NCBI GenBank assembly: GCA_003212795.1
Contig: QCOV01000001.1
Coordinates: 463,321-527,320, forward strand
Length of the DNA: 64,000 nt
Source of the DNA: OCS116 cluster bacterium AG-435-F03
GTDB lineage: Bacteria; Pseudomonadota; Alphaproteobacteria; MED-G09
Reading direction: 5' to 3'
The notes under the pieces are model-generated. The model was not told where the DNA came from. It was given only the letters and a program-made list of their open reading frames with translations, and made no database searches. The stretch's first letter is position 1, and every line of letters begins with the position of its first letter. The position numbers were made by a program, and so were the translations under genes. Positions 1 to 64,000 of the stretch are shown piece after piece.

Positions 1-34
1 AAGTTTTTAATTGATTTCTTATAAGGTATTAAAA

Positions 35-787
35 ATGCATATATCTTTTAATAACAGTAAATTTATGGCTTTTGCTCATCGAGGCGGTACCGAATTTGCA
101 CCAGAAAATACTTACGAAGCTTTTTCCGCTGCTGTAGAAACTGGTTACAAATATCTTGAAACAGATGTTCATCCTAATGCCGATGAAAAGTTAATGGCAT
201 TTCATGATCCCACCTTAGATAGAGTAACAAATTATAAAGGAAAAATTCGAGATTTTACTTCGCAAGAATTAAAAAAAATTAGAGTCAGTGATAAATTCCA
301 GATACCTTTTTTGGAAGATCTATTAGATTCTTTTTCTCAAAATTATTTTTCAATAGACATGAAATCAGATGAAAGTGTAATACCTTTAATAAAATTAGTT
401 AGAAAAATGAATGCTATTGATAGGGTATGTTTTGCATCATTTAATCAACAGAGATTAGATTATGTCCGTGAAGAATTTAGTAATAAGTGCATTTCATCAA
501 TGGGGCCAAAAGAAATAGTAAAAACAAAATTATGTTCAATATTTAATATAAAGCATAATGTTTTACCTTTGATATCCTCGCTTCCAATTAAAAGATATAA
601 AATTGAATTGTTAAATAAAAAGCATGTAGATTTTTTAAAATCATTAAATATTAAAGTAATTGCATGGACAATAAATGATGCAAACGAAATTACTAGACTC
701 ATAGACCTTGGGGTAGACGGCATAATGACAGACAAAATTTCAGCTTTAAAAGAAATTTTGATTAAAAAAAATCTTTGGCAACATTAA
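35..787 (+). CDS. Glycerophosphodiester phosphodiesterase family protein
   Basis: Predicted hydrolase of glycerophosphodiesters to glycerol-3-phosphate and an alcohol. The family signature is clear: AHRGG near the N-terminus, APENT, LETDVH and FHDPTLDR, which supply the catalytic His pair and the Glu/Asp metal ligands. The C-terminal WTIND...GVDGIMTD motif is also typical. About 250 residues is normal for the short cytoplasmic bacterial form; I see no signal peptide. I chose the ATG at 35 because AAGG lies just upstream. A TTG at 11 or an ATG at 65, directly before AFAHRGG, are alternatives. The gene sits alone upstream of glyA, 69 bases from its ATG. Family assignment is firm, substrate unknown. 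Confidence 0.85.
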   Translation: MHISFNNSKFMAFAHRGGTEFAPENTYEAFSAAVETGYKYLETDVHPNADEKLMAFHDPTLDRVTNYKGKIRDFTSQELKKIRVSDKFQIPFLEDLLDSFSQNYFSIDMKSDESVIPLIKLVRKMNAIDRVCFASFNQQRLDYVREEFSNKCISSMGPKEIVKTKLCSIFNIKHNVLPLISSLPIKRYKIELLNKKHVDFLKSLNIKVIAWTINDANEITRLIDLGVDGIMTDKISALKEILIKKNLWQH

Positions 788-856
788 AAATATTTGTGTT
801 ATTACATAAACCGATATACAAAATATTGTATTTATTTAGAAAGATTATTCAAAATT

Positions 857-2167
857 ATGTCAGAAACAACAAAAACAGCACAATATGAAGATTTTGAAGA
901 TTTCTTTTCAAAAAGCTTAAAAGAAGCTGATCCAAAATTATACGAATCTTTATCTCAGGAATTTGATAGGCAACAAGAGCATATTGAATTAATAGCATCA
1001 GAAAATATTGTTTCTAGATCTGTTTTAGATGCCCAAGGCTCCATTATGACAAATAAATATGCTGAAGGATATTCAGGCAGAAGATATTATGGAGGATGTG
1101 AATATGTTGATCTAGCAGAGGATCTTGCTATTTCAAGAGCATGTGAATTATTTGATTCAAAATACGCCAATGTCCAACCTCACTCAGGATCGCAAGCTAA
1201 TCAAGCTGTTTTTCAAGCTCTTCTAAAGCCTGGTGATACAATTTTAGGTATGAGCTTAGATGCTGGAGGTCACTTAACTCATGGCGCAAAACCCAATCAA
1301 TCAGGCAAGTTATTTAATGCGATTCAATATGGTGTAAAAAAAGATGACAGCTTAATAGATTTTAATGAAGTAGAGTCTCTTGCAAATCAGCATAAACCAA
1401 AACTAATTATTGCTGGAGGATCTGCTTATCCAAGAGTAATAGATTTTGCAAAATTTAGAGAAATAGCAAATAATGTAAATGCTTATTTGTTAGTTGATAT
1501 GGCTCATTTTGCAGGTCTTGTAGCTTCCAAAACCTACCCATCACCAATAGCAATTGCAGATATTGTTACCACAACTACACATAAAACCTTAAGAGGTCCA
1601 AGGGGTGGATTAATTCTCACTAATAATGAGGATATTTCAAAAAAAATAAACTCAGCAATTTTTCCAGGAATACAAGGCGGACCACTCATGCATACAATTT
1701 TAGCGAAGGCTGTAGCTTTTGGTGAAGCATTAAGACCAGAATTTGTTAATTATTCACAAAATGTAATAGATAATGCAAAAATATTATCTCAAACACTTCT
1801 TGAAGATGGTTTTGATATAGTTTCTGGAGGTACAGACAGTCACCTTGTTCTTCTAGATCTTAGACCAAAAGGAATAAAAGGTAATGAAGCTGAGGATGTA
1901 TTAGGAAAAGCAAATATAACTTGCAATAAGAACGGTGTTCCATTTGATCCTGAAAAACCAACTATAACATCAGGTATTAGGTTAGGAACTCCTGCAGGTA
2001 CAACTAGAGGGTTTGGACAGGCGGAGTTTCATAAAATTGGAACTTATATCTGTGAAGTCCTAAATGGATTTCAATCAGATGGTGTTGATACAAAAGCTAT
2101 TTTAGAAGTTCAGAAAAAAGTGATAAATCTTTGCAGAAAATTCCCTATTTATGGAGGAAATTTATGA
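857..2167 (+). CDS. glyA: Serine hydroxymethyltransferase
   Basis: PLP enzyme that interconverts serine and glycine while charging tetrahydrofolate with a one-carbon unit. The PLP lysine sits in [14 protein letters not shown], and [27 protein letters not shown] and the [14 protein letters not shown] segment are near-diagnostic. With the ATG at 857 the protein is 436 residues, the usual length. An in-frame TTG at 794 would add 21 residues unlike the family, so I reject it. The stop codon overlaps the nrdR start (ATGA), suggesting translational coupling. glyA-nrdR-ribD is a common alphaproteobacterial order. Confidence 0.97.
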
Positions 2168-2634
2168 GGTGCCCTTTCTGCGGAAATGAAGATACTCAAG
2201 TAAGGGATTCTCGTCCAACAGAGGAGGCTTCTTCAATTAGACGAAGAAGACAATGCCTTGCATGTGGTGGAAGATTTACAACTTTTGAAAGAATACAGAT
2301 GAGAGATTTAACTGTTGTTAAAAGATCAGGAAGAAGAACCCCTTTTGATAGAGATAAATTAATGAGGTCTGTTCAAATTGCCATTAGAAAAAGGGATATA
2401 GATCCTGAAAAAATTGAAAGAATGGTAACGGGTATTATTCGTCAATTAGAAAGCACAGGTGAGTCAGATATTCCCTCTAACTTAATTGGAAGTCTAATTA
2501 TGGCAGCACTAAGAGAATTAGATATGGTTGCATATGTAAGATTTGCTTCAGTTTATAAGAATTTTAGAGCGGTTGGTGATTTTGAGGATTTTGTTGGCGA
2601 ACTTGATAATCCTCCAAGTAAAATTGATGATTGA
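2164..2634 (+). CDS. nrdR: Transcriptional repressor NrdR
   Basis: Nucleotide-sensing repressor of ribonucleotide reductase genes. The N-terminus is a zinc ribbon (CPFC at residues 3-6, CLAC about 30 residues on) followed by an ATP-cone domain beginning near [16 protein letters not shown]. At 156 residues it is full length. The start at 2164 overlaps the glyA stop and has a strong GGAGG seven bases or so upstream. Its position between glyA and the riboflavin genes is the usual one. Binding sites for NrdR are not obvious within this window, which contains no ribonucleotide reductase gene. Confidence 0.97.
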
Positions 2635-2668
2635 ATTGCTCTGTAATCTATTTTAAGAAATAAATACT

Positions 2669-3775
2669 ATGAAAATAATAAGGGATGATAATTTCTTTAT
2701 GAATTTAGCTATTAATATAGCTAAGAGGAATAGGGGAATGACAGGAGTTAATCCTTCAGTAGGATGTGTTGTTGTTTCAAAGAGTAAAACCATCATTTCT
2801 ACTGGAAGTACCGGGACAAATGGATCACCCCATGCTGAAAAAGTAGCATTAGATGGTATTAATATTGAAGCTGGCTCAACATTATATACAACGCTAGAAC
2901 CATGCTTTCATTCAGGTAAAAATCCTCCCTGTGTTAATGAAATAATTAAAAGCGGAGTCAAAAGAGTTGTTGTTGCTTCATTAGATAAAAATCCATTAGT
3001 TAATGGAAAAGGCATCAAGAAATTAAAAAATTCAGGAATAACTGTTTTGAAAGGTGTTTTAACAGAGGAGACTGAAGATCTTTATAATGAGTTTTTTAAT
3101 AGAGTTAGTTATGGTGTTCCAGGAATAAATATTAAGATAGCAAGTTCAGCTGATGGAAAAACAGCATTAAAAAATGGTAAATCAAAATGGATAACCAATA
3201 AGTTATCAAGAAATTATGGTCATAAATTAAGATTATTTAATGATGGCATAATGGTTGGAATAAATACAATCTTAAAAGATAATCCATCATTGACTTGCAG
3301 GTTACCAGGACTTACAAATTTTTCACCTTCAAGAATAGTTATGGATACAAATCTTAAAGTTCCAATTAATTCTAAAATTATTAATACAGCAGAAAAAAAT
3401 GAAACTATTATTTTTACTTCAAAGTTTTCATCTGAAAGAAAAATTAAAATTTTAAAAAATAAAGGCGTTAAAGTAATAAAAATACCAAAAACAAAACAAG
3501 GATTATCACTAAATAGTGCATTAAAATTTCTTGGTAAAAAAGAATACAATAGTCTCTTAATTGAAGGAGGAAATAAACTTATAGCTTCTGCAATTACCTC
3601 TTCACATTTGAATAAAGTTTTCTGGTTTTCATCGGAAAAAATTATAGGTGAAGAGGGAAAACCAAGCATTGGCAAGCTTAACATTAATAATCTAGACAAT
3701 AGCCCAAATTTGTTTCTTCAAAATATGATTAATTTGGATAATAATTATCTTAAGGTTTATAGGGTAAGAAAATAA
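2669..3775 (+). CDS. ribD: Bifunctional riboflavin deaminase/reductase RibD
   Basis: Second and third steps of riboflavin synthesis: deamination of the pyrimidine product of GTP cyclohydrolase II, then NADPH reduction. The N-terminal deaminase shows the zinc site as HAEKVAL and PCFHSGKNPPC. The C-terminal reductase begins near residue 145 with KIASSADGKTA and ends with the LLIEGGNKL segment. Length of 368 matches the fused family. The last base of its TAA is the first base of the ribC ATG, so the two are probably coupled. I see no room or structure for an FMN riboswitch in the 34 bases before it. Confidence 0.95.
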   Translation: MKIIRDDNFFMNLAINIAKRNRGMTGVNPSVGCVVVSKSKTIISTGSTGTNGSPHAEKVALDGINIEAGSTLYTTLEPCFHSGKNPPCVNEIIKSGVKRVVVASLDKNPLVNGKGIKKLKNSGITVLKGVLTEETEDLYNEFFNRVSYGVPGINIKIASSADGKTALKNGKSKWITNKLSRNYGHKLRLFNDGIMVGINTILKDNPSLTCRLPGLTNFSPSRIVMDTNLKVPINSKIINTAEKNETIIFTSKFSSERKIKILKNKGVKVIKIPKTKQGLSLNSALKFLGKKEYNSLLIEGGNKLIASAITSSHLNKVFWFSSEKIIGEEGKPSIGKLNINNLDNSPNLFLQNMINLDNNYLKVYRVRK

Positions 3776-4374
3776 TGTTTACTGGAATAATTACTGATAT
3801 AGGGGAAATTATTGATATTAAAGATAATGATCATCGATTAATTAAAGTCGCTTGTTCATATAATAGTAAAGAAATTGATATTGGTGCTTCGATAGCTTGT
3901 TCAGGAGTATGTTTAACCGTTATTAATAAGGGATTTGAACAAAGTCAAAATTTTTTCGAAGTTGAAGTATCAAAAGAAACTGATGATAAAACAACTACAA
4001 AATTTTGGAGAGAGGGAACTAAAATAAATTTAGAGAAAAGCTTAAAGGTAGGTGATGAGATAGGGGGTCATTTCGTATATGGCCATGTTGATTGTTTAGG
4101 TGAATTATCTGAAATTCATGAAGATAAAAACAGCAACATATATATAGTAAAGTATCCAAAAAAATTCAGTAAATTTATTGTTGAAAAAGGTTCTGTTTCT
4201 CTAGATGGAATTTCATTAACAGTTAATCAAGTAAATGATAATGAAGAACCAAATTTTTCAGTAAATATTATCCCACATACTAAGGAGTTTACCACATGGT
4301 CTGATATTGCTATAAACTCGAAAATTAATTTAGAAGTAGACTCCATTGCAAGGTATGTTTTGAAAAGTAAGTAA
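3775..4374 (+). CDS. ribC: Riboflavin synthase alpha subunit
   Basis: Dismutates two 6,7-dimethyl-8-ribityllumazine molecules to riboflavin. It shows the duplicated lumazine-binding barrel: MFTGIITDIGEI at the start, and GHFVYGHVDCLGEL opening the second repeat near residue 97. VSLDGISLTVN is the repeat-2 copy of the CSGVCLTV motif of repeat 1. At 199 residues it is family-typical. It lies directly between ribD (one-base overlap) and the ribB-type gene (one-base gap). The gene is called ribE in some species, which only affects the symbol. Confidence 0.95.
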   Translation: MFTGIITDIGEIIDIKDNDHRLIKVACSYNSKEIDIGASIACSGVCLTVINKGFEQSQNFFEVEVSKETDDKTTTKFWREGTKINLEKSLKVGDEIGGHFVYGHVDCLGELSEIHEDKNSNIYIVKYPKKFSKFIVEKGSVSLDGISLTVNQVNDNEEPNFSVNIIPHTKEFTTWSDIAINSKINLEVDSIARYVLKSK

Positions 4375-4375
4375 T

Positions 4376-5476
4376 ATGAAAAATTATCTATCACCTATTG
4401 AAGAGATTATTAAGGAAGCAAAAACAGGAAAAATGTTTATTCTTGTTGATGCTGAAGATAGAGAGAATGAGGGTGATTTAGTAATTCCCGCAGTTGATGC
4501 TACTCCTGATATGGTTAATTTTATGGCAAAATATGGCCGAGGTCTTGTCTGCCTTCCTCTTTCAGAAGAAAAAGCGGATCACTTAAATCTTAAATTAATG
4601 TCAGATGATAATAAATCAAGACATAAAACACCTTTTACAGTTTCTATTGAGGCTAAAGAAGGCATATCAACTGGTATTTCAGCTAAAGATAGATCAACAA
4701 CTATACAAACAGCAATTAACCCCCAAGCTCGAGAAGAAGACATTGTAACTCCTGGTCATATTTTTCCTTTAAAGGCTAAAGATGGGGGTGTTCTTGTTAG
4801 AGCCGGACATACAGAAGCTGCAGTAGATATTAGTAGGTTAGCTGGAAAAGATCCATCGGCAGTTATATGTGAAATAATGAATGATGATGGAACAATGGCT
4901 AGATTACCTGAATTAATCGAGTTTGCAAAAATTCACGACTTAAAAATTGGCACCATTGCCGACTTGATAAATTACAGAATTAGAAACGACCATATAATTT
5001 CAAAAGTTTTAACAAAAGAGATAGATATTCCTAAATTTGGAGCATGGAATTGTTCAGTTTATAAAAATAATATTGATAAATCAGAGCATATTGCTTTTGT
5101 AAAAGGCGATATTGCTCAAAGTAAAATTACACCTGTAAGAGTCCATGTCGTAAATGTTTTTCAAGATTTAGTAGGCATAGAATCTTCAAGAGAAAATCTT
5201 ATTAATAAAGGTTTTAAGAAAATTAATGATATAGGTTTTGGTGTTTTCATTTTTATAAGGGATACAAACCAAAATGTTATATCTAATAATTTAAAAAAAA
5301 TTAACAATAATGATCCTTCAAAAGAGATTGAATTAAGGGAATATGGGGTAGGTGCTCAAATTTTATTAGATATAGGGGTAAGAAATATTAAATTAATTTC
5401 AGACTCAAAAAGTACTTTATTAAATATTGAAGGATATAATCTAGAAATTAATGAAAGAGTACCTTTGGTTGATTAG
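4376..5476 (+). CDS. ribB: 3,4-dihydroxy-2-butanone-4-phosphate synthase with degenerate GTP cyclohydrolase II domain
   Basis: The N-terminal domain (residues 1 to about 205) makes the four-carbon precursor of lumazine from ribulose 5-phosphate; DAEDRENEGDL and RAGHTEAAVD are its active-site motifs. The C-terminal half (about 215-366) is homologous to GTP cyclohydrolase II, as shown by TPVRVHVVNVF, the YGVGAQIL segment and the final NERVPL. It lacks the three zinc cysteines: the usual H-S-E-C region reads HVVN at 257-260, and the RCDCG segment is absent. Cyclohydrolase II activity is therefore unlikely. A separate ribA must exist elsewhere if the pathway is complete. Such RibB hybrids with an inactive second domain are known in Alphaproteobacteria. 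Confidence 0.93.
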   Translation: MKNYLSPIEEIIKEAKTGKMFILVDAEDRENEGDLVIPAVDATPDMVNFMAKYGRGLVCLPLSEEKADHLNLKLMSDDNKSRHKTPFTVSIEAKEGISTGISAKDRSTTIQTAINPQAREEDIVTPGHIFPLKAKDGGVLVRAGHTEAAVDISRLAGKDPSAVICEIMNDDGTMARLPELIEFAKIHDLKIGTIADLINYRIRNDHIISKVLTKEIDIPKFGAWNCSVYKNNIDKSEHIAFVKGDIAQSKITPVRVHVVNVFQDLVGIESSRENLINKGFKKINDIGFGVFIFIRDTNQNVISNNLKKINNNDPSKEIELREYGVGAQILLDIGVRNIKLISDSKSTLLNIEGYNLEINERVPLVD

Positions 5477-5479
5477 ATA

Positions 5480-5917
5480 ATGAAAAAAAAAATATATATA
5501 ATTAATGCAAATTATTATGATGAGATAAGTGATAGACTAGTTGGCGGAGCCAAAATTTTTTTAAATGAAAATAATATTGATAACGAAATAGTTAATGTTC
5601 CAGGCGCATTAGAGATCCCAACAGTTGTTAATTTAATCCATGATAAAATTAATAATGACAATGTTGATATTGGTTTTATTGCTATTGGTTGCGTAATTAG
5701 AGGTGAAACATCCCATTATGACATAGTAGTTAATGAATCTGCCTCTGGAATAACTCAATTATCACTTTCAAAAAACATCATAATAACAAATTCAATATTA
5801 ACTGTTGAGAATAAAAAGCAAGCTCTAGACAGAAGTCTAAATGATGCAACCAATAAAGGATATCATGCCGCGTATGCGTGTAACTTATTAATAGATATTA
5901 AGAATGGGAAATTCTAG
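5480..5917 (+). CDS. ribH: 6,7-dimethyl-8-ribityllumazine synthase
   Basis: Condenses the ribB product with the RibD-derived ribitylaminouracil to lumazine, the substrate of RibC. Motifs are PGALEIP, AIGCVIRGETSHYD with the conserved catalytic His in SHYD, and LTVENKKQALDR. At 145 residues it has the length of the icosahedral or pentameric forms. The start is three bases after the ribB stop, and the 3-prime end overlaps nusB by 14 bases. Confidence 0.95.
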   Translation: MKKKIYIINANYYDEISDRLVGGAKIFLNENNIDNEIVNVPGALEIPTVVNLIHDKINNDNVDIGFIAIGCVIRGETSHYDIVVNESASGITQLSLSKNIIITNSILTVENKKQALDRSLNDATNKGYHAAYACNLLIDIKNGKF

Positions 5918-6341
5918 CAAAAGCTCATCAAGATTATTTGCCGTCCAAATTCTCTATGAAATGGAATTAAACGGAAAATCATTTGAAGTTATTCAGAAGC
6001 GTTTTTCTGATGACTCTTTTGTAGAATTAGAAAAAATAAATAATCAAGGTAAGCCAAATAAGAGTTATATCGAAAAACTTGTAAAAGGTGCTTCAAAAAA
6101 TCAAAAAAAGATTGATGAACTTATTAATAAAAATTTAAAAAATTGGAAATTATCTAGAATAGAATCTCTTGTTAGAGCTATTTTAAGAATATCTGTATAT
6201 GAATTAATTTATGAGGAAAATATTCCAAAAAAAGTAATTTTTAATGAGTACATTGAGATAGCTAAATTCTTTTTTGATGGGGATGAGCCTTCTTTAATTA
6301 ATGCTGTATTAGATGCAGTTTCAAAAAATGCAATTAAATAG
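5904..6341 (+). CDS. nusB: Transcription antitermination factor NusB
   Basis: All-alpha RNA-binding protein that joins NusE in rRNA antitermination complexes. Recognisable features are the N-terminal SRLFAVQILYEMEL helix, the central SRIESLVRAILRISVYELIY helix pair, and the ending IAKFFFDGDEPSLINAVLDAV, which matches the family C-terminus. It is 145 residues. The start overlaps ribH by 14 bases, the classic ribH-nusB arrangement. Confidence 0.93.
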   Translation: MGNSSKSSSRLFAVQILYEMELNGKSFEVIQKRFSDDSFVELEKINNQGKPNKSYIEKLVKGASKNQKKIDELINKNLKNWKLSRIESLVRAILRISVYELIYEENIPKKVIFNEYIEIAKFFFDGDEPSLINAVLDAVSKNAIK

Positions 6342-6352
6342 TAGATTTTATC

Positions 6353-7279
6353 ATGCTTAAAGAAACAGAGTTTATAAAAAATTATATAAAAAAGGGTACG
6401 AAGCAAACTAAACATTCATTAAATTTTGAAGATGATGTAGCTGTCGTTAATAACTTTGCATATTCAACAGATACTATTTCAGAAGATATACATTTCTTTA
6501 GCGATGATGACCCCAAAACAATAGCTAAGAAACTAATACGAGTTAACATCAGCGATTTAATCTCTAAAGGGGTTAAACCAAAGTTTTGTTTATTAAATTT
6601 TTCCTCTGGAAAATCAATTAATCAAAGATGGTTGGATTCTTTTTTTAGATCTTTTCATCAAGATCTGAAGAACTATAACCTTAATCTTATTGGCGGTGAT
6701 ACTATTTCAACAAAAAATAAGACTGTTTTAAGTCTTACAATATTTGGTCCAGTTAAATCAAAAAGAATTATTAAAAGATCATCAGCAAAGTTGTCAGATT
6801 TGATTTATGTAAGCGGAACTATTGGTGATGCCTTTATTGGGATGAGTATTAAAAAGAAACAAATTAAATTTGATAAAAGGGCAAAAGAAAAACTGATATT
6901 AAAATATCTTGTGCCTCAACCGCAAACAAACTTAATTAATTTAATTAGAAATAAAGCAAATGCCTCCACTGATATTTCCGATGGATTATTGAATGATTTA
7001 AATAATATTTGTACAATGAGTAAACTAGGAGCTGAAATTCAATTTTCATCAATTCCAAAATCAAACGAAGTTATTAAATTTTTAAATTCTTACAAAAGAT
7101 ATGAAAAATCAATTCTAATAGGTGGCGATGATTATCAAATTTTATTTACAGGGCCAAAAGGATTAGATAAGCACAAAAATGTTACAAAGATAGGTCGAAT
7201 GACAAGAAAAAAAGGGATAAAAATTATTGATAAAAATTTCAATACTTTATTAGGTGGCTTTACTCATTCATTATATTAA
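6353..7279 (+). CDS. thiL: Thiamine-monophosphate kinase
   Basis: Phosphorylates thiamine monophosphate to thiamine pyrophosphate. Key family elements: EDDVAVV and the STDTISEDIHF segment (metal and ATP sites), RVNISDLISKGVKP, LIGGDTISTK, and ASTDISDGLLNDL. The 308-residue length is normal. It follows nusB by 11 bases, a common nusB-thiL pairing. The protein is rich in Lys and Ile, as expected of the AT bias, and no key motif is missing. Confidence 0.93.
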   Translation: MLKETEFIKNYIKKGTKQTKHSLNFEDDVAVVNNFAYSTDTISEDIHFFSDDDPKTIAKKLIRVNISDLISKGVKPKFCLLNFSSGKSINQRWLDSFFRSFHQDLKNYNLNLIGGDTISTKNKTVLSLTIFGPVKSKRIIKRSSAKLSDLIYVSGTIGDAFIGMSIKKKQIKFDKRAKEKLILKYLVPQPQTNLINLIRNKANASTDISDGLLNDLNNICTMSKLGAEIQFSSIPKSNEVIKFLNSYKRYEKSILIGGDDYQILFTGPKGLDKHKNVTKIGRMTRKKGIKIIDKNFNTLLGGFTHSLY

Positions 7280-7306
7280 GCTTTAGCTTGATATTTATAT
7301 TAACTT

Positions 7307-7335
7307 TTGGCATGTTCGCTCAGTATTTATATAAG
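7307..7335 (+). promoter_or_regulatory. Possible sigma-70 promoter for hppA
   Basis: TTGGCA at 7307-7312 and TATAAG at 7330-7335 are separated by 17 bases, close to the sigma-70 consensus. The weak point is that the predicted transcription start would fall about 9 bases before the ATG at 7351, on top of the GGAGG ribosome site. An upstream start may be the real one. Confidence 0.3.
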
Positions 7336-7350
7336 GATTCGGAGGATTAA

Positions 7351-9453
7351 ATGGAAATCATTCACTTAATAATAGGAGCAGGTGTTTTAGCTGTAGTCTA
7401 TGGTATTGTTACATCGATTTCAGTGCTTTCAGCGGATACTGGAAATGAAAAAATGCAGGAAATTGCTGGCGCTATCCAAGAGGGTGCAAGCGCATATTTA
7501 TCTAGGCAATACTCTACTATTGCTATAGTTGGTTTAGTGATATTAGTAATTTCATATTTTTTACTTGGATTAGAGGTTTCTATAGGTTTTCTTATTGGAG
7601 CAGTGTTATCCGGAATTGCTGGATACATTGGAATGCTTGTATCAGTTAGAGCAAATGTAAGAACAACTCAAGCGGCCTCAAACAGTTTAGCTGAAGGCTT
7701 AAGTATTGCATTCAAATCAGGGGCCGTAACGGGTATGCTTGTTGCGGGTCTAGCATTACTTGCCGTTGCCGTTTATTACTATGTTTTAACAAATCTATGG
7801 ATTCCTCAAAATAACAGAATAGTTATAGACGCTCTAGTGGCTTTAGGCTTCGGTTCTTCTTTAATTTCTATTTTTGCTAGACTTGGAGGCGGTATTTTTA
7901 CGAAAGGTGCCGATGTTGGAGGTGATTTAGTTGGGAAGGTTGAAGCCGGAATACCTGAAGATGACCCTAGAAATCCTGCAACAATTGCAGATAATGTTGG
8001 TGATAATGTTGGCGATTGTGCTGGTATGGCAGCGGATTTATTTGAAACTTATGCTGTGACAGTTGTTGCCACAATGGTTTTGGCCTCAATATTTTTTGCA
8101 GGAAATGAAACCATGATGATTTATCCTCTATCAATATGTGGTGCTTGTGTAATTACATCTATTCTTGGAACATATTTTGTTAAATTAGGAAAAAGCAACT
8201 CTATTATGGGTGCTCTTTATAAAGGATTTATTGCAACTGCAATTCTTTCATTAGTTGTTCTTTATTTTGTTACTGATTTAGTTGTTGGTTTTGGGACCTC
8301 TCTCACTATATCAGGAAAGAGTTTTAATGGTTTAGATTTGTACATGTGTGGTGTAACAGGATTAGCAATAACAGGTTTAATCATTTGGATTACAGAATAT
8401 TATACAGGCGTAGACTATAGACCGGTTAAATCAATTGCAAAATCTTCTGAAACAGGACATGGAACAAATGTCATTCAGGGCTTAGCAATTTCAATGGAAT
8501 CAACAGCTCTTCCAGCTTTAGTGATTGTTTTTGGGATTATTATTACTTATTCATTAGCTGGTCTTTTCGGTATTGCTGTTGCGGTAACTACAATGTTGGC
8601 GCTTGCAGGTATGGTTGTTGCTTTAGATGCTTTTGGTCCTGTTACAGATAATGCAGGCGGAATAGCCGAAATGTCCGATCTTCCTGAAGAAGTTAGAAAC
8701 ACAACTGATTCTTTAGATGCTGTTGGTAATACCACAAAAGCAGTTACAAAAGGTTATGCAATTGGATCAGCTGGCTTAGGTGCATTAGTTCTTTTTGGCG
8801 CTTACACTGCAGACTTAGAATATTTCTCATCTAATGCTGCTGAGGGAAGTTATTTCTTTGGAGTGAATCCTGACTTTTCTCTTTCAAACCCTTATGTAGT
8901 TGTTGGCTTATTAGTTGGTGGTATGCTTCCTTACTTATTTGCGGCACTAGGAATGACAGCAGTTGGGCGTGCAGGCTCAGCTATTGTTGAGGAAGTAAGA
9001 AAGCAGTTTAAGGAAAAACCAGGAATTATGACTGGTGAAGATAAACCTGATTATAGTTCAGCTGTTGATCTACTAACAAAATCTGCAATTAAAGAGATGA
9101 TTGTGCCATCTTTACTACCTCTATTATCACCGATAGTCCTTTTTTATACTGTTAATTTTATTGCTACAAAAAGTGATGCATTTTCAGCTCTTGGAGCAAT
9201 GCTTCTAGGCGTTATTGTTACAGGATTATTTGTTGCTCTTTCTATGACTGCTGGAGGTGGTGCATGGGATAATGCAAAAAAATATATTGAAGATGGTAAT
9301 TATGGTGGAAAAGGCTCTGAGGCTCATAAAGCTGCAGTAACGGGTGATACTGTTGGTGATCCTTATAAGGACACTGCAGGACCAGCTGTTAACCCTATGA
9401 TTAAGATAACTAATATTGTAGCTTTATTACTATTGGCAGTTTTAGCGCATTAA
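7351..9453 (+). CDS. hppA: Membrane-bound proton-pumping pyrophosphatase
   Basis: Hydrolyses pyrophosphate and uses the energy to pump protons across the inner membrane. It has about 16 hydrophobic segments over 700 residues. The catalytic loop contains [20 protein letters not shown] followed by the [20 protein letters not shown] signature. A lysine in the GNTTKA motif (after SLDAV) is the mark of the K+-independent class; K+-dependent enzymes have alanine there. GGAGG lies six bases before the ATG. It stands alone between thiL and the dgt-like gene and ends close to a long hairpin. Such pumps are widespread in marine Alphaproteobacteria. Confidence 0.97.
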
Positions 9454-9482
9454 GTGCTTAAAAAAATTTTATAATTATACTA

Positions 9483-9522
9483 AGTATATCTATTAATGAT
9501 TCTTTTTATTAATGGATATACT
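9483..9522 (+). promoter_or_regulatory. Long RNA hairpin over the dgt start
   Basis: Left arm 9483-9497 and right arm 9508-9522 form 15 pairs with a single G-U wobble, around a ten-base loop at 9498-9507. The right arm contains the ATG at 9512 and ends just before a second in-frame ATG at 9524. There is no U-run after it on this strand, so a classical terminator for hppA is doubtful. It could hide the dgt start, or protect the 3-prime end of hppA mRNA. Confidence 0.6.
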
Positions 9523-10690
9523 CATGTATAAAAAAGCTAAATATGCAACTGATTTTAATAATAGCAGGGGAAGATTTTACTCTGAATCAGAAAGCGAACA
9601 TCGAAATCCCTTTCACAGGGATAAGGATAGAGTTATCCACTCAGAACATTTTCGTTTATTAAAACATAAAACTCAGGTTTTTATCGCTCATACTGAAGAC
9701 TACTATAGAACTAGACTTACTCATTCAATTGAGGTTAGCCAAATAGCTCGAACTATTTCTCGTATTTTGAGACTAGACGAAGATTTATCAGAGGTATTGG
9801 CTTTGTCCCATGATTTAGGACATCCGCCTTTTTCACATTCTGGTGAGGAAGCCTTGGATGAATGTATGAGAGATTTCGGAGGATTTGATCATAATGTTCA
9901 AACACTTAAAATTGTTACTAGATTGGAAAAAAGATATCCCGATTTTGGTGGATTAAACCTTTCCTGGGAAACATTAGAAGGAATATTAAAGCATAATGGC
10001 CCAATTAAAAATTATAAAAATAAATCTCCAATAGGATTTTTTATAAAAGATTTTATTTCAAATTATGATCTAGAGATTTCTACTTTTGCAAGTTTAGAGG
10101 CACAGATTTCTTCTTTGTCAGATGATATAGCATATAATAATCATGATATTGATGACGGTTTTAGAGCAAAGAAATTCAAAATAAAAGATATATGTGAAAT
10201 TGAATTAATTGATACGATTTATCAAGATATAATAGAGGAATATACTAGTCTCGATGATTTTATGATAATTCAAGAATTAGTTCGCAGGCTTATCGGTTTT
10301 ATGGTTAATGACTTATTAGTGCAAACAAACAAGAATTTAAGAATATTAAAACCGCAAAGCGTCGAAGACATTAGATGTCATGATTATCCCATTGCAGCAT
10401 TTTCTAATAAAATGAAAAAGCAAGACAAGGAGCTAAGAAAATTTTTACATGAAAGAGTTTATTCGCACTCTTCAATGGATAGCGATAGGAATAATGGACG
10501 CAAAATAATAAAAGAGCTTTTTGATAAATTATTAATTAACAATGACCTTCTTCCTTTAAAAATTAAACGAGATTGTGATGATCAAAATCTATCTAAAAAA
10601 GCAATTATTATATGTGATTTTATTGCGTCTATGACTGATCGATCTGCAACTGCGAATCATGCAAAGGTTATTGAACAAAAGAACCTATAG
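9512..10690 (+). CDS. dgt: Deoxyguanosinetriphosphate triphosphohydrolase-like protein
   Basis: HD-domain phosphohydrolase that removes tripolyphosphate from dNTPs. Signatures are RTRLTHSIEVSQIARTI, LALSHDLGHPPFSHSGEEALDE (the HD pair) and NNHDIDDGFRAKKF (distal metal Asp). 392 residues from the ATG at 9512. An ATG at 9524 gives four residues fewer and better matches where the family usually begins; neither has a clear ribosome site, and a stable hairpin covers the first. The stop is directly followed by the argS ATG, an association common in Alphaproteobacteria. Confidence 0.9.
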   Translation: MDILMYKKAKYATDFNNSRGRFYSESESEHRNPFHRDKDRVIHSEHFRLLKHKTQVFIAHTEDYYRTRLTHSIEVSQIARTISRILRLDEDLSEVLALSHDLGHPPFSHSGEEALDECMRDFGGFDHNVQTLKIVTRLEKRYPDFGGLNLSWETLEGILKHNGPIKNYKNKSPIGFFIKDFISNYDLEISTFASLEAQISSLSDDIAYNNHDIDDGFRAKKFKIKDICEIELIDTIYQDIIEEYTSLDDFMIIQELVRRLIGFMVNDLLVQTNKNLRILKPQSVEDIRCHDYPIAAFSNKMKKQDKELRKFLHERVYSHSSMDSDRNNGRKIIKELFDKLLINNDLLPLKIKRDCDDQNLSKKAIIICDFIASMTDRSATANHAKVIEQKNL

Positions 10691-12421
10691 ATGGATATAC
10701 TAGAAAAATATAAGAATATATTAATTACTGAGCTTAATAAATCTTATTCAAAGGAAGATTTATCGAATATATCTTTTGAATTTCCAAGAGATACTTCTCA
10801 CGGTGATTTTTCTACGAATGCTGCACTTATTTTATCAAAAAAATTAAAAATGGACTTAGATCAGATATTTATAGAAGTTAAAAAGTTTTTTGAAGATAGT
10901 GGCGATTTTAAAGATATCGTATTAGCAAAATCAGGTTTTATTAATTTTTTCGTTAAAGATAATATTTTACATGATTTTATTCGAGAGGTTTTAAAAAATA
11001 GAGAAAATTTTGGAAAAAAAGAACTTGGAAATGGAGAGAAGATTAATATTGAGTATGTTTCAGCTAACCCTACAGGACCTTTACATGTTGGGCATACAAG
11101 GGGAGCAGTTTTTGGTGATACGCTAGCTAATATATTTGATTTTGTGGGTTTTGATGTTTGTAGAGAGTATTATATTAATGACTCAGGTGAGCAAATAAAA
11201 AATTTAGCAAAATCTGTTTATTTAAGATATTTACAAAATTTTTCAGATAATGAAATTGTGATACCGGATAACCTTTATCCTGGAGAGTATTTAATTCCTA
11301 TAGCAAAAAAAATCAGTGACGAGCATGGAGAAAAATTCCTAGATAAAGATGAGAGTGATTGGTTAGATTTTTTTAAGAAAGAATCGATATCTAGTATAAT
11401 GGATATTATTAAAAGCGACCTTAAGTCTCTTGAAATAAGTCATGATGTATTTATCTCAGAAAAAGCTTTATTGGAAGAAGGTCACGTAAATAAAGCATAT
11501 AAATACCTAGAGGATAAAAAACTTCTTTATAAGGGCAATACAAACCCGCCTAAAGGCAGCAAAAATGACGAATGGAGCGAAAAGAAACATATTCTTTTTA
11601 AATCAAAAAGTTTTGGAGATGATGAAGATAGGGTTGTAAAAAAACATGATGGTCAATGGACTTATTTTATGCCCGATATTGCCTATCATTTAAATAAATA
11701 TGAAAGAGGATTTATTCGAATGATAAATATCTTTGGAGCAGATCATTCAGGATATATAGCTAGAATGAAGGCGGCTGTTAAAGCTGTAACAAATGAAAAG
11801 GCAAATCTCGAAATCAAAACTTGTCAATTAGTTCGTTTATCAAGAGGCGGAAAACCTGTTAAGATGTCAAAAAGGGCAGGAAGCTTTATTACATTAAAAG
11901 AAATCGTTAATGAGGTTGGTAAGGATGCGGTCAGATTTATGATGGTTTCAAGAAAAAATGATGCACAATTAGATTTTGATTTCGAAGTTTTTAAAAATGA
12001 AAACAATGATAATCCTATCTTTTATATCCAATATGCAAATGCAAGAATATCTTCGCTAATTAGAAATTCGAAAGAAAAACTTGGAAGAGATATTAAAGAT
12101 AAAGATTTAATAAATGCCGATTTAACTTTTTTGCAAAATGAAAACGAAAAAAAAATAATATTTCAAATAGCTAATTTTCCAAAAGTAATTGAGCAGTCAG
12201 TTACATTTATGGAGCCTCATAGATTATCATACTATTTAAGAGATCTTGCTTCTTCTTTTCATCAATATTGGAATTTAAAAATAGATAATAAACGCATTCA
12301 TATATTAGATAAAAGTGAAATAGACCTATCATTAGCTAGGGTAGCTCTTCTTTTTGCCGTTTCAATCACAATCCAAACTGGTTTAGGGTTACTTGGAATT
12401 GAAGCAATCGAGGAGCTATAA
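10691..12421 (+). CDS. argS: Arginyl-tRNA synthetase
   Basis: Class I synthetase that charges tRNA-Arg. The HIGH-type motif is HVGH within SANPTGPLHVGHTRGA, and the KMSK loop is KMSKRAG near residue 395. The C-terminal DALR domain ends the protein, and the N-terminal Add-1-like domain is present. At 576 residues it is full length. It begins one base after the dgt stop and its stop is immediately followed by the SPOR/LysM gene, so dgt-argS-SPOR look co-transcribed. Confidence 0.97.
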   Translation: MDILEKYKNILITELNKSYSKEDLSNISFEFPRDTSHGDFSTNAALILSKKLKMDLDQIFIEVKKFFEDSGDFKDIVLAKSGFINFFVKDNILHDFIREVLKNRENFGKKELGNGEKINIEYVSANPTGPLHVGHTRGAVFGDTLANIFDFVGFDVCREYYINDSGEQIKNLAKSVYLRYLQNFSDNEIVIPDNLYPGEYLIPIAKKISDEHGEKFLDKDESDWLDFFKKESISSIMDIIKSDLKSLEISHDVFISEKALLEEGHVNKAYKYLEDKKLLYKGNTNPPKGSKNDEWSEKKHILFKSKSFGDDEDRVVKKHDGQWTYFMPDIAYHLNKYERGFIRMINIFGADHSGYIARMKAAVKAVTNEKANLEIKTCQLVRLSRGGKPVKMSKRAGSFITLKEIVNEVGKDAVRFMMVSRKNDAQLDFDFEVFKNENNDNPIFYIQYANARISSLIRNSKEKLGRDIKDKDLINADLTFLQNENEKKIIFQIANFPKVIEQSVTFMEPHRLSYYLRDLASSFHQYWNLKIDNKRIHILDKSEIDLSLARVALLFAVSITIQTGLGLLGIEAIEEL

Positions 12422-13051
12422 ATGAATCTAATAAAATATATTAAATATGTTCTTTTAATATTAATAATTTTTGTATTTTTTTTAATTTATAAGATACTGT
12501 TTGATGAGAATGAGGTTTTAATTTTAACAAATAATAACCCAATAAAAGAGCAGCCTATTAATCCTCCTGAAATGAAAGATCCAGAAATAACTCCTTGTGT
12601 ATACTCTCTTTGGAATGAAAATACCCCATGTCAAAGTACTGAAGATTTATTAAACGCAAGAAAAGAAAAAAAGGGTTTTTTTACAATTAGGTATGCAACT
12701 TTTGAAAATTATAAAGATGCTCAATTACATATAAAAAAGTTAAAAACTTTAAATGAGATCAATAAACTTAGGTTGGAAATTGAAACAATTCAGCAGGAAA
12801 AGAGTATAAGAATTAAGAAAGGTGATACATTATCAAGAATTGCTGCATTATATGGAGTTTCTATCGATGATTTAGCGTTTTTTAATTCAATAAAAGATCC
12901 AAGTAGAATAACTTTGAATCAAAAGCTATTAATACCTATGAAAGAAAAACACCGAATCATATCAATTAATATTGATGGTTATAAAGAAGCAAAGAAGATT
13001 TGTGATATCCTTATTGATAATCAATTTACCTGTTTAATCAAATCACAATAA
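12422..13051 (+). CDS. Membrane-anchored SPOR-like protein with internal LysM domain
   Basis: A 209-residue envelope protein. Residues 5-25 form one transmembrane helix with a short cytoplasmic tail, followed by a linker with Cys59 and Cys70. Residues 86-122 look like the first half of a SPOR domain (FFTIRYATFENYKDAQ then a strand). Residues 129-173 are a LysM domain (KKGDTLSRIAALYGVSIDDL ... LNQKLLIPM). Residues 177-209 look like the second SPOR half. The gene after argS in Alphaproteobacteria usually encodes a SPOR protein, which supports this reading. SPOR domains bind denuded septal peptidoglycan and LysM binds N-acetylglucosamine glycans, so a cell-wall role is inferred. Confidence 0.7.
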   Translation: MNLIKYIKYVLLILIIFVFFLIYKILFDENEVLILTNNNPIKEQPINPPEMKDPEITPCVYSLWNENTPCQSTEDLLNARKEKKGFFTIRYATFENYKDAQLHIKKLKTLNEINKLRLEIETIQQEKSIRIKKGDTLSRIAALYGVSIDDLAFFNSIKDPSRITLNQKLLIPMKEKHRIISINIDGYKEAKKICDILIDNQFTCLIKSQ

Positions 13052-13200
13052 GTAAAATATAACTTAAAGCATTACTATTTTTTTATAAACCATTGTTAAT
13101 ATTATATTAATTATATTTAAAATAAGATTTTTTTAGATACTCTTTTCTAAAATAGCATTTAATTAGTGTTTTTAGTAATTATAGGCGCTATATATAGTAT
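13052..13200. other. Intergenic gap, nagZ position vacant
   Basis: 149 bases of very AT-rich sequence between the SPOR/LysM gene and scpA. In many Alphaproteobacteria nagZ stands here; I find no remnant of it. There are short AT-only inverted repeats but no convincing terminator, and no ribosome site before the scpA ATG. Confidence 0.5.
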
Positions 13201-13983
13201 ATGGATAGTGATGGTCAATTAAATTTCTTTGTTGATTTAGATGGTTTCGAAGGACCATTAGATCTTCTTTTATCTCTAGCCAAAGAACAAAAAGTTGATT
13301 TACTAGAAATTTCAATTTTGGAATTAGCAAGTCAATATTTAGATTTTGTTACTGAAATGGATTCCCGCGATATTGAACTTGCTGCTGATTATTTAGTCAT
13401 GGCCTCATGGCTTGCTTATCTTAAATCCAAGCTATTGCTTCCTATTGAGGAAATAGAACCTGGCGCAGAAGAAATGGCTGCAATTTTAGCTTTCAGATTA
13501 AGACGATTAGAAGCAATGCGAAATGCTGGTAATAGCCTTATGAATAGAAATCGTATTGGTGAAAGATTGTTTAGAAGGGGAATGCCTGAAATAATTAAGA
13601 CTGTAAAAACATATTCACAAAAAGATACCATGTTTGATATTTTGAAATCATATAGTGAAGTCAGAAATAGAAATTATGTAGTAAATTGGTCACCAAAACC
13701 ATTACCAATTCTTTCAATAGAGGATGCTCGAAAAAGATTAGAAGCAATGTTGGGTGTATCAATTGAATGGATAAATTTTTTAGATTTTATACCATCTTCC
13801 AAAGACACCAGTGAAAGAGCAACCGCTTTTAGAAGAAGTTCAGCTGCATCAATTTTTAATGTTAGTTTAGAAATGTCAAAAAAAGGATTAATAGAAATAA
13901 GCCAAAATAAGAACTTTGGCACTATAAGGTTTAAGAGCCTAGACAAGGAAGAAATTAAAAATAAAGAGGAGATAAGAGCCTGA
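13201..13983 (+). CDS. scpA: Segregation and condensation protein A
   Basis: Kleisin subunit that bridges SMC heads in the bacterial condensin. The N-terminal LDGFEGPLDLLLSLAKEQKVDLLEISI and ADYLVMASWLAYLKSKLLLP are diagnostic. The C-terminal winged-helix region near residues 200-250 is also visible. 260 residues is typical. The TGA overlaps the scpB start by one base. No ribosome site is evident before the ATG, which follows a TATATATAGTAT stretch, so a very short leader is possible. Confidence 0.95.
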   Translation: MDSDGQLNFFVDLDGFEGPLDLLLSLAKEQKVDLLEISILELASQYLDFVTEMDSRDIELAADYLVMASWLAYLKSKLLLPIEEIEPGAEEMAAILAFRLRRLEAMRNAGNSLMNRNRIGERLFRRGMPEIIKTVKTYSQKDTMFDILKSYSEVRNRNYVVNWSPKPLPILSIEDARKRLEAMLGVSIEWINFLDFIPSSKDTSERATAFRRSSAASIFNVSLEMSKKGLIEISQNKNFGTIRFKSLDKEEIKNKEEIRA

Positions 13984-14636
13984 TGAAAGAAAATAATTTT
14001 GATAATAAAGCGTCAATTAGCCAGAATGATCAATTAAGAATAGTTGAGGCGTTATTATTTGCCTCATCTGATCCTTTAGATAAGAAAACTTTATCTGAAA
14101 AATTACCTAAAAATTCAAATATAGATGAAATAATTAATAGACTTGAAGGTATTTATCAGAATAGAGGGCTAGAATTAAAAAAAGTTGGTAATAAGTTTAT
14201 GTTTAAAACAGCTGAAGATTTATCTTTTATAATGCAAAGAGAAGCTAAGGCCCAAAAGAAACTATCTAAAGCTGCTATAGAAACATTATCTATAATTGCA
14301 TATCATCAACCAGTAACTAGAGCAGAAATAGAGGATATAAGAGGTGTTAATGTTTCACCTGGAACAATTGATACACTTTTACAAATGAATTGGATTAAAA
14401 TTAAAGGTCGAAGAAAAGTTCTAGGCAATCCAATTGTATATGGAACAACAGATGAATTTTTGGTTCATTTTGATCTTGAGAACATTAAAGACCTTCCAGA
14501 TATGAAAGAATTAAAATCAATGGGTCTTTTAGACAATAATCTTCCCCCAGATTTATATCCTGAAAATATAATAAATGATAACAACATAGAAGAAATTGAT
14601 GCTATAAATTCAATTGAAGTTGATGGAGAAATTTAA
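13983..14636 (+). CDS. scpB: Segregation and condensation protein B
   Basis: Winged-helix partner of ScpA in SMC-ScpAB. Family features include [18 protein letters not shown] at the start and [21 protein letters not shown] in the second winged helix, followed by [15 protein letters not shown]. 217 residues with an acidic C-terminal tail. It overlaps scpA and tatA by single bases (TGATG and TAATG), so translation across the three genes is likely coupled. Confidence 0.95.
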
Positions 14637-14812
14637 TGTTTCCAAGTTGGTTACAGATTTTACTTGTTGTAATGTTGGCGCTTATATTTTTTGGTAGAGG
14701 TAAGATTTCAGATTTTATGACAGATTTGGCTAGTGGTATTAAAAGTTTTAGAAAAGGCATGTCTGATGATGATAATAATACTGCTATCGAGGATAATGAA
14801 GATAAAGAATAA
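14636..14812 (+). CDS. tatA: Twin-arginine translocase subunit TatA
   Basis: A 58-residue protein with an N-terminal transmembrane helix (residues 4-19), the FGRGK hinge, an amphipathic helix, then [10 protein letters not shown], the conserved TatA junction, and an acidic tail. TatA oligomers form the passage for folded, cofactor-containing proteins. The start overlaps the scpB stop (TAATG). It is the first of a tatA-tatB-tatC run, with tatB 8 bases downstream. Confidence 0.93.
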
Positions 14813-14820
14813 TTTCCATT

Positions 14821-15078
14821 ATGTTTGATTTTGGATTTAACGAGTTATTACTTTTAAGCATTTTGATAATTGTTTTTTTTGGACCTAAAGAATTGCCAGT
14901 TGTTTTAAGGGCTATACACAATTTTTTTTCAAAATTATGGGTCTATTCAAAGGAGATAAGAACCTCCATCGAATCTCTTGTTGATGATGTAGATATCTCA
15001 AATAAAAAAGAACTTATAGATGTCGAAAAAGAAATCAATAGTATTACCGAGGATATTGAGAATAAAAATAAAGAGTAA
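14821..15078 (+). CDS. tatB: Twin-arginine translocase subunit TatB
   Basis: Forms the substrate receptor with TatC. The start MFDFGFNELLLLSILIIV then FFGPKELP is the TatB hallmark (Glu in the helix, FGPKELP hinge). Only 85 residues, shorter than the E. coli protein, but short TatB is common in small genomes. It sits between tatA and tatC with gaps of 8 and 6 bases. Confidence 0.93.
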   Translation: MFDFGFNELLLLSILIIVFFGPKELPVVLRAIHNFFSKLWVYSKEIRTSIESLVDDVDISNKKELIDVEKEINSITEDIENKNKE

Positions 15079-15084
15079 TAGTTT

Positions 15085-15843
15085 ATGAATGAAGAAAGTA
15101 TAGAAGCTTCTAAAGCACCCTTAATCGATCATTTTATCGAGCTAAGAACTAGAATATTAAGATCAATTTTTGTTTTATCAGTAACATTTACATTTGCGTT
15201 TATTTTTTCAGAAAATATTTATCTATTTTTGGTTAATCCATATGAAGAAATAATGGGATCAAATAGTCAAATGATATACACAGCACCTCAAGAATTTTTA
15301 ATGGTAAAACTAAAAATTGCTTTGTTTGGAGGTTTATTGATTACCTTTCCTTATTTTTGTCTAGAAATATATTCTTTCATATCTCCAGGGCTTTATAAAA
15401 AAGAAAAGATTGCGATGGCGCCATATTTTATTTTTTCACCAATATTATTTTTAATTGGCGCTGTCACTGTTCAATTTTTTATTATGCCATTAGCTCTCAA
15501 TTTTTTTTCTGATATGCAAATAAAAGACTCAGATAGCATATCAGTATTAATGATGCCAAAGGTAAGTGAATATCTAAATCTAATTACATCACTTATAATT
15601 GCTTTTGGTTTGTGTTTTCAATTACCAGTTTTACTATCATTACTTGCTAGAGTTGGTTTTATTACTTCAGCCTATTTAAAAAAAGGAAGAAAATATGCAA
15701 TTGTTCTAGTTTTTTTAGTTGCAGCTTTTCTTACTCCTCCTGATCTTGTTAGTCAAATTGGTCTTGCTATACCAACATTAATTTTATATGAGATATCAAT
15801 TTTAATTGTTTCAATGATTGAAAAAAAAAATAATAATGATTAA
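15085..15843 (+). CDS. tatC: Twin-arginine translocase subunit TatC
   Basis: Six-helix membrane protein that binds twin-arginine signal peptides. Visible signatures are the N-terminal PLIDHFIELRTRI, the periplasmic-loop-flanking YTAPQEFLMVKLK, and the SPGLYKKEK segment. 252 residues. tatABC is complete here, so folded-protein export is available to the cell. serS follows after 23 bases. Confidence 0.96.
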   Translation: MNEESIEASKAPLIDHFIELRTRILRSIFVLSVTFTFAFIFSENIYLFLVNPYEEIMGSNSQMIYTAPQEFLMVKLKIALFGGLLITFPYFCLEIYSFISPGLYKKEKIAMAPYFIFSPILFLIGAVTVQFFIMPLALNFFSDMQIKDSDSISVLMMPKVSEYLNLITSLIIAFGLCFQLPVLLSLLARVGFITSAYLKKGRKYAIVLVFLVAAFLTPPDLVSQIGLAIPTLILYEISILIVSMIEKKNNND

Positions 15844-15866
15844 TAAAAAAGGAAACATTTCAATTT

Positions 15867-17138
15867 ATGCACGATATTAATAAAATAAGACAAGAACCCG
15901 ATCTGTTTTGCGATGGTTTAAAAAAAAGAGGCTTGGAAGTTGATATCGAAAAGATATTAAAGATTGATAGTAATTTAAGAGAAAGTATTTCTGAAATTCA
16001 AAGTTTTCAAGAACGAAGAAATCAGATTTCCAAAGATGCTGGAAAAGCGAAGTCAGAAGGTAATGAGTCTGAATTTCTTAAACTTAATAAAGAGTCCCAA
16101 GAAATAAAAGATTCAATTAGCAAAATTGAAGAGAGTAAATTAGAAACCGAAAAAGAACTTAAAGATATTTTGTCTTCACTGCCAAATATTCCTTCAAATG
16201 ATTTGCCTGTTGGAGATGATGAAAGTTTTAATGTTGAAATAAAAAAAGAAGGAGAGTTAATAAACAAAAAATCTCCTCATCATTCTGAAATAGGCGGAGA
16301 ATTGAACGAACTTGATTTTGAAACAGCAGCTGAGTTATCTGGATCAAGATTTGTTATATCATCTGGAAAAATTGCTAAACTAGAAAGGGCGTTATCAAAT
16401 TTTATGATAGATATCCATACTTCTGAGCATGGCTATAAAGAAATAAACATTCCTTATTTGGTTAAGGAGGATTCAATGTTTGGAACAGGTCAATTACCAA
16501 AATTTAGTGAAGATCAGTATAAAACAGATAATGATTTATGGTTAATACCTACTGCAGAAGTTCCTCTTACAAATCTTGTTAGAAAAAAAATTATAAGTGA
16601 AGAGGAGCTACCTTTGAGGTATACGGCATTTTCTCAGTGTTTCAGAAAAGAAGCTGGTGCAGCTGGAAGAGATACTCGAGGAATGATTAGGCTTCATCAA
16701 TTTCCTAAGGTTGAGCTAGTTAGCATAACAAAACCAGAGGATTCTAATGATGAGTTAGAAAGAATGTTATCTTGTGCTGAGAAGATACTACAATTACTTG
16801 AATTACCTTATAGAGTTGTTTTGTTAGCAACTGGTGATATTGGTTTTTCAGCTCATAAAACATATGATTTAGAGGTTTGGTTTCCTTCCGAAAAAAAATA
16901 CAGAGAAATTTCATCTTGCTCAAATTGTTTGGACTTTCAGTCAAGAAGAATGAATGCAAAATATAAAAGCAAAAATGATAAAAAAAATATCTTTTTACAT
17001 ACTTTGAATGGATCTGGTGTTGCTGTTGGAAGGGCGTTGGCTGCAATTTTAGAGAATAATTATGATGAAACTGGGCATATAAATATTCCTAAAGTTTTAC
17101 AACCATATATGAATGGTGAAAAGGTATTAAAAATATAA
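15867..17138 (+). CDS. serS: Seryl-tRNA synthetase
   Basis: Class II synthetase for tRNA-Ser. It has an N-terminal coiled-coil arm (about residues 30-105, rich in Lys/Glu/Ser) and motif 2 as RYTAFSQCFRKEAGAAGRDTRG. Motif 3 lies in the region GSGVAVGRALAAILENNYD. 423 residues. tatC-serS is a typical alphaproteobacterial junction; the surE and pcm genes that often follow are missing here. Confidence 0.97.
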   Translation: MHDINKIRQEPDLFCDGLKKRGLEVDIEKILKIDSNLRESISEIQSFQERRNQISKDAGKAKSEGNESEFLKLNKESQEIKDSISKIEESKLETEKELKDILSSLPNIPSNDLPVGDDESFNVEIKKEGELINKKSPHHSEIGGELNELDFETAAELSGSRFVISSGKIAKLERALSNFMIDIHTSEHGYKEINIPYLVKEDSMFGTGQLPKFSEDQYKTDNDLWLIPTAEVPLTNLVRKKIISEEELPLRYTAFSQCFRKEAGAAGRDTRGMIRLHQFPKVELVSITKPEDSNDELERMLSCAEKILQLLELPYRVVLLATGDIGFSAHKTYDLEVWFPSEKKYREISSCSNCLDFQSRRMNAKYKSKNDKKNIFLHTLNGSGVAVGRALAAILENNYDETGHINIPKVLQPYMNGEKVLKI

Positions 17139-17145
17139 ATTTTTT

Positions 17146-17186
17146 ATATTTGATCTTTTTATATAACAAGATTATTGATCAAATAT
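17146..17186 (+). promoter_or_regulatory. Inverted repeat in yajC leader
   Basis: ATATTTGATC at 17146-17155 is repeated exactly in inverse orientation at 17177-17186, with a 21-base spacer. It lies between the serS stop and the yajC ribosome site. It may be an operator, a leader hairpin, or part of serS termination; the sequence does not decide. Confidence 0.45.
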
Positions 17187-17204
17187 CTTAGAAAAGAGGA
17201 TAAA

Positions 17205-17501
17205 ATGGAAAACAGTTTTTTATTTGCGCAATCATCAGGTGGTTTTTTTGTTCAAATCATACCATTAATACTTATTTTTGCTATTTTTTGGTTTCTAATA
17301 ATAAGGCCTCAGCAAAAAAAGATTAAAGACCACAATGCTATGGTTAGCAATGTGAAAAAGGGTGATCGTGTAGTTACTGGTGGAGGATTAATCGGAACAG
17401 TTACTGATGTTTCAGAAAATGAAGTAGATGTTGATTTTGGCAATAATATAAAAATAAAATCTCTTAAATCTACTTTAGCAGATGTGAAGTCAAAAGATTA
17501 A
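17205..17501 (+). CDS. yajC: Preprotein translocase accessory subunit YajC
   Basis: Small inner-membrane protein associated with SecDF. One transmembrane helix (about residues 15-35) is followed by the RPQQKKIKDHNAMVSNVKKGDRVVTGGGLIG core that defines the family. The ATG at 17205 (98 residues) has AGAGGA upstream and is preferred over a non-ATG start at 17175. secD follows after 9 bases. Confidence 0.95.
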   Translation: MENSFLFAQSSGGFFVQIIPLILIFAIFWFLIIRPQQKKIKDHNAMVSNVKKGDRVVTGGGLIGTVTDVSENEVDVDFGNNIKIKSLKSTLADVKSKD

Positions 17502-17510
17502 TAAACCTAA

Positions 17511-19097
17511 ATGCTTTATTTTTCTCTAACAAAAAAAATATTAATTACAGTTTTTTGTGCACTTTTAGGCTTATTAGCTCTTCCAAATTTTGTTGAATTA
17601 GATAAAGAAGTTCCTCTATTACCTAAAAATACGCTTAATTTAGGATTGGACCTAAGAGGGGGATCTTATCTTTTATTAGAGGTTGATACTGAAACTATTA
17701 AAAAAGAAAAAGGAGAATTTTTATTAGATGATATTCGTTCTGCTTTAAGAAAAAACAGGATCAAATATTCAAATTTAAAATTAATTAATGATGGTGTAAG
17801 TTTGATTATCATTAATGAAGAGCAGATTAGTGAAGCAAAAAATATTATTAATTCAGTTGATCAAGGCGGATCAAATCTTTTTTTAAATCAAAGTGTATCT
17901 GAACTTAATATCACTAATTCAGAGAATATTTTTAATGTAACATTTACTGAAGACGCCTTAAGAAGTAAGTATCGTTCTGCAGTTAATCAATCTATTGAGA
18001 TTGTTCGAAGAAGAATTGATGGGTTAGGAGTAACAGAGCCATCCATTCAAAGACAAGGCAACAATAGAATTCTTCTTGAGGTTCCGGGGCTTGATGATCC
18101 CAAGAGATTAAAAGATTTACTTGGTCAAACTGCAAAACTCAATTTTAGAATGGTTGATACATCAACTTCTGTTTCAGATGCTTTAAGAGGGAAAATCCCC
18201 CCAAGATCAGAAGTAATTTATGATAAAGATTCAATTCCATGGCTTGTTAACAAAAAAATATTAGTTTCAGGAGAGAGATTAGCTGATGCTCAGGCTAGTT
18301 TTGACCAAATGACAAATACTCCTGTCGTGAATTTTCGTTTTGATGTTGCTGGTGGAAAATCTTTTGCAAGAGCAACATCAGAAAATGTAGGAAGACCTTT
18401 TGCTATTGTTTTAGATGATCAAGTAATTTCTGCTCCTACTATAAGGCAGCCTATTTTGGGAGGTTCAGGCCAAATTGAAGGAGGTTTTACTGTAGAAAGC
18501 GCAAATGATTTGGCAGTACTTTTAAGAGCAGGGGCTTTACCAGCTCCTTTAAATATTTTAGAAGAAAGAACAATTGGACCTGGTCTTGGAGCAGACTCAA
18601 TTAACTCCGGGACAATAGCAACTATTATTGGAATGCTTTTGGTTTTAGCATTTATATTTCTTAGCTATGGAAGATTTGGTTTATATGCAAATATTGCTCT
18701 AACTCTGAATCTTGTTTTCATTGTTGGAGTTTTATCTTTAATTCAAGCAACTTTAACTCTTCCCGGTATTGCAGGAATAGTTCTAACTATAGGTATGGCG
18801 GTTGATGCTAATGTTATAATTTTCGAAAGAATTAGAGAAGAGTATGATAGTGGTAAAACACCTTTTTCCGCTGTTGAGGCAGGTTATAGTAGGGCATTAA
18901 GAACAATCTTAGATGCTAATATTACCACACTAATTGCATCATTAATCTTAATTTTTCTTGGAACAGGACCAGTTAAGGGATTTGCGGTAACTTTATCAAT
19001 AGGGGTTATTACATCATTTTTTACAGCTTTCGTGATCACAAGGTTAATTGTTGCAAATTGGCTTCTTAAAAGAAAACCTGAGGAGCTTCCAATATGA
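17511..19097 (+). CDS. secD: Protein translocase subunit SecD
   Basis: RND-type membrane subunit that uses the proton gradient to complete Sec export. It shows LDLRGGSYLLLEVD after the first helix, the P1 periplasmic domain with RRRIDGLGVTEPSIQRQG, and a C-terminal five-helix block with GIVLTIGMAVDANVIIFERIREE. The 528 residues are typical. Its stop overlaps the secF start by four bases (ATGA). Confidence 0.97.
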   Translation: MLYFSLTKKILITVFCALLGLLALPNFVELDKEVPLLPKNTLNLGLDLRGGSYLLLEVDTETIKKEKGEFLLDDIRSALRKNRIKYSNLKLINDGVSLIIINEEQISEAKNIINSVDQGGSNLFLNQSVSELNITNSENIFNVTFTEDALRSKYRSAVNQSIEIVRRRIDGLGVTEPSIQRQGNNRILLEVPGLDDPKRLKDLLGQTAKLNFRMVDTSTSVSDALRGKIPPRSEVIYDKDSIPWLVNKKILVSGERLADAQASFDQMTNTPVVNFRFDVAGGKSFARATSENVGRPFAIVLDDQVISAPTIRQPILGGSGQIEGGFTVESANDLAVLLRAGALPAPLNILEERTIGPGLGADSINSGTIATIIGMLLVLAFIFLSYGRFGLYANIALTLNLVFIVGVLSLIQATLTLPGIAGIVLTIGMAVDANVIIFERIREEYDSGKTPFSAVEAGYSRALRTILDANITTLIASLILIFLGTGPVKGFAVTLSIGVITSFFTAFVITRLIVANWLLKRKPEELPI

Positions 19098-20002
19098 GTT
19101 CAATAAGGTGGATAAAAAAAGACCTAAAAATTAATTTTTTAAGAGTTAAAAATATTGCTACTATTTTATCTATATTAGCAATAATTTCCTCCTTGTTTTT
19201 CTTAGTTTATAAAAATCTTAATTTTGGCATCGATTTTAAAGGTGGAACTTTAATTGAAATAAAAAAAGATGAGAACTTATCAATTGCTGAAATAAGGAAT
19301 CAATTATCGGAATTAAATATCGGGGATATTCAGATACAAACATTTGGTTCCGATGATATAATATTAATTAGAATTGAAAATTCTACAAATTTAGATACCA
19401 ACGCCGATATGAACTCGATAGAACTTATACGTTCAAGCTTAGGTAATGATGTAATTATTCAAAGAACAGAAATCGTTGGTCCAAAAGTTAGTTCTGAGTT
19501 GATACAAAAAGGGATAATTGCGATTATTATAGCTGTTTTTCTGATGCTTTTTTACATATGGATAAGATTTGAATGGCAATTTTCAATAGGAGCTGTAACT
19601 GCTCTAATACATGATGTCATGATAACAATGGGAATATTTTCATTTCTTCAAATTGAGTTTAATTTATCTATAATTGCTGCGTTATTGACCATTATTGGTT
19701 ATTCAATGAATGATACGGTGGTTGTTTATGATAGAATAAGAGAAAATCTCAGAAAATATAAACAAATGAATATTTTTGATTTAATCAATCAATCTTTAAA
19801 TGAAACTATGTCAAGAACCCTTCTTACATCTGTAACTACATTGTTAGCCCTTTTCTCATTATATTTTTTGGGTGGAGAGGTTCTTAAAGGTTTTACATTA
19901 GCTATGATAATAGGTGTATTTATTGGAACATATTCCTCTGTTTTTATTGCCTCACAGATTATCTTATACTTGAATGTAAAAAGGGATTGGTCAAAAAATT
20001 AA
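19094..20002 (+). CDS. secF: Protein translocase subunit SecF
   Basis: Partner of SecD. Signature elements are LNFGIDFKGGTLIEI after helix 1, EIVGPKVSSELIQKG, and ALLTIIGYSMNDTVVVYDRIREN in the membrane block. 302 residues. It ends the yajC-secD-secF operon. A stretch of 70 mostly AT bases separates it from the next gene. Confidence 0.96.
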   Translation: MSSIRWIKKDLKINFLRVKNIATILSILAIISSLFFLVYKNLNFGIDFKGGTLIEIKKDENLSIAEIRNQLSELNIGDIQIQTFGSDDIILIRIENSTNLDTNADMNSIELIRSSLGNDVIIQRTEIVGPKVSSELIQKGIIAIIIAVFLMLFYIWIRFEWQFSIGAVTALIHDVMITMGIFSFLQIEFNLSIIAALLTIIGYSMNDTVVVYDRIRENLRKYKQMNIFDLINQSLNETMSRTLLTSVTTLLALFSLYFLGGEVLKGFTLAMIIGVFIGTYSSVFIASQIILYLNVKRDWSKN

Positions 20003-20072
20003 TTTATTAATCTTTTAATATATGGTGAATAATATTATTATTGATTCATAATATTCATTGGGAGAGATATTT

Positions 20073-20696
20073 ATGAGTACGATATTAACTTCATTAAGAA
20101 ACACTGTAACAGTTGGATTTGCATTGGCTTTGTTACTTATGATCGTTTCTTTTGTCATTACAACAGGATCTATTGATATAGGCGAAGGCTTTAAATACAA
20201 TCCTTTTTGGATGTTTGTTTTTAGGTGGCTTCATGTTTTATCAGGAGTAATGTGGATTGGTTTACTATGGTATTTTAATTTTGTTCAGATACCTAATATG
20301 CCAAATATTCCTGATGATCAAAAACCTGCAGTTTCAAAAGTAATTGCTCCTGCCGCCTTATGGTGGTTCCGTTGGGGAGCTATGGCAACTATCATTACTG
20401 GTTTAATTTTAGGTTATATAAATGGTTATCTTCATACTGCGATGACTTTAACGCTTATGGGCGGTGGATCACCAAATGAATTATTTATTGGTATTGGAAT
20501 GTGGTTAGGCATAATAATGTGGTTTAATGTCTGGTTCGTTATTTGGCCAAATCAAAAGAAAGCACTTGGAATTGTTGAAGCTGATGCAGAAGTTAAAGCT
20601 GCTTCAGCAAGAACAGCTATGTTATTTTCAAGAACAAATACTATGTTAAGCATACCTATGCTATTTAGCATGGTAATTGCACAAAATATTTATTAA
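20073..20696 (+). CDS. PuuD-type (urate oxidase N-terminal family) membrane protein, stand-alone
   Basis: A 207-residue integral membrane protein. The core WLHVLSGVMWIGLLWYFNFVQIP, WWFRWGAMATIITGL and the C-terminal RTNTMLSIPMLFSMV match the membrane domain of urate hydroxylase PuuD. The cytochrome c domain of true PuuD (CxxCH) is absent, and no other purine gene is nearby, so I would not claim urate oxidation. The ATG at 20073 follows GGGAGAG; a TTG at 20058 is less likely. It converges on uvrA with three bases between the stops. Confidence 0.72.
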   Translation: MSTILTSLRNTVTVGFALALLLMIVSFVITTGSIDIGEGFKYNPFWMFVFRWLHVLSGVMWIGLLWYFNFVQIPNMPNIPDDQKPAVSKVIAPAALWWFRWGAMATIITGLILGYINGYLHTAMTLTLMGGGSPNELFIGIGMWLGIIMWFNVWFVIWPNQKKALGIVEADAEVKAASARTAMLFSRTNTMLSIPMLFSMVIAQNIY

Positions 20697-20699
20697 TTT

Positions 20700-23564
20700 T
20701 TACTTGTATATTTCTTTAAGGAATTTACCTGTATAGCTTTTTTTAGTTTTGATAATTTCCTCAGGTGTGCCTTGAGCAACAATTAAACCTCCGTTATCAC
20801 CACCTTCGGGTCCGACATCAATAATCCAATCAGATGTCTTAATTACATCAAGATTATGTTCTATTATAGCTACTGTATTTCCTTGATCTACAAGCTCATG
20901 TAAGACACTTAGTAATTTTTTCACATCATGAAAATGCAATCCAGTTGTTGGCTCATCAAGAACATAAAAAGTTCTTCCTGTAGCTTTTTTTGCAAGTTCT
21001 TTAGCTAATTTTATTCTTTGAGCTTCACCCCCTGATAGTGTAGTTGCTTGTTGACCAACTTTTATGTAACCAAGACCAACTCTTTTTAATGTTTCCATTT
21101 TTTCTCTTATGCTTGGAACAGCTTTAAAGAGTTCATGTGCTTCATCTACAGTCATCTCTAAAACATCAGAGATAGAGTTTTCTCTATATTTAATTTCTAG
21201 AGTCTCTCTATTATATCTTTTCCCTTTACATTGATCACACTGAACATATACATCTGGAAGAAAATGCATTTCTATTTTTATTAAACCATCACCCTGACAA
21301 GCTTCACATCTTCCACCCTTAACATTGAATGAAAAGCGCCCAGGTTTATATCCTCTTGCCTTTGATTCAGGTAAACCACAAAACCAATCTCTTATGGGTG
21401 AGAACGCACCAGTATAGGTAGCAGGATTTGATCTTGGGGTCCTACCAATTGGTGATTGATTGATGTTTATTATTTTATCAATTAAATGCATTCCATCTAT
21501 TGAATCATATTTCATAGGTGAGTTTTGAGAGTTATTTAAGGTTCTGTTCATGGCTCTATATAGGGTTTGAAATAGTAATGTTGATTTTCCAGAACCTGAA
21601 ACACCAGTAACACAAATAAATCTTCCAAGAGGAAATTCTGCATTTATTTTTTTTAAATTATTACCTGATGCACCTTTAATTGTAATTTTTTTATCATTAT
21701 CAATTTTTCTCTTTTTTCTTAATTCAATAGATTTTTTTCCTGAAAGGTATTGACCAGTGATGCTGTTCTTATTTTTTTTGATTTGCTCAATATTTCCTTC
21801 TGCAACTAAATGACCTCCATGAATACCTGCCTTTGGTCCAACATCAATAATATAATCTGCAAAGTTCATAGTTTCTTCATCATGCTCAACAATAATGACT
21901 GTGTTTCCAAGATCTTTTAGTCTTTTTAGTGTTGATAATAATTTTTTATTATCTCTTTGATGTAATCCTATTGATGGCTCATCCAAAACATACAAAACAC
22001 CTGTTAATCCTGACCCGATTTGAGAAGCCAATCTTATTCTTTGTGATTCACCTCCAGATAGAGTTCCTGAAGTTCTTGAAAGAGTCAAATACCCTAAACC
22101 AACATTCTCCAAAAAAGATAATCTTTCCATAATCTCTTTGATGATATTTTTGGCAATTTCTTTTTCTTTTTTATTTAATTTTTTTTCTAGCTTAACAAAC
22201 CAATTTTTAGCATCTTTTATGCTTAATGAGGTTAATTGACCTATATGCATATTGTTAATTTTTACACTTAAAGCTTCATCATTTAATCTATAACCAGAAC
22301 AACTTTCACAATCTGAAATAGATTGGAATTTTTCTATTTCATTCCTCATCCAACTACTATCAGTTTCAATATATCTTCTTTTTAAATTATTAATTATTCC
22401 CTCAAAAGGTTTTTTAGTTTTAAAAGTTCTTGAGCCATCATCATATAGAAACTCTATTTCATCATTTTCAGATCCATTGAGAATTATATTTTTAAAATCT
22501 TTTGGCAGATCTTTCCATTTAATATCTAAGGAGACATTGTAATGATTTGATAAGGCAAATAATGTTTGAAAATAATAGGGTGAGGGCGTAGATTTTTTTG
22601 ACCAAGGAGCAATAGCGCCATCATTTATACTTAAATTTTTATCTGGAATAACTAATTCTTCATCAATGAAATATTGTGTTCCGAGTCCATCACACTTATT
22701 GCATGCCCCTTTAGGGTTATTAAAAGAAAAAAGTCTTGGCTCTATCTCTTCAATAGTAAAACCAGATACTGGACATGCATAATTAGCAGAAAATAATATT
22801 CTTTCAGCTTCTTCTTTTTTATCGCTTTGAATTTCTATTACAGCCAAGCCATCTGATAACGATGTAGCTAATTCAAAACTATCAGCTAATCTTGATTTAA
22901 TATCATCATTAATAACGAGTCTGTCCACCACAACATCAATATTATGTTTAAAATTCTTTTTTAGGTTTGGGACATCTGAAATTTCATAAAATTCACCATC
23001 AACCTTAACTCTTTGAAAGCCTTTTTTTAGTAGCTCAGAAAATTCCTTTCTGTATTCACCTTTTCTTTCTCTTATGATTGGGGCTAGTAAATATACCTTA
23101 CTATTTTTTTTTAACTTTAAGGCCTGATCAACCATTTCAGTTATAGTTTGACTTTTAATTGGGAGGCCAGTCTCAGGTGAATGAGGAATACCTATTCTTG
23201 CAAACATTAATCTTAAGTAATCATGAATTTCTGTTACCGTCCCAACAGTAGATCTAGGATTACGTGAAGTTGTCTTTTGTTCAATAGATATCGCTGGCGA
23301 TAGTCCTTCAATTTGATCAACATCAGGTTTTTGCATCATTTCCAAAAATTGTCTTGCATACGCAGATAAGCTTTCAACATATCTTCTTTGACCTTCAGCA
23401 TATATTGTATCGAAAGCTAAGGATGATTTGCCAGACCCTGATAAACCAGTAATTACTGTAATTTCCTCTTTAGGTATATTAACGCTAAGGTCTTTTAGAT
23501 TATGCTCTCTAGATCCATAAACTTTAATAAATTTCTTGGAGTTTTTTTTAGATACTTCTTTCAC
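20700..23564 (-). CDS. uvrA: UvrABC excinuclease subunit A
   Basis: Damage-recognition ATPase of nucleotide excision repair. It has two ABC modules, each with Walker A ([14 protein letters not shown] and [14 protein letters not shown]) and signature motifs ([10 protein letters not shown] and [10 protein letters not shown]). The zinc modules are present, including [16 protein letters not shown] with [10 protein letters not shown]. 954 residues, full length. It is divergent from ssb across 92 bases. I looked there for an alphaproteobacterial LexA box (GTTC-N7-GTTC type) and saw none. Confidence 0.98.
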
Positions 23565-23656
23565 AGTTTTTCCTGTATTTAAATCAAAATAACTTATATC
23601 ATAAGATTTTATGCTATCTATATCTTTTTAAAAAAAGTCATTAAATTGGAGTTATT

Positions 23657-24103
23657 ATGTCAGGAAGTTTAAATAAAGTGATGTTAATTGGTAGGTTGGG
23701 ACAGGACCCAGAAGTCAGAAATACCCAAGATGGGAGATCATTATGTACCTTTTCTATTGCTACAAGTGAATCTTGGAACGATAAAAATACTGGTGAAAAA
23801 AGAGAAAAAACTGAATGGCATCGTGTAGTAGTATTTAATGAAGGTTTGGTTAATATTATTCAACAATATGTAAAAAAAGGTTCAAATGTCTTTATTGAAG
23901 GTCAACTTCAAACTCGTAAATGGGAAGATAAAGATGGTATCGAAAAATATACTACTGAAGTAGTGCTTCAGGGTTTTAATTCAACTTTTAAAATGCTTGA
24001 TAATAGAAATTCTGGTTCAGTTGATAATAATTTTTCACAGGATAATGCAATTTCAGACTCTAGTAATTTTGACTCTGAAATCGACGATGATATTCCCTTC
24101 TAA
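23657..24103 (+). CDS. ssb: Single-stranded DNA-binding protein
   Basis: OB-fold protein coating single-stranded DNA. The N-terminus SLNKVMLIGRLGQDPEVR, the core TEWHRVVVFN and GSNVFIEGQLQTRKW are classic, and the protein ends in DDDIPF, the tip that recruits repair and replication partners. 148 residues. TTGGAG stands just before the ATG. It is divergent from uvrA and upstream of gyrA, an order seen in many Proteobacteria. Confidence 0.97.
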   Translation: MSGSLNKVMLIGRLGQDPEVRNTQDGRSLCTFSIATSESWNDKNTGEKREKTEWHRVVVFNEGLVNIIQQYVKKGSNVFIEGQLQTRKWEDKDGIEKYTTEVVLQGFNSTFKMLDNRNSGSVDNNFSQDNAISDSSNFDSEIDDDIPF

Positions 24104-24151
24104 CTTATTGATTATTAATAACTAATAGTTATAAAATAACATATTAATATT

Positions 24152-24180
24152 TTGTAGATATAGCCATAAAATGGTAAAAT
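24152..24180 (+). promoter_or_regulatory. Candidate sigma-70 promoter for gyrA
   Basis: TTGTAG at 24152-24157 and TAAAAT at 24175-24180 are spaced by exactly 17 bases in the 123-base ssb-gyrA gap. This predicts a leader of about 40 bases for gyrA, which would contain the inverted repeat at 24191-24207. Confidence 0.5.
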
Positions 24181-24190
24181 ATTCCTTTAA

Positions 24191-24207
24191 GAATCAATAT
24201 TTGATTC
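24191..24207 (+). promoter_or_regulatory. Inverted repeat with two GANTC sites in gyrA leader
   Basis: GAATCAA at 24191-24197 is repeated inversely as TTGATTC at 24201-24207, three bases apart. Each arm carries a GANTC, the methylation site of the alphaproteobacterial enzyme CcrM. It sits between the likely promoter and the ribosome site GAGG. Whether it acts as an operator, a hairpin or a methylation-sensitive site is not known. Confidence 0.4.
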
Positions 24208-24226
24208 GTGTTTAAAGGCGAGGTAA

Positions 24227-26944
24227 ATGTCAGATACAACTGACGAAGATCCAATTGATAGCAAGGATATCTCTAATACTAATTTAGATCAGGAAATGCG
24301 TCAGTCATATCTAGATTACGCAATGAGCGTTATAGTATCTAGAGCCTTACCAGATGCCCGTGATGGTTTAAAACCAGTTCACAGAAGAATTCTTTATGCA
24401 ATGCATGAAGATGGGTATGATTACAATAAGCAATATAGAAAATCTGCAAGAGTTGTTGGTTCAGTTATTGGTAAATACCATCCCCACGGTGATCAAAGTA
24501 TCTATGATGCCCTTGTAAGAATGGCCCAACCTTTTTCGCTTCATCTACCATTGGTTGATGGACAAGGGAATTTTGGCTCTGTCGATGGCGATCCACCAGC
24601 TGCAATGAGATATACAGAAGTAAGGATGGAAAAAATTGCTCATCACCTTCTTAATGACATCAATTTAGATACAGTAGATTTTCAAGAAAACTATGATAAC
24701 TCTGAAAGTGAACCTATTGTTCTGCCTGCTGAATTTCCAAATCTACTTGTAAATGGTGCTGGTGGAATTGCTGTAGGTATGGCTACAAATATTCCTCCTC
24801 ATAATTTAAACGAAATTACAGAAGCATGTATGTTTATAATTGATAATCCTAAGACTGATGATCAAGAAATGGATCAAAGATTATGTGAAATTGTCCCAGG
24901 TCCTGATTTTCCAACTGGAGGAATAATTTTAGGAAAAAGTGGCGCTAGAAGCGCTTATACAACTGGCAGGGGTTCGGTGGTAATTAGAGCTAAAGTAGAA
25001 ATTGAGGAAATACGCAAGGATAGAGAGGCGCTAATTGTTACAGAAATACCATATCAGTTAAATAAGGTGCTACTAATACAAAAAATTGCTGATTTAGTAA
25101 GAAATAAAACAATTGAAGGTATATCTGATTTAAGGGATGAAAGTGATCGTCATGGAATGAGAATAGTTATAGAACTAAAACGTGACTCAGTTGCAGAAGT
25201 AATTTTAAATCAACTTTATAAATTTACTCAACTTCAAACTTCTTTTGGCGCAAATATGGTTGCTTTAGATAAAGGAACTCCTAAGCCAATGAAGTTAAGA
25301 GAAATGCTTACTTGCTTTATTGATTTTAGAGAAGAAGTTGTAACGCGAAGATTAAAATTTAAATTAAACAAGGCTAGAGATAGAGCCCATCTATTGGTTG
25401 GCCTAGCTATTGCAGTTTCAAATATAGATGAAATTATAAAACTTATCAGATCTTCTAAATCACCTGCTGAGGCAAGAGAGGATTTAATGGATCGTGAATG
25501 GCCCGCCAAAGATGTTAAATCACTAATAAAACTAATTGATGATCCTAGACATGGTATTACTGCTAAGGGTAATTGTTCATTTACTGAAGAACAGGCCAGA
25601 GCAATTTTAGAATTAAGACTTCAAAGATTAACTGCTATGGGTATCGACGAAATCAAATCAGAATTAGATGACTTAAAAGGAACAATAGAAGATTTGCTAT
25701 CTACTCTGGGTGATAAAGGTAAAATTTATGACATCATTAAAGATGAGCTAACTTATGTTAAAGATAACTTTGCCGTTGAAAGAAGAACAGAAATCCTTGG
25801 GGAATTGGATGATGTTGAAGATGAAGATTTAATAAAGAAAGAAGATATGGCTGTTACTGTTACCAGATCAGGCTATATCAAGCGTGTACCTTTATCAACT
25901 TATAGAGCTCAAAATAGAGGCGGTAAAGGTAGAGCAGGCATGCAAACAAAAGATGATGATTTTGTGAGACATATTTTTATTTCTAATACTCATCAACCAA
26001 TTTTATTTTTTTCATCGAAAGGAATGGTTTACAGATTAAAGACATGGAAATTACCACTTTCTAGCCCTCAAGCAAAAGGAAAGGCCATGGTTAATCTTCT
26101 TCCGTTGGATGAAGACGAAAGAATAACAACAGTAATGTCTTTACCTGAAAATCAAGATGAATGGGAAAATTTATATGTAATATTTGCAACTTCCTCTGGT
26201 GGCATAAGAAGAAATTCATTAGCAGATTTTTGGCGTATTAATAAAAATGGTAAAATTGCCATGAAGTTAGATTCTAAAGAAAGAATTATTTCTGTTCAAA
26301 CATGCACAGAAGATAACGACATACTTTTAGCAAGCAAGAAAGGCCAAAGTATTAGGTTCAATGTAGATAAAGTTAGAGTATTTGCATCTAGATCTTCTAC
26401 AGGTGTAAGAGGTATTAGATTATCAAAAAATGACAGCGTTGTTGGTATGGCGGTATTAAACAGAGTAAAAGCATCAAATGATGAGCTAAGGGCTTATCTA
26501 AAGATGTCATCTATGATGCGTAAAGCGACAACAGATGATAGCAATGATGATGATGATCTGGACTTTGAAGGAAATGATATAGAGCTTTCAACAGAAAGGT
26601 ATTCAGAATTAGCTGCAAGTGAAGAAATAATTCTAACCGTTGCGTCTAATGGGCAAGGAAAAAGATCTTCTGCATATGAGTATAGAACTACAAATAGAGG
26701 TGGGAAGGGTGTTATAGGAATTAAAATGACTAAATCACATGGTGATTTGGTTGCCTCCTTTGTAGTTGATGAAAATGATCAAATTATGCTTATAGATAAT
26801 AGTGGAAAATTAATTAGATGTCCTATTACAGATATAAGAATAATGGGAAGAACAACTCAAGGTGTGAAAATATTTAATATAGACAAAAATGCACATGTTG
26901 TTAGTGTAGAAAGAATTTTCGAAAGCGAGGGAGAGGAAGAATGA
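24227..26944 (+). CDS. gyrA: DNA gyrase subunit A
   Basis: Breakage-reunion subunit of gyrase. The catalytic tyrosine is Tyr129 in AAMRYTE. The quinolone pocket reads [13 protein letters not shown]: residue 90, equivalent to E. coli Ser83, is glutamine, while the Asp equivalent (94) is kept. The C-terminal domain has a GyrA box as [10 protein letters not shown] with a second copy TNRGGKG. It also has an acidic insertion near residues 765-790 (a run of Asp after TTDDSN) of the kind found in Alphaproteobacteria. 905 residues with an acidic end. Its stop overlaps coaD by four bases. Confidence 0.97.
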
Positions 26945-27423
26945 AGATAGCTGTTTATCCAGGTTCCTTCGATCCATTTACCTTAGGTCATAAAGATATA
27001 TTATTAAGAAGTTCAAGAATTTTTGATAAAGTTATAGTTGCCATTGGCGAGAACCACGGTAAACAAAATCTTTTTACTATTGAAGAAAGAATTAAAGATA
27101 TATCAAATGAAATCAATGATATAGGAATTAAAGATAATGTATTAGTTGAATCTTTTAGTGGTTTAATAGTTGATTTTGCAAGATCTAAAAATGCTAATAT
27201 TTTAATTAAGGGTGTAAGGGGTCCGGTAGATTATGACTATGAATTGCAGATGGCAGGAATGAATTCAACAATGAATCCTGATATCGAGACTATTTTTCTT
27301 ATATCAAGACCTGAATTTAGCTACATTTCTTCATCTTTAGTTAAGCAAATTGCCTTAATGAAAGGTGATTATTCAAGTTTTGTTAGTCCAATCATTGAAA
27401 AATCTATTAAAAGTAAAATATAA
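26941..27423 (+). CDS. coaD: Phosphopantetheine adenylyltransferase
   Basis: Penultimate step of coenzyme A synthesis: phosphopantetheine plus ATP to dephospho-CoA. It begins with [15 protein letters not shown] containing the T/HxGH nucleotide motif, and later carries [19 protein letters not shown] and the [13 protein letters not shown] segment. 160 residues. It overlaps gyrA by four bases, a known alphaproteobacterial pairing, and is one base from the cyclophilin gene. Confidence 0.96.
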
Positions 27424-27424
27424 A

Positions 27425-28000
27425 ATGCCTATAATTAATAGTTTTTCAATACTTAGTTTCTTTTTATTTTTTATGGGGATGCCAATGTCAGATATAAATG
27501 CAGAGAATATTAAATCTCAAAATCTAGTGATGGAAGTAACACAGAATTCAGAAATAACAGATCCTTCTGAGAATCCTCCAATTGGTAAGGTTGTTATAAA
27601 GCTCTACCCAGATGTAGCCCCTAAACATGTTGCACAAATTACAATGTTGGCTAAAGAAGGTTTTTATGACGGAATAATTTTTCATAGAGTTATTGAAGGT
27701 TTTATGGCGCAAACTGGGGATCCTACTGGAACAGGTATGGGTGGTTCAGATCTACCAGACATAAGAGCAGAGTTTAGTGACGAACCATTTGTAAGAGGAA
27801 CTTTAGGTATGGCTCGATCACAACATCCAGATAGCGCAAACTCGCAATTTTTTATTTGTTTTGAAGAGGCTTCATTCTTAAATGGTCAATACACTGTTTT
27901 TGGAAAAGTAGTTGAAGGAATGGAGTATATAGACAAAGTTATGCGCGGTGAACCGCCTGACTACCCTGATAAAATAGTATCAATGAAGTTGTCTGATTAG
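27425..28000 (+). CDS. Exported cyclophilin-type peptidyl-prolyl isomerase
   Basis: Speeds proline isomerisation in exported proteins. The first 26 residues from the ATG at 27425 form a signal peptide (hydrophobic FSILSFFLFFMG then NA). The cyclophilin core shows FYDGIIFHRVIEGFMAQTGDPTGTGMGG and GTLGMARSQHPDSANSQFFIC, with the catalytic Arg in FHRV. 191 residues. An upstream alternative start inside coaD is rejected because it would destroy the signal peptide. Linked to queA downstream by a five-base gap. Confidence 0.92.
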   Translation: MPIINSFSILSFFLFFMGMPMSDINAENIKSQNLVMEVTQNSEITDPSENPPIGKVVIKLYPDVAPKHVAQITMLAKEGFYDGIIFHRVIEGFMAQTGDPTGTGMGGSDLPDIRAEFSDEPFVRGTLGMARSQHPDSANSQFFICFEEASFLNGQYTVFGKVVEGMEYIDKVMRGEPPDYPDKIVSMKLSD

Positions 28001-28005
28001 GGTTT

Positions 28006-29052
28006 ATGTTTCTTAAAGATTTCTCCTTTGAACTACCTGAGGATTTAATAGCAGTTAAGCCAGTCTTTCCAAGAGACTCATCAAAACTACTTGTTTTAGA
28101 ATCTCTTAACTCTTATCAAAATTGTCTATTTTCTGATATCTGTGATTATTTATTACCCGGAGATTTATTGGTGGTTAATAATACTAAAGTTAATGCTTCT
28201 AAAATTATAGGTATAAAAAAAGGCACAAAATCAAAAATAGAATTTACTTTCATTTCGAACGAAAAAAATGGTATTTGGTTATGCTTTGCCTTACCAGGAA
28301 AAAAAGTTTCTATAGGTAATTTATTTATTTTTAGAGATGTTGAGGGAAAAGTCATTAATAAAGACAAAGAAAAGATATATATAGATTTTGGAACCAAAAA
28401 TAATGAATTTTCAGCCATTCTTACATCTTTTGGTGAAATTGCACTTCCTCCGTATATATCAAAGTTAAGAAAGTTTGAAGATCAAGATAATGAAGATTAT
28501 CAAACTATATATGCACAAAAAAGAGGTTCAATAGCTGCTCCAACAGCAGGACTTCATTTTACAGATAATCTTCTAAAAAAAATTAAAAGAAAAAAAATTG
28601 ATATCGAGAGCATTACTTTGAATATTGGTCCAGGCACATTTTTGCCTTTAAGGAATGATAAGGTTGAGGATAACAACTTACATTCAGAAAAATTTTATAT
28701 TTCTGAACAATCATCAGATATTCTTAATGATGCATATCATAATAAAGACAGGAGGATTATATCTGTTGGAACAACTTCTCTAAGAGCTCTAGAGTCTTCC
28801 TTTGATAGTAAAAATTTTTTTAAACCTTTAGATACATCTACTAATATATTTATTTATCCGGGTAAAATAATTAAATCAATTGATGGCCTGATAACAAACT
28901 TTCATTTACCTCAATCATCACTTTTTTTGTTAATATGCACCTTAATAGGGACGAAAACAGCATTAGATATGTATAATTATGCTATAGAAAACAAATATAG
29001 ATTCTACTCTTATGGAGATGCATGTTTTTTATTAAATAAAAATTATGGATAA
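28006..29052 (+). CDS. queA: S-adenosylmethionine:tRNA ribosyltransferase-isomerase
   Basis: Makes epoxyqueuosine on tRNA from preQ1 bases. Signatures are the N-terminal FELPEDLIAVKP, LPPYI, SIAAPTAGLHFT, LNIGPGTFLPL and GTTSLRALES. 348 residues. It overlaps tgt by eight bases, so the two steps of queuosine synthesis are adjacent. No motif is missing, which matters because the neighbouring Tgt is unusual. Confidence 0.96.
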   Translation: MFLKDFSFELPEDLIAVKPVFPRDSSKLLVLESLNSYQNCLFSDICDYLLPGDLLVVNNTKVNASKIIGIKKGTKSKIEFTFISNEKNGIWLCFALPGKKVSIGNLFIFRDVEGKVINKDKEKIYIDFGTKNNEFSAILTSFGEIALPPYISKLRKFEDQDNEDYQTIYAQKRGSIAAPTAGLHFTDNLLKKIKRKKIDIESITLNIGPGTFLPLRNDKVEDNNLHSEKFYISEQSSDILNDAYHNKDRRIISVGTTSLRALESSFDSKNFFKPLDTSTNIFIYPGKIIKSIDGLITNFHLPQSSLFLLICTLIGTKTALDMYNYAIENKYRFYSYGDACFLLNKNYG

Positions 29053-30157
29053 ATTTAAGTTTAAAGTTTTAAAAAAAGATGGCTATGCCCGCAAAGGTCT
29101 TATTGAAACCAAAAGAGGCAATATTAAAACACCTGCATTTATGCCTATAGCTACTCAAGGAGCAGTTAAGTTTACTCCCATAGAGTTTATAGAACAGATT
29201 GGATATGAATTAACGCTCTCAAATACCTATCACTTACTATTAAGACCTGGATTAGAAAGACTTTCTAGTGTTGATGGTATTTCAGAGTTTATGGGATGGA
29301 ATAAGCCAGTATTAACAGACTCTGGAGGCTTTCAGGTGATGTCTCTATCAAAATTAAGAAAAATATCTGAAGAGGGAGTAAAATTCCAATCTCATATTGA
29401 TGGTGCATCACACTTTTTAACTCCTGAAAATGTAATTGATTATCAGAATACAATTAAGTCTGATATTCAAATGGTTCTAGATGAATGTATTCAGTACCCC
29501 GAATCTTACGAGAATGTTAAAAAGTCAATGGAATTATCACTTAGATGGGCTGAGAGATCCAGAAAACATTATAATAAAAATAAAAGTAAAATTTATGGAG
29601 CCCAATTTGGAATAATTCAAGGAGGTGTATTTGAAGATTTAAGAGAGACATCAATTTCTGAAACAGTTAATTTTGATTTTGAGGGATATGCTATCGGCGG
29701 ACTAGCTGTTGGTGAAGGTCATGAAAAAATGATTGAGGTTGTTGATTATACTGCGCCCCAATTACCTGAAGATAAAGTGAGATATCTTATGGGGGTCGGA
29801 AAACCTAATGACATTATTGAGGCAGTTTATAGAGGTGTTGATATTTTTGATTGCGTTATCCCAACTAGAGAAGGAAGACATGGTATCGCTTATGTTGGCT
29901 CTAGCTCTATTAACATAAAGAATTCTAAATTTGAGAGTGATTTAACTCCGTTAGATGAAAGTAGTGATTACTTTGTTTCAAAAAAATATTCAAAAAGCTA
30001 TTTAAATCATTTGTTAAAAATTAAAGACCCTTTAGGACCAATGTTAATTTCTCTCCATAATCTTAATTATTATTTCAATTTGATGACTGATCTAGGAGTA
30101 TCCATTGAAGAAGGTAGATTAGATAGTTTTCGAGAAGATTTTTATAAGGATAATTAA
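29045..30157 (+). CDS. tgt: Queuine/preQ1 tRNA-guanine transglycosylase lacking zinc cysteines
   Basis: Exchanges guanine-34 for preQ1 in tRNAs with GUN anticodons. Catalytic residues are present: Asp92 in LTDSGGFQVMS, Asp269 in IFDCVIPTREGRHG, and the base-binding GGLAVGE. The structural zinc site is not: where E. coli has C-x-C-x2-C (Cys302, 304, 307), this protein has Ser307, Tyr309 and Ser312 in an otherwise alignable segment, LDESSDYFVSKKYSKSYLNHL. The fourth ligand, His338 in SLHNL, remains. 370 residues, normal length, so this is not a truncation. The gene overlaps queA, which argues for function. Zinc-free folding is inference. Confidence 0.94.
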   Translation: MDKFKFKVLKKDGYARKGLIETKRGNIKTPAFMPIATQGAVKFTPIEFIEQIGYELTLSNTYHLLLRPGLERLSSVDGISEFMGWNKPVLTDSGGFQVMSLSKLRKISEEGVKFQSHIDGASHFLTPENVIDYQNTIKSDIQMVLDECIQYPESYENVKKSMELSLRWAERSRKHYNKNKSKIYGAQFGIIQGGVFEDLRETSISETVNFDFEGYAIGGLAVGEGHEKMIEVVDYTAPQLPEDKVRYLMGVGKPNDIIEAVYRGVDIFDCVIPTREGRHGIAYVGSSSINIKNSKFESDLTPLDESSDYFVSKKYSKSYLNHLLKIKDPLGPMLISLHNLNYYFNLMTDLGVSIEEGRLDSFREDFYKDN

Positions 30158-30333
30158 TCTTGAGAGGACTCTTTGCCGTCTTCTTTATCAATTTTAGCGG
30201 CTTTTATGCATTCTTCTCTTTCGACTCCCGCAGCTGTACAAATTAATTCACCTGCAACAGGAATTTCCTCTTTTACTGACGAACAAGAAGTTAACAGTAA
30301 AAAAACAAATAAAGAAAAAAAATAGCCTTTCAT
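30154..30333 (-). CDS. Small predicted lipoprotein
   Basis: A 59-residue reading frame with a lipoprotein signal: Met-Lys, a run of Phe/Leu/Val, then the lipobox LLTSC with Cys at residue 17. The mature part is short and charged and contains two further cysteines. It ends by overlapping the last bases of tgt on the opposite strand. GAGGGG stands just upstream of its ATG as a ribosome site. Function unknown; the well-formed lipobox and ribosome site make it more likely real than chance. Confidence 0.62.
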   Translation of the reverse strand: MKGYFFSLFVFLLLTSCSSVKEEIPVAGELICTAAGVEREECIKAAKIDKEDGKESSQD

Positions 30334-30404
30334 AAATACCCCTCTTGTAAGAAATTAGCATATTTAAATGAAATTCAAAATATCTTAATTTTGATCGATT
30401 TTAT

Positions 30405-30433
30405 TTGATTTGAATTAAGCAAACATTTAAAAG
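30405..30433 (+). promoter_or_regulatory. Possible promoter of tRNA-Lys
   Basis: TTGATT at 30405-30410 and TAAAAG at 30428-30433 with a 17-base spacer, placing the transcription start a few bases before the tRNA. Position fits; the -10 match is only moderate. Confidence 0.35.
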
Positions 30434-30444
30434 GTATCTTGTGT

Positions 30445-30520
30445 GGGCCCGTAGCTCAGTAGGTAGAGCACCTCCCTTTTAAGGAGATTGTCACAGGTTC
30501 GATCCCTGTCGGGCTCACCA
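30445..30520 (+). tRNA. tRNA-Lys (anticodon TTT)
   Basis: All arms fold. The acceptor GGGCCCG pairs with CGGGCTC (one G-U). The D stem is GCTC/GAGC, and the anticodon loop CTTTTAA has TTT at 30478-30480. The T arm is ACAGG-TTCGATC-CCTGT. CCA is encoded at 30518-30520. The outermost anticodon-stem pair is a C-A mismatch (30471 with 30487). The accessory-looking block begins right after it. Confidence 0.97.
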
Positions 30521-30522
30521 TC

Positions 30523-30558
30523 CTTAAACCAAGGTTAGCCTTAGTTTTAAGAGATTTT
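30523..30558 (+). terminator. Probable terminator after tRNA-Lys
   Basis: An imperfect hairpin with arms 30523-30534 and 30539-30551 (CTTAAA...CAAGG against CCTTAG...TTTAAG, one bulge and one mismatch, loop TTAG) is followed by GATTTT. Placement three bases after the tRNA CCA end fits a factor-independent terminator, though the U-run is short. Confidence 0.5.
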
Positions 30559-30652
30559 CCACTCAAATTATATTTCTTGAATTTATAAGTATCTGTAAAA
30601 AAATTTGTGCTATGTGTAAAAAAGTTTAATCTTTGGCCATAAAGGAAAACTT

Positions 30653-30769
30653 ATGAAGAGACTTTTATTAGGTTTGGTCATTACAATAGTTATGGCAATA
30701 TTATTCTTATTTTTTGGTAATTGGTTGGACGAGCTAAAACATCTAATTGATGTGAATCATGTTCACTAA
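30653..30769 (+). CDS. 38-residue single-helix membrane peptide
   Basis: Begins Met-Lys-Arg and has one strongly hydrophobic helix (about residues 4-22) followed by a short tail with three histidines. AAAGGA lies about eight bases before the ATG, a good ribosome site. It stands 39 bases before the SnoaL-like gene. I do not recognise a family. In AT-rich DNA small hydrophobic frames arise by chance; the ribosome site is the main support. Confidence 0.45.
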   Translation: MKRLLLGLVITIVMAILFLFFGNWLDELKHLIDVNHVH

Positions 30770-30808
30770 TTTTATATTTATTATTTAATTATTTTAAAGG
30801 AGAACAAT

Positions 30809-31165
30809 ATGAAGGGTGCTAAGGAAATTATTGAAACATTCTGGAAAATCCAAGATGAAGGTGATTATACAAAAGTAGTAGAGTTATTTGCTGAAGATGC
30901 TGTTTTAGTTGATCCCTTTTTTGGAACATTTGAGGGTAAAAAAGCAATTGGTGAATTTATGAATAAAATGAACAAAGAAATGACCTCAAGAGAGACAAGT
31001 TTTATTGCAAAAGAAATAGATGGAGGCGGGGAGGTTGCTTGGGCCCAGTGGACTGCTAAAACTCCAAATGGTGATGTAGAAGGATGTGGTTTATATAGAG
31101 TAAAGAATGGAATGATGACTTATTATAAAGATTATATGAATGCGCCTAAAGAAAACAAAATATAA
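30809..31165 (+). CDS. SnoaL/NTF2-like protein
   Basis: 118 residues with the cone-shaped alpha+beta fold of the nuclear transport factor 2 superfamily: helix IIETFWKIQDEGDYTKVVELF, AEDAVLVDPFFGTFEGKKAIGEFM, then the strands around AWAQWTAKTPNGDVEGCGLYRVKNGMMTYYKDY. The fold hosts ketosteroid isomerases, polyketide cyclases and many unknowns, so I assign no reaction. AAGGAG precedes the ATG. It is one of four NTF2-like genes in the next 9 kb. Confidence 0.75.
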   Translation: MKGAKEIIETFWKIQDEGDYTKVVELFAEDAVLVDPFFGTFEGKKAIGEFMNKMNKEMTSRETSFIAKEIDGGGEVAWAQWTAKTPNGDVEGCGLYRVKNGMMTYYKDYMNAPKENKI

Positions 31166-31167
31166 CA

Positions 31168-31215
31168 CTAATTAAATTTAATTAAACAAATACTATCTTT
31201 AATTAGATTTTTATT
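31168..31215 (+). terminator. Possible AT-rich terminator before the cold-shock gene
   Basis: CTAATTAAA at 31168-31176 is inversely repeated as TTTAATTAG at 31198-31206, followed by ATTTTTATT. The stem is nearly all A-T with a 21-base loop, so termination strength is doubtful. Confidence 0.35.
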
Positions 31216-31247
31216 CTATAAGCTTTTTAAATTTAAGGAGACTAAAT

Positions 31248-31463
31248 ATGCCATCAGGTAAAGTTAAATGGTTCAATGCCAATAAAGGTTTTGGATTTAT
31301 TGAAAATGATGAAGGCGGCGATGATGTATTCGTACATATTTCTGCCGTTCAAGAATCAGGATTGGGAACTCTAAATGATAACGATCATATAAATTTTGAG
31401 ATTGTTGAAAATAGAGGAAAAAATGCTGCTGCTAATCTAACAAAAGTAGAATCAAGCGACTAA
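31248..31463 (+). CDS. Cold-shock domain protein
   Basis: 71-residue OB-fold RNA/DNA-binding protein of the CspA family. [15 protein letters not shown] holds RNP1 and [10 protein letters not shown] holds RNP2. It likely melts mRNA structure; whether it is cold-induced cannot be seen. AAGGAGA stands before the ATG. The family is firm, the paralogue identity is not. Confidence 0.95.
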
Positions 31464-31562
31464 TAAAGCTACATAATATAGCTATCTTTAAGAATATATT
31501 ATAATTCAATCACTATTAAACTTACTGCCCTTAAATAAGGGTTATTCAATAATATGTTTATA

Positions 31563-31583
31563 GAAAATTTAGTGTAAATTTTC
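31563..31583. repeat. Perfect 9-bp hairpin
   Basis: GAAAATTTA at 31563-31571 and its exact inverse at 31575-31583 with a GTG loop, in the gap between the cold-shock gene and the opposite-strand DUF393 gene. A smaller hairpin CCCTT/AAGGG lies at 31528-31541. Together they may serve as a bidirectional transcription end, but no U-run follows. Confidence 0.45.
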
Positions 31584-31633
31584 AGATTTAACTGAAGATA
31601 TCCTTAATTATAAATTGAATACAGAAGGGTGCT

Positions 31634-31984
31634 TTAATTATTCTTCCTTCTTAAATGCATTTTAAATAAATAAAAGGCAATTGGCTCATAAATAATATTC
31701 ATTAAAAATATACAAAATCTATTGTCTAAGAAAAAAGTTAGCCATTTAAAACCTTGAGTATTTTTCCATATTAAAATAAAAGCTGCTGCTCCTACATATT
31801 CAATTCCATTTTGATATGCGTACATTCTTCTATTATATTTATCTTCTAATGATGAGGAGTCTTTGTATTCAATTCCCTCAGATCTTAATTTGTAGACTTC
31901 TATCTCTCTTTTGCATATAGGACAGGTATCATTATAATAAACATCAATTGATTTTTTTTCTTTGGATTTATTTATTTTCATCAT
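31634..31984 (-). CDS. DUF393 (DCC-family) thiol-disulfide oxidoreductase-like protein
   Basis: 116 residues starting with VYYNDTCPICKREIEVYKLR, the DxxCPxC motif that names the DCC family and resembles the thioredoxin active site. A following region with YAYQNGIEYVGAAAFILIWKN and a hydrophobic C-terminus fits DUF393. The exact redox partner is unknown. Its start overlaps the preceding 39-residue frame by 17 bases, so it may be last in a short opposite-strand operon. Confidence 0.8.
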   Translation of the reverse strand: MMKINKSKEKKSIDVYYNDTCPICKREIEVYKLRSEGIEYKDSSSLEDKYNRRMYAYQNGIEYVGAAAFILIWKNTQGFKWLTFFLDNRFCIFLMNIIYEPIAFYLFKMHLRRKNN

Positions 31985-32087
31985 TTTCTTCTTGCAACAA
32001 AACCTTTTTCAATAATTTATATTCTTCACTATCCTCACCTAGTGTTTTCTTAAAATACTCTAAGGCTCTTTTAGTTTTATCACTCAT
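31968..32087 (-). CDS. 39-residue charged helical protein
   Basis: Starts MSDKTKRALEYF and is rich in Lys and Glu with predicted helix throughout; no membrane segment. Its 3-prime end overlaps the DUF393 gene. I do not recognise it. Overlap with a real gene on the same strand and non-hydrophobic composition give modest support. Confidence 0.4.
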   Translation of the reverse strand: MSDKTKRALEYFKKTLGEDSEEYKLLKKVLLQEENDENK

Positions 32088-32099
32088 TATATTTCATTA

Positions 32100-32213
32100 C
32101 TAATTACCAGAATTTTTTCCAAGTACTTTTAAAATTATCATTAGTATTATAATTGCTATTGGAACAGCGCCAAGTTTTAAAATATGAATTATGCTTTCAA
32201 GTAAGTTTTCCAT
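32100..32213 (-). CDS. 37-residue single-helix membrane peptide
   Basis: Begins with a short amphipathic stretch MENLLESIIHIL followed by a hydrophobic helix (about residues 16-32) and a Lys-rich tail. It is 12 bases upstream of the next opposite-strand frame. No family known to me, and the ribosome site is weak. Confidence 0.35.
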   Translation of the reverse strand: MENLLESIIHILKLGAVPIAIIILMIILKVLGKNSGN

Positions 32214-32288
32214 TTCAATTCTTTATTTAAATGAATATAAATAAATACATTATAAGAACTATTCTTTAAATTTTAAATAGGTGTTTTG

Positions 32289-32588
32289 ATGAGAAATATA
32301 ATTATTAGTGTTTTTTTAATTTTACTGTTAAGTGCATCAAGTTATGCTCAGTATAAAGAACCAAAATTGAGAAATAATCTTAATATTTACAAAAAAGAGC
32401 GAGAGAGTAAAAAAATCGCTTTAACGATTAAAGATGAATGTAAATATTTAAAATTGAGCGCAATTAATCTTGTTAAAGAAGCATATTCATTAAACATTAG
32501 TAATAATAAAATTGTTTCAGATGAAGAAATGAAGTTAATAAAGGATGCGCATTATTTCTCAGTTAATTGGTCGTCATTATGTGATTAA
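32289..32588 (+). CDS. Small exported protein of unknown function
   Basis: 99 residues from the ATG at 32289 (a TTG three bases earlier is also possible). The first 20 residues are a clean signal peptide ending ASSYA before Gln. The mature part is charged and helical, with one Cys near the middle (DECKYLKL) and one next to the end (SSLCD), which could form a disulfide in the periplasm. I do not recognise the family. The next gene starts 6 bases after its stop. Confidence 0.6.
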   Translation: MRNIIISVFLILLLSASSYAQYKEPKLRNNLNIYKKERESKKIALTIKDECKYLKLSAINLVKEAYSLNISNNKIVSDEEMKLIKDAHYFSVNWSSLCD

Positions 32589-32594
32589 ATATCT

Positions 32595-32780
32595 ATGAAG
32601 AAAATAAAAGAATATATATTAAATTTAAATTATACCCAAATTTCATTAATTATTGCTTATATCATCAATATGTTGGTACCTCATGATTTACTCAACATGA
32701 CATCCGGCAGTTCAAATTTTTGGACTGGATTAATATTAATAGTTTTATTTTTATTATTTAAAGAAAAAAAGGAAAACTAA
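32595..32780 (+). CDS. 61-residue protein with two membrane helices
   Basis: Two hydrophobic segments (about residues 16-32 and 43-56) joined by a loop with VPHDLLNMTSGSSNFW, and a basic tail. The stop precedes the oxidoreductase ATG by one base, so it probably shares its transcript. Family unknown. Confidence 0.5.
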   Translation: MKKIKEYILNLNYTQISLIIAYIINMLVPHDLLNMTSGSSNFWTGLILIVLFLLFKEKKEN

Positions 32781-32781
32781 C

Positions 32782-33795
32782 ATGAAAAATTCCTATACAA
32801 ATGAAAAAGTAGTGCTTTCCAAATATCCATCTGGAATTGCAAAAAAAGAAAACTTTAGCGTAATAAAAGAAGATATTAATAATATTAGTGAAAATGATTT
32901 TCTTATTAAGACAAAATTTTTAGGTCTTGATGCAGCTTTAAGGTTATTAATTCGCGATAGCGATGAATTTCTATTTAGAGTCAAAGAGAATGATATTTTA
33001 CACGGAAATATTGTTGGTGAAGTTATTGAAAGTAATAATTCTGACTTTCAAATTGGAGACTATGTTGTTGGGTCTCTTGGGATTCAAACATATGCTATCT
33101 CAGATGGAGTTGGTATTGAGAAAGTTGATACCAATTTTGCTCCTCCTGAATATTGGTTAGGCGGTATGGGTATTCCTGGGTTAACTGCATATTATGCGCT
33201 TTTAGATGTATGTAAACCCACTGTTGATAAGAATGTCCTTATTACTGGAGCAGCAGGAGCGGTTGGTTCTATCGCAGGTCAAATCGCAAAAATATGTGGC
33301 TCTAAAGTATTTGGAACAACCGGTAGTCAAGAAAAATGTGATTGGTTAGTCAATGAACTGGGCTATGATTACGCATTTAACTATAATGATAAGGATTGGT
33401 TTTCAAAGCTTAAAGATGCTTCCGAGGGAAAACTAGATATTATTTTTGATAATTCTGGTGGTGAAGTAATGAATCAATCTTTAAAAATAATTGGTCTGAA
33501 TGGTATTGTATTATTGTGTGGCTCTACTTCACAATATTATGAAGATGAAATGAAGGGGCCGAGTAATTATATTTGGCTAGGTACTATGAGAGCAAGGTTA
33601 CAGGGATTTGTAATTTTTGATTATGAAAATCGCTATAATGAAGCAAGAGTTAATCTAGGAAAATGGCTAAAAGAGGATAAAATTAAAATGCCAAACTATA
33701 TTATCGAGAGCTCTATTGACGCTTTTCCTGATGCTTTTGAAGATTTGTTTTCAGGAAAAAACTTTGGGAAAATGATACTTAAGTTAAATGATTAA
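32782..33795 (+). CDS. NADPH-dependent zinc-free MDR oxidoreductase (CurA/PTGR-like)
   Basis: Medium-chain dehydrogenase/reductase that probably reduces an alpha,beta-unsaturated ketone or aldehyde. The N-terminal GroES-like part is followed by WLGGMGIPGLTAYYALLDVCKP and the Rossmann motif LITGAAGAVGSIAGQIAKICGSKVFGTTGS. The catalytic and structural zinc cysteines of alcohol dehydrogenases are absent, as in prostaglandin and curcumin reductases. 337 residues, full length. The stop overlaps a 31-residue frame by eight bases. The natural substrate is not known. Confidence 0.88.
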   Translation: MKNSYTNEKVVLSKYPSGIAKKENFSVIKEDINNISENDFLIKTKFLGLDAALRLLIRDSDEFLFRVKENDILHGNIVGEVIESNNSDFQIGDYVVGSLGIQTYAISDGVGIEKVDTNFAPPEYWLGGMGIPGLTAYYALLDVCKPTVDKNVLITGAAGAVGSIAGQIAKICGSKVFGTTGSQEKCDWLVNELGYDYAFNYNDKDWFSKLKDASEGKLDIIFDNSGGEVMNQSLKIIGLNGIVLLCGSTSQYYEDEMKGPSNYIWLGTMRARLQGFVIFDYENRYNEARVNLGKWLKEDKIKMPNYIIESSIDAFPDAFEDLFSGKNFGKMILKLND

Positions 33796-33883
33796 AAATA
33801 TTTTAAGAGCAATTTTTCCTGTTTTTGTTTTGATTCTCTTCTTATTGTTAATTTTATATATAAATGGTTTAGTAAAAGAATAG
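33788..33883 (+). CDS. 31-residue single-helix membrane peptide
   Basis: Overlaps the 3-prime end of the oxidoreductase gene by eight bases. It has a basic start (MIKNILR), one hydrophobic helix of about 18 residues, and a short Lys-Glu end. No family known. The arrangement suggests coupling, but chance is not excluded. Confidence 0.35.
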   Translation: MIKNILRAIFPVFVLILFLLLILYINGLVKE

Positions 33884-33902
33884 TTAAAAAGTTGGAGAAA
33901 TT

Positions 33903-34685
33903 ATGAAGAAATTATTTTTATTTTTGTTTTTATCATTTCTAGTGAATGGTCATGCGAGTTCACATAGCTTATTAGAATCCGTTAACAGTGATCATAGAAT
34001 TGAAAAAAACACTCTGAGAGACAAATATAGAAACCCCTATGAAACACTTTCATTTTTTAGAATTGAACCTGAAATGACTGTAGTTGAACTTTCTCCTGGT
34101 AGAGGTTGGTATACAGAGATTTTAGCTATGTTTATGTATGACAAGGGAAGATATATTGTAGCTCCATATAATCCAAATTTAGGCGGGTATGCCGAGCGAT
34201 TATGGAATAGCTATAATGAGTTACTCAAAAGTAATGAAGTTTATAACAAAGTAGAAACAACATTTTTATTTGATAAATTAGCTGAAGATAACAGTGTTGA
34301 TGTAGTTTTAACTTTTAGAAATGTGCATAATTGGATTAATAATAATGACGAAAATGCGAAAAAAATATTTAAACAATCCTTTTCAGCCCTGCGATCTGGT
34401 GGTTATTTTGGAATTGTTGAACATAGAGCAAAGAAAGAAACTTCTCTAGAGGATATGTATAAATCTGGCTACATGACAGAAAAATTTGTTATTGATCTTG
34501 CTAGAAAAGCAGGTTTTTTACTTATCGATAAATCAGAAATAAATTCAAATAGTAAAGATTTAAAAAATTATCCTAAGGGAGTATGGACCTTACCGCCATC
34601 CTTGAGGCTTAAAGATGAAGATAAAAGTAAATATCTTGAAATAGGCGAAAGTGATAGGATGACTTTATTGTTTCAAAAGCCTTAA
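33903..34685 (+). CDS. Exported COG4798-type methyltransferase-like protein
   Basis: 260 residues. Residues 1-20 are a signal peptide (Lys-Lys, Phe/Leu run, NGHAS). The core has a class I SAM-binding motif, VVELSPGRGWYTEILA, the post-II segment VVLTFRNVHNW and SGGYFGIVEHRA, matching the COG4798 predicted methyltransferases. A methyltransferase outside the cytoplasm lacks an obvious source of S-adenosylmethionine; this puzzle is known for the family and I cannot resolve it. GGAGAAATT precedes the ATG. Confidence 0.82.
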   Translation: MKKLFLFLFLSFLVNGHASSHSLLESVNSDHRIEKNTLRDKYRNPYETLSFFRIEPEMTVVELSPGRGWYTEILAMFMYDKGRYIVAPYNPNLGGYAERLWNSYNELLKSNEVYNKVETTFLFDKLAEDNSVDVVLTFRNVHNWINNNDENAKKIFKQSFSALRSGGYFGIVEHRAKKETSLEDMYKSGYMTEKFVIDLARKAGFLLIDKSEINSNSKDLKNYPKGVWTLPPSLRLKDEDKSKYLEIGESDRMTLLFQKP

Positions 34686-34702
34686 GTTTTTAAATAAAGT
34701 TA

Positions 34703-34774
34703 ATGAAGAGATTGATAATATTTTTATTACTCTTATTATTGATGCTCTCAATTATTTTTAAGAGGATATTTTAA
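34703..34774 (+). CDS. 23-residue hydrophobic leader-like peptide
   Basis: MKR then almost only Leu/Ile/Phe, ending KRIF. Its TAA shares one base with the ATG of the next gene (TAATG), the layout of a translationally coupled leader peptide. Alternatively a chance frame in the leader. No attenuator hairpin is visible. Confidence 0.3.
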   Translation: MKRLIIFLLLLLLMLSIIFKRIF

Positions 34775-35265
34775 TGAGAAAACTTTTTTTAACATTTTTT
34801 TTTGGATTTATAATGACAGTAAATTTTAATGCACAAACTCAAGACCTAGATACATCTGATAGAATAACAATTGTAGAAAATATGAATAAATATGCAATAG
34901 GCATAGACACAAAAGATTATGAGTTATTTAGATCAATTTTTTTAGATGATGTAGAGGTCACAGTTATTTATGACCCTAATTGGAGAGGTGGAGAAGAAGT
35001 AAAATTTAATGGAAAAGAGAGTTGGGTTAAGTATGTTAAAGAAACTATAAGTCAATATAGAGCTACTCAACATATGCTTGGTAACCCAATGATTAGTTTT
35101 GATGGTGAAATAGCTATTGTAAGAACCGATCTACAGGCATCACATTATTATATTAAAGATCCTGAAGCTAAGACTACCTTATGGGGGTTTTATGAAACAC
35201 ATATGGTTAAAGATGAAAATTGGAAAATAATTAAACACACTTTAACAAGCATAGGTTCAGAATAA
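34774..35265 (+). CDS. Exported SnoaL/NTF2-like protein
   Basis: 163 residues. Residues 1-21 look like a signal peptide (MRKLFLTFFFGFIMTVNFNAQ). The rest is a SnoaL_4-type fold: RITIVENMNKYAIGIDTKDYELFRSIFLDDVEVT, GKESWVKYVKETISQYRATQHMLGNPMISFDGEIAIVRTDLQASHY, and a closing strand around DENWKIIKHTLTS. The exported form sets it apart from the other three NTF2-like proteins in the region. Reaction unknown. Confidence 0.75.
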   Translation: MRKLFLTFFFGFIMTVNFNAQTQDLDTSDRITIVENMNKYAIGIDTKDYELFRSIFLDDVEVTVIYDPNWRGGEEVKFNGKESWVKYVKETISQYRATQHMLGNPMISFDGEIAIVRTDLQASHYYIKDPEAKTTLWGFYETHMVKDENWKIIKHTLTSIGSE

Positions 35266-35271
35266 ATTTAT

Positions 35272-35388
35272 ATGTCTAAAAAGGACAAGAAGAAAAAACG
35301 ACCAATTAGACAAAAACAAGGGACTTATGAAAGAGTTGTAGAAAGTAAAAAAAAATATAATCGAAAAAAAAATAAAATTAATCTATAA
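35272..35388 (+). CDS. 38-residue highly basic peptide
   Basis: About half Lys and Arg with no hydrophobic segment; begins MSKKDKKKKRPIRQ. It lies 6 bases after the SnoaL-like stop. It might bind nucleic acid, but poly-A-rich DNA also yields such frames by chance. Low confidence. Confidence 0.3.
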   Translation: MSKKDKKKKRPIRQKQGTYERVVESKKKYNRKKNKINL

Positions 35389-35412
35389 ATTCTATTTTTG
35401 ATAGGAGCTAAA

Positions 35413-35574
35413 ATGAATCTATTTAATATGGCTAAAGACCTTAAGGGTATGGAAAAAATGATGAAACCAGCACTTGAAAAATTTATGAAAGATTCTGGTT
35501 TTGTAAAAAAAGAAGAATTAACAAAATTAGAGAATAGAATAAAAGAATTAGAAGATAGACTTAATAAAATTTGA
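35413..35574 (+). CDS. 53-residue coiled-coil protein, possibly BMFP/UbiK-like
   Basis: An N-terminal helix (FNMAKDLKGMEKMMKPALEKF) is followed by GFVKKEELTKLENRIKELED, a heptad coiled coil. The V-x-x-E-E-L onset of the coil and the helix before it recall the C-terminal half of BMFP/UbiK proteins, which form trimers and assist ubiquinone synthesis. The similarity is weak and the protein is short. TAGGAGC precedes the ATG, a good ribosome site. It is convergent with the thioesterase-like gene, with no bases between the stops. Confidence 0.5.
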   Translation: MNLFNMAKDLKGMEKMMKPALEKFMKDSGFVKKEELTKLENRIKELEDRLNKI

Positions 35575-35979
35575 TTATATTTTTTTTAGGATGCCACTAA
35601 AAGAAGCTATTATACCCTTATTATTGAAAATTTTTCCTTTTAAGAACAATAATGATTTTGTTGCTTTTGTGATTTCCCCATTTGAGAATATAATACCTTT
35701 TTCATATGAGGCCATTAGAAATTCAGTAGAGCAGCTAATAGTTACATAATTGCTTTTTGAAGTGTACTTATGTCCAATTATAAATAAAGCATAGTCTGCA
35801 AAACTCATTATCATCCCTCCATGCAATGAGTTAATAGAATTTGTGTGATGGTCTTTAAAGTCAAAAGCGGCAATTGGTTTATCATCATCGATCTTAAAAT
35901 AGAACGGACCAACAAAATTTTCATAAGGCTCTTCCACATGCCATGTTTGAAAATCTTTTAAATCTTCTGGTTTATTCAT
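35575..35979 (-). CDS. PaaI-like hotdog-fold thioesterase
   Basis: 134 residues with the hotdog signature NSINSLHGGMIMSFADYALFII, where His-Gly-Gly opens the active-site helix. Such proteins hydrolyse acyl-CoA or aryl-CoA thioesters. It is transcribed away from the SnoaL-like gene at 36040 across 60 bases. Substrate unknown. Confidence 0.8.
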   Translation of the reverse strand: MNKPEDLKDFQTWHVEEPYENFVGPFYFKIDDDKPIAAFDFKDHHTNSINSLHGGMIMSFADYALFIIGHKYTSKSNYVTISCSTEFLMASYEKGIIFSNGEITKATKSLLFLKGKIFNNKGIIASFSGILKKI

Positions 35980-36039
35980 TTTGTTACCTATAAGTAAATT
36001 TACATATAATCATTTTTTATTTATCATAAGATTAAATAT

Positions 36040-36573
36040 ATGGAGAAAAATGAAATTATGACAGATGAAAATCAACTATCTTCAGAAGAAATTAAAAAAC
36101 TGAGAAACCTTATTGATACAGAAGAAATTAAAAAACTAAGGCTCAAATACTCATATCATATGGATGCAAGAGAACTAGATGATTTAATGGATGTTTTTGC
36201 AGATGGAGCAGTATGTGGGTATGGACCATATGGTGATTGGGAAGGTAAAGAAACCATATACAATAACTATAAGGAAACCTTTAAAGATACAATTAATACA
36301 CCTTTTGTGAGTATGCATGTAAACACAAATCATTTAGTTGAAATCACTGGTCCAGATACAGCAAAAGGTAGGGTATATCTTTTGGATGTTATAACTAAAA
36401 ATATGGATGGATCAGATATTGAAGAGGGTAAGAGTAATTTTTTATGGTTTGCTTTATATGATGAGGAATATATTAAGATTGATGGCGAATGGAAGGTCAA
36501 GAGAATGGATTTACACTTTTTCTGGCCTGAAAGACATATTGCCGATGACTTTTCGACTAAGTTTGTATTATAA
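36040..36573 (+). CDS. SnoaL/NTF2-like protein with duplicated N-terminal motif
   Basis: 177 residues. The SnoaL_4 fold starts near residue 28 (EEIKKLRLKYSYHMDARELDDLMDVF) and ends with GEWKVKRMDLHFFWP, a pattern shared with ring-hydroxylating dioxygenase beta-like and cyclase proteins. The sequence EEIKKLR occurs twice, 12 residues apart, from a 19-base direct repeat (36083-36101 and 36119-36137). The ATG at 36058 would drop six residues and may be the true start. Reaction unknown. Confidence 0.75.
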   Translation: MEKNEIMTDENQLSSEEIKKLRNLIDTEEIKKLRLKYSYHMDARELDDLMDVFADGAVCGYGPYGDWEGKETIYNNYKETFKDTINTPFVSMHVNTNHLVEITGPDTAKGRVYLLDVITKNMDGSDIEEGKSNFLWFALYDEEYIKIDGEWKVKRMDLHFFWPERHIADDFSTKFVL

Positions 36574-36577
36574 AAAG

Positions 36578-37147
36578 ATGAGTAAAGTACTTAATAAGAC
36601 AGCGTTTTTATTTTTGGTCATTTTTTCATTTCAACCAAATGCTTATTCTTTTGTGACAGTATTGGGAAAAGGCGATGCATCATTATGCTATCAATCAGCA
36701 AAAACAGGTACAGGTGGCATAAGTGCTATTAACACATGTCTTTCAGCTATAAATGATATTGCTTTAACTCAGAAAGATTTATATGCCACATATGTTAATT
36801 TAGGGATAATTTATAATAACTCTAAAAAACCTGATAATGCTATTGAGTTCTTAAACAAAGGTCTTGAATTTGACGAAACATTACCAGAGTCACTCTTAAG
36901 TCTAGGTAATAGCTTTTATTTGAAAAAAAATTATGAAAAAGCCATTGAATTGTATGACCAGTCATTAGACAAAGGTTTAAATGATATATCAGCAGTGTAT
37001 TTCAACAAAGGTCTCGTGTATGAAAGAATGAGTAATGTTGATTTAGCAGTTGAATTCTATAAAAAAGCTGTTGAACTAAAGCCCCAATATTATGATTATT
37101 TTGAAAAAAGAGCACGACTTCAAAGATCTGGCGAGTGGACAAATTAA
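36578..37147 (+). CDS. Exported TPR-repeat protein
   Basis: 189 residues. The ATG at 36578 starts a signal peptide (TAFLFLVIFSFQPNAYS). The mature part has three to four tetratricopeptide repeats, for example LYATYVNLGIIYNNSKKPDNAIEFLNKGLEF, SLLSLGNSFYLKKNYEKAIELYDQSL and AVYFNKGLVYERMSNVDLAVEFYKKAVEL. TPRs mediate protein contacts; a periplasmic scaffold role is inferred. A longer frame from 36407 is rejected since it lies inside the previous gene. Confidence 0.85.
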   Translation: MSKVLNKTAFLFLVIFSFQPNAYSFVTVLGKGDASLCYQSAKTGTGGISAINTCLSAINDIALTQKDLYATYVNLGIIYNNSKKPDNAIEFLNKGLEFDETLPESLLSLGNSFYLKKNYEKAIELYDQSLDKGLNDISAVYFNKGLVYERMSNVDLAVEFYKKAVELKPQYYDYFEKRARLQRSGEWTN

Positions 37148-37151
37148 ATAA

Positions 37152-37268
37152 ATGATAAAGTTTTTATCAGGCGTTTTGTTTGGAGTAATTATGTCTATTT
37201 ATTTTCAAGAAGACATAACGAATCTAATAAATAATTTAGACAAAATTCTTAATTATCTCATTAGTTAA
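37152..37268 (+). CDS. 38-residue membrane peptide
   Basis: Starts MIKFLSGVLFGVIMSIYF, a short hydrophobic helix with small residues, then a polar tail with two heptad-like turns (NLINNLDKILNYLI). It begins four bases after the TPR stop. Family unknown; no ribosome site is evident. Confidence 0.35.
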   Translation: MIKFLSGVLFGVIMSIYFQEDITNLINNLDKILNYLIS

Positions 37269-37272
37269 CTAA

Positions 37273-38016
37273 CTAAAACTCATAACCAATTTTAAATCCA
37301 TATTTTGAATTCTTTTTATCCGTTCCAATTGGGGGAGATGAGTCATGTATGTATTCATAATTAATATTAATAAAAAAATTATCTGTAGCTTTTACTCTTA
37401 GACCTAATCTTAGTAGTGATCTTATTTCAGAGAAATCCTCTACATCTGGTTGAAAATATATCAAAGTATTAAATGATGTATTATCTGAGATATTAAATAA
37501 ATAGTTTAAGTATGTATTTATTCTTACTGTATCTCTCTCATCAAGATTAATCCTTTTTTCATTTTCATCAAATACACCAATTCCTAGTCTTAAATTTTTT
37601 AATGGACTAAATCTTAACCCTATTCCAATAAGATTTCTTTCTTCAATTTTTTCTAAAGGCTTTTCATTCGATTGAATAAAAAATTCTGCTGCTATGAGTG
37701 ATGATATTTTTCTCGCAAATCTAAGGTGCAAAAATGTATTATCTTCATTTATTCTGTCATCTTTCTCTCTTCTAGAATAATTAAATATTAAAAACCTATT
37801 CCAAACCTCATTATTAAAATCAAACCTTGTTCCTATTGAATAATTAGTTCTATCAACTGTTCCGCTTGAACCGTTAAAACCAAGATTAAGTGATATTTTA
37901 GTTCCGACTAAATCTTCTTTACGAGAAGTCTCTATATCAACAATTTGACTCACAAGGGTAGTGTTAAAAATAATAAAAGAGATAAAGGTTAAAATTTTTG
38001 TATTATAAAAACTCAT
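37273..38016 (-). CDS. DUF481-type outer-membrane beta-barrel protein
   Basis: 247 residues. An N-terminal signal peptide (ILTFISFIIFNTTLVSQ) is followed by alternating polar/hydrophobic strands such as TKISLNLGFNGSSG, RFLIFNYSRRE and LRLGIGVFDENEK. It ends in YGFKIGYEF, with a terminal aromatic Phe typical of barrel insertion by the Bam complex. It overlaps the upstream channel gene by four bases, so the two are co-expressed. Function not assigned. Confidence 0.7.
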   Translation of the reverse strand: MSFYNTKILTFISFIIFNTTLVSQIVDIETSRKEDLVGTKISLNLGFNGSSGTVDRTNYSIGTRFDFNNEVWNRFLIFNYSRREKDDRINEDNTFLHLRFARKISSLIAAEFFIQSNEKPLEKIEERNLIGIGLRFSPLKNLRLGIGVFDENEKRINLDERDTVRINTYLNYLFNISDNTSFNTLIYFQPDVEDFSEIRSLLRLGLRVKATDNFFININYEYIHDSSPPIGTDKKNSKYGFKIGYEF

Positions 38017-38996
38017 TTTGCATTTTCTTTGATATGAATATCTCTTTGAGGAAAAGGAATTTCAATATTATTTTCTTTAAATTTATTCCATATATCAAAC
38101 ATAACCTCACTTTGTGGTCCAAATCTTCCTTCATCAACATCACCAATCCAAAAATGAAGTAAGAAGTTAACAGAGCTATCAGCAAATTCTCTCAAAAAAC
38201 AATTTGGTTGAGGATCTTTAAGTGTTCTTGGGTGCTCTAAGGCAGCTTCTAATATTAGTTTTTTTACTAAATCGAGATCAGAAGAGTATGCAACACCAAT
38301 GGTTATTTCTATTCTTGAATCAGTGTCTGAATGCGTATAGTTTATAACTTTACTTGTAATAAGATCTTCATTTGGGACCATAACTTCCTTACCATCAAAA
38401 GTTCTTATTCTTGAATTTCTTTGTCCAGTATTTTTAAGAGTACCTAAAGTCCCATCATTTAATTGGATGATATCTTCATTTTCTATTGTGCTATCAAAAA
38501 GAAGAATGATGCCACTGACATAATTAGATATAATTTTTTGTAATCCAAATCCAATACCTACTACTAAAGCAGAAGTTAGAAATGCCAAACTTGATAAATC
38601 TACACCAAGTATATTTAATCCAATTATAATAAATAAAATAAACAAAACTATTTTAGATATTAGGGATATCCTATTAATTGTATTTGAATTGAATATTGAA
38701 GAATTTAATTTTGATAATTTGTTTATTCCCTTATCAGCCAAATCAATAACAAAACCAGTTATTGAAAAGAACGCAGTCGAGAGCAGAATAAATCTTATAC
38801 CATCATAAACAGAATAATTATCTTCATTTATAGAAATTGATAGTGTTTCAGAGTCTAAGATGTTTTTGACTGGTTGAAGAAATGAGAGGTTATCTAATGA
38901 AAATAAAATTAATAATGAAAACACCAAAATAGATATAGCTAAAAATAATCTCGGTATAAAAATAGCTAGAGCTAATTTTTTAAAAAAAGTTTTCAT
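38013..38996 (-). CDS. MscS-family mechanosensitive channel
   Basis: 327 residues: four membrane segments (about 10-30, 64-86, 105-127, 131-155) and then the MscS core. The pore helix region reads GIGFGLQKIISNYVSGIILLFDSTIENEDII, followed by the beta domain NSRIRTFDGKEVMVPNEDLITSKVINYT. It releases solutes on osmotic downshock. It is longer at the N-terminus than E. coli MscS by one helix. Coupled to the outer-membrane protein gene by an ATGA overlap. Confidence 0.92.
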   Translation of the reverse strand: MKTFFKKLALAIFIPRLFLAISILVFSLLILFSLDNLSFLQPVKNILDSETLSISINEDNYSVYDGIRFILLSTAFFSITGFVIDLADKGINKLSKLNSSIFNSNTINRISLISKIVLFILFIIIGLNILGVDLSSLAFLTSALVVGIGFGLQKIISNYVSGIILLFDSTIENEDIIQLNDGTLGTLKNTGQRNSRIRTFDGKEVMVPNEDLITSKVINYTHSDTDSRIEITIGVAYSSDLDLVKKLILEAALEHPRTLKDPQPNCFLREFADSSVNFLLHFWIGDVDEGRFGPQSEVMFDIWNKFKENNIEIPFPQRDIHIKENAK

Positions 38997-39113
38997 TTAA
39001 ATTTAATTATCAGATTCGCGGTATTTATTTATTATTATTATTGTATTAGTGTTAAATAATGATCTCCTATTATTAGGTAGATTGAATGAATATTAACAAC
39101 TGGAGTAATTATT

Positions 39114-39467
39114 ATGGAAAATACTGATATTATCATTACAGCTACATTTGATGTTGATCCTAAGGAACTGGACGATTTAATGGCAAAATGTAAACCACTT
39201 ATAGATGGCGCTCTCGAAGAAGATGGCTGTCAGGATTACAGTTGGACTTTAGATCCATATGTGCCTGGACGTATCTGGGTAATGGAAAGATGGGAAAGTG
39301 AAGAATCGTTAAAAAAACACTTTGAAGATGAGTGGTATAAAAATATGGGTGCAACTTTAAATGAAGTAGGTCTTTTAAATGCTTTCTCAGCAAAATATAA
39401 GATTGTAAAACAGGAGCCTGTTTATGATGATTCAGGAACTCCAAGAGCTGATTTTTTTAGTGAATAG
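39114..39467 (+). CDS. Antibiotic biosynthesis monooxygenase-fold protein
   Basis: 117 residues with the dimeric ferredoxin-like ABM fold: IIITATFDVDPKELDDLMAKCKPLIDGALEEDGCQDYSWTLDP then RIWVMERWESEESLKKHFED. ABM proteins include cofactor-free quinone-forming monooxygenases and many of unknown role. A GGAG precedes the ATG. It is first of three close genes (ABM, SnoaL, VOC), a mix common in aromatic or polyketide chemistry; the link is inference. Confidence 0.8.
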   Translation: MENTDIIITATFDVDPKELDDLMAKCKPLIDGALEEDGCQDYSWTLDPYVPGRIWVMERWESEESLKKHFEDEWYKNMGATLNEVGLLNAFSAKYKIVKQEPVYDDSGTPRADFFSE

Positions 39468-39508
39468 AATAAGCAACATAACGAAAAATAAATTAAAGGA
39501 AACACGAT

Positions 39509-39967
39509 ATGAGTGATGAATATGCAATTAGACAATTAGTCGAAAAATACGCTGATGCTGTAAATAGAGTAGATAAAGAAGATTGGGCTTCTACTTGGTG
39601 TGAAGATTCAGAATGGGATTTGAGTAGTATGCCTGCTGTAACAGGGAAGGATGCAATTGTTGAGCTATGGGTTAATGCTATGGCAGGCTTTCCTTTTGTT
39701 GCACAGTTAATTCAAAATGGGACAACTGAAATTAATGGTGATACTGCTACTGGTAGGTGGTATATTGTTGAACACATACAAACTACAGAAAAAGACTCTG
39801 ATGGAAATCCTGTAGGTTTTTTTAATATAGGTGTTTATCAAGATAAATATATTAAAGAAAATGGTAAATGGCTTTTTCAATTAAGAAAATATGCTGTTCT
39901 TTATAATGATAATGGCACAGGAAATATGACTGGAACGGCTAATCCTTATCCTGAGTTAATAACATAA
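39509..39967 (+). CDS. SnoaL/NTF2-like protein
   Basis: 152 residues. SnoaL_4 pattern: YAIRQLVEKYADAVNRVDKEDWASTWCEDSEWDLS, VTGKDAIVELWVNAM, then FNIGVYQDKYIKENGKWLFQLRKY. AAAGGAAAC stands before the ATG. The VOC gene begins five bases after the stop, making an ABM-SnoaL-VOC set. No catalytic residues can be assigned from the fold alone. Confidence 0.78.
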   Translation: MSDEYAIRQLVEKYADAVNRVDKEDWASTWCEDSEWDLSSMPAVTGKDAIVELWVNAMAGFPFVAQLIQNGTTEINGDTATGRWYIVEHIQTTEKDSDGNPVGFFNIGVYQDKYIKENGKWLFQLRKYAVLYNDNGTGNMTGTANPYPELIT

Positions 39968-39971
39968 TATT

Positions 39972-40388
39972 GTGGCAAAACTAGGTTTTACAGGTATTGG
40001 TGTTTCTAATTTAAAAAAATCATCAGATTTTTACCAGAAGATTTTGGATCTAGAAGAAAAAGGTACATATGAAAATGTTGAAGTTGATCTTCAAGATGGC
40101 ACTAGCTTTTGTATAGATGAAATTGTCCTGGGTGAGAGGGGTTCTGAAGAAAACCTTCTTATTTTAATGAATTGGCCTAATGAAGAAAGATTATATGATG
40201 GTCATAATGTCAAAGTAGTTTTTGCTGTTGATGATGCTAATTTAACAATGGATCAAATTCGAAATAATGGCGGAATTGTTGATCGCGAAGCTTTACCTCA
40301 TTACACAATAGAAGGAGGCTTAGTGGGAATGGCTCGAGATTTTGATAATAATGTTATTGAGATTGTTCAATGGCCAAAAGAAAACTAA
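39972..40388 (+). CDS. VOC-superfamily (glyoxalase-like) protein
   Basis: 138 residues beginning LGFTGIGVSNLKKSSDFYQKILDL and ending ARDFDNNVIEIVQWP, the two beta-alpha-beta-beta-beta halves of a vicinal oxygen chelate domain. The start is GTG at 39972; no internal ATG would keep the first strand. VOC members include glyoxalases, extradiol dioxygenases and epimerases. Stop codons overlap with the convergent acyltransferase gene. Confidence 0.82.
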   Translation: MAKLGFTGIGVSNLKKSSDFYQKILDLEEKGTYENVEVDLQDGTSFCIDEIVLGERGSEENLLILMNWPNEERLYDGHNVKVVFAVDDANLTMDQIRNNGGIVDREALPHYTIEGGLVGMARDFDNNVIEIVQWPKEN

Positions 40389-41251
40389 AACTCAGGAAAA
40401 TCCTTTCCAAAAGGAATATCAAAGTTATCTAATGAAGGATTCAAATTATATGTTATGTTTCTAAGATAATTTGATAACTCATCATTTGTCATAGATTCAT
40501 CTAAGGAATCAAATTTTATTGGATCGCCAATTTTTAATGGAACTGATGAGTTTATTCGTCTTCTTACTTCGTGAAAGAGTAATGCAGATCTTAATGTTTG
40601 ACTAATATGGCTTGCAACATGAAATAAACGACTGTTTTGACCATAAAAATATATTGGTAGAATAGTAGCTTTACTTCTCTTAATTAATCTAGCTGTAAAG
40701 TTTCTCCATTTTGGGTCATATGCTTCTTTAGTAAATACAGTATTAGTTGTAGAAACAGTCCCACCTGGAAAAATTACTACAGCACCACCATCATTAAGAA
40801 AGTTTCTAGCAGTTTTTCTTGTTTCTATATTTGTGTTTAGCGCTTCTTTAGTTCCAGAAAAATCAATCGGCAAGAGATAACCCTTTGTTTCAGGTGCTCT
40901 TAATAATAGGGCATGGGTTAAAACCTTAAATTCTTTTCTTATTTTCTTAGATAACCAACAAATAACTAGGCCATCAAGTACACCAAAAGGGTGATTAGCT
41001 ACAATAACTAAAGGGCCATCTTTTGGTATTTTGGAAATTTTTTCTTCATCATACTTCACATTTAATTCTAGTATATCAATACATCCATCCCAGAAGTCTT
41101 CCCAATTTTCCGGTTGATTTTGATAATTTCTATAGAGGTTATACAGTTTAGGTTGACCAGAAAAAAACTCAATAGATCGTATGAAGGCTTTTCTTGGAAA
41201 AGAATCTTCTGGATTCGCATAACTAAAATATTTTGTGTCTAAATATTCCAT
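40385..41251 (-). CDS. Lysophospholipid acyltransferase-family protein
   Basis: 288 residues of the PlsC-like acyltransferase superfamily. The motif is VANHPFGVLDGLVICWLSKK, with five residues between His and Asp instead of the usual four, as in the hemolysin-like subgroup. The later motif VVIFPGGTVSTTN corresponds to FPEGTxS. A C-terminal stretch carries KIGDPIKF. It likely acylates a lipid; the acceptor is unknown. It lies three bases after the rhomboid gene on the same strand. Confidence 0.85.
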   Translation of the reverse strand: MEYLDTKYFSYANPEDSFPRKAFIRSIEFFSGQPKLYNLYRNYQNQPENWEDFWDGCIDILELNVKYDEEKISKIPKDGPLVIVANHPFGVLDGLVICWLSKKIRKEFKVLTHALLLRAPETKGYLLPIDFSGTKEALNTNIETRKTARNFLNDGGAVVIFPGGTVSTTNTVFTKEAYDPKWRNFTARLIKRSKATILPIYFYGQNSRLFHVASHISQTLRSALLFHEVRRRINSSVPLKIGDPIKFDSLDESMTNDELSNYLRNITYNLNPSLDNFDIPFGKDFPEF

Positions 41252-41254
41252 TTA

Positions 41255-42007
41255 TTAATCTTTTTCTTTTACTTTACCAATAGTGGGCATATGTCTCAAA
41301 TAATCTCTTTCACCAATTTTTATTAAAGTATATTTAGTATTTGAAGCTGGAGCAAATAGAGGTTTATCTCTTTTCTTTAATATTGGGGCAAGTATCATTC
41401 CAGCTATAAATCCCCCAATATGAGCGGAATAGGCCACCCCTGATTGACCTTGGTCTATAACATTAATTAATTGAAGCCCCATCCAAATCCCAAGAACAAT
41501 AAAAGCAGGCACGGTAATTAGTCTAACAATAAAAACTATCCACATAAATACCCAAATTTTTGCTCTTGGGTACATGATTAAATATGCTCCTAATACGCCT
41601 GCAATTGCTCCACTAGCACCAATCATTGGAACGGGACTATTTGGATCATAGAGAATTTGAGCAAAAACAGCTGCAAAACCACATAACAAGTAAAATATTA
41701 TGAATCTAATTTTTCCAAAACTATCTTCAATATTATCTCCAAATATCCATAAATAGACCATGTTACCTATGAGATGTGATAAATTACCATGTACAAACAT
41801 TGAACTTATTATTGTAAACCATTGATTATTAATGTTATTTATTAATTTGACTGGTGTTATTCCGAATGATCTTACAAAATTATTAAAATCTATTTGATTC
41901 AGACCCATTTGATAGAAAAATATTAAAGAACATAGGGTTATTAGAAACCAGGATATATAAGGCCTCATTGAGGTTGGGTTATCATCTCTGAATGGAAAAA
42001 AGAACAT
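41255..42007 (-). CDS. Rhomboid-family intramembrane serine protease
   Basis: 250 residues with six membrane helices. Active-site serine is in MIGASGAIAGVLGAYL and the paired His in YSAHIGGFIAGM; the helix-2 motif HGNLSHLIGNMVYLWIFG is also present. Both catalytic residues being present argues for an active protease, not an iRhom. The soluble tail after residue 212 is short and basic. It is divergent from glmU across 108 bases. Confidence 0.93.
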   Translation of the reverse strand: MFFFPFRDDNPTSMRPYISWFLITLCSLIFFYQMGLNQIDFNNFVRSFGITPVKLINNINNQWFTIISSMFVHGNLSHLIGNMVYLWIFGDNIEDSFGKIRFIIFYLLCGFAAVFAQILYDPNSPVPMIGASGAIAGVLGAYLIMYPRAKIWVFMWIVFIVRLITVPAFIVLGIWMGLQLINVIDQGQSGVAYSAHIGGFIAGMILAPILKKRDKPLFAPASNTKYTLIKIGERDYLRHMPTIGKVKEKD

Positions 42008-42115
42008 TTAATAAATACCTATCTATCCTTATTTTTAGTTACATAGAGATACAAGAGTTGATTTCAAATATACAGCAAAATCAGTCATTTTATCCAATCA
42101 TTAATAACTTTAACT

Positions 42116-43444
42116 ATGACAAAAAAAATAACATCAATAGTTCTTGCGGCCGGAAAAGGCACAAGAATGAATTCAAGCTTACCTAAACCATTACATTCTG
42201 TAGCAGGAAAGCCAATTTTGTCTCACATAATAGAAAACATAAATGCAGCTAGTATTAATGATATTATAGTTGTTATTAACAACGAAAGTGATGATTTAAA
42301 AAATTATCTTAATAAAAATCATCCTAATGTAAGAACTTGCGTTCAAGAAAACCAAAATGGAACTGGTGATGCAGTTAAATCTGTATTCGATAATTATGAT
42401 TTATCCGAAAGTGATGGGATAGTGGTTATTTTTGGTGATACTCCTTTATTGAAACTAGAAACAATTCAGAAGTTATCAGAATCATCTTTAAAAAGTGATT
42501 TAACTATTATGGCTTTTGAAGCTGCTAACCCTAAAGGTTATGGAAGAATTATCTTAAAGGACAACAAGCTTCATTCAATCGTTGAAGAAATTAACACCAC
42601 TGAAAAAAATAAGAATATTAAACTCTGTAATGGTGGGGTTATGGCCTTTAAAAATAATGATCTAGGAAAACTTTTGGGATTACTCAAAAACGATAATCCT
42701 AAAAAAGAATTTATTTTATCTGATATGGTTGAAGTTATTAATAATCAAGGCGGTACATCTGAATTTATACAATGTGAAGAACTTGAAATTTTTGGTATTG
42801 ATACAAAAATTGGTTTAGCGAAAGCTGAAAAAGAATTTCAAAATAGATTAAGGATGAAATTTATGTCCGAAGGCGTGACTTTACTCGATCCTGAGTCTGT
42901 TTTTTTTCAATCTGATACTGTTATTGAGGAAAATGTTGTAATTCAAAATAATGTTTTTTTTGGAAAAAATGTTCATTTAAAAAGTGGGGTTACCATAAGA
43001 TCATTTTCATATGTTGAAGAGGCAATCATTCATGAAAATGCCACAATTGGACCATTTTCTCGTCTTAGAGGAAATGTAAGTATTGGTATGGATTGTAAAA
43101 TAGGAAATTTCGTTGAGGTAAAAAACTCCACTTTAGATAAGGATGTTAAGGCTAGTCATCTCTCTTATCTGGGTGATAGCGAAATCGAAGAAAATTCTAA
43201 TATTGGGGCAGGAACAATTACTTGTAATTATGATGGTGTAAATAAAAATAAAACCCATATTGGGAAAAATACTTTTATTGGATCAAACACATCGCTTGTT
43301 GCGCCTGTTGATATTGGAGATAATGCTCATATTGGTGCAGGTTCAGTGATTACAAAAAATGTTGAAAAAGAAAGTTTAGTTTTAACAAGAGCACCTTTGA
43401 AGACTGTTTCAAATTGGGCAAAGAAATTTTTGGGCAATAACTAG
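42116..43444 (+). CDS. glmU: Bifunctional N-acetylglucosamine-1-phosphate uridyltransferase GlmU
   Basis: Acetylates glucosamine-1-phosphate and transfers UMP to give UDP-GlcNAc for peptidoglycan and lipopolysaccharide. The N-terminal pyrophosphorylase shows LAAGKGTRMNSSLPKPLH. The C-terminal half is a left-handed beta helix with GAGTITCNYDGVNKNKTHIG. 442 residues. No ribosome site is visible in front of the ATG, which follows AACTTTAACT. glmS follows after 9 bases, so the whole route from fructose-6-phosphate is adjacent apart from GlmM. Confidence 0.96.
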   Translation: MTKKITSIVLAAGKGTRMNSSLPKPLHSVAGKPILSHIIENINAASINDIIVVINNESDDLKNYLNKNHPNVRTCVQENQNGTGDAVKSVFDNYDLSESDGIVVIFGDTPLLKLETIQKLSESSLKSDLTIMAFEAANPKGYGRIILKDNKLHSIVEEINTTEKNKNIKLCNGGVMAFKNNDLGKLLGLLKNDNPKKEFILSDMVEVINNQGGTSEFIQCEELEIFGIDTKIGLAKAEKEFQNRLRMKFMSEGVTLLDPESVFFQSDTVIEENVVIQNNVFFGKNVHLKSGVTIRSFSYVEEAIIHENATIGPFSRLRGNVSIGMDCKIGNFVEVKNSTLDKDVKASHLSYLGDSEIEENSNIGAGTITCNYDGVNKNKTHIGKNTFIGSNTSLVAPVDIGDNAHIGAGSVITKNVEKESLVLTRAPLKTVSNWAKKFLGNN

Positions 43445-43453
43445 GAGATTGTT

Positions 43454-45286
43454 ATGTGTGGTATTTTTGGTGTTATAGCAAATAACGATAATGTAAAAGA
43501 TCAAATTTTCGATGGACTGAGAAGGCTTGAATATAGAGGATATGACTCGTCAGGTATTGCAACCATTAACAATGATCAGATAAATTGCATAAAGTCACAA
43601 GGTAATTTAGATCAGCTTCAGAAAAAATTAATCAATGAAGATTTATTAGGTAATGTTGGGATAGGTCATACCAGATGGGCTACTCATGGAGTTCCTAATG
43701 AAGCTAATGCTCATCCTCATATAACTGATGAAGTTGCAGTTGTTCATAATGGTATTATTGAGAATTTTTCTTTACTTAAAAATCAAATTTCTGAAACAGG
43801 TATAAACTTTAAAAGTGAAACTGATACAGAAGCAATTGCACACCTTATTACTCTTTATTTAAAATCAGGGATGGGAAGTTATGAGGCTATAAGAGCTACA
43901 ACCGAAGATATTAAAGGGTCTTATGCATTAGCAATTATAGTAAGATCAGAACCAAATAAATTATATGCTGTCAGAAAAGGAAGCCCTCTTGCTATTGGAT
44001 CATCAGATAGTAAAAATTATATTGGATCAGATGGTTATTCTTTAGGTAATTATTGTAATGAAGTTACCTATTTAAAAGATGGAGACATCGCAATCATAAA
44101 AAATGACGCTTTTGAGATATTTGATCATCAAAATGAATTTATAAATAGAAAATCTCAAATAATAGATAAGACCGTTACCTTAGCAGAAAAAGGTGCATTT
44201 AAACACTTTATGTCAAAAGAAATTCATGAACAGCCGAGTGTTATTCAGGATTCTATTAGTCATTATATTAATAACGAAGATTTAACAGTGAATTTACCAA
44301 AATTCCCATTTAATATTACTAATTTAAAAAATATCACTTTAGTTGCATGCGGAAGCTCATATTATTCTGGATTAGTTGCCCGTGAATGGTTTGAGAAACT
44401 TGCTCGCGTGAAGGTTGATGTTGAAATTGCTTCTGAGTTTAGGTATCGAGAAGCTCCGATGGATTCAAGCGGACTAACTGTATTTATTTCTCAATCAGGT
44501 GAAACAGCTGATACTTTAGCAGCCTTGAAGCATTGTAAAAAACTTAATCAAAAAACTATTTCAATAGTGAATGTTCCAAATTCTTCTATGTGTAGAAATT
44601 CAGATTCATCTCTTAAAATTTTTGCTGGACCTGAGATAGGTGTTGCATCGACCAAGGCATTTACCTGCCAGCTTGTTGTTTTAGCATCTTTAGCTATTCA
44701 TATTGGAAGGATTAACGGCAATCTATCAGATGATGATGAAAATAATTATGTAAAATCATTACTTGATGTTCCAAGATTAATTTCTAATGTTTTGGATCAG
44801 GAAGAAGACCTTATTAAAATTGTAAAAGAATTAAATCCAATTAAAAATGCTTTATATCTTGGAAGAGGGCAGATGTATCCTGTTGCTCTTGAGGGGGCAT
44901 TAAAACTAAAGGAAATTTCTTATATTCATGCGGAAGGTTATCCTGCTGGTGAAATGAAGCATGGTCCAATAGCTCTTTTGGAAAAGGGTCTTCCTGTAAT
45001 AATTGGTGCGCCATCATTTAACTTATTTGATAAAACAGCATCTAATCTTTATGAAGTTATCGCAAGAGATGGAAATGTTTTACTTATCACTGATCAAGAA
45101 GGTTTAAATCATCTTGGAGATACCACAAAAAAAATAAAATCATTTATTGTTGATGAAGCTAATATTATTACTGCACCATTCATTTATACTATTCCTTACC
45201 AACTTTTTGCATATCATACAGCTCTTCTTAAAGGAACTGATGTTGATCAACCAAGGAATTTAGCTAAATCAGTAACTGTGGAGTAG
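43454..45286 (+). CDS. glmS: Glutamine-fructose-6-phosphate aminotransferase
   Basis: Makes glucosamine-6-phosphate from fructose-6-phosphate and glutamine. The nucleophile Cys2 is exposed after Met removal (MCGIFGV). The glutaminase part has LRRLEYRGYDSSGIA and TRWATHG; two SIS sugar-isomerase domains follow (ISQSGETADTLAALKH and the C-terminal LKEISYIHAEGYPAGEMKHGP). It ends in the family VDQPRNLAKSVTVE. 610 residues, full length. GGAG precedes the ATG. Confidence 0.97.
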   Translation: MCGIFGVIANNDNVKDQIFDGLRRLEYRGYDSSGIATINNDQINCIKSQGNLDQLQKKLINEDLLGNVGIGHTRWATHGVPNEANAHPHITDEVAVVHNGIIENFSLLKNQISETGINFKSETDTEAIAHLITLYLKSGMGSYEAIRATTEDIKGSYALAIIVRSEPNKLYAVRKGSPLAIGSSDSKNYIGSDGYSLGNYCNEVTYLKDGDIAIIKNDAFEIFDHQNEFINRKSQIIDKTVTLAEKGAFKHFMSKEIHEQPSVIQDSISHYINNEDLTVNLPKFPFNITNLKNITLVACGSSYYSGLVAREWFEKLARVKVDVEIASEFRYREAPMDSSGLTVFISQSGETADTLAALKHCKKLNQKTISIVNVPNSSMCRNSDSSLKIFAGPEIGVASTKAFTCQLVVLASLAIHIGRINGNLSDDDENNYVKSLLDVPRLISNVLDQEEDLIKIVKELNPIKNALYLGRGQMYPVALEGALKLKEISYIHAEGYPAGEMKHGPIALLEKGLPVIIGAPSFNLFDKTASNLYEVIARDGNVLLITDQEGLNHLGDTTKKIKSFIVDEANIITAPFIYTIPYQLFAYHTALLKGTDVDQPRNLAKSVTVE

Positions 45287-45294
45287 AAAAAATA

Positions 45295-45657
45295 GTGAAT
45301 AATATTGTTGAGGGGGGATGTTTTTGCGGTTCTGTTCGTTATAGTTTTAAGTTTGATAAATATCCATCAGCAAATTGCTATTGTTCAATATGTAGAAGAA
45401 TTTCAGGGGCTCCATTTGTTTCTTGGCTGGCTATTCCTTTAGAGCTCTTTAAATACCTTAACAATAAACCTAAAAAAATAAGATCTTCTTCTCATGGAAA
45501 TCGTTTTTTTTGTGAAGAGTGTGGCACTCCTATAGCCTGTATTCTTGAGGAAGATCCAAAAAATATTAATATTACTATTGCCAGTCTCGATAAGCCGGAA
45601 GAATTTGTACCAAAAGCTAGAATATATGTTGATGATATGCTCGATTGGTTAAAATAA
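45295..45657 (+). CDS. GFA-family zinc protein
   Basis: 120 residues with the glutathione-dependent formaldehyde-activating (CENP-V/GFA) zinc pattern: GGCFCGSVRY, CYCSICRRISGAPFV and FFCEECGTPIAC. The start is GTG at 45295, eight bases after the glmS stop. The family binds two zinc ions; most members have no proven reaction despite the name. It opens the accessory block downstream of glmS. Confidence 0.87.
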   Translation: MNNIVEGGCFCGSVRYSFKFDKYPSANCYCSICRRISGAPFVSWLAIPLELFKYLNNKPKKIRSSSHGNRFFCEECGTPIACILEEDPKNINITIASLDKPEEFVPKARIYVDDMLDWLK

Positions 45658-45712
45658 AATCATTTGAATTAAATTTTTGCTTATTGATCTTTTTTATACT
45701 AAGTATAAAAAA

Positions 45713-46123
45713 ATGATGATTACTAGTAAATTTAGAGTTGATGGTATAGCGATATCTTTATCTTTTCTATGTGCGTTGCATTGTCTATTTGTTCCATCTT
45801 TTATTATTCTGGCACCAAGTTTTTTATCTATTTCATTTAATAATGAATTTATACATTACTTAATTTTATTATTGGCAGTTCCTATTAGCCTATTTGCTTT
45901 ATCTATTGGATATAAAGCCCATAAAAACTTATCTATGGTTGTTATCGGTTTTTTGGGTCTATCAATTCTTTTGTTTGCCCTTTTTTATGGTAACATTCTA
46001 TTTGGAGAAACTGGAGAAAAAGGACTGACATTATTAGGTTCAATCGCAGTTGTTTTAGCTCATTTCAGAAATCTAAAAGTTTGTAAGGAATTAGATTGTG
46101 AATGTCACGATAGTTCAGTTTAA
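45713..46123 (+). CDS. MerC-like membrane protein
   Basis: 136 residues with four hydrophobic helices. LSFLCALHCLFVPSF near the start contains the Cys pair in a membrane helix typical of the MerC mercury transporter domain, and the tail CKELDCECHD adds further thiols. Metal uptake or binding is inferred; no merA or merR is nearby, so a mercury role is not supported. Start chosen at the ATG 45713; a TTG at 45677 is possible. Confidence 0.7.
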   Translation: MMITSKFRVDGIAISLSFLCALHCLFVPSFIILAPSFLSISFNNEFIHYLILLLAVPISLFALSIGYKAHKNLSMVVIGFLGLSILLFALFYGNILFGETGEKGLTLLGSIAVVLAHFRNLKVCKELDCECHDSSV

Positions 46124-46191
46124 CCTATATAATTCAATACTTTTGAATATCTAATAATTATTATTTACATTTTTTTTTAAAGGAGAAAATT

Positions 46192-46581
46192 ATGTTTAGT
46201 CATGTAATGGTTGGAACCAACGATATAGAAGAAACTAAAATTTTTTATGACAAATTATTAGGAGTTTTAGGAGCTTCACCAGGAGTGCTTTCACCTAATC
46301 TTACTGGTCAGAAGAGATATTTTTATGCTCATGATGATTCTATGTTTGTTATAACTGAACCTATTGATGGAAAGGAAGCAACCACTGGAAATGGTTTAAC
46401 AATAGCCTTTAATGTTAATAGTGAAGAAGAAGGCGATCTATGGCATCAAACAGGAATTGAAAATGGTGGAACAACTATTGAAGACCCGCCTGGCATTAGA
46501 GATTATGGTGAGATGAAAATATATCTTGCATATTTGAGAGATCCTTCAGGTAATAAACTTTGCGCAATTAAGAGAATGTAA
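46192..46581 (+). CDS. VOC-superfamily (glyoxalase-like) protein
   Basis: 129 residues. Starts FSHVMVGTNDIEETKIFYDKLLGVLG and ends LAYLRDPSGNKLCAIKRM, both VOC half-motifs. AAAGGAG before the ATG is a strong ribosome site. The last base of its stop is the first base of the next gene, so it is probably cotranscribed with the cyclase-family gene. Confidence 0.85.
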   Translation: MFSHVMVGTNDIEETKIFYDKLLGVLGASPGVLSPNLTGQKRYFYAHDDSMFVITEPIDGKEATTGNGLTIAFNVNSEEEGDLWHQTGIENGGTTIEDPPGIRDYGEMKIYLAYLRDPSGNKLCAIKRM

Positions 46582-47525
46582 TGTTTACAAGGTATTTTCT
46601 CTTAGTAATATTTTCACTTAGCTTTATTTCTGCTTATGCTGATGATTGCCAATACTCTAAATGGGGAAAAGATGATGAAATTGGGTCTGCAAATTATGTA
46701 AATCCTGATCAAGTCTTAATGGCTTCTAAGCTTATTAAAAAAGGTAAAACTCAAAGTTTGGGTATAGTTATAGAGCCTGGAATGCCCGCCTATCCACCAA
46801 GATATGTTGAATTACAAGTTGTTCAACCAGGTCAACAACATGGTTATGATACAGTAAAAACCTTTAATTGGCCTGCAACAGTAAATGACGATCTTGTTCA
46901 AATGTGGCTCGGTGTCGGACCTCAGCTTGACGGGTTTGGTCATATGGGTGAGAAGGGTGTATTTTATAATTGTAATGATGCGTCTGAAGTAACAGACATA
47001 ACTGGGATGAAGAAGCTTGGAACTGAAAAGATACCACCTTTAGTTGGTCGAGGAGTCCTATTGGATATGACTAAACATTTCAATGTCGAATATATGCAAC
47101 TAGGCCAACCAATAACTACTGATGACATTAAATTAGCTGCAAAATCTCAGAATATTAAATTTCAAAAAGGGGATGTTATATTATTCTATACTGGATGGAC
47201 TGATAAAATGTTAAAAAGTGATCCTGACTTATGGAATTCTGGAGAACCTGGCATTACTAATGATGCAGCAATATATTTAAGTTCACTAAATCCTATGGCT
47301 GTAGGTGCAGATACATGGGGAGTTGAAGTTGTTCCAGCTATAGAAGGTGACAAGTTATTTTATGGCCATATTACGCTTCTAAAAGAAAATGGTATTCTTA
47401 TATTAGAAACAATGAATACAGGTGAACTCGTTCGTGAGAATGTAGATGAATTTATGTTTGTATTAGGTCAACCAAAAATTAAAGGTACCGTTCAAATGAT
47501 TATAAACCCTGTCGCTTTGTGGTAA
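46581..47525 (+). CDS. Exported cyclase-family (kynurenine formamidase-like) hydrolase
   Basis: 314 residues. The first 20 are a signal peptide (YFLLVIFSLSFISAYA). The metal-site region reads PQLDGFGHMGEKGVFYN, corresponding to the HxGTHxD segment of the PF04199 cyclase family, and later AVGADTWGVEVVPA and FYGHITLLKENG. Members hydrolyse cyclic or amide substrates; the precise substrate here is unknown. The N-terminal mature part CQYSKWGKDDEIGSANYV is typical of this subfamily. It overlaps the VOC gene by one base. Confidence 0.85.
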   Translation: MFTRYFLLVIFSLSFISAYADDCQYSKWGKDDEIGSANYVNPDQVLMASKLIKKGKTQSLGIVIEPGMPAYPPRYVELQVVQPGQQHGYDTVKTFNWPATVNDDLVQMWLGVGPQLDGFGHMGEKGVFYNCNDASEVTDITGMKKLGTEKIPPLVGRGVLLDMTKHFNVEYMQLGQPITTDDIKLAAKSQNIKFQKGDVILFYTGWTDKMLKSDPDLWNSGEPGITNDAAIYLSSLNPMAVGADTWGVEVVPAIEGDKLFYGHITLLKENGILILETMNTGELVRENVDEFMFVLGQPKIKGTVQMIINPVALW

Positions 47526-47531
47526 TATTTG

Positions 47532-48488
47532 ATGATTAATCCAAAATTTTATCCCTTTTTTGTTGCTTTACTTTTATCTGCTCTTTTTTTCATTATTTAT
47601 ATAATCCTTGGCAATCAAGGTATTATTTTGTCGCTTGAACCAAATGAGAGTATTGGTGATATTTCAAGATGGTGTGAAAGAGTTAGTGGAAGTATTTTTA
47701 GAGAGCCATCTAATGCATTAAGCAATATAGGTTTCATGATACTCGGGCTTTATATGTTCTGGGTTTTAGGAAAAGATATAAAATCTGATACTTCAAATCA
47801 ATTTACTGGATTAAACTCTATTTCAATATTATATGCTGGTGCAGCAATATTTCTTGGCCCAGGTTCATTATTGATGCATGGAACTCATACAGAATGGGGT
47901 GAGTGGGCTGATAATTTAAGTATGATAATGTATATTATTATTCCCTGGCTTTTAAACATTAAAGAAATGGGCCGATGGTCACTTAAGACATTCTTTTCAT
48001 CATATTTCTTAATTGTTTTTGTCTACGCAGTAACAAGATGGTTATTTGGATCAGATCTAGGTATTAATCTTGATTTATTTGGTTTATCTATCGGTTTATG
48101 GGTAATTTCTGAGACGCTTTTTCGATTTTGGTCTCCATTATTTAGATGGATTTCAGGTTTTATTGGTTTTTTTGTAGCGGCAATTTTTGGAATCTTTCCA
48201 ACAGAAATATTCTTAAACTTTGATGAATTTTGGTGGGTCCTACTTTTTTGGATTCCAGCAATATTTTCTCATCATCCGCCTCGCGTAAAAAGAGATTACT
48301 CGCCCTGGTTTTACTTAGGTATGGGGTCTTATGTGCTTGCTTTTGTTATATGGCTTCAAGGTTATCCAAATACACCATTCTGTTATCCGGACTCTATTAT
48401 TCAACCACATGCAATTTGGCATTTAATGACAGCTTTTTCTACCTGGTGCTTTTTTAAGTTTTTTAGAACTGAAAGAAAACTAATATAA
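47532..48488 (+). CDS. CREST-type (alkaline ceramidase-like) membrane protein
   Basis: 318 residues with about eight membrane helices. The pattern EPSNALSNIGFMILG, then LMHGTHTEWGEWADNLSMIMY, then HAIWHLMTAFSTW carries the Ser, Asp and His residues that form the metal-dependent hydrolase site of the CREST superfamily, which includes alkaline ceramidases and Per1. The first ATG is at 47532; a TTG at 47529 is adjacent. It follows the cyclase-family gene by six bases. A lipid amide hydrolase is plausible, not shown. Confidence 0.72.
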   Translation: MINPKFYPFFVALLLSALFFIIYIILGNQGIILSLEPNESIGDISRWCERVSGSIFREPSNALSNIGFMILGLYMFWVLGKDIKSDTSNQFTGLNSISILYAGAAIFLGPGSLLMHGTHTEWGEWADNLSMIMYIIIPWLLNIKEMGRWSLKTFFSSYFLIVFVYAVTRWLFGSDLGINLDLFGLSIGLWVISETLFRFWSPLFRWISGFIGFFVAAIFGIFPTEIFLNFDEFWWVLLFWIPAIFSHHPPRVKRDYSPWFYLGMGSYVLAFVIWLQGYPNTPFCYPDSIIQPHAIWHLMTAFSTWCFFKFFRTERKLI

Positions 48489-48557
48489 AAAAACTCTTCC
48501 AATATTAAGATTAATTTGCTGTAAATAAACTTCATATATTTAATTCAGGGAGAAATT

Positions 48558-49253
48558 ATGAAAAATTTATTATTTATTATAGCGTTATTGATTTCAGTTA
48601 ATTCATTTGCTGACGGACATGTAAAGCCTGCAGACGGAGCTTTTACAACATTAAATGTTGCAGCAAAAGATATTGATAAATATGTTGGTTTTCTTAAAAG
48701 TAATTCAGATGCATTTAAGGCAATAGGATCAAGTGATGCTGGTGTTTGTGTTACTAGATCAGGTAATGATTACCCTGGAGAATTAATGGTATGGAACGCT
48801 TTTCCAAGTGTAGAAGCAGCAATGGTAGGATCTTTAAAATATGACCCTTATAAAGCAGGTGGTCAAATAACAAAACTACGTGAATTAAAACACTCTGCCA
48901 TATGGAAGTCTCTAAAAAGTTTTAGATTGGAGCCAGGTCACGAAGTTGTTGCAAGAGTAAAAGTTAAACAAGAAAATATAAATGCTTTTGTTAATAAGAT
49001 GGCAGAACTAGAAAAAGAAATTCAAAGCAACGGACATCCTGATTTTTTCAACGGAGTTTTTGTTTCTATTGCTGGTGGATTTGAAAGTCAAACTCTAATG
49101 CTTAGAAGCATAACAAGTTCTGCTTCAGATCAAGGAAAAATAGCTGATGAATATTTTGATGGAAATTACAATACCTTTAACGAGGCAATGGCATTGTCCG
49201 AGGGATTTGTTTCAGAGCAAATTCAGGTTTGTGAACAAACATATAAGCGTTAA
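48558..49253 (+). CDS. Exported protein with two ferredoxin-like halves
   Basis: 231 residues. Residues 1-18 form a signal peptide ending NSFA. Two segments resemble each other in pattern: AFTTLNVAAKDIDKYVGFLKS...ELMVWNAF and VVARVKVKQENINAFVNKMAE...TLMLRSIT, like ABM or NIPSNAP half-barrels. Function unknown. GGGAG precedes the ATG. The next gene starts 15 bases after the stop, so it may be linked with the synthase/thiolase pair. Confidence 0.65.
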   Translation: MKNLLFIIALLISVNSFADGHVKPADGAFTTLNVAAKDIDKYVGFLKSNSDAFKAIGSSDAGVCVTRSGNDYPGELMVWNAFPSVEAAMVGSLKYDPYKAGGQITKLRELKHSAIWKSLKSFRLEPGHEVVARVKVKQENINAFVNKMAELEKEIQSNGHPDFFNGVFVSIAGGFESQTLMLRSITSSASDQGKIADEYFDGNYNTFNEAMALSEGFVSEQIQVCEQTYKR

Positions 49254-49268
49254 AAATAGGTTCTTATT

Positions 49269-50723
49269 ATGAGTGAAGTAGGTATTTCATCTATAGTTGG
49301 TTATATACCAAAATTAAGATTATTAAGAAAAAGTGTTGCAGAATCTAATGCTTGGCTTGCTCCAAACCTTATGGGGAAGGGCAAAGGAACGAGATCGATG
49401 GCTAATTGGGATGAAGACAGCGTAACTATGTCTGTTGAGGCTGCTAGAAGATTGCTTGGTCCAGAAGACGATAGATCACATGTTGATAATGTATTTTTAG
49501 CTTCTACTACAATGCCATTTGCAGATAGATTAAATTCAGGGATAGTCAGAGCCGCACTAACACTTGAAGAATCAACACAATGCACTGATATATCATCAAC
49601 TTTAAAATGCGGTACAACAGCCTTAATAAATGCTATTTCATCAGTGCAATCGGGTAAAAGCGATTATTCTCTTGTTTTATCTTCCGATAAAAGAAAGTCT
49701 AGAGTTGGAAGCTCACAGGAACTTGATTTTGGTGATGCCTCAGCTGCTATTGGAATAAGTAATAAAGATATTATTGCAAAAGTGTTGGCCACATCATCAG
49801 TTTCAGTTGATTTTGTTGATCATTTTCGAGCTCCAAATGAAGAATTTGATTATAATTGGGAAGAAAGGTGGATCAGAGATGAGGGTTATTTAAAAATTAT
49901 TCCTAAGCTAGTTAATAATTTACTTAAAGAAAATGATATAAACCCTTCAGAAATAAAGAAATTTATCCTCCCATGTATTTTTCCTAGAGTACCACAAACA
50001 ATTTCTAAAATTTGCGGCATAGACCCTGAAAATGTTGTTGATAATTTAGCTTTAAATGTTGGCGATTCCGGATCAGCTCATCCTTTATTAATGTTAACTC
50101 ATGTTTTAGAGAATGCTGAACCAAATGAAAAAATACTAGTTTGTTCATTTGGAGGAGGTGGGGATGCAATTCTTCTTGAAACCACTAAATTAATCGGCAA
50201 ATTTAAAAATGAAGAGTCTATTTCAGCGTTATTAGATAACGGCGTTGAAGAGACTAACTATATGAAATATTTAACTTTTAATGATCTAGTTAAATGGGAA
50301 AAAGGTATGCGTGGAGAAATTGATAGAAAAACAGCTCTAACAACTCTTTATAGGCATAATGATGCTATTATAGGTCTTGTTGGAGGTAAATGCTCTAAAA
50401 CAGGAACAATACAATTTCCTGCATCAAGAGTGTCTGTAAGCCCTAATAGCCCTGATATCGATACACAAGAACCTTATAAACTTGCTGAAAAGAGAGCAAA
50501 TATACTTTCTTGGTCTGCAGATTATCTTTCATTTTCAGTAAATCCACCTAATTATTATGGAATAGTATCTTTTGAGGAGGGTGGAAGGATTATGATGGAT
50601 TTCACAGATGTTGGAGAAGGTGAAATAGAATCAGGCAAAGATGTTAAAATGGTTTTCCGAATTAAGGCTATTGACGAAGCAAGAGGCTTTACAAGATATT
50701 TTTGGAAAGCTGTACCTATTTAA
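49269..50723 (+). CDS. HMG-CoA-synthase/KAS-III-like protein fused to OB-fold (DUF35) domain
   Basis: 484 residues. Residues 1 to about 330 are a thiolase-fold condensing enzyme of the HMG-CoA synthase/ketoacyl synthase III type; the likely nucleophile is Cys114 in DISSTLKCGTTAL, and FGDASAA and DSGSAHPLLML are family-like. Residues about 365-484 are an OB-fold DUF35 domain: GGKCSKTGTIQFPASRV, then LSWSADYLSFSVNPPNYYGIVSFEEGGR. The zinc ribbon that normally precedes the OB fold keeps only Cys375. A thiolase gene follows by 42 bases. In archaea thiolase, HMG-CoA synthase and DUF35 form one complex; a bacterial analogue is inferred. Confidence 0.83.
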   Translation: MSEVGISSIVGYIPKLRLLRKSVAESNAWLAPNLMGKGKGTRSMANWDEDSVTMSVEAARRLLGPEDDRSHVDNVFLASTTMPFADRLNSGIVRAALTLEESTQCTDISSTLKCGTTALINAISSVQSGKSDYSLVLSSDKRKSRVGSSQELDFGDASAAIGISNKDIIAKVLATSSVSVDFVDHFRAPNEEFDYNWEERWIRDEGYLKIIPKLVNNLLKENDINPSEIKKFILPCIFPRVPQTISKICGIDPENVVDNLALNVGDSGSAHPLLMLTHVLENAEPNEKILVCSFGGGGDAILLETTKLIGKFKNEESISALLDNGVEETNYMKYLTFNDLVKWEKGMRGEIDRKTALTTLYRHNDAIIGLVGGKCSKTGTIQFPASRVSVSPNSPDIDTQEPYKLAEKRANILSWSADYLSFSVNPPNYYGIVSFEEGGRIMMDFTDVGEGEIESGKDVKMVFRIKAIDEARGFTRYFWKAVPI

Positions 50724-50765
50724 AGTGAATTATGATAATAAAAATTAAACGAAACGGAGAATTTT

Positions 50766-51962
50766 ATGGCTTCAGGAATTAAGGATAAGGTTGCAATCTT
50801 AGGAATGGGTTGTTCAAAATTTGGTGAAAGATGGGATACTAGCCCAGATGATCTTATGGTCGAGGCTTACATTGAAGCTCTTGATGATGCTGGAATAGAA
50901 CCAAATCAACTTGATGCTGCATGGTTTTCTCATCATATAGATGATATTGGTGCCGGTAAGGGTGGTACACCTATGTCAATAGCTTTAAGGCTTCCAAATA
51001 TTTCTGTAACTAGAGTTGAAAACTATTGTGCATCTGGGTCTGAGGCTTTTAGAGGCGCTGTTTATGCTGTTGCAGCTGGTGCTGCTGATATAGCAATTGC
51101 GCTTGGTATGGAAAAATTAAAAGATACAGGTTACGGAGGCTTACCAGCAACTAATTATGGTACTTTTGGTCCACAAATTGGACCATCAGGGTCTGCACCT
51201 GGTAATTTTGCTCAACTGGCTTCAGCTTATAGAGCTAAACATGGTGTTTCAGCTGAAGATATGAAAAGAGCTATAGCTCATGTATCTGTAAAAAGTCATG
51301 CTAATGGAGCAAAAAACCCAAAAGCCCATCTTCAAAAGGAAGTTACTGAAGAACAAGTATTAAACGCACCAATGATTGCAGAACCTCTTGGACTTTTTGA
51401 TTGTTGTGGTGTTTCAGATGGAGCTGCTGCAGCGATTGTAACAACTCCAGAAATAGCTAAAAGTCTTGGTAAAGATAACCTTATTAGTGTTAAGGCTCTT
51501 CAATTATCAGTTTCTAATGGTCTAGAATCTCATCACAATACTTGGGATGGATCTTATTTTCATACAGTTAGAATAGCTGCAAAAAAGGCCTATGCTGAGG
51601 CTGGTATCACAAAACCAAGAGAAGAAGTATCAATGATGGAAGTACATGATTGTTTCTCTGTTACTGAATTGGTAACAATGGAAGACCTTTTCATATCTGA
51701 AGAAGGACAGGCCGTAAAAGATGTTATGGATGGCTTTTATGACGCTGATGGCCCTGTTCCTTGTCAAATAGATGGTGGATTAAAATGTTTTGGACATCCT
51801 ATAGGCGCTTCAGGTTTAAGAATGCTCTATGAAATGTATCTTCAGCTTCAAGGTAGAGCAGATAAGAGACAGTTAAAGAATCCTTCAATAGGATTGACTC
51901 ATAATCTAGGCGGACAACCAGCTAACAATGTTTGTTCAGTAGCAATTATAGGATCTTTATAA
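50766..51962 (+). CDS. SCP2-type thiolase (acetyl-CoA acetyltransferase family)
   Basis: 398 residues. The nucleophilic Cys88 is in RVENYCASGSEAFRGAVYAVAAGAAD. MEVHDCFSVTELV and CFGHPIGASGLRMLYEMYLQLQGRA carry the second Cys/His set of the SCP-x subfamily. ACGGAG precedes the ATG. It follows the synthase/OB-fold gene and is convergent with the DUF6285 gene, stops adjacent. It likely cleaves or forms a branched or bulky beta-ketoacyl-CoA; the substrate is unknown. Confidence 0.93.
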   Translation: MASGIKDKVAILGMGCSKFGERWDTSPDDLMVEAYIEALDDAGIEPNQLDAAWFSHHIDDIGAGKGGTPMSIALRLPNISVTRVENYCASGSEAFRGAVYAVAAGAADIAIALGMEKLKDTGYGGLPATNYGTFGPQIGPSGSAPGNFAQLASAYRAKHGVSAEDMKRAIAHVSVKSHANGAKNPKAHLQKEVTEEQVLNAPMIAEPLGLFDCCGVSDGAAAAIVTTPEIAKSLGKDNLISVKALQLSVSNGLESHHNTWDGSYFHTVRIAAKKAYAEAGITKPREEVSMMEVHDCFSVTELVTMEDLFISEEGQAVKDVMDGFYDADGPVPCQIDGGLKCFGHPIGASGLRMLYEMYLQLQGRADKRQLKNPSIGLTHNLGGQPANNVCSVAIIGSL

Positions 51963-52457
51963 CTAATCCTGGGAATACCCATCATTAATTGCTTTGAGGT
52001 AACCTGAATAATTAGGTTGATCAATAGATAGTTTTGCCATTGTTGTTCTAATCAAATGATCCTTTAATTCATTATCATCTCTATCTAGTTCTTTATCAGT
52101 TATTCTTTTACATAAGATTTTATTAAGATCTTTAATATCGCCTTTTTCATTTAATAATTTTTCTAGTCTGATAATTTCCTTCTCTTCATAACCATTTATT
52201 AGATTTATTTCTCTTTGGATAATTTGAAGAGAATTCCTAGCTACAAAAGCATAAAACCTATTATGACCTGTAAGGTTTGAAATTAAATCATCGTTAATAA
52301 ATTGAACTATTTCGTTAATTTTTGAATCATCAGTTTCATTTATATTTTTTAGAGTATCAATATGTTTCTTTGCATTTGGAAAAACTTCTAAGTTTAGATC
52401 CTCTAAAAAACTTCTAATTGAAATTAATAACTCTTTTCTAGTTGGTTCGCTTCTCAT
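51963..52457 (-). CDS. DUF6285 protein, LvaB-like partner of phosphotransferase
   Basis: 164 residues, all helical. RSEPTRKELLISIRSFLEDL at the start, RFYAFVARNSLQIIQREINL in the middle and LIRTTMAKLSIDQPNYSGYL at the end match DUF6285. To my knowledge the small protein LvaB, needed with LvaA to phosphorylate 4-hydroxyacyl-CoA in Pseudomonas putida, belongs here. It is longer than the usual 110-125 residues by an extra central piece. It overlaps the phosphotransferase gene by four bases (ATGA), so a two-subunit enzyme is likely. Confidence 0.8.
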   Translation of the reverse strand: MRSEPTRKELLISIRSFLEDLNLEVFPNAKKHIDTLKNINETDDSKINEIVQFINDDLISNLTGHNRFYAFVARNSLQIIQREINLINGYEEKEIIRLEKLLNEKGDIKDLNKILCKRITDKELDRDDNELKDHLIRTTMAKLSIDQPNYSGYLKAINDGYSQD

Positions 52458-53446
52458 GACATTATTAACTTCCTAATTAAATCTATTTCTGTTTCTGAAG
52501 ACCGTCTTCCTATAGATGCTCTATCAATAGATTTATCATATCCAGATCTATAGATTTCAATCATATTTAAACACATAATTCCCCATTTAAGTGTTCCTAG
52601 TACTTCCCAAAATTTTAATCTTTCTCTATCAAGTTTTTTACCTAAAACTTTTTCATAAGATATATACATGTCTTCTCTCTCGCCAAAACCTCCAACAGGA
52701 AGTTCTATCTTATTAAATCTCCAACTATTAACACAAATCCAGGATAAATCTTCATAAGGATCACCAAGATGAAATAATTCCCAATCCAAAACTCCAGGAA
52801 TTAAATTATCATTAGATATTATTAAATTTCCATTTCTGAAATCTCCATGTATTAATTTTTTAGTAATTTTTTTTGGAATATTGTCCTTAAGCCAACTAAT
52901 TGTATATTCAAATACAGGTATATCTTGATTATGGGTTCTATAAACTTCTTCATATTTTAATAATTCATCTTCTGCTTCTGATGTTTTAATATTATCAAAT
53001 TTTGATATTGGAATTTTATGGATATTTGCAATGATTTCACCGCACTTTTTTGCAAGTTTTGGTCTAATCATTTTAAATTTATCACTATTAACTATTCTAT
53101 TACCTAATGTTTCTCCCTCAATGAAATCCATAAAGAAACCTTTTCCAATATTGTTATTATTTATAACTTTGATAATTTTAGGAACAGGAACATTATAATC
53201 ATTAGCAATATTCATTACTTTTGCTTCATCTGTTATATCAACAAAATTATTGCTTTCTTCATCTTTAAGATTTCCTCCAGGCGTTCTTCTAAAAACTATT
53301 TTCTTTTTATTTTCTCTTGTATTTAGAGTTATCTTCCAAGACTCATTGCTTGAGCCTCCTGAAAGCCTTGAGATATCTTCAATAGATATAAAATCAGGAA
53401 TAAAGTCAGCTATAATTTCACTTAATATTTTTTGTAAGTTTTCCAT
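52454..53446 (-). CDS. ACAD10/11-LvaA-type phosphotransferase
   Basis: 330 residues of the aminoglycoside-phosphotransferase/choline-kinase fold. Catalytic loop LIHGDFRNGNLIISNDN, metal motif GVLDWELFHLGDPYEDLSWICV. The sequence LDWELFHLGDPYEDL is characteristic of the ACAD10/11 phosphotransferase subfamily, not of antibiotic resistance enzymes. It precedes the DUF6285 gene in the order seen in lvaAB. Predicted to phosphorylate a hydroxyacyl-CoA; the actual substrate is unproven. Confidence 0.87.
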   Translation of the reverse strand: MENLQKILSEIIADFIPDFISIEDISRLSGGSSNESWKITLNTRENKKKIVFRRTPGGNLKDEESNNFVDITDEAKVMNIANDYNVPVPKIIKVINNNNIGKGFFMDFIEGETLGNRIVNSDKFKMIRPKLAKKCGEIIANIHKIPISKFDNIKTSEAEDELLKYEEVYRTHNQDIPVFEYTISWLKDNIPKKITKKLIHGDFRNGNLIISNDNLIPGVLDWELFHLGDPYEDLSWICVNSWRFNKIELPVGGFGEREDMYISYEKVLGKKLDRERLKFWEVLGTLKWGIMCLNMIEIYRSGYDKSIDRASIGRRSSETEIDLIRKLIMS

Positions 53447-53503
53447 TATGAAAAAATTTTAAAATACTATTATCAATAATTATTTTTATGCTACAAGGTA
53501 AAT

Positions 53504-54133
53504 ATGTCTAATGATACACAACAAAAAATACCCTTAATAAGGAGATTGCGAACTTATTTCTTAACTGGTCTGGTTGTCGCTGCTCCAATTGCTATAACTA
53601 TATGGGTAGCTATCTGGTTTATTGAAAGTGTTGATTCTTGGTTTTCACCATTTATACCAAACGCATTACAAGATTCTCCTTATAGTTTACCGGGACTTGG
53701 AGTTATTGCTTCATTAGTTATTTTAACTGGTCTTGGCGCTTTAACAGCTAACATTTTTGGAAAAACAATTCTTCAATTTGGAGAAAGTCTTCTAGACAGG
53801 GTTCCAGTCATAAGAAATATATATGGAGCTCTTAAACAAATATTTGAAACTGTTGCTACACAATCGAATAAGAATTTTAAGGGTGTGGTCTTATTTGAAT
53901 ATCCTAGAAAAGATATATGGGCACTTGGTTTTGTTACTACTGACGCTAAAGGTGAAATAGCAGATAAAAAAGGTGACGATCTACTGTGTATTTTTGCTCC
54001 AACTACACCTAATCCAACATCTGGTTATTTACTATTTGTGCCACGTGAAGATACTATTCAAATGGATATGTCAGTTGAGGAGGCTGCTAAATTGATTATA
54101 TCTGCTGGTATTGTTGTTCCAGATCAGGATTAA
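53504..54133 (+). CDS. DUF502 membrane protein
   Basis: 209 residues with two membrane helices (LRTYFLTGLVVAAPIAITIWVAIWFI and LPGLGVIASLVILTGLGALTANIFG) and the DUF502 core DRVPVIRNIYGALKQIFETV. The C-terminal soluble part has the FVPREDTIQMDMSVEEAAKLIISAG ending typical of the family. Function is unknown generally. It converges on recG with four bases of overlap; the recG-DUF502 neighbourhood is common in Alphaproteobacteria. Confidence 0.88.
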   Translation: MSNDTQQKIPLIRRLRTYFLTGLVVAAPIAITIWVAIWFIESVDSWFSPFIPNALQDSPYSLPGLGVIASLVILTGLGALTANIFGKTILQFGESLLDRVPVIRNIYGALKQIFETVATQSNKNFKGVVLFEYPRKDIWALGFVTTDAKGEIADKKGDDLLCIFAPTTPNPTSGYLLFVPREDTIQMDMSVEEAAKLIISAGIVVPDQD

Positions 54134-56199
54134 CCTGCATCAAGATATTTTAAAGCTTCGTCTTTGCTAAATAATTGAAGCAATAATCTTATGTTCTCGT
54201 TTAATCCATTATTTTCTACAATTTCTTTAGCATTTTTATTTGCCATATCAAGTAAATCAGTATCTTCATTTAGATTAGCCATTTTAAAAATATGAAAACC
54301 TGATTGCCTAGTGCCTAATATTTCTCCAGACCCTCTGAGCAATAAATCTTGTTCCGCTATAATAAATCCGTCATTTGTTTTACGTAATGTTTCAATTCTT
54401 TTTTTTGCATTATCTCCCATAGGGGTTTGGTATAATAATAAACAACTAGATTGATCTGATCCACGACCAACTCTTCCTCTTAATTGATGAAGCTGTGATA
54501 AGCCAAATCTTTCGGCATGTTCAATTATCATTACTGTTGCTTCAGGTATATCAATTCCAACTTCAATAACTGTTGTAGAAACAAGAATTTTTGTATCTCC
54601 ATACTTAAATTCATCCATTATTTGTTCTCTTTCATCAGCCTTCATTTTTCCATGTATAAGAAGCACATTATCTGAATAATGTTTTTTTAAAGATTTATAT
54701 CTATCTTCTGCAGCAGCTAAATCTATTTTTTCGGATTCTTCTATAAGAGGGCATACCCAATATATCTTTTTATTTTCATTAATTGTTTTTTCTAGAGATA
54801 TTATTGTTTCATTTAATTTGGTTAATGGTTTAGCTGCAGTTTTAATATTTTGTCTTCCAATAGGTTTTTCTGTAATTTTTGAAACTGACATTGATCCATA
54901 TGTTGTTAACTCAAGAGTTCTTGGAATTGGAGTTGCAGTCATTAACAATACATGGGGAGGTAATTTATTATTTTTTGAGGTTAATAAAAGTCTTTGATGA
55001 ACTCCAAATTTATGTTGCTCATCAATTGCAACAAATCCAAGATTAAGAAATTTTACCTTTTCTTGAAACAAAGAATGAGTTCCAATTATGATATCGATAT
55101 TACCAGCTTCTATATCTCTATATATTTTTTCTTTTTCTTTTTGTGATGTTTTGCCTGTTAACACATCAATTTTATAATTTTCTGATAATAATCTTTTAAA
55201 GGACTCATAATGCTGATTTGCTAATATCTCTGTTGGTACCATTAATGCTGCTTGCTTATTATCGTTTACAGCTATCAAAATACTTACAAGTGCAACTAAT
55301 GTTTTTCCAGAACCTACATCACCTTGAAGAAGTCTTAACATTCTATAGGGCTTCTCCATATCCATAGCAATTTCTTCAATACATTCTTTTTGTGAATTTG
55401 TAAGGTTATATGGCAATGATCCAATAAAGCTTTTAATTTGTACTTCATTTCTTTTTATTGGTACTCCTTTTTGATAATTTAATTCTTTAGAGATTAGTTG
55501 CATTGAAATTTGATGTGCTAAAAGCTCATCATAAATTATTCTTTGTTTTGATAAGTTTTGCGATGTAAGATCTTTTTCATTATTTGGATTATGAGCATCA
55601 AAAATTGCCTGATTAAAGGATGGCCAATTCATATCTTCAAGAAATGTACTATTATGCCATTCATTGATATTAGGCATATTTTTTAAAATTCTTTCTATAT
55701 TTCCTCTAACAACTTTATTAGTTAATCCTTGTGTAAGAGAATATGTGGCCTCAATATTTGGTATTGTATCCGTTGCTTCTGCGCTAACTATATACTCAGG
55801 ATGTGTAATTTGCTTAGTATCTTTATAAAAATCAATTTTTCCACTAATTATAATTTCTTTGTTTAAGGGAAGTAGTTTTTCTAAATAATCCTTTCGAGAA
55901 TTAAACCAAACCAAATTTATTTTACCAGTATTATCTTCGCACATTACTCTATATGGAATATTTCTTCTGAATGATGGAGTGTGTTTTATTACTTTGCATT
56001 GAATTGAAGCTACTCTACCAACTTCAGCGTCATTTATATTTGGTCTATATGATCTATCTATAAATCCATTTGGAAGATGCCAAATTAGATCAATAACATA
56101 ATTTCCAACCAAATATTTTAAACGTGATTTAAGTTTTGGTCCTATTCCTTTAAGGGTATCTAATGGGCGAAATAACTGATATAGAGACTCTGAATTCAT
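54130..56199 (-). CDS. recG: ATP-dependent DNA helicase RecG
   Basis: Branch-migration helicase that regresses stalled forks. 689 residues: wedge OB domain at the N-terminus (LDTLKGIGPKLKSRL), Walker A LQGDVGSGKTLVALVS, DEQHKFG box, motif III LLMTATPIPRTL, and motif VI QLRGRVGRG. Divergent from sdhE across 27 bases. The recG-sdhE-mfd cluster is typical of Alphaproteobacteria. Confidence 0.97.
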   Translation of the reverse strand: MNSESLYQLFRPLDTLKGIGPKLKSRLKYLVGNYVIDLIWHLPNGFIDRSYRPNINDAEVGRVASIQCKVIKHTPSFRRNIPYRVMCEDNTGKINLVWFNSRKDYLEKLLPLNKEIIISGKIDFYKDTKQITHPEYIVSAEATDTIPNIEATYSLTQGLTNKVVRGNIERILKNMPNINEWHNSTFLEDMNWPSFNQAIFDAHNPNNEKDLTSQNLSKQRIIYDELLAHQISMQLISKELNYQKGVPIKRNEVQIKSFIGSLPYNLTNSQKECIEEIAMDMEKPYRMLRLLQGDVGSGKTLVALVSILIAVNDNKQAALMVPTEILANQHYESFKRLLSENYKIDVLTGKTSQKEKEKIYRDIEAGNIDIIIGTHSLFQEKVKFLNLGFVAIDEQHKFGVHQRLLLTSKNNKLPPHVLLMTATPIPRTLELTTYGSMSVSKITEKPIGRQNIKTAAKPLTKLNETIISLEKTINENKKIYWVCPLIEESEKIDLAAAEDRYKSLKKHYSDNVLLIHGKMKADEREQIMDEFKYGDTKILVSTTVIEVGIDIPEATVMIIEHAERFGLSQLHQLRGRVGRGSDQSSCLLLYQTPMGDNAKKRIETLRKTNDGFIIAEQDLLLRGSGEILGTRQSGFHIFKMANLNEDTDLLDMANKNAKEIVENNGLNENIRLLLQLFSKDEALKYLDAG

Positions 56200-56226
56200 A
56201 ATTTAAATTACTAGTATAAATGAAAA

Positions 56227-56463
56227 ATGGAAATTTATTTGAAAAAATTATTATTTAAAGCATCTCATAGAGGCACAAAAGAGATGGATATAATTCTTGG
56301 TAATTTTGCTAAGAAAAATTTAGATTCTATGAATAGCGATAATTTAAAGTTATTTGAAGAGCTTCTTGAGGTTCCAGATCCCGATCTTTATAAATGGTTT
56401 ACTTCTGATGATATTAGTATTCCTGAAAAATTTCTTAATCTCGTAAAAGAAATATCTAAATAA
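56227..56463 (+). CDS. sdhE: Succinate dehydrogenase assembly factor SdhE
   Basis: 78-residue helical protein that helps attach FAD to the flavoprotein subunit of succinate dehydrogenase. The family motif RGTKEMDIILGNFA (RG-xx-E-x-D) and ELLEVPDPDLYKWFTS are intact. Divergent from recG and eight bases before mfd. No sdh gene is in the window. Confidence 0.92.
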   Translation: MEIYLKKLLFKASHRGTKEMDIILGNFAKKNLDSMNSDNLKLFEELLEVPDPDLYKWFTSDDISIPEKFLNLVKEISK

Positions 56464-56470
56464 AACATTT

Positions 56471-59400
56471 ATGATGTTAGATGATTTCATAAAAGAATTT
56501 TCTAAAGATAAAGAAAAAAAGAAAAAAGTTAGTGACTTAGGAAATATTCCCCATGGTTCTGAAGCGTTAATTATTTCAAAAATTTCTGAATATATTAAAA
56601 AAGATATTTTATTCATTTGTGAGAATAAAAAAAAATATAATCAAATTAAGGATGTATTAAATTTTCTTGAAATTAAAAATGTATATTTTTTTCCTGAATA
56701 TGACACTAATACTTACGATAGAATATCTCCAAATAAGAACATTACATCAGAAAGAGTAAAAACCTTAATTGAATTAAAGTTTTCTAAAGGAAATAAAATT
56801 ATATTAACAACAGCAAAAGCATCATCACAATTTATTGCAGAAAAACAATCGAGTTATTACAAAAATCTTAACTTAGAAACAGGAGGTGAATACGATTTAG
56901 TTGAAATTAAATCTTTTCTTGTTGAACATGGTTACACTAATACATCTTATGTTCGCGAAGTAGGGGAGTTTGCCATAAGAGGAGGTATTATTGATTTTTA
57001 TCCTTTTAATTATTCATCTCCAGTAAGATTAGATTTTTTTGGTAATAAATTAGATTTGATAAAAACCTTTGATGCTAATACACAGCTTTCTCACGATCAA
57101 AATTTAGATGATATTAATATTTATCCTTGCGATGAAATTATTTTAAATAATGAATTAGTTAATAATTTTAGGAGTAATTTCAATCTAGAATTTGGCTCTG
57201 AAAGTAAAAACTCTAAACTATACGAAAGTGTATCAAGTAAAATAACTTATCCTGGAATAGAGAGTTGGTTACCATTTTTTTATAATAGTAAATCTACTAT
57301 TATTGATTACTGCAATGATCCAGTAATTATTTTAGATAATAGTATATTTGAAATCATAAATGATTTTGAAGAAACCTTAATTGCACAATATAAAACAAGA
57401 ATAGAATTTGACTCTGAGAAAGAAAATACAGAAAAATATTATTCACTAAGTCCAGATCAATTATTTTTAGGTAAAGAAGAGTATAGAAATATAGTAAGTA
57501 ATCATAAACAATTACAATTTTCTTCATTAAAAAACCCTAAAGGGGTTAACTTAAATGCAAATAATATTCAGGGATTTTACTCATCAGATAAACTAAATAA
57601 AATTGATTATCAAAGCCTAAAAAATACTATCAATAAAAATATTAATGATAACAATAGTGTATTTCTTGCTTGTTCAAGCGAGGGATCAAGATTAAGACTT
57701 TCTAAAATTTTTAAAAATCAAAATATAGATTCATATCTTTTTGATAAATTTTCTGATTTACAAAATATAAATAAAAAGGGAATAGGGATTTGTGTTCTTA
57801 ATCTTTCCAATGGTTTTTTTCTTGAAAAAACAATGTTCATTTCAGAACAGGATATTTTTGGTGAGAAATTTTATAGATCTAGAAAAGTTGAAAATAAGAA
57901 TTTTCTTAAGGATCTATCATCAATTAATCCAGGTGACTTTATTATTCATGTTGATCATGGATTAGGTAAATTTATAAATTTAACAAACCTTAAAATTGAA
58001 AATTCTTATCATGAATGCTTAATGCTCGAATATAGAAATAATGATCGTTTATATTTACCTGTTGAAAACCTTGAAATGTTATCAAAATATAATTCTGATA
58101 ATGAAAATATAATTTTAGATAAACTTGGAAGCAATGTTTGGAAAATTAAAACGGAGAAAATAAAAAAAGACATTATGCATTTAGCAAAAGATTTAATTGA
58201 TGTTGCAGCTAAAAGAAAATTAGCAAACGCAAGTAAATATGATATCAAAAACGAGTTTTATGATGATTTTTGCTCACGATTTGCTTACGAAGAAACAGAT
58301 GATCAATTAACCTCAATTGATAATGTTCTTGAGGATTTATCTAAAGGCATCCCTATGGATAGGCTAGTTTGTGGGGATGTTGGGTTTGGCAAGACAGAAG
58401 TTGCTATTAGAGCATCATTTGTTGTAGCGTTAGAGGGTAAACAAGTTGGAATTCTATCTCCAACAACATTATTGGCTAGACAACATTTTGAAACATTTAA
58501 AAAAAGATTTTCTGGTTTACCAATTAATATTGTTGAATTATCAAGATTAACAAAGAATAAGAAAGAAGTTATTGAAAAAATAAATGATGGTTTTGCTGAT
58601 ATTGTTATAGGCACACATGCTTTATTATCTGACAAAATAGAGTTTAAAAACTTGGGATTATTAATAGTCGATGAAGAACAGCACTTTGGAGTTAAGCATA
58701 AGGAGAAGTTAAAAAAACTAAAATCAGATATTCATGTTCTTACTTTAACTGCAACACCAATCCCAAGAACAATGCAATTAGCAATGACTGGTGTAAAAGA
58801 TCTATCAATAATAGCATCCCCTCCAATAGATAGAAGATCGATTGAAACATTTATTTTTAAAAGAGACTCAATCGTTATTAAAGAAGCTCTATTAAATGAA
58901 AAGAAAAGAGGAGGGCAAAGTTTTTATATTGTTCCAAGGATTAAAGATATTTCAACAATAGAAGAGTTTATAAAAGAAAAAATTCCTGAAATTAATTATG
59001 TTGTTGCTCACGGACAGATGTCATCAACAAATTTAGAAAATAGAATGCATGATTTTTATGAAGGAAATTATGATGTTTTAATTTCAACAAGCATTATTGA
59101 ATCTGGATTAGACCTACCGAACGCAAATACAATAATTATTCATAAAGCTAATTTATTCGGTCTATCACAATTATATCAAATAAGAGGAAGAGTTGGACGA
59201 TCAAATATTAGAGCTTATGCATATATTACATATGAAAATGATTTTCAACTTGGAAGCAATGCTCTTAAAAGATTAGAAGCAATTCAATCACTGAATTCTC
59301 TTGGGGCAGGTTTTAATTTAGCTAGTTACGATCTCGATATAAGGGGCTCAGGGAATATTCTTGGAGAGCAACAATCAGGACACATAAAGGAAGTCGGGGT

Positions 59401-59920
59401 TGAACTATATCAAGATATGCTTGAAGAGACGATTTCCTTACTTAAAAATGATAATACTAAATTTATAAATGAAAAATGGTCTCCAAAAATTACCTTGGAT
59501 TTACCTGTATTAATTCCTTCAGAATACTTGGAAGATGTAAACATTAGAATGGAAATATATAGAAAATTATCAAATTTAAATAATATTTCTGATTTAGAAT
59601 TATTTGAAGTTGAACTAGTCGATAGATTTGGAGCTTATCCTAGTGAAGTTAGTATTCTGTTAAGAGTTATTTCTATAAAAATAAGATGTAAGATTCTTAA
59701 TATTGAATCAATTAAGAAAAATAAAAATGGTTTTGTAATCCAATTTAAAAATAATATATTTAAAAACCCTGAAGCTTTACTTAATTATATTTCTCAATCT
59801 CATGAAATTAAGCTTAAACCAGATGAAAAGTTATCTTACGAAGGTTTAGACAATGATGAAATTTTAAATTATATCGATAAAAAATTAGATGATCTTGAAT
59901 TACTACATAAATTAAATTAG
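56471..59920 (+). CDS. mfd: Transcription-repair coupling factor Mfd
   Basis: Removes RNA polymerase stalled at DNA lesions and recruits UvrA. 1149 residues: UvrB-like N-terminus (VREVGEFAIRGGIIDFYPF), RNA-polymerase-interacting domain (GDFIIHVDHGLGKFINL), RecG-like helicase with Walker A GDVGFGKTEVAIRA, VDEEQHFGVKHK, LTATPIPRTMQLAM and QIRGRVGRS, and a C-terminal D7 domain. It is the last gene of the sdhE-mfd pair and overlaps the convergent enoyl-CoA hydratase by four bases. Confidence 0.97.
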   Translation: MMLDDFIKEFSKDKEKKKKVSDLGNIPHGSEALIISKISEYIKKDILFICENKKKYNQIKDVLNFLEIKNVYFFPEYDTNTYDRISPNKNITSERVKTLIELKFSKGNKIILTTAKASSQFIAEKQSSYYKNLNLETGGEYDLVEIKSFLVEHGYTNTSYVREVGEFAIRGGIIDFYPFNYSSPVRLDFFGNKLDLIKTFDANTQLSHDQNLDDINIYPCDEIILNNELVNNFRSNFNLEFGSESKNSKLYESVSSKITYPGIESWLPFFYNSKSTIIDYCNDPVIILDNSIFEIINDFEETLIAQYKTRIEFDSEKENTEKYYSLSPDQLFLGKEEYRNIVSNHKQLQFSSLKNPKGVNLNANNIQGFYSSDKLNKIDYQSLKNTINKNINDNNSVFLACSSEGSRLRLSKIFKNQNIDSYLFDKFSDLQNINKKGIGICVLNLSNGFFLEKTMFISEQDIFGEKFYRSRKVENKNFLKDLSSINPGDFIIHVDHGLGKFINLTNLKIENSYHECLMLEYRNNDRLYLPVENLEMLSKYNSDNENIILDKLGSNVWKIKTEKIKKDIMHLAKDLIDVAAKRKLANASKYDIKNEFYDDFCSRFAYEETDDQLTSIDNVLEDLSKGIPMDRLVCGDVGFGKTEVAIRASFVVALEGKQVGILSPTTLLARQHFETFKKRFSGLPINIVELSRLTKNKKEVIEKINDGFADIVIGTHALLSDKIEFKNLGLLIVDEEQHFGVKHKEKLKKLKSDIHVLTLTATPIPRTMQLAMTGVKDLSIIASPPIDRRSIETFIFKRDSIVIKEALLNEKKRGGQSFYIVPRIKDISTIEEFIKEKIPEINYVVAHGQMSSTNLENRMHDFYEGNYDVLISTSIIESGLDLPNANTIIIHKANLFGLSQLYQIRGRVGRSNIRAYAYITYENDFQLGSNALKRLEAIQSLNSLGAGFNLASYDLDIRGSGNILGEQQSGHIKEVGVELYQDMLEETISLLKNDNTKFINEKWSPKITLDLPVLIPSEYLEDVNIRMEIYRKLSNLNNISDLELFEVELVDRFGAYPSEVSILLRVISIKIRCKILNIESIKKNKNGFVIQFKNNIFKNPEALLNYISQSHEIKLKPDEKLSYEGLDNDEILNYIDKKLDDLELLHKLN

Positions 59921-60726
59921 TTTTTTATATCTTTAAAATTAGGTTTTCTTTTTTCAAGAAATGCTCTCACACCTTCCTTAAACTCTTCTTTGTTACAAAA
60001 AATTTCTTGTGTATCTCTTTCATAATTCAATTGTTCATCTAAAGTAGATACTAGAGCTTTATCATGAGCTTTAACTACAGCTTTAAGACCTGTTATTGCG
60101 CTATCAGCAATACGTTTCGCTATTTTAGTGGCTTCAGATAATAAATCTTCATTTTTTACAACTTGCCAAATTAAACCCCATTCATATGCTTGTTTTGCAT
60201 CTAAATCATCTCCAAGCAAAGCTAAACCATTTGCTTTTGCTCTTCCAATTAAATTAGGGACTAACCAAGATGCACCAACATCAGGAATGATGCCTAGTTG
60301 AGGTCCAAAAACTAATTTAAATTTAGCTTTTTCAGAGGCAATTACTATGTCTCCGCATAGAGCAAGCCCAACGCCGCCACCAGCAGCTATACCATTTATT
60401 GCGTTTATTATAGGTTTTTTTGAATTAACAATTTTTCTTACGAGGGGATTAAAACCAATCTCCATAGCATTTGCTGTTGCTTTACCAGCTGACCAACCAT
60501 CTTCAGTTGGCCAACCTCCATTAGCAAGATCAGCTCCGGCACAGAAACCCCTACCATTTCCTGTTATAATAATAGATCTAATAGAATCATTCTTTTCACA
60601 TTCATCTATAGAGCTATAAAGGCCATCAACTAATGTCTTATTAAGACTATTTAATGTGTCTGGTCTATTTAATTTAATTAAACATATTTCTTGATCAATT
60701 ATTTCGCTTGTAATTACCTCAGTCAT
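59917..60726 (-). CDS. Enoyl-CoA hydratase/isomerase, PaaG-like
   Basis: 269 residues of the crotonase superfamily. The oxyanion-hole segments are RGFCAGADLAN and AAGGGVGLALCGDIVIASEKAKFKLVFGPQLGIIPDVGASW. The Asp in IIPDVGAS replaces the second hydratase Glu, as in PaaG-type epoxyphenylacetyl-CoA isomerases, so isomerase activity is as likely as hydration. Its start overlaps the preceding FrnE-like gene by four bases. Confidence 0.87.
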   Translation of the reverse strand: MTEVITSEIIDQEICLIKLNRPDTLNSLNKTLVDGLYSSIDECEKNDSIRSIIITGNGRGFCAGADLANGGWPTEDGWSAGKATANAMEIGFNPLVRKIVNSKKPIINAINGIAAGGGVGLALCGDIVIASEKAKFKLVFGPQLGIIPDVGASWLVPNLIGRAKANGLALLGDDLDAKQAYEWGLIWQVVKNEDLLSEATKIAKRIADSAITGLKAVVKAHDKALVSTLDEQLNYERDTQEIFCNKEEFKEGVRAFLEKRKPNFKDIKN

Positions 60727-61358
60727 TTTGTTTTCCTCGAGTTAATTTTATTAAATACATTTATAAATGTGTCAGATGATTGTGATCCTGTTATAATCAT
60801 ATTATCTTCTAATATATATGTTGGAACTCCTGCAATGCCAAGATCTCTATAAGACCATTCTTCCAACTCAATTTTCTTAATATCAATATCAGTTTCTAAA
60901 TCTTTTTTGATTTTTTCTGAATTTAAGTTAAGTTTTTTAGAAATTTTTATTAATTCTTCATTATCTCCAATATCTTTACCTTCAGTAAAGTATGAATAAA
61001 ACAATAATTCCAGTGCTTCATTTTGTTTATTGTCTCTTTCTGCCCATTTTAGGATTCTATGACTATTTAAAGTATTTGGTGTTCTAATTATTTTTTCATA
61101 ATTAAAGTCTATACCAACTAGCTTTCCTGCCTCTTTAATTTTATTTCCAACATCTTTAGCGGTATCTTCTCCAAATTTTCTATTAATATAGCTTTTTCTA
61201 TCAACGCCATTTACAGGCATTGTAGGGTCAAGTTGAAAAGGTTTATATGAAATACTAAATTCAATATTATTTAATTTGTTAATAGCTTTTTCTAATTCTT
61301 TTTTACCTATGTAACACCATGGGCATATAGTATCTGAAATAACTTTTATATTTATCAT
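60723..61358 (-). CDS. DsbA-family oxidoreductase, FrnE-like
   Basis: 211 residues with SDTICPWCYIGKKELEKA, the CPWC active site of the FrnE/2-hydroxychromene isomerase-like branch of DsbA proteins. No signal peptide, so it is cytoplasmic. The C-terminal cis-Pro region is GIAGVPTYILEDN. It is upstream of and coupled to the enoyl-CoA hydratase gene. A disulfide isomerase or glutathione-dependent isomerase role is possible; neither is proven. Confidence 0.87.
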   Translation of the reverse strand: MINIKVISDTICPWCYIGKKELEKAINKLNNIEFSISYKPFQLDPTMPVNGVDRKSYINRKFGEDTAKDVGNKIKEAGKLVGIDFNYEKIIRTPNTLNSHRILKWAERDNKQNEALELLFYSYFTEGKDIGDNEELIKISKKLNLNSEKIKKDLETDIDIKKIELEEWSYRDLGIAGVPTYILEDNMIITGSQSSDTFINVFNKINSRKTK

Positions 61359-61426
61359 AATATCTTAATTTATATATTAACTTGTAAATTTTAGAATCGA
61401 AAGGCATAACTGTCTAGGATAGAAAA

Positions 61427-62218
61427 ATGTCATATTTAGTAGATACACATTGTCATTTAATATTTAAGGATTTTAGAGAAGATCTAGATTCTGTAATAAA
61501 CAACGCTTTTAATTCTGGCGTAAAAGGAATGTTAGTTATTTCTACACAGGAAGAAGAGTTTAATCCTTTACTTAACCTAACTCAAAAATATAGTAATATT
61601 TTTTGTTCTATTGGTATTCACCCGCATTCTGCGCATTTACATGGCAATATAAGTGAAGAAACAATCATTAAATATGCTGATAACGACAGAGTTATAGGAA
61701 TAGGGGAGACTGGTCTCGATTTTTACTACGAGAATTCTGAAAAGGATATTCAAATTCAATTATTTCAAAGACATATTAATGCCTCAAGAGAAACACAGCT
61801 TCCGATTATTATCCATACAAGAGATGCAGATGATGCAACAATTGATATACTTAAGAAAGAAAGCAAAAAAGGGCACTTTCCTGGCGTTATTCATTGCTTT
61901 ACTGCAGGTCCAGAATTAGCAAAAGAAGCTCTAGAATTAGGTTTTTATATTTCTTTATCTGGAATAGTCACTTTTAAGAATGCAGGAGAATTAAGAGAAA
62001 CTATAAAAAATATTCCTTTAGAAAGAATATTAGTTGAGACTGATTCACCATACTTAGCGCCAGAACCAGTTAGGGGAGGTAGAAATGAACCCGCCAATGT
62101 TGTTCATACTGCAAATTATTTAGCTGAATTTTATGATATTGATCAACACTCTTTTTATGAAAAAACTACAGATAATTTTCTTAAATTATTTAATAAAGCT
62201 AAAATTATCAATGAATAG
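61427..62218 (+). CDS. TatD-family metal-dependent hydrolase
   Basis: 263 residues of the TIM-barrel TatD DNase family. Metal site residues are in LVDTHCHL, IGIGETGLDFYY, IIHTRDADD, VIHCFTAG and VETDSPYLAPEPVRGGRNEP. Divergent from the FrnE-like gene across 68 bases. The stop overlaps the next start by eight bases, the usual TatD-MBL pairing of Alphaproteobacteria. Confidence 0.94.
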   Translation: MSYLVDTHCHLIFKDFREDLDSVINNAFNSGVKGMLVISTQEEEFNPLLNLTQKYSNIFCSIGIHPHSAHLHGNISEETIIKYADNDRVIGIGETGLDFYYENSEKDIQIQLFQRHINASRETQLPIIIHTRDADDATIDILKKESKKGHFPGVIHCFTAGPELAKEALELGFYISLSGIVTFKNAGELRETIKNIPLERILVETDSPYLAPEPVRGGRNEPANVVHTANYLAEFYDIDQHSFYEKTTDNFLKLFNKAKIINE

Positions 62219-63017
62219 TGTTATAAAAACAACAATTCTTGGTTGTGGATCATCAGGGGGAGTTCCCAGAATTGATGGTGATTGGGGTGTTTGCGACCCA
62301 AATAATGTTAAAAATATTAGATCTAGGTGTTCAATACTTGTAGAAAAAATTACAAATGATAAGAAAACAGTTGTTTTGATAGATACATCACCAGATATGA
62401 GACAACAATTATTAAAAGCTGGTGTTACAAATATAGACGCGGTTTTGTATACACATGATCATGCTGATCAATCTGGTGGAATAGATGATTTACGAGTATT
62501 TGCTCTAAGAAAAAGAGAAAGAGTAAATGTTTATTTAGACAAAGATACAGCATCAAGATTAATACCAAGATTTAATTACTGCTTTAAAAGTGGAGAAAAA
62601 CACGGATATCCATCAATATTGTCTGAAAATATAATTGATCCATATAAAGAATTAATAATTAGTGGTCCTGGTGGTGAAATATCATTTATTCCTTTTTTAC
62701 AACACCATGGATCTATTTTTTCATTAGGATTCAAATATAATAACATAGCATATTCAAGTGATGTTGTAGATTTTCCTAATAAATCATTAAATTATATATC
62801 AAATTTAGATTATTGGATTGTCGATGCTCTTAGAGTTACTCCGCATCCAACACATGCTCACTTAGATAAAACTTTGCAATGGATAAAAGATTTTAATTGT
62901 AAAAATGCATTATTAACAAATATGCATATTGATTTAGATTATGAACAGCTATGTAATGAATTACCAAATAATATAAAGCCTTCCTATGATGGATATAGCT
63001 TTAGTATTGATATTTAA
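62211..63017 (+). CDS. MBL-fold metallohydrolase (PhnP/lipoyl-related type)
   Basis: 268 residues. Metal motifs: LGCGSSGGVPRIDGDWGVCDP, IDTSPDMRQQL, YTHDHADQSGGIDDLRVF and HPTHAHLDKTLQWI. The motif THDHADQSGGIDDLR is typical of the TatD-linked subgroup related to PhnP. I start at the ATG 62211, overlapping tatD; a longer frame from 62133 lies inside tatD and is rejected. Substrate likely a phosphodiester; not shown. Confidence 0.92.
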   Translation: MNSVIKTTILGCGSSGGVPRIDGDWGVCDPNNVKNIRSRCSILVEKITNDKKTVVLIDTSPDMRQQLLKAGVTNIDAVLYTHDHADQSGGIDDLRVFALRKRERVNVYLDKDTASRLIPRFNYCFKSGEKHGYPSILSENIIDPYKELIISGPGGEISFIPFLQHHGSIFSLGFKYNNIAYSSDVVDFPNKSLNYISNLDYWIVDALRVTPHPTHAHLDKTLQWIKDFNCKNALLTNMHIDLDYEQLCNELPNNIKPSYDGYSFSIDI

Positions 63018-63049
63018 AAAAGATTATACATAATATATATTATGCGCAA

Positions 63050-63973
63050 ATGATACAACTTATAATAAAAAGATTAGCAATAGCTATACCTACCCTAATA
63101 ATAATAATAGCTTTCGTTTTTGGCTTAATGAGGGTTGCTCCAGGTGGCCCTTTTACCAATGAAAGAGCTTTGCCTCCAGAGATTGAACAGAAAATTAATG
63201 AAGCCTATGACCTAGATAAACCATTAATTCAACAATTTGGTATTTATTTATCTAAAATAGCAAAAGGAGATTTAGGGCCATCCTATAAATATAAGGATTT
63301 TACTGTTAATGAGCTAATTTTAAGTGGTTTTCCTATTAGCTTAACTTTAGGAATATCTGCCATAATTATATCTCTACTTTTAGGAAGTTTATTAGGTATT
63401 ATCGCTGCTATAAAAAGAAATACTATATTTGATTACGCTGTAATGGGCATCTCTCTTATTGGTATTTGTGTCCCTAGTTTTGTTTTAGCACCTATTTTAT
63501 CATTGTTTTTTGGACTTTATTTAGGTTTTCTACCTATATCTGGATGGAATGGAGGTAATATTTATAACCTTATTTTACCTGTTGTTTCATTATCTCTACC
63601 TCAGATTGCTATTATTTCAAGGATGATGAGGTCTAGTACAATTGAAACCTTAAATTCAAATTTTATTCGTACTGCTAGAGCCAAAGGGATTCCTAAAAGA
63701 CGAATTATTACCAAACATGTTATAAGATCATCAATATTACCCATAATAGATTACTTAGCTCCTGCAACAGCAGGATTGATGACTGGGTCAATTATAATTG
63801 AACAAATATTCGGACTTCCTGGAATTGGAAGATATTTTGTTGTTGGGGCACTTCAAAGAGATTACACCCTTGTAAGTGGTGTTATGATTTTATATGCATC
63901 TTTACTTATGTTTCTTATTCTTTTGTCAGATATATTAAGAGCTATTCTTGATCCAAGAGTTAAAATCAAATGA
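63050..63973 (+). CDS. Oligopeptide/dipeptide ABC transporter permease (OppB/DppB type)
   Basis: 307 residues with six membrane helices. The typical N-terminus MIQLIIKRLAIAIPTLIIII is followed by GLMRVAPGGPF. The EAA loop reads FIRTARAKGIPKRRIITKHVIRSSILPI. The partner permease begins in an ATGA overlap at the stop. Which peptide or other solute it carries cannot be told from the permease. Confidence 0.9.
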   Translation: MIQLIIKRLAIAIPTLIIIIAFVFGLMRVAPGGPFTNERALPPEIEQKINEAYDLDKPLIQQFGIYLSKIAKGDLGPSYKYKDFTVNELILSGFPISLTLGISAIIISLLLGSLLGIIAAIKRNTIFDYAVMGISLIGICVPSFVLAPILSLFFGLYLGFLPISGWNGGNIYNLILPVVSLSLPQIAIISRMMRSSTIETLNSNFIRTARAKGIPKRRIITKHVIRSSILPIIDYLAPATAGLMTGSIIIEQIFGLPGIGRYFVVGALQRDYTLVSGVMILYASLLMFLILLSDILRAILDPRVKIK

Positions 63974-64000
63974 ATATAAAGCATTATAGTAAAGATGATT
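63970..64000 (+). CDS. Start of next ABC permease gene (partial)
   Basis: An ATG overlapping the OppB-type stop begins a frame of ten residues (MNIKHYSKDD) before the window ends. By position it should be the OppC/DppC-type partner, but too little is present to confirm. Confidence 0.5.
   Translation, partial: MNIKHYSKDD

Follow-up and report, generated by a model that had tools for sequence, protein, structure and literature searches.

Among the closest described systems are the tRNA-guanine(34) transglycosylases (Tgt) of Zymomonas mobilis and Escherichia coli, which contain three cysteine zinc ligands. Cys-to-Ser mutants of the E. coli enzyme were reportedly found by Chong et al. in 1995 to lose zinc as well as activity. 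Some zinc proteins, including the ribosomal proteins L31 and L36, have zinc-free (C-minus) variants that dispense with the structural zinc cysteines and remain functional. According to a paper of 2022 that dealt with metals and queuosine, zinc is needed for TGT to be active (PMC9508795); the zinc-binding residues of Tgt were described in a review as highly conserved (PMC4425180). In the Z. mobilis enzyme, the aromatic residues W326, Y330, and H333 were found to be part of the dimer hot spot (PMC5395182). According to a report on Sinorhizobium meliloti 1021, the tgt (SMc01206) mutants were defective in the queuosine (Q)-dependent phenotypes, and preQ1 rescued the queC and queF mutants but not the tgt mutants (PMC3568095). 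When produced in E. coli, the Tgt of Bartonella henselae (Hyphomicrobiales) inserts preQ1, and it partially restored Q in an E. coli mutant supplied with preQ1; unlike the protein studied here, it occurs without queA and queG, and it takes queuine at high concentration (PMC11570991).

Tgt Protein and Its Gene

In our study, a Tgt devoid of the structural zinc site was found in the window, that is, the whole stretch of 64,000 nucleotides of OCS116 cluster bacterium AG-435-F03 that was analysed. The gene and its neighbours are as follows.

26941–27423, plus strand: coaD, the first gene of a conserved neighbourhood (TIGR01510)
27425–28000, plus strand: cyclophilin-type peptidyl-prolyl isomerase, ppi (PF00160)
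28006–29052, plus strand: queA, S-adenosylmethionine:tRNA preQ1 ribosyltransferase-isomerase, with an 8-base overlap with tgt (NF001140, 382.8 bits; TIGR00113, 340 bits)
29045–30157, plus strand: tgt, tRNA-guanine(34) transglycosylase of 370 amino acids, structural zinc site absent (TIGR00430, PF01702, alignment with the E. coli and S. meliloti Tgt, AF2 model)
29951–30058, plus strand: former zinc-binding segment of tgt, codons 303–338, with S307, Y309, and S312 for three Cys and with H338 retained

The window Tgt matched TIGR00430 over residues 6–368 with 456.4 bits, above the equivalog cut-off of 306.75, and its PF01702 score was 458.6 bits. In a gapless alignment with the E. coli Tgt (sequence from the public record, matched by PDB entries 10FB and 10FA), S307, Y309, S312, and H338 were found at the positions of C302, C304, C307, and H333. 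The zinc hallmark Cys-x-Cys-x2-Cys ... His is absent from the window Tgt, and His338 is the sole ligand left. The catalytic Asp pair was retained as D92 and D269 (D89 and D264 in E. coli), and the preQ1 pocket GGLAVGE was present. An earlier note on this DNA had claimed that the three zinc cysteines were replaced by Ser307, Tyr309, and Ser312 in a segment encoded at 29951–30058, that the fourth ligand His338 and the catalytic Asp92 and Asp269 were kept, and that tgt overlaps queA. The alignment bore out the residues and their numbering, and the position of the segment and the gene overlap also proved to be right.

The window Tgt contained only two cysteines, C148 and C270, which correspond to C145 and C265 of E. 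coli and lie outside the zinc site. A shift of the ligand cysteines to another part of the protein was ruled out, because no cysteines other than these two are present. The fold, the catalytic Asp residues, the preQ1 pocket, and the hot-spot positions are common to the window Tgt and to the Tgt of Z. mobilis (PDB 1PUD and 1OZM) and E. coli, whereas all three Cys ligands are missing from the window protein. The hot-spot positions W326/Y330/H333 of Z. mobilis correspond to Y315/Y319/H322. Judged from the amino acid sequence, the window protein is a Tgt by every feature tested except the zinc site, and the site is therefore not a defining feature of the family. The genome was found to carry one tgt and no second, zinc-containing copy; in this it differs from the C-minus ribosomal variants, which are second copies switched on in low zinc.

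Distribution of Tgt Without the Zinc Site

The Tgt sequences compared came from named genomes and from genomes of other members of the window organism's family, class, and phylum. All four ligands were found in 209 and the site was lacking in 103 of the 312 Tgt sequences in which all four ligand positions were aligned; as percentages these counts are indicative only, the sample being a non-random one of best scorers and hand-picked families, in which a few genomes may be counted twice (two collections overlap; L037 is the same as L140) and phyla beyond Pseudomonadota are hardly represented. One hundred of the 103 zinc-less sequences are known to be alphaproteobacterial. As a feature that defines Tgt the zinc site fails, since it is missing from 100 of the 223 alphaproteobacterial members sampled, the S. 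meliloti Tgt included. The site was kept in all 70 sampled genomes of the non-alphaproteobacterial Pseudomonadota, 40 of which were taken from lower in the score list.

In the named genomes, the site was absent from all members of Hyphomicrobiales (16/16), Caulobacterales (8/8), and Pelagibacterales (9/9), and it was present in all nine members of Rhodobacterales, marine ones included. Erythrobacter was found to be mixed, with S/C/S/H at the four positions in two genomes (L164 and L166) and the full C/C/C/H site in another (L187). One zinc-less Tgt (L190) came from a contig labelled Candidatus Sulfopaludibacter (Acidobacteriota) and grouped with Caulobacterales in the 312-row tree; it probably reflects misbinning or gene transfer.

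The earlier suggestion that this lineage may have a zinc-free Tgt holds in its first part, as the site is gone, the enzyme is otherwise intact, and a homologue with a like loss is genetically functional; its restriction to one lineage does not hold, because the loss has recurred in Alphaproteobacteria and is common there. What is surprising is how broadly the site has been lost. No published report of a zinc-independent Tgt was found in the open-access literature. Among the sequence matches no solved structure of a zinc-less Tgt was seen, and the PDB entries closest in sequence to the Brucella protein were those of Z. mobilis.

Recurrence and Pattern of Ligand Loss

Two trees were built with the zinc columns removed. 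The FastTree tree of 312 rows required 13 state changes, 6 of them forced by supported branches, and the PMSF (mixture-model) tree of 104 rows required 16, at least 7 of them forced. Some of these changes could be regains, for example in L023, which was placed inside a zinc-less group. A single origin of the loss was ruled against, the trees requiring far more than one change. Mapping the cysteine loss on a tree of relatives had been proposed beforehand as a check, and on both trees the loss in Alphaproteobacteria came out as recurrent. The family of the window formed a clade with support. In the 312-row tree it grouped with Pelagibacterales, but this grouping was absent from the PMSF tree and may be compositional.

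Four ligands were retained in 209 of the 312 Tgt sequences, three in 2, two in 39, one in 51, and none in 11. The near-absence of three-ligand sites agrees with cooperativity of the site, the departure of one ligand releasing the others. Among the 103 zinc-less sequences, the middle Cys was retained in 64 and the His in 59. The residues at positions 312 and 338 were found to co-vary: Ser occurred with His in 49 sequences and Ala or Thr with a non-His residue (Asn/Ile/Val/Ala) in 33, with 6 exceptions. The Fisher test gave p = 2e-17 with kinship ignored, and the independent pairs, which all ran in one direction, were too few for more than p = 0.125. This pattern suggests that residues 312 and 338 may still be in contact. 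Taken over the class, the structural zinc site of Tgt is likely to be dispensable and to have disappeared in many independent events within Alphaproteobacteria by a switch between two states (four ligands versus no more than two), which would make the class a natural experiment in turning a zinc cluster into a metal-free core within a housekeeping enzyme.

Function and Structure Without the Zinc Site

None of the 103 zinc-less sequences differed at either catalytic Asp, at Y319 (Y330 of Z. mobilis), or at H322 (H333 of Z. mobilis), and nearly all of them had an aromatic residue at position 315 (W326 of Z. mobilis). The AF2 model of the window Tgt had a mean pLDDT of 92.1, with 92–97 for residues 301–350, a confidence that is due in part to the fold of the family and implies no metal-free stability, because the input included homologues, many of which contain zinc. 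The model agreed with Z. mobilis Tgt structures within 1.1–1.4 Å over 362–370 residues; for 1OZM the value was 1.3 Å over 369 residues at about 49% identity.

The S. meliloti Tgt (strain Ak57, L337, UIJ96520.1) contained S/C/T/N at the four positions, that is, three of the four ligands are gone. Like the window Tgt it has lost the site, and by the genetic evidence it is functional in the queuosine pathway (PMC3568095); it differs from the window Tgt (S/Y/S/H) in that its middle Cys is retained and the His is replaced by Asn. We take the requirement for tgt seen in the S. meliloti mutants as the key evidence that a Tgt may function without the site; the sequence is from strain Ak57 and the genetics from strain 1021, and the genetic results considered are phenotypes rather than Q in tRNA. 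The B. henselae Tgt, which was active in E. coli, is probably without the zinc site too, as are all sampled Hyphomicrobiales. An S/C/A/N protein was found in a 1.5-Mb genome with 35% GC at the locus (L275), in a family otherwise made up of large Rhizobium-like genomes; queA was not detected beside tgt there.

We consider that the window Tgt is very probably an ordinary, working preQ1-inserting enzyme whose C-terminal subdomain folds without zinc, after repeated loss of the site in Alphaproteobacteria. In the proposed mechanism, the subdomain (approximately residues 298–345) would fold without the metal, and once one ligand was lost the remainder would become dispensable, so that two to four ligands would be lost together. 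The emptied pocket would be refilled by small polar or hydrophobic residues, in the window Tgt by Ser/Tyr/Ser beside the retained His, and His338 with other residues could in principle still hold a metal weakly. The TIM barrel would stay, as would catalysis through D92 and D269 and the dimer hot spot with its aromatic residues Y315, Y319, and H322; the protein would be expected to remain dimeric and to act on tRNAs that carry GUN anticodons, with QueA and then QueG acting downstream. The earlier note held that bacterial Tgt needs the zinc site for its C-terminal fold, a view generalised from the enzymes of E. coli and Z. mobilis.

An ion that is usually called required appears to be dispensable in a large bacterial group. 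If about half of alphaproteobacterial Tgt do without zinc, the requirement is not general, and inferences that link queuosine to zinc status would need revising for Alphaproteobacteria. The default annotation of a zinc cofactor on zinc-less Tgt proteins would be unwarranted. Close pairs, such as Erythrobacter with and without the site, would offer direct tests of zinc-site loss with activity kept.

Possible Causes of the Loss

A refinement that is compatible with this reading, and that would supply the reason for the loss, is neutral and class-specific dispensability: alphaproteobacterial Tgt would first have gained stabilising features (e.g., a Pro-Ala pair located between Cys ligands two and three, and a Trp preceding the His), and the site would then have been lost by drift in many lineages. 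We lean slightly towards it. The losses are almost confined to Alphaproteobacteria, and the site-bearing members of the class contained P (97/123) and A (86/123) at positions 310–311 and W (78/123) at 337, where Y (59/86), T (66/86), and I (51/86) were found outside the class. The covariation of positions 312 and 338 points the same way, with the small number of independent pairs given above. However, the window Tgt contains F, V, and L at 310, 311, and 337, and the Pro-Ala and Trp features would therefore be unneeded after the site was lost.

Zinc economy would be another cause, in which selection for lower zinc demand in zinc-poor (e.g., oceanic) water removed the site, as in the C-minus ribosomal protein paralogues. 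The zinc-less Tgt of all nine Pelagibacterales and of some Erythrobacter, together with the small genome of the window's organism (1.44 Mb), would agree with this. Two further zinc proteins are encoded in the window.

2164–2634, plus strand: nrdR, four-cysteine zinc ribbon intact (PF22811, 73.7 bits; sequence)
20700–23339, minus strand: UvrA, with three of four Cys in zinc module 1 (CPVS...CNKC, one Cys changed to Ser) and module 2 intact

The replaced cysteine of UvrA module 1 (CPVS) would also suit zinc economy, whereas UvrA module 2 and NrdR retain their zinc cysteines; the intact ribbon of NrdR means that zinc sites were not purged genome-wide, and the QueC of the sister genera keeps all four zinc cysteines. 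Moreover, the zinc-less Hyphomicrobiales and Caulobacterales are in many cases from soil, plants, animals, and groundwater, whereas the sampled Rhodobacterales, marine members among them, and the non-alphaproteobacterial Pseudomonadota keep the site. Zinc economy is an improbable cause on this evidence. Marine zinc scarcity, which had been put forward as the driver, is unsupported, as Mesorhizobium, Brucella, Bradyrhizobium, and Caulobacter (soil, plant, and animal groups) have lost the site and the NrdR ribbon and QueC cysteines were kept; as a general cause it is unnecessary.

Queuosine Pathway and Gene Neighbourhood

The gene order coaD-ppi-queA-tgt of the window resembles the order coaD-ppi-ppi-(gene not listed)-tgt in the S. 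meliloti annotation. The window genome was found to contain queG and queF. QueC was absent from all seven genomes of the window's genus and was found in the sister genera, where queF-queE-queC lie between kdsA and eno. At this locus, queF was kept and queE-queC were cleanly gone in the window genome and in G003; the loci compared were L329 (G000:C1:376000-384000) and L331 against L330 and L332. The loss of queC and queE does not explain the loss of zinc, because the sister genera with queC have also lost the site. S. meliloti has a de novo queuosine pathway, unlike the window's organism, in whose genome no match to the TIGR00697 importer was found. Judged from this gene content, the window Tgt probably works on salvaged preQ0 or preQ1, and its genus is predicted to be a preQ0 salvager.

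The lost family hallmark, the genus without queC and queE, and the missing importer match would also be expected if the protein were a paralogue that had taken on another role or substrate, such as the insertion of deazapurine into DNA or service as an inactive partner resembling the eukaryotic QTRT2. This idea, which the earlier note had raised, is very improbable, given that the sole tgt of the genome scores above the equivalog cut-off, keeps the catalytic Asp pair and GGLAVGE, and adjoins queA in a genome that keeps queF and queG. The QTRT2-like subunit is the opposite of the window Tgt, its zinc site being kept and its catalytic Asp pair replaced (PMC6165067, PMC4425180).

Conservation in the Family and Additional Tgt Copies

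The same S/Y/S/H residues were found in three congeners, whose Tgt are 94.9–95.4% identical to that of the window. All seven full-length Tgt from other genera of the family had lost the zinc site too, with S/F/S/H or S/Y/T/H. The nearest named relative is the MAG 'Rhodobiaceae bacterium NP1070' (L140), with 65% identity. Between congeners, dN was 0.018–0.030 and dS was 0.16–0.40, giving a dN/dS of approximately 0.06–0.11, and the zinc subdomain (residues 298–345) was constrained about as strongly as the rest of the gene. A sequencing or assembly error, for which the segment had been marked for checking, or a decaying gene is a negligible prospect, because the congeners and the family members share the loss and the full-length frame is under purifying selection.

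No clear case of a zinc-plus and zinc-minus paralogue pair was found among the second Tgt copies L333–L336, which are distant homologues, or both zinc-containing, or in a bin (G225) with 8% contamination. L333 (G051) and L334 (G038) are distant second Tgt-like proteins of approximately 30% identity, one of which has neither the zinc cysteines nor the usual pocket, while the other contains the zinc ligands and is without the nucleophile motif and the pocket. Matches resembling tgt were also found in phage records.
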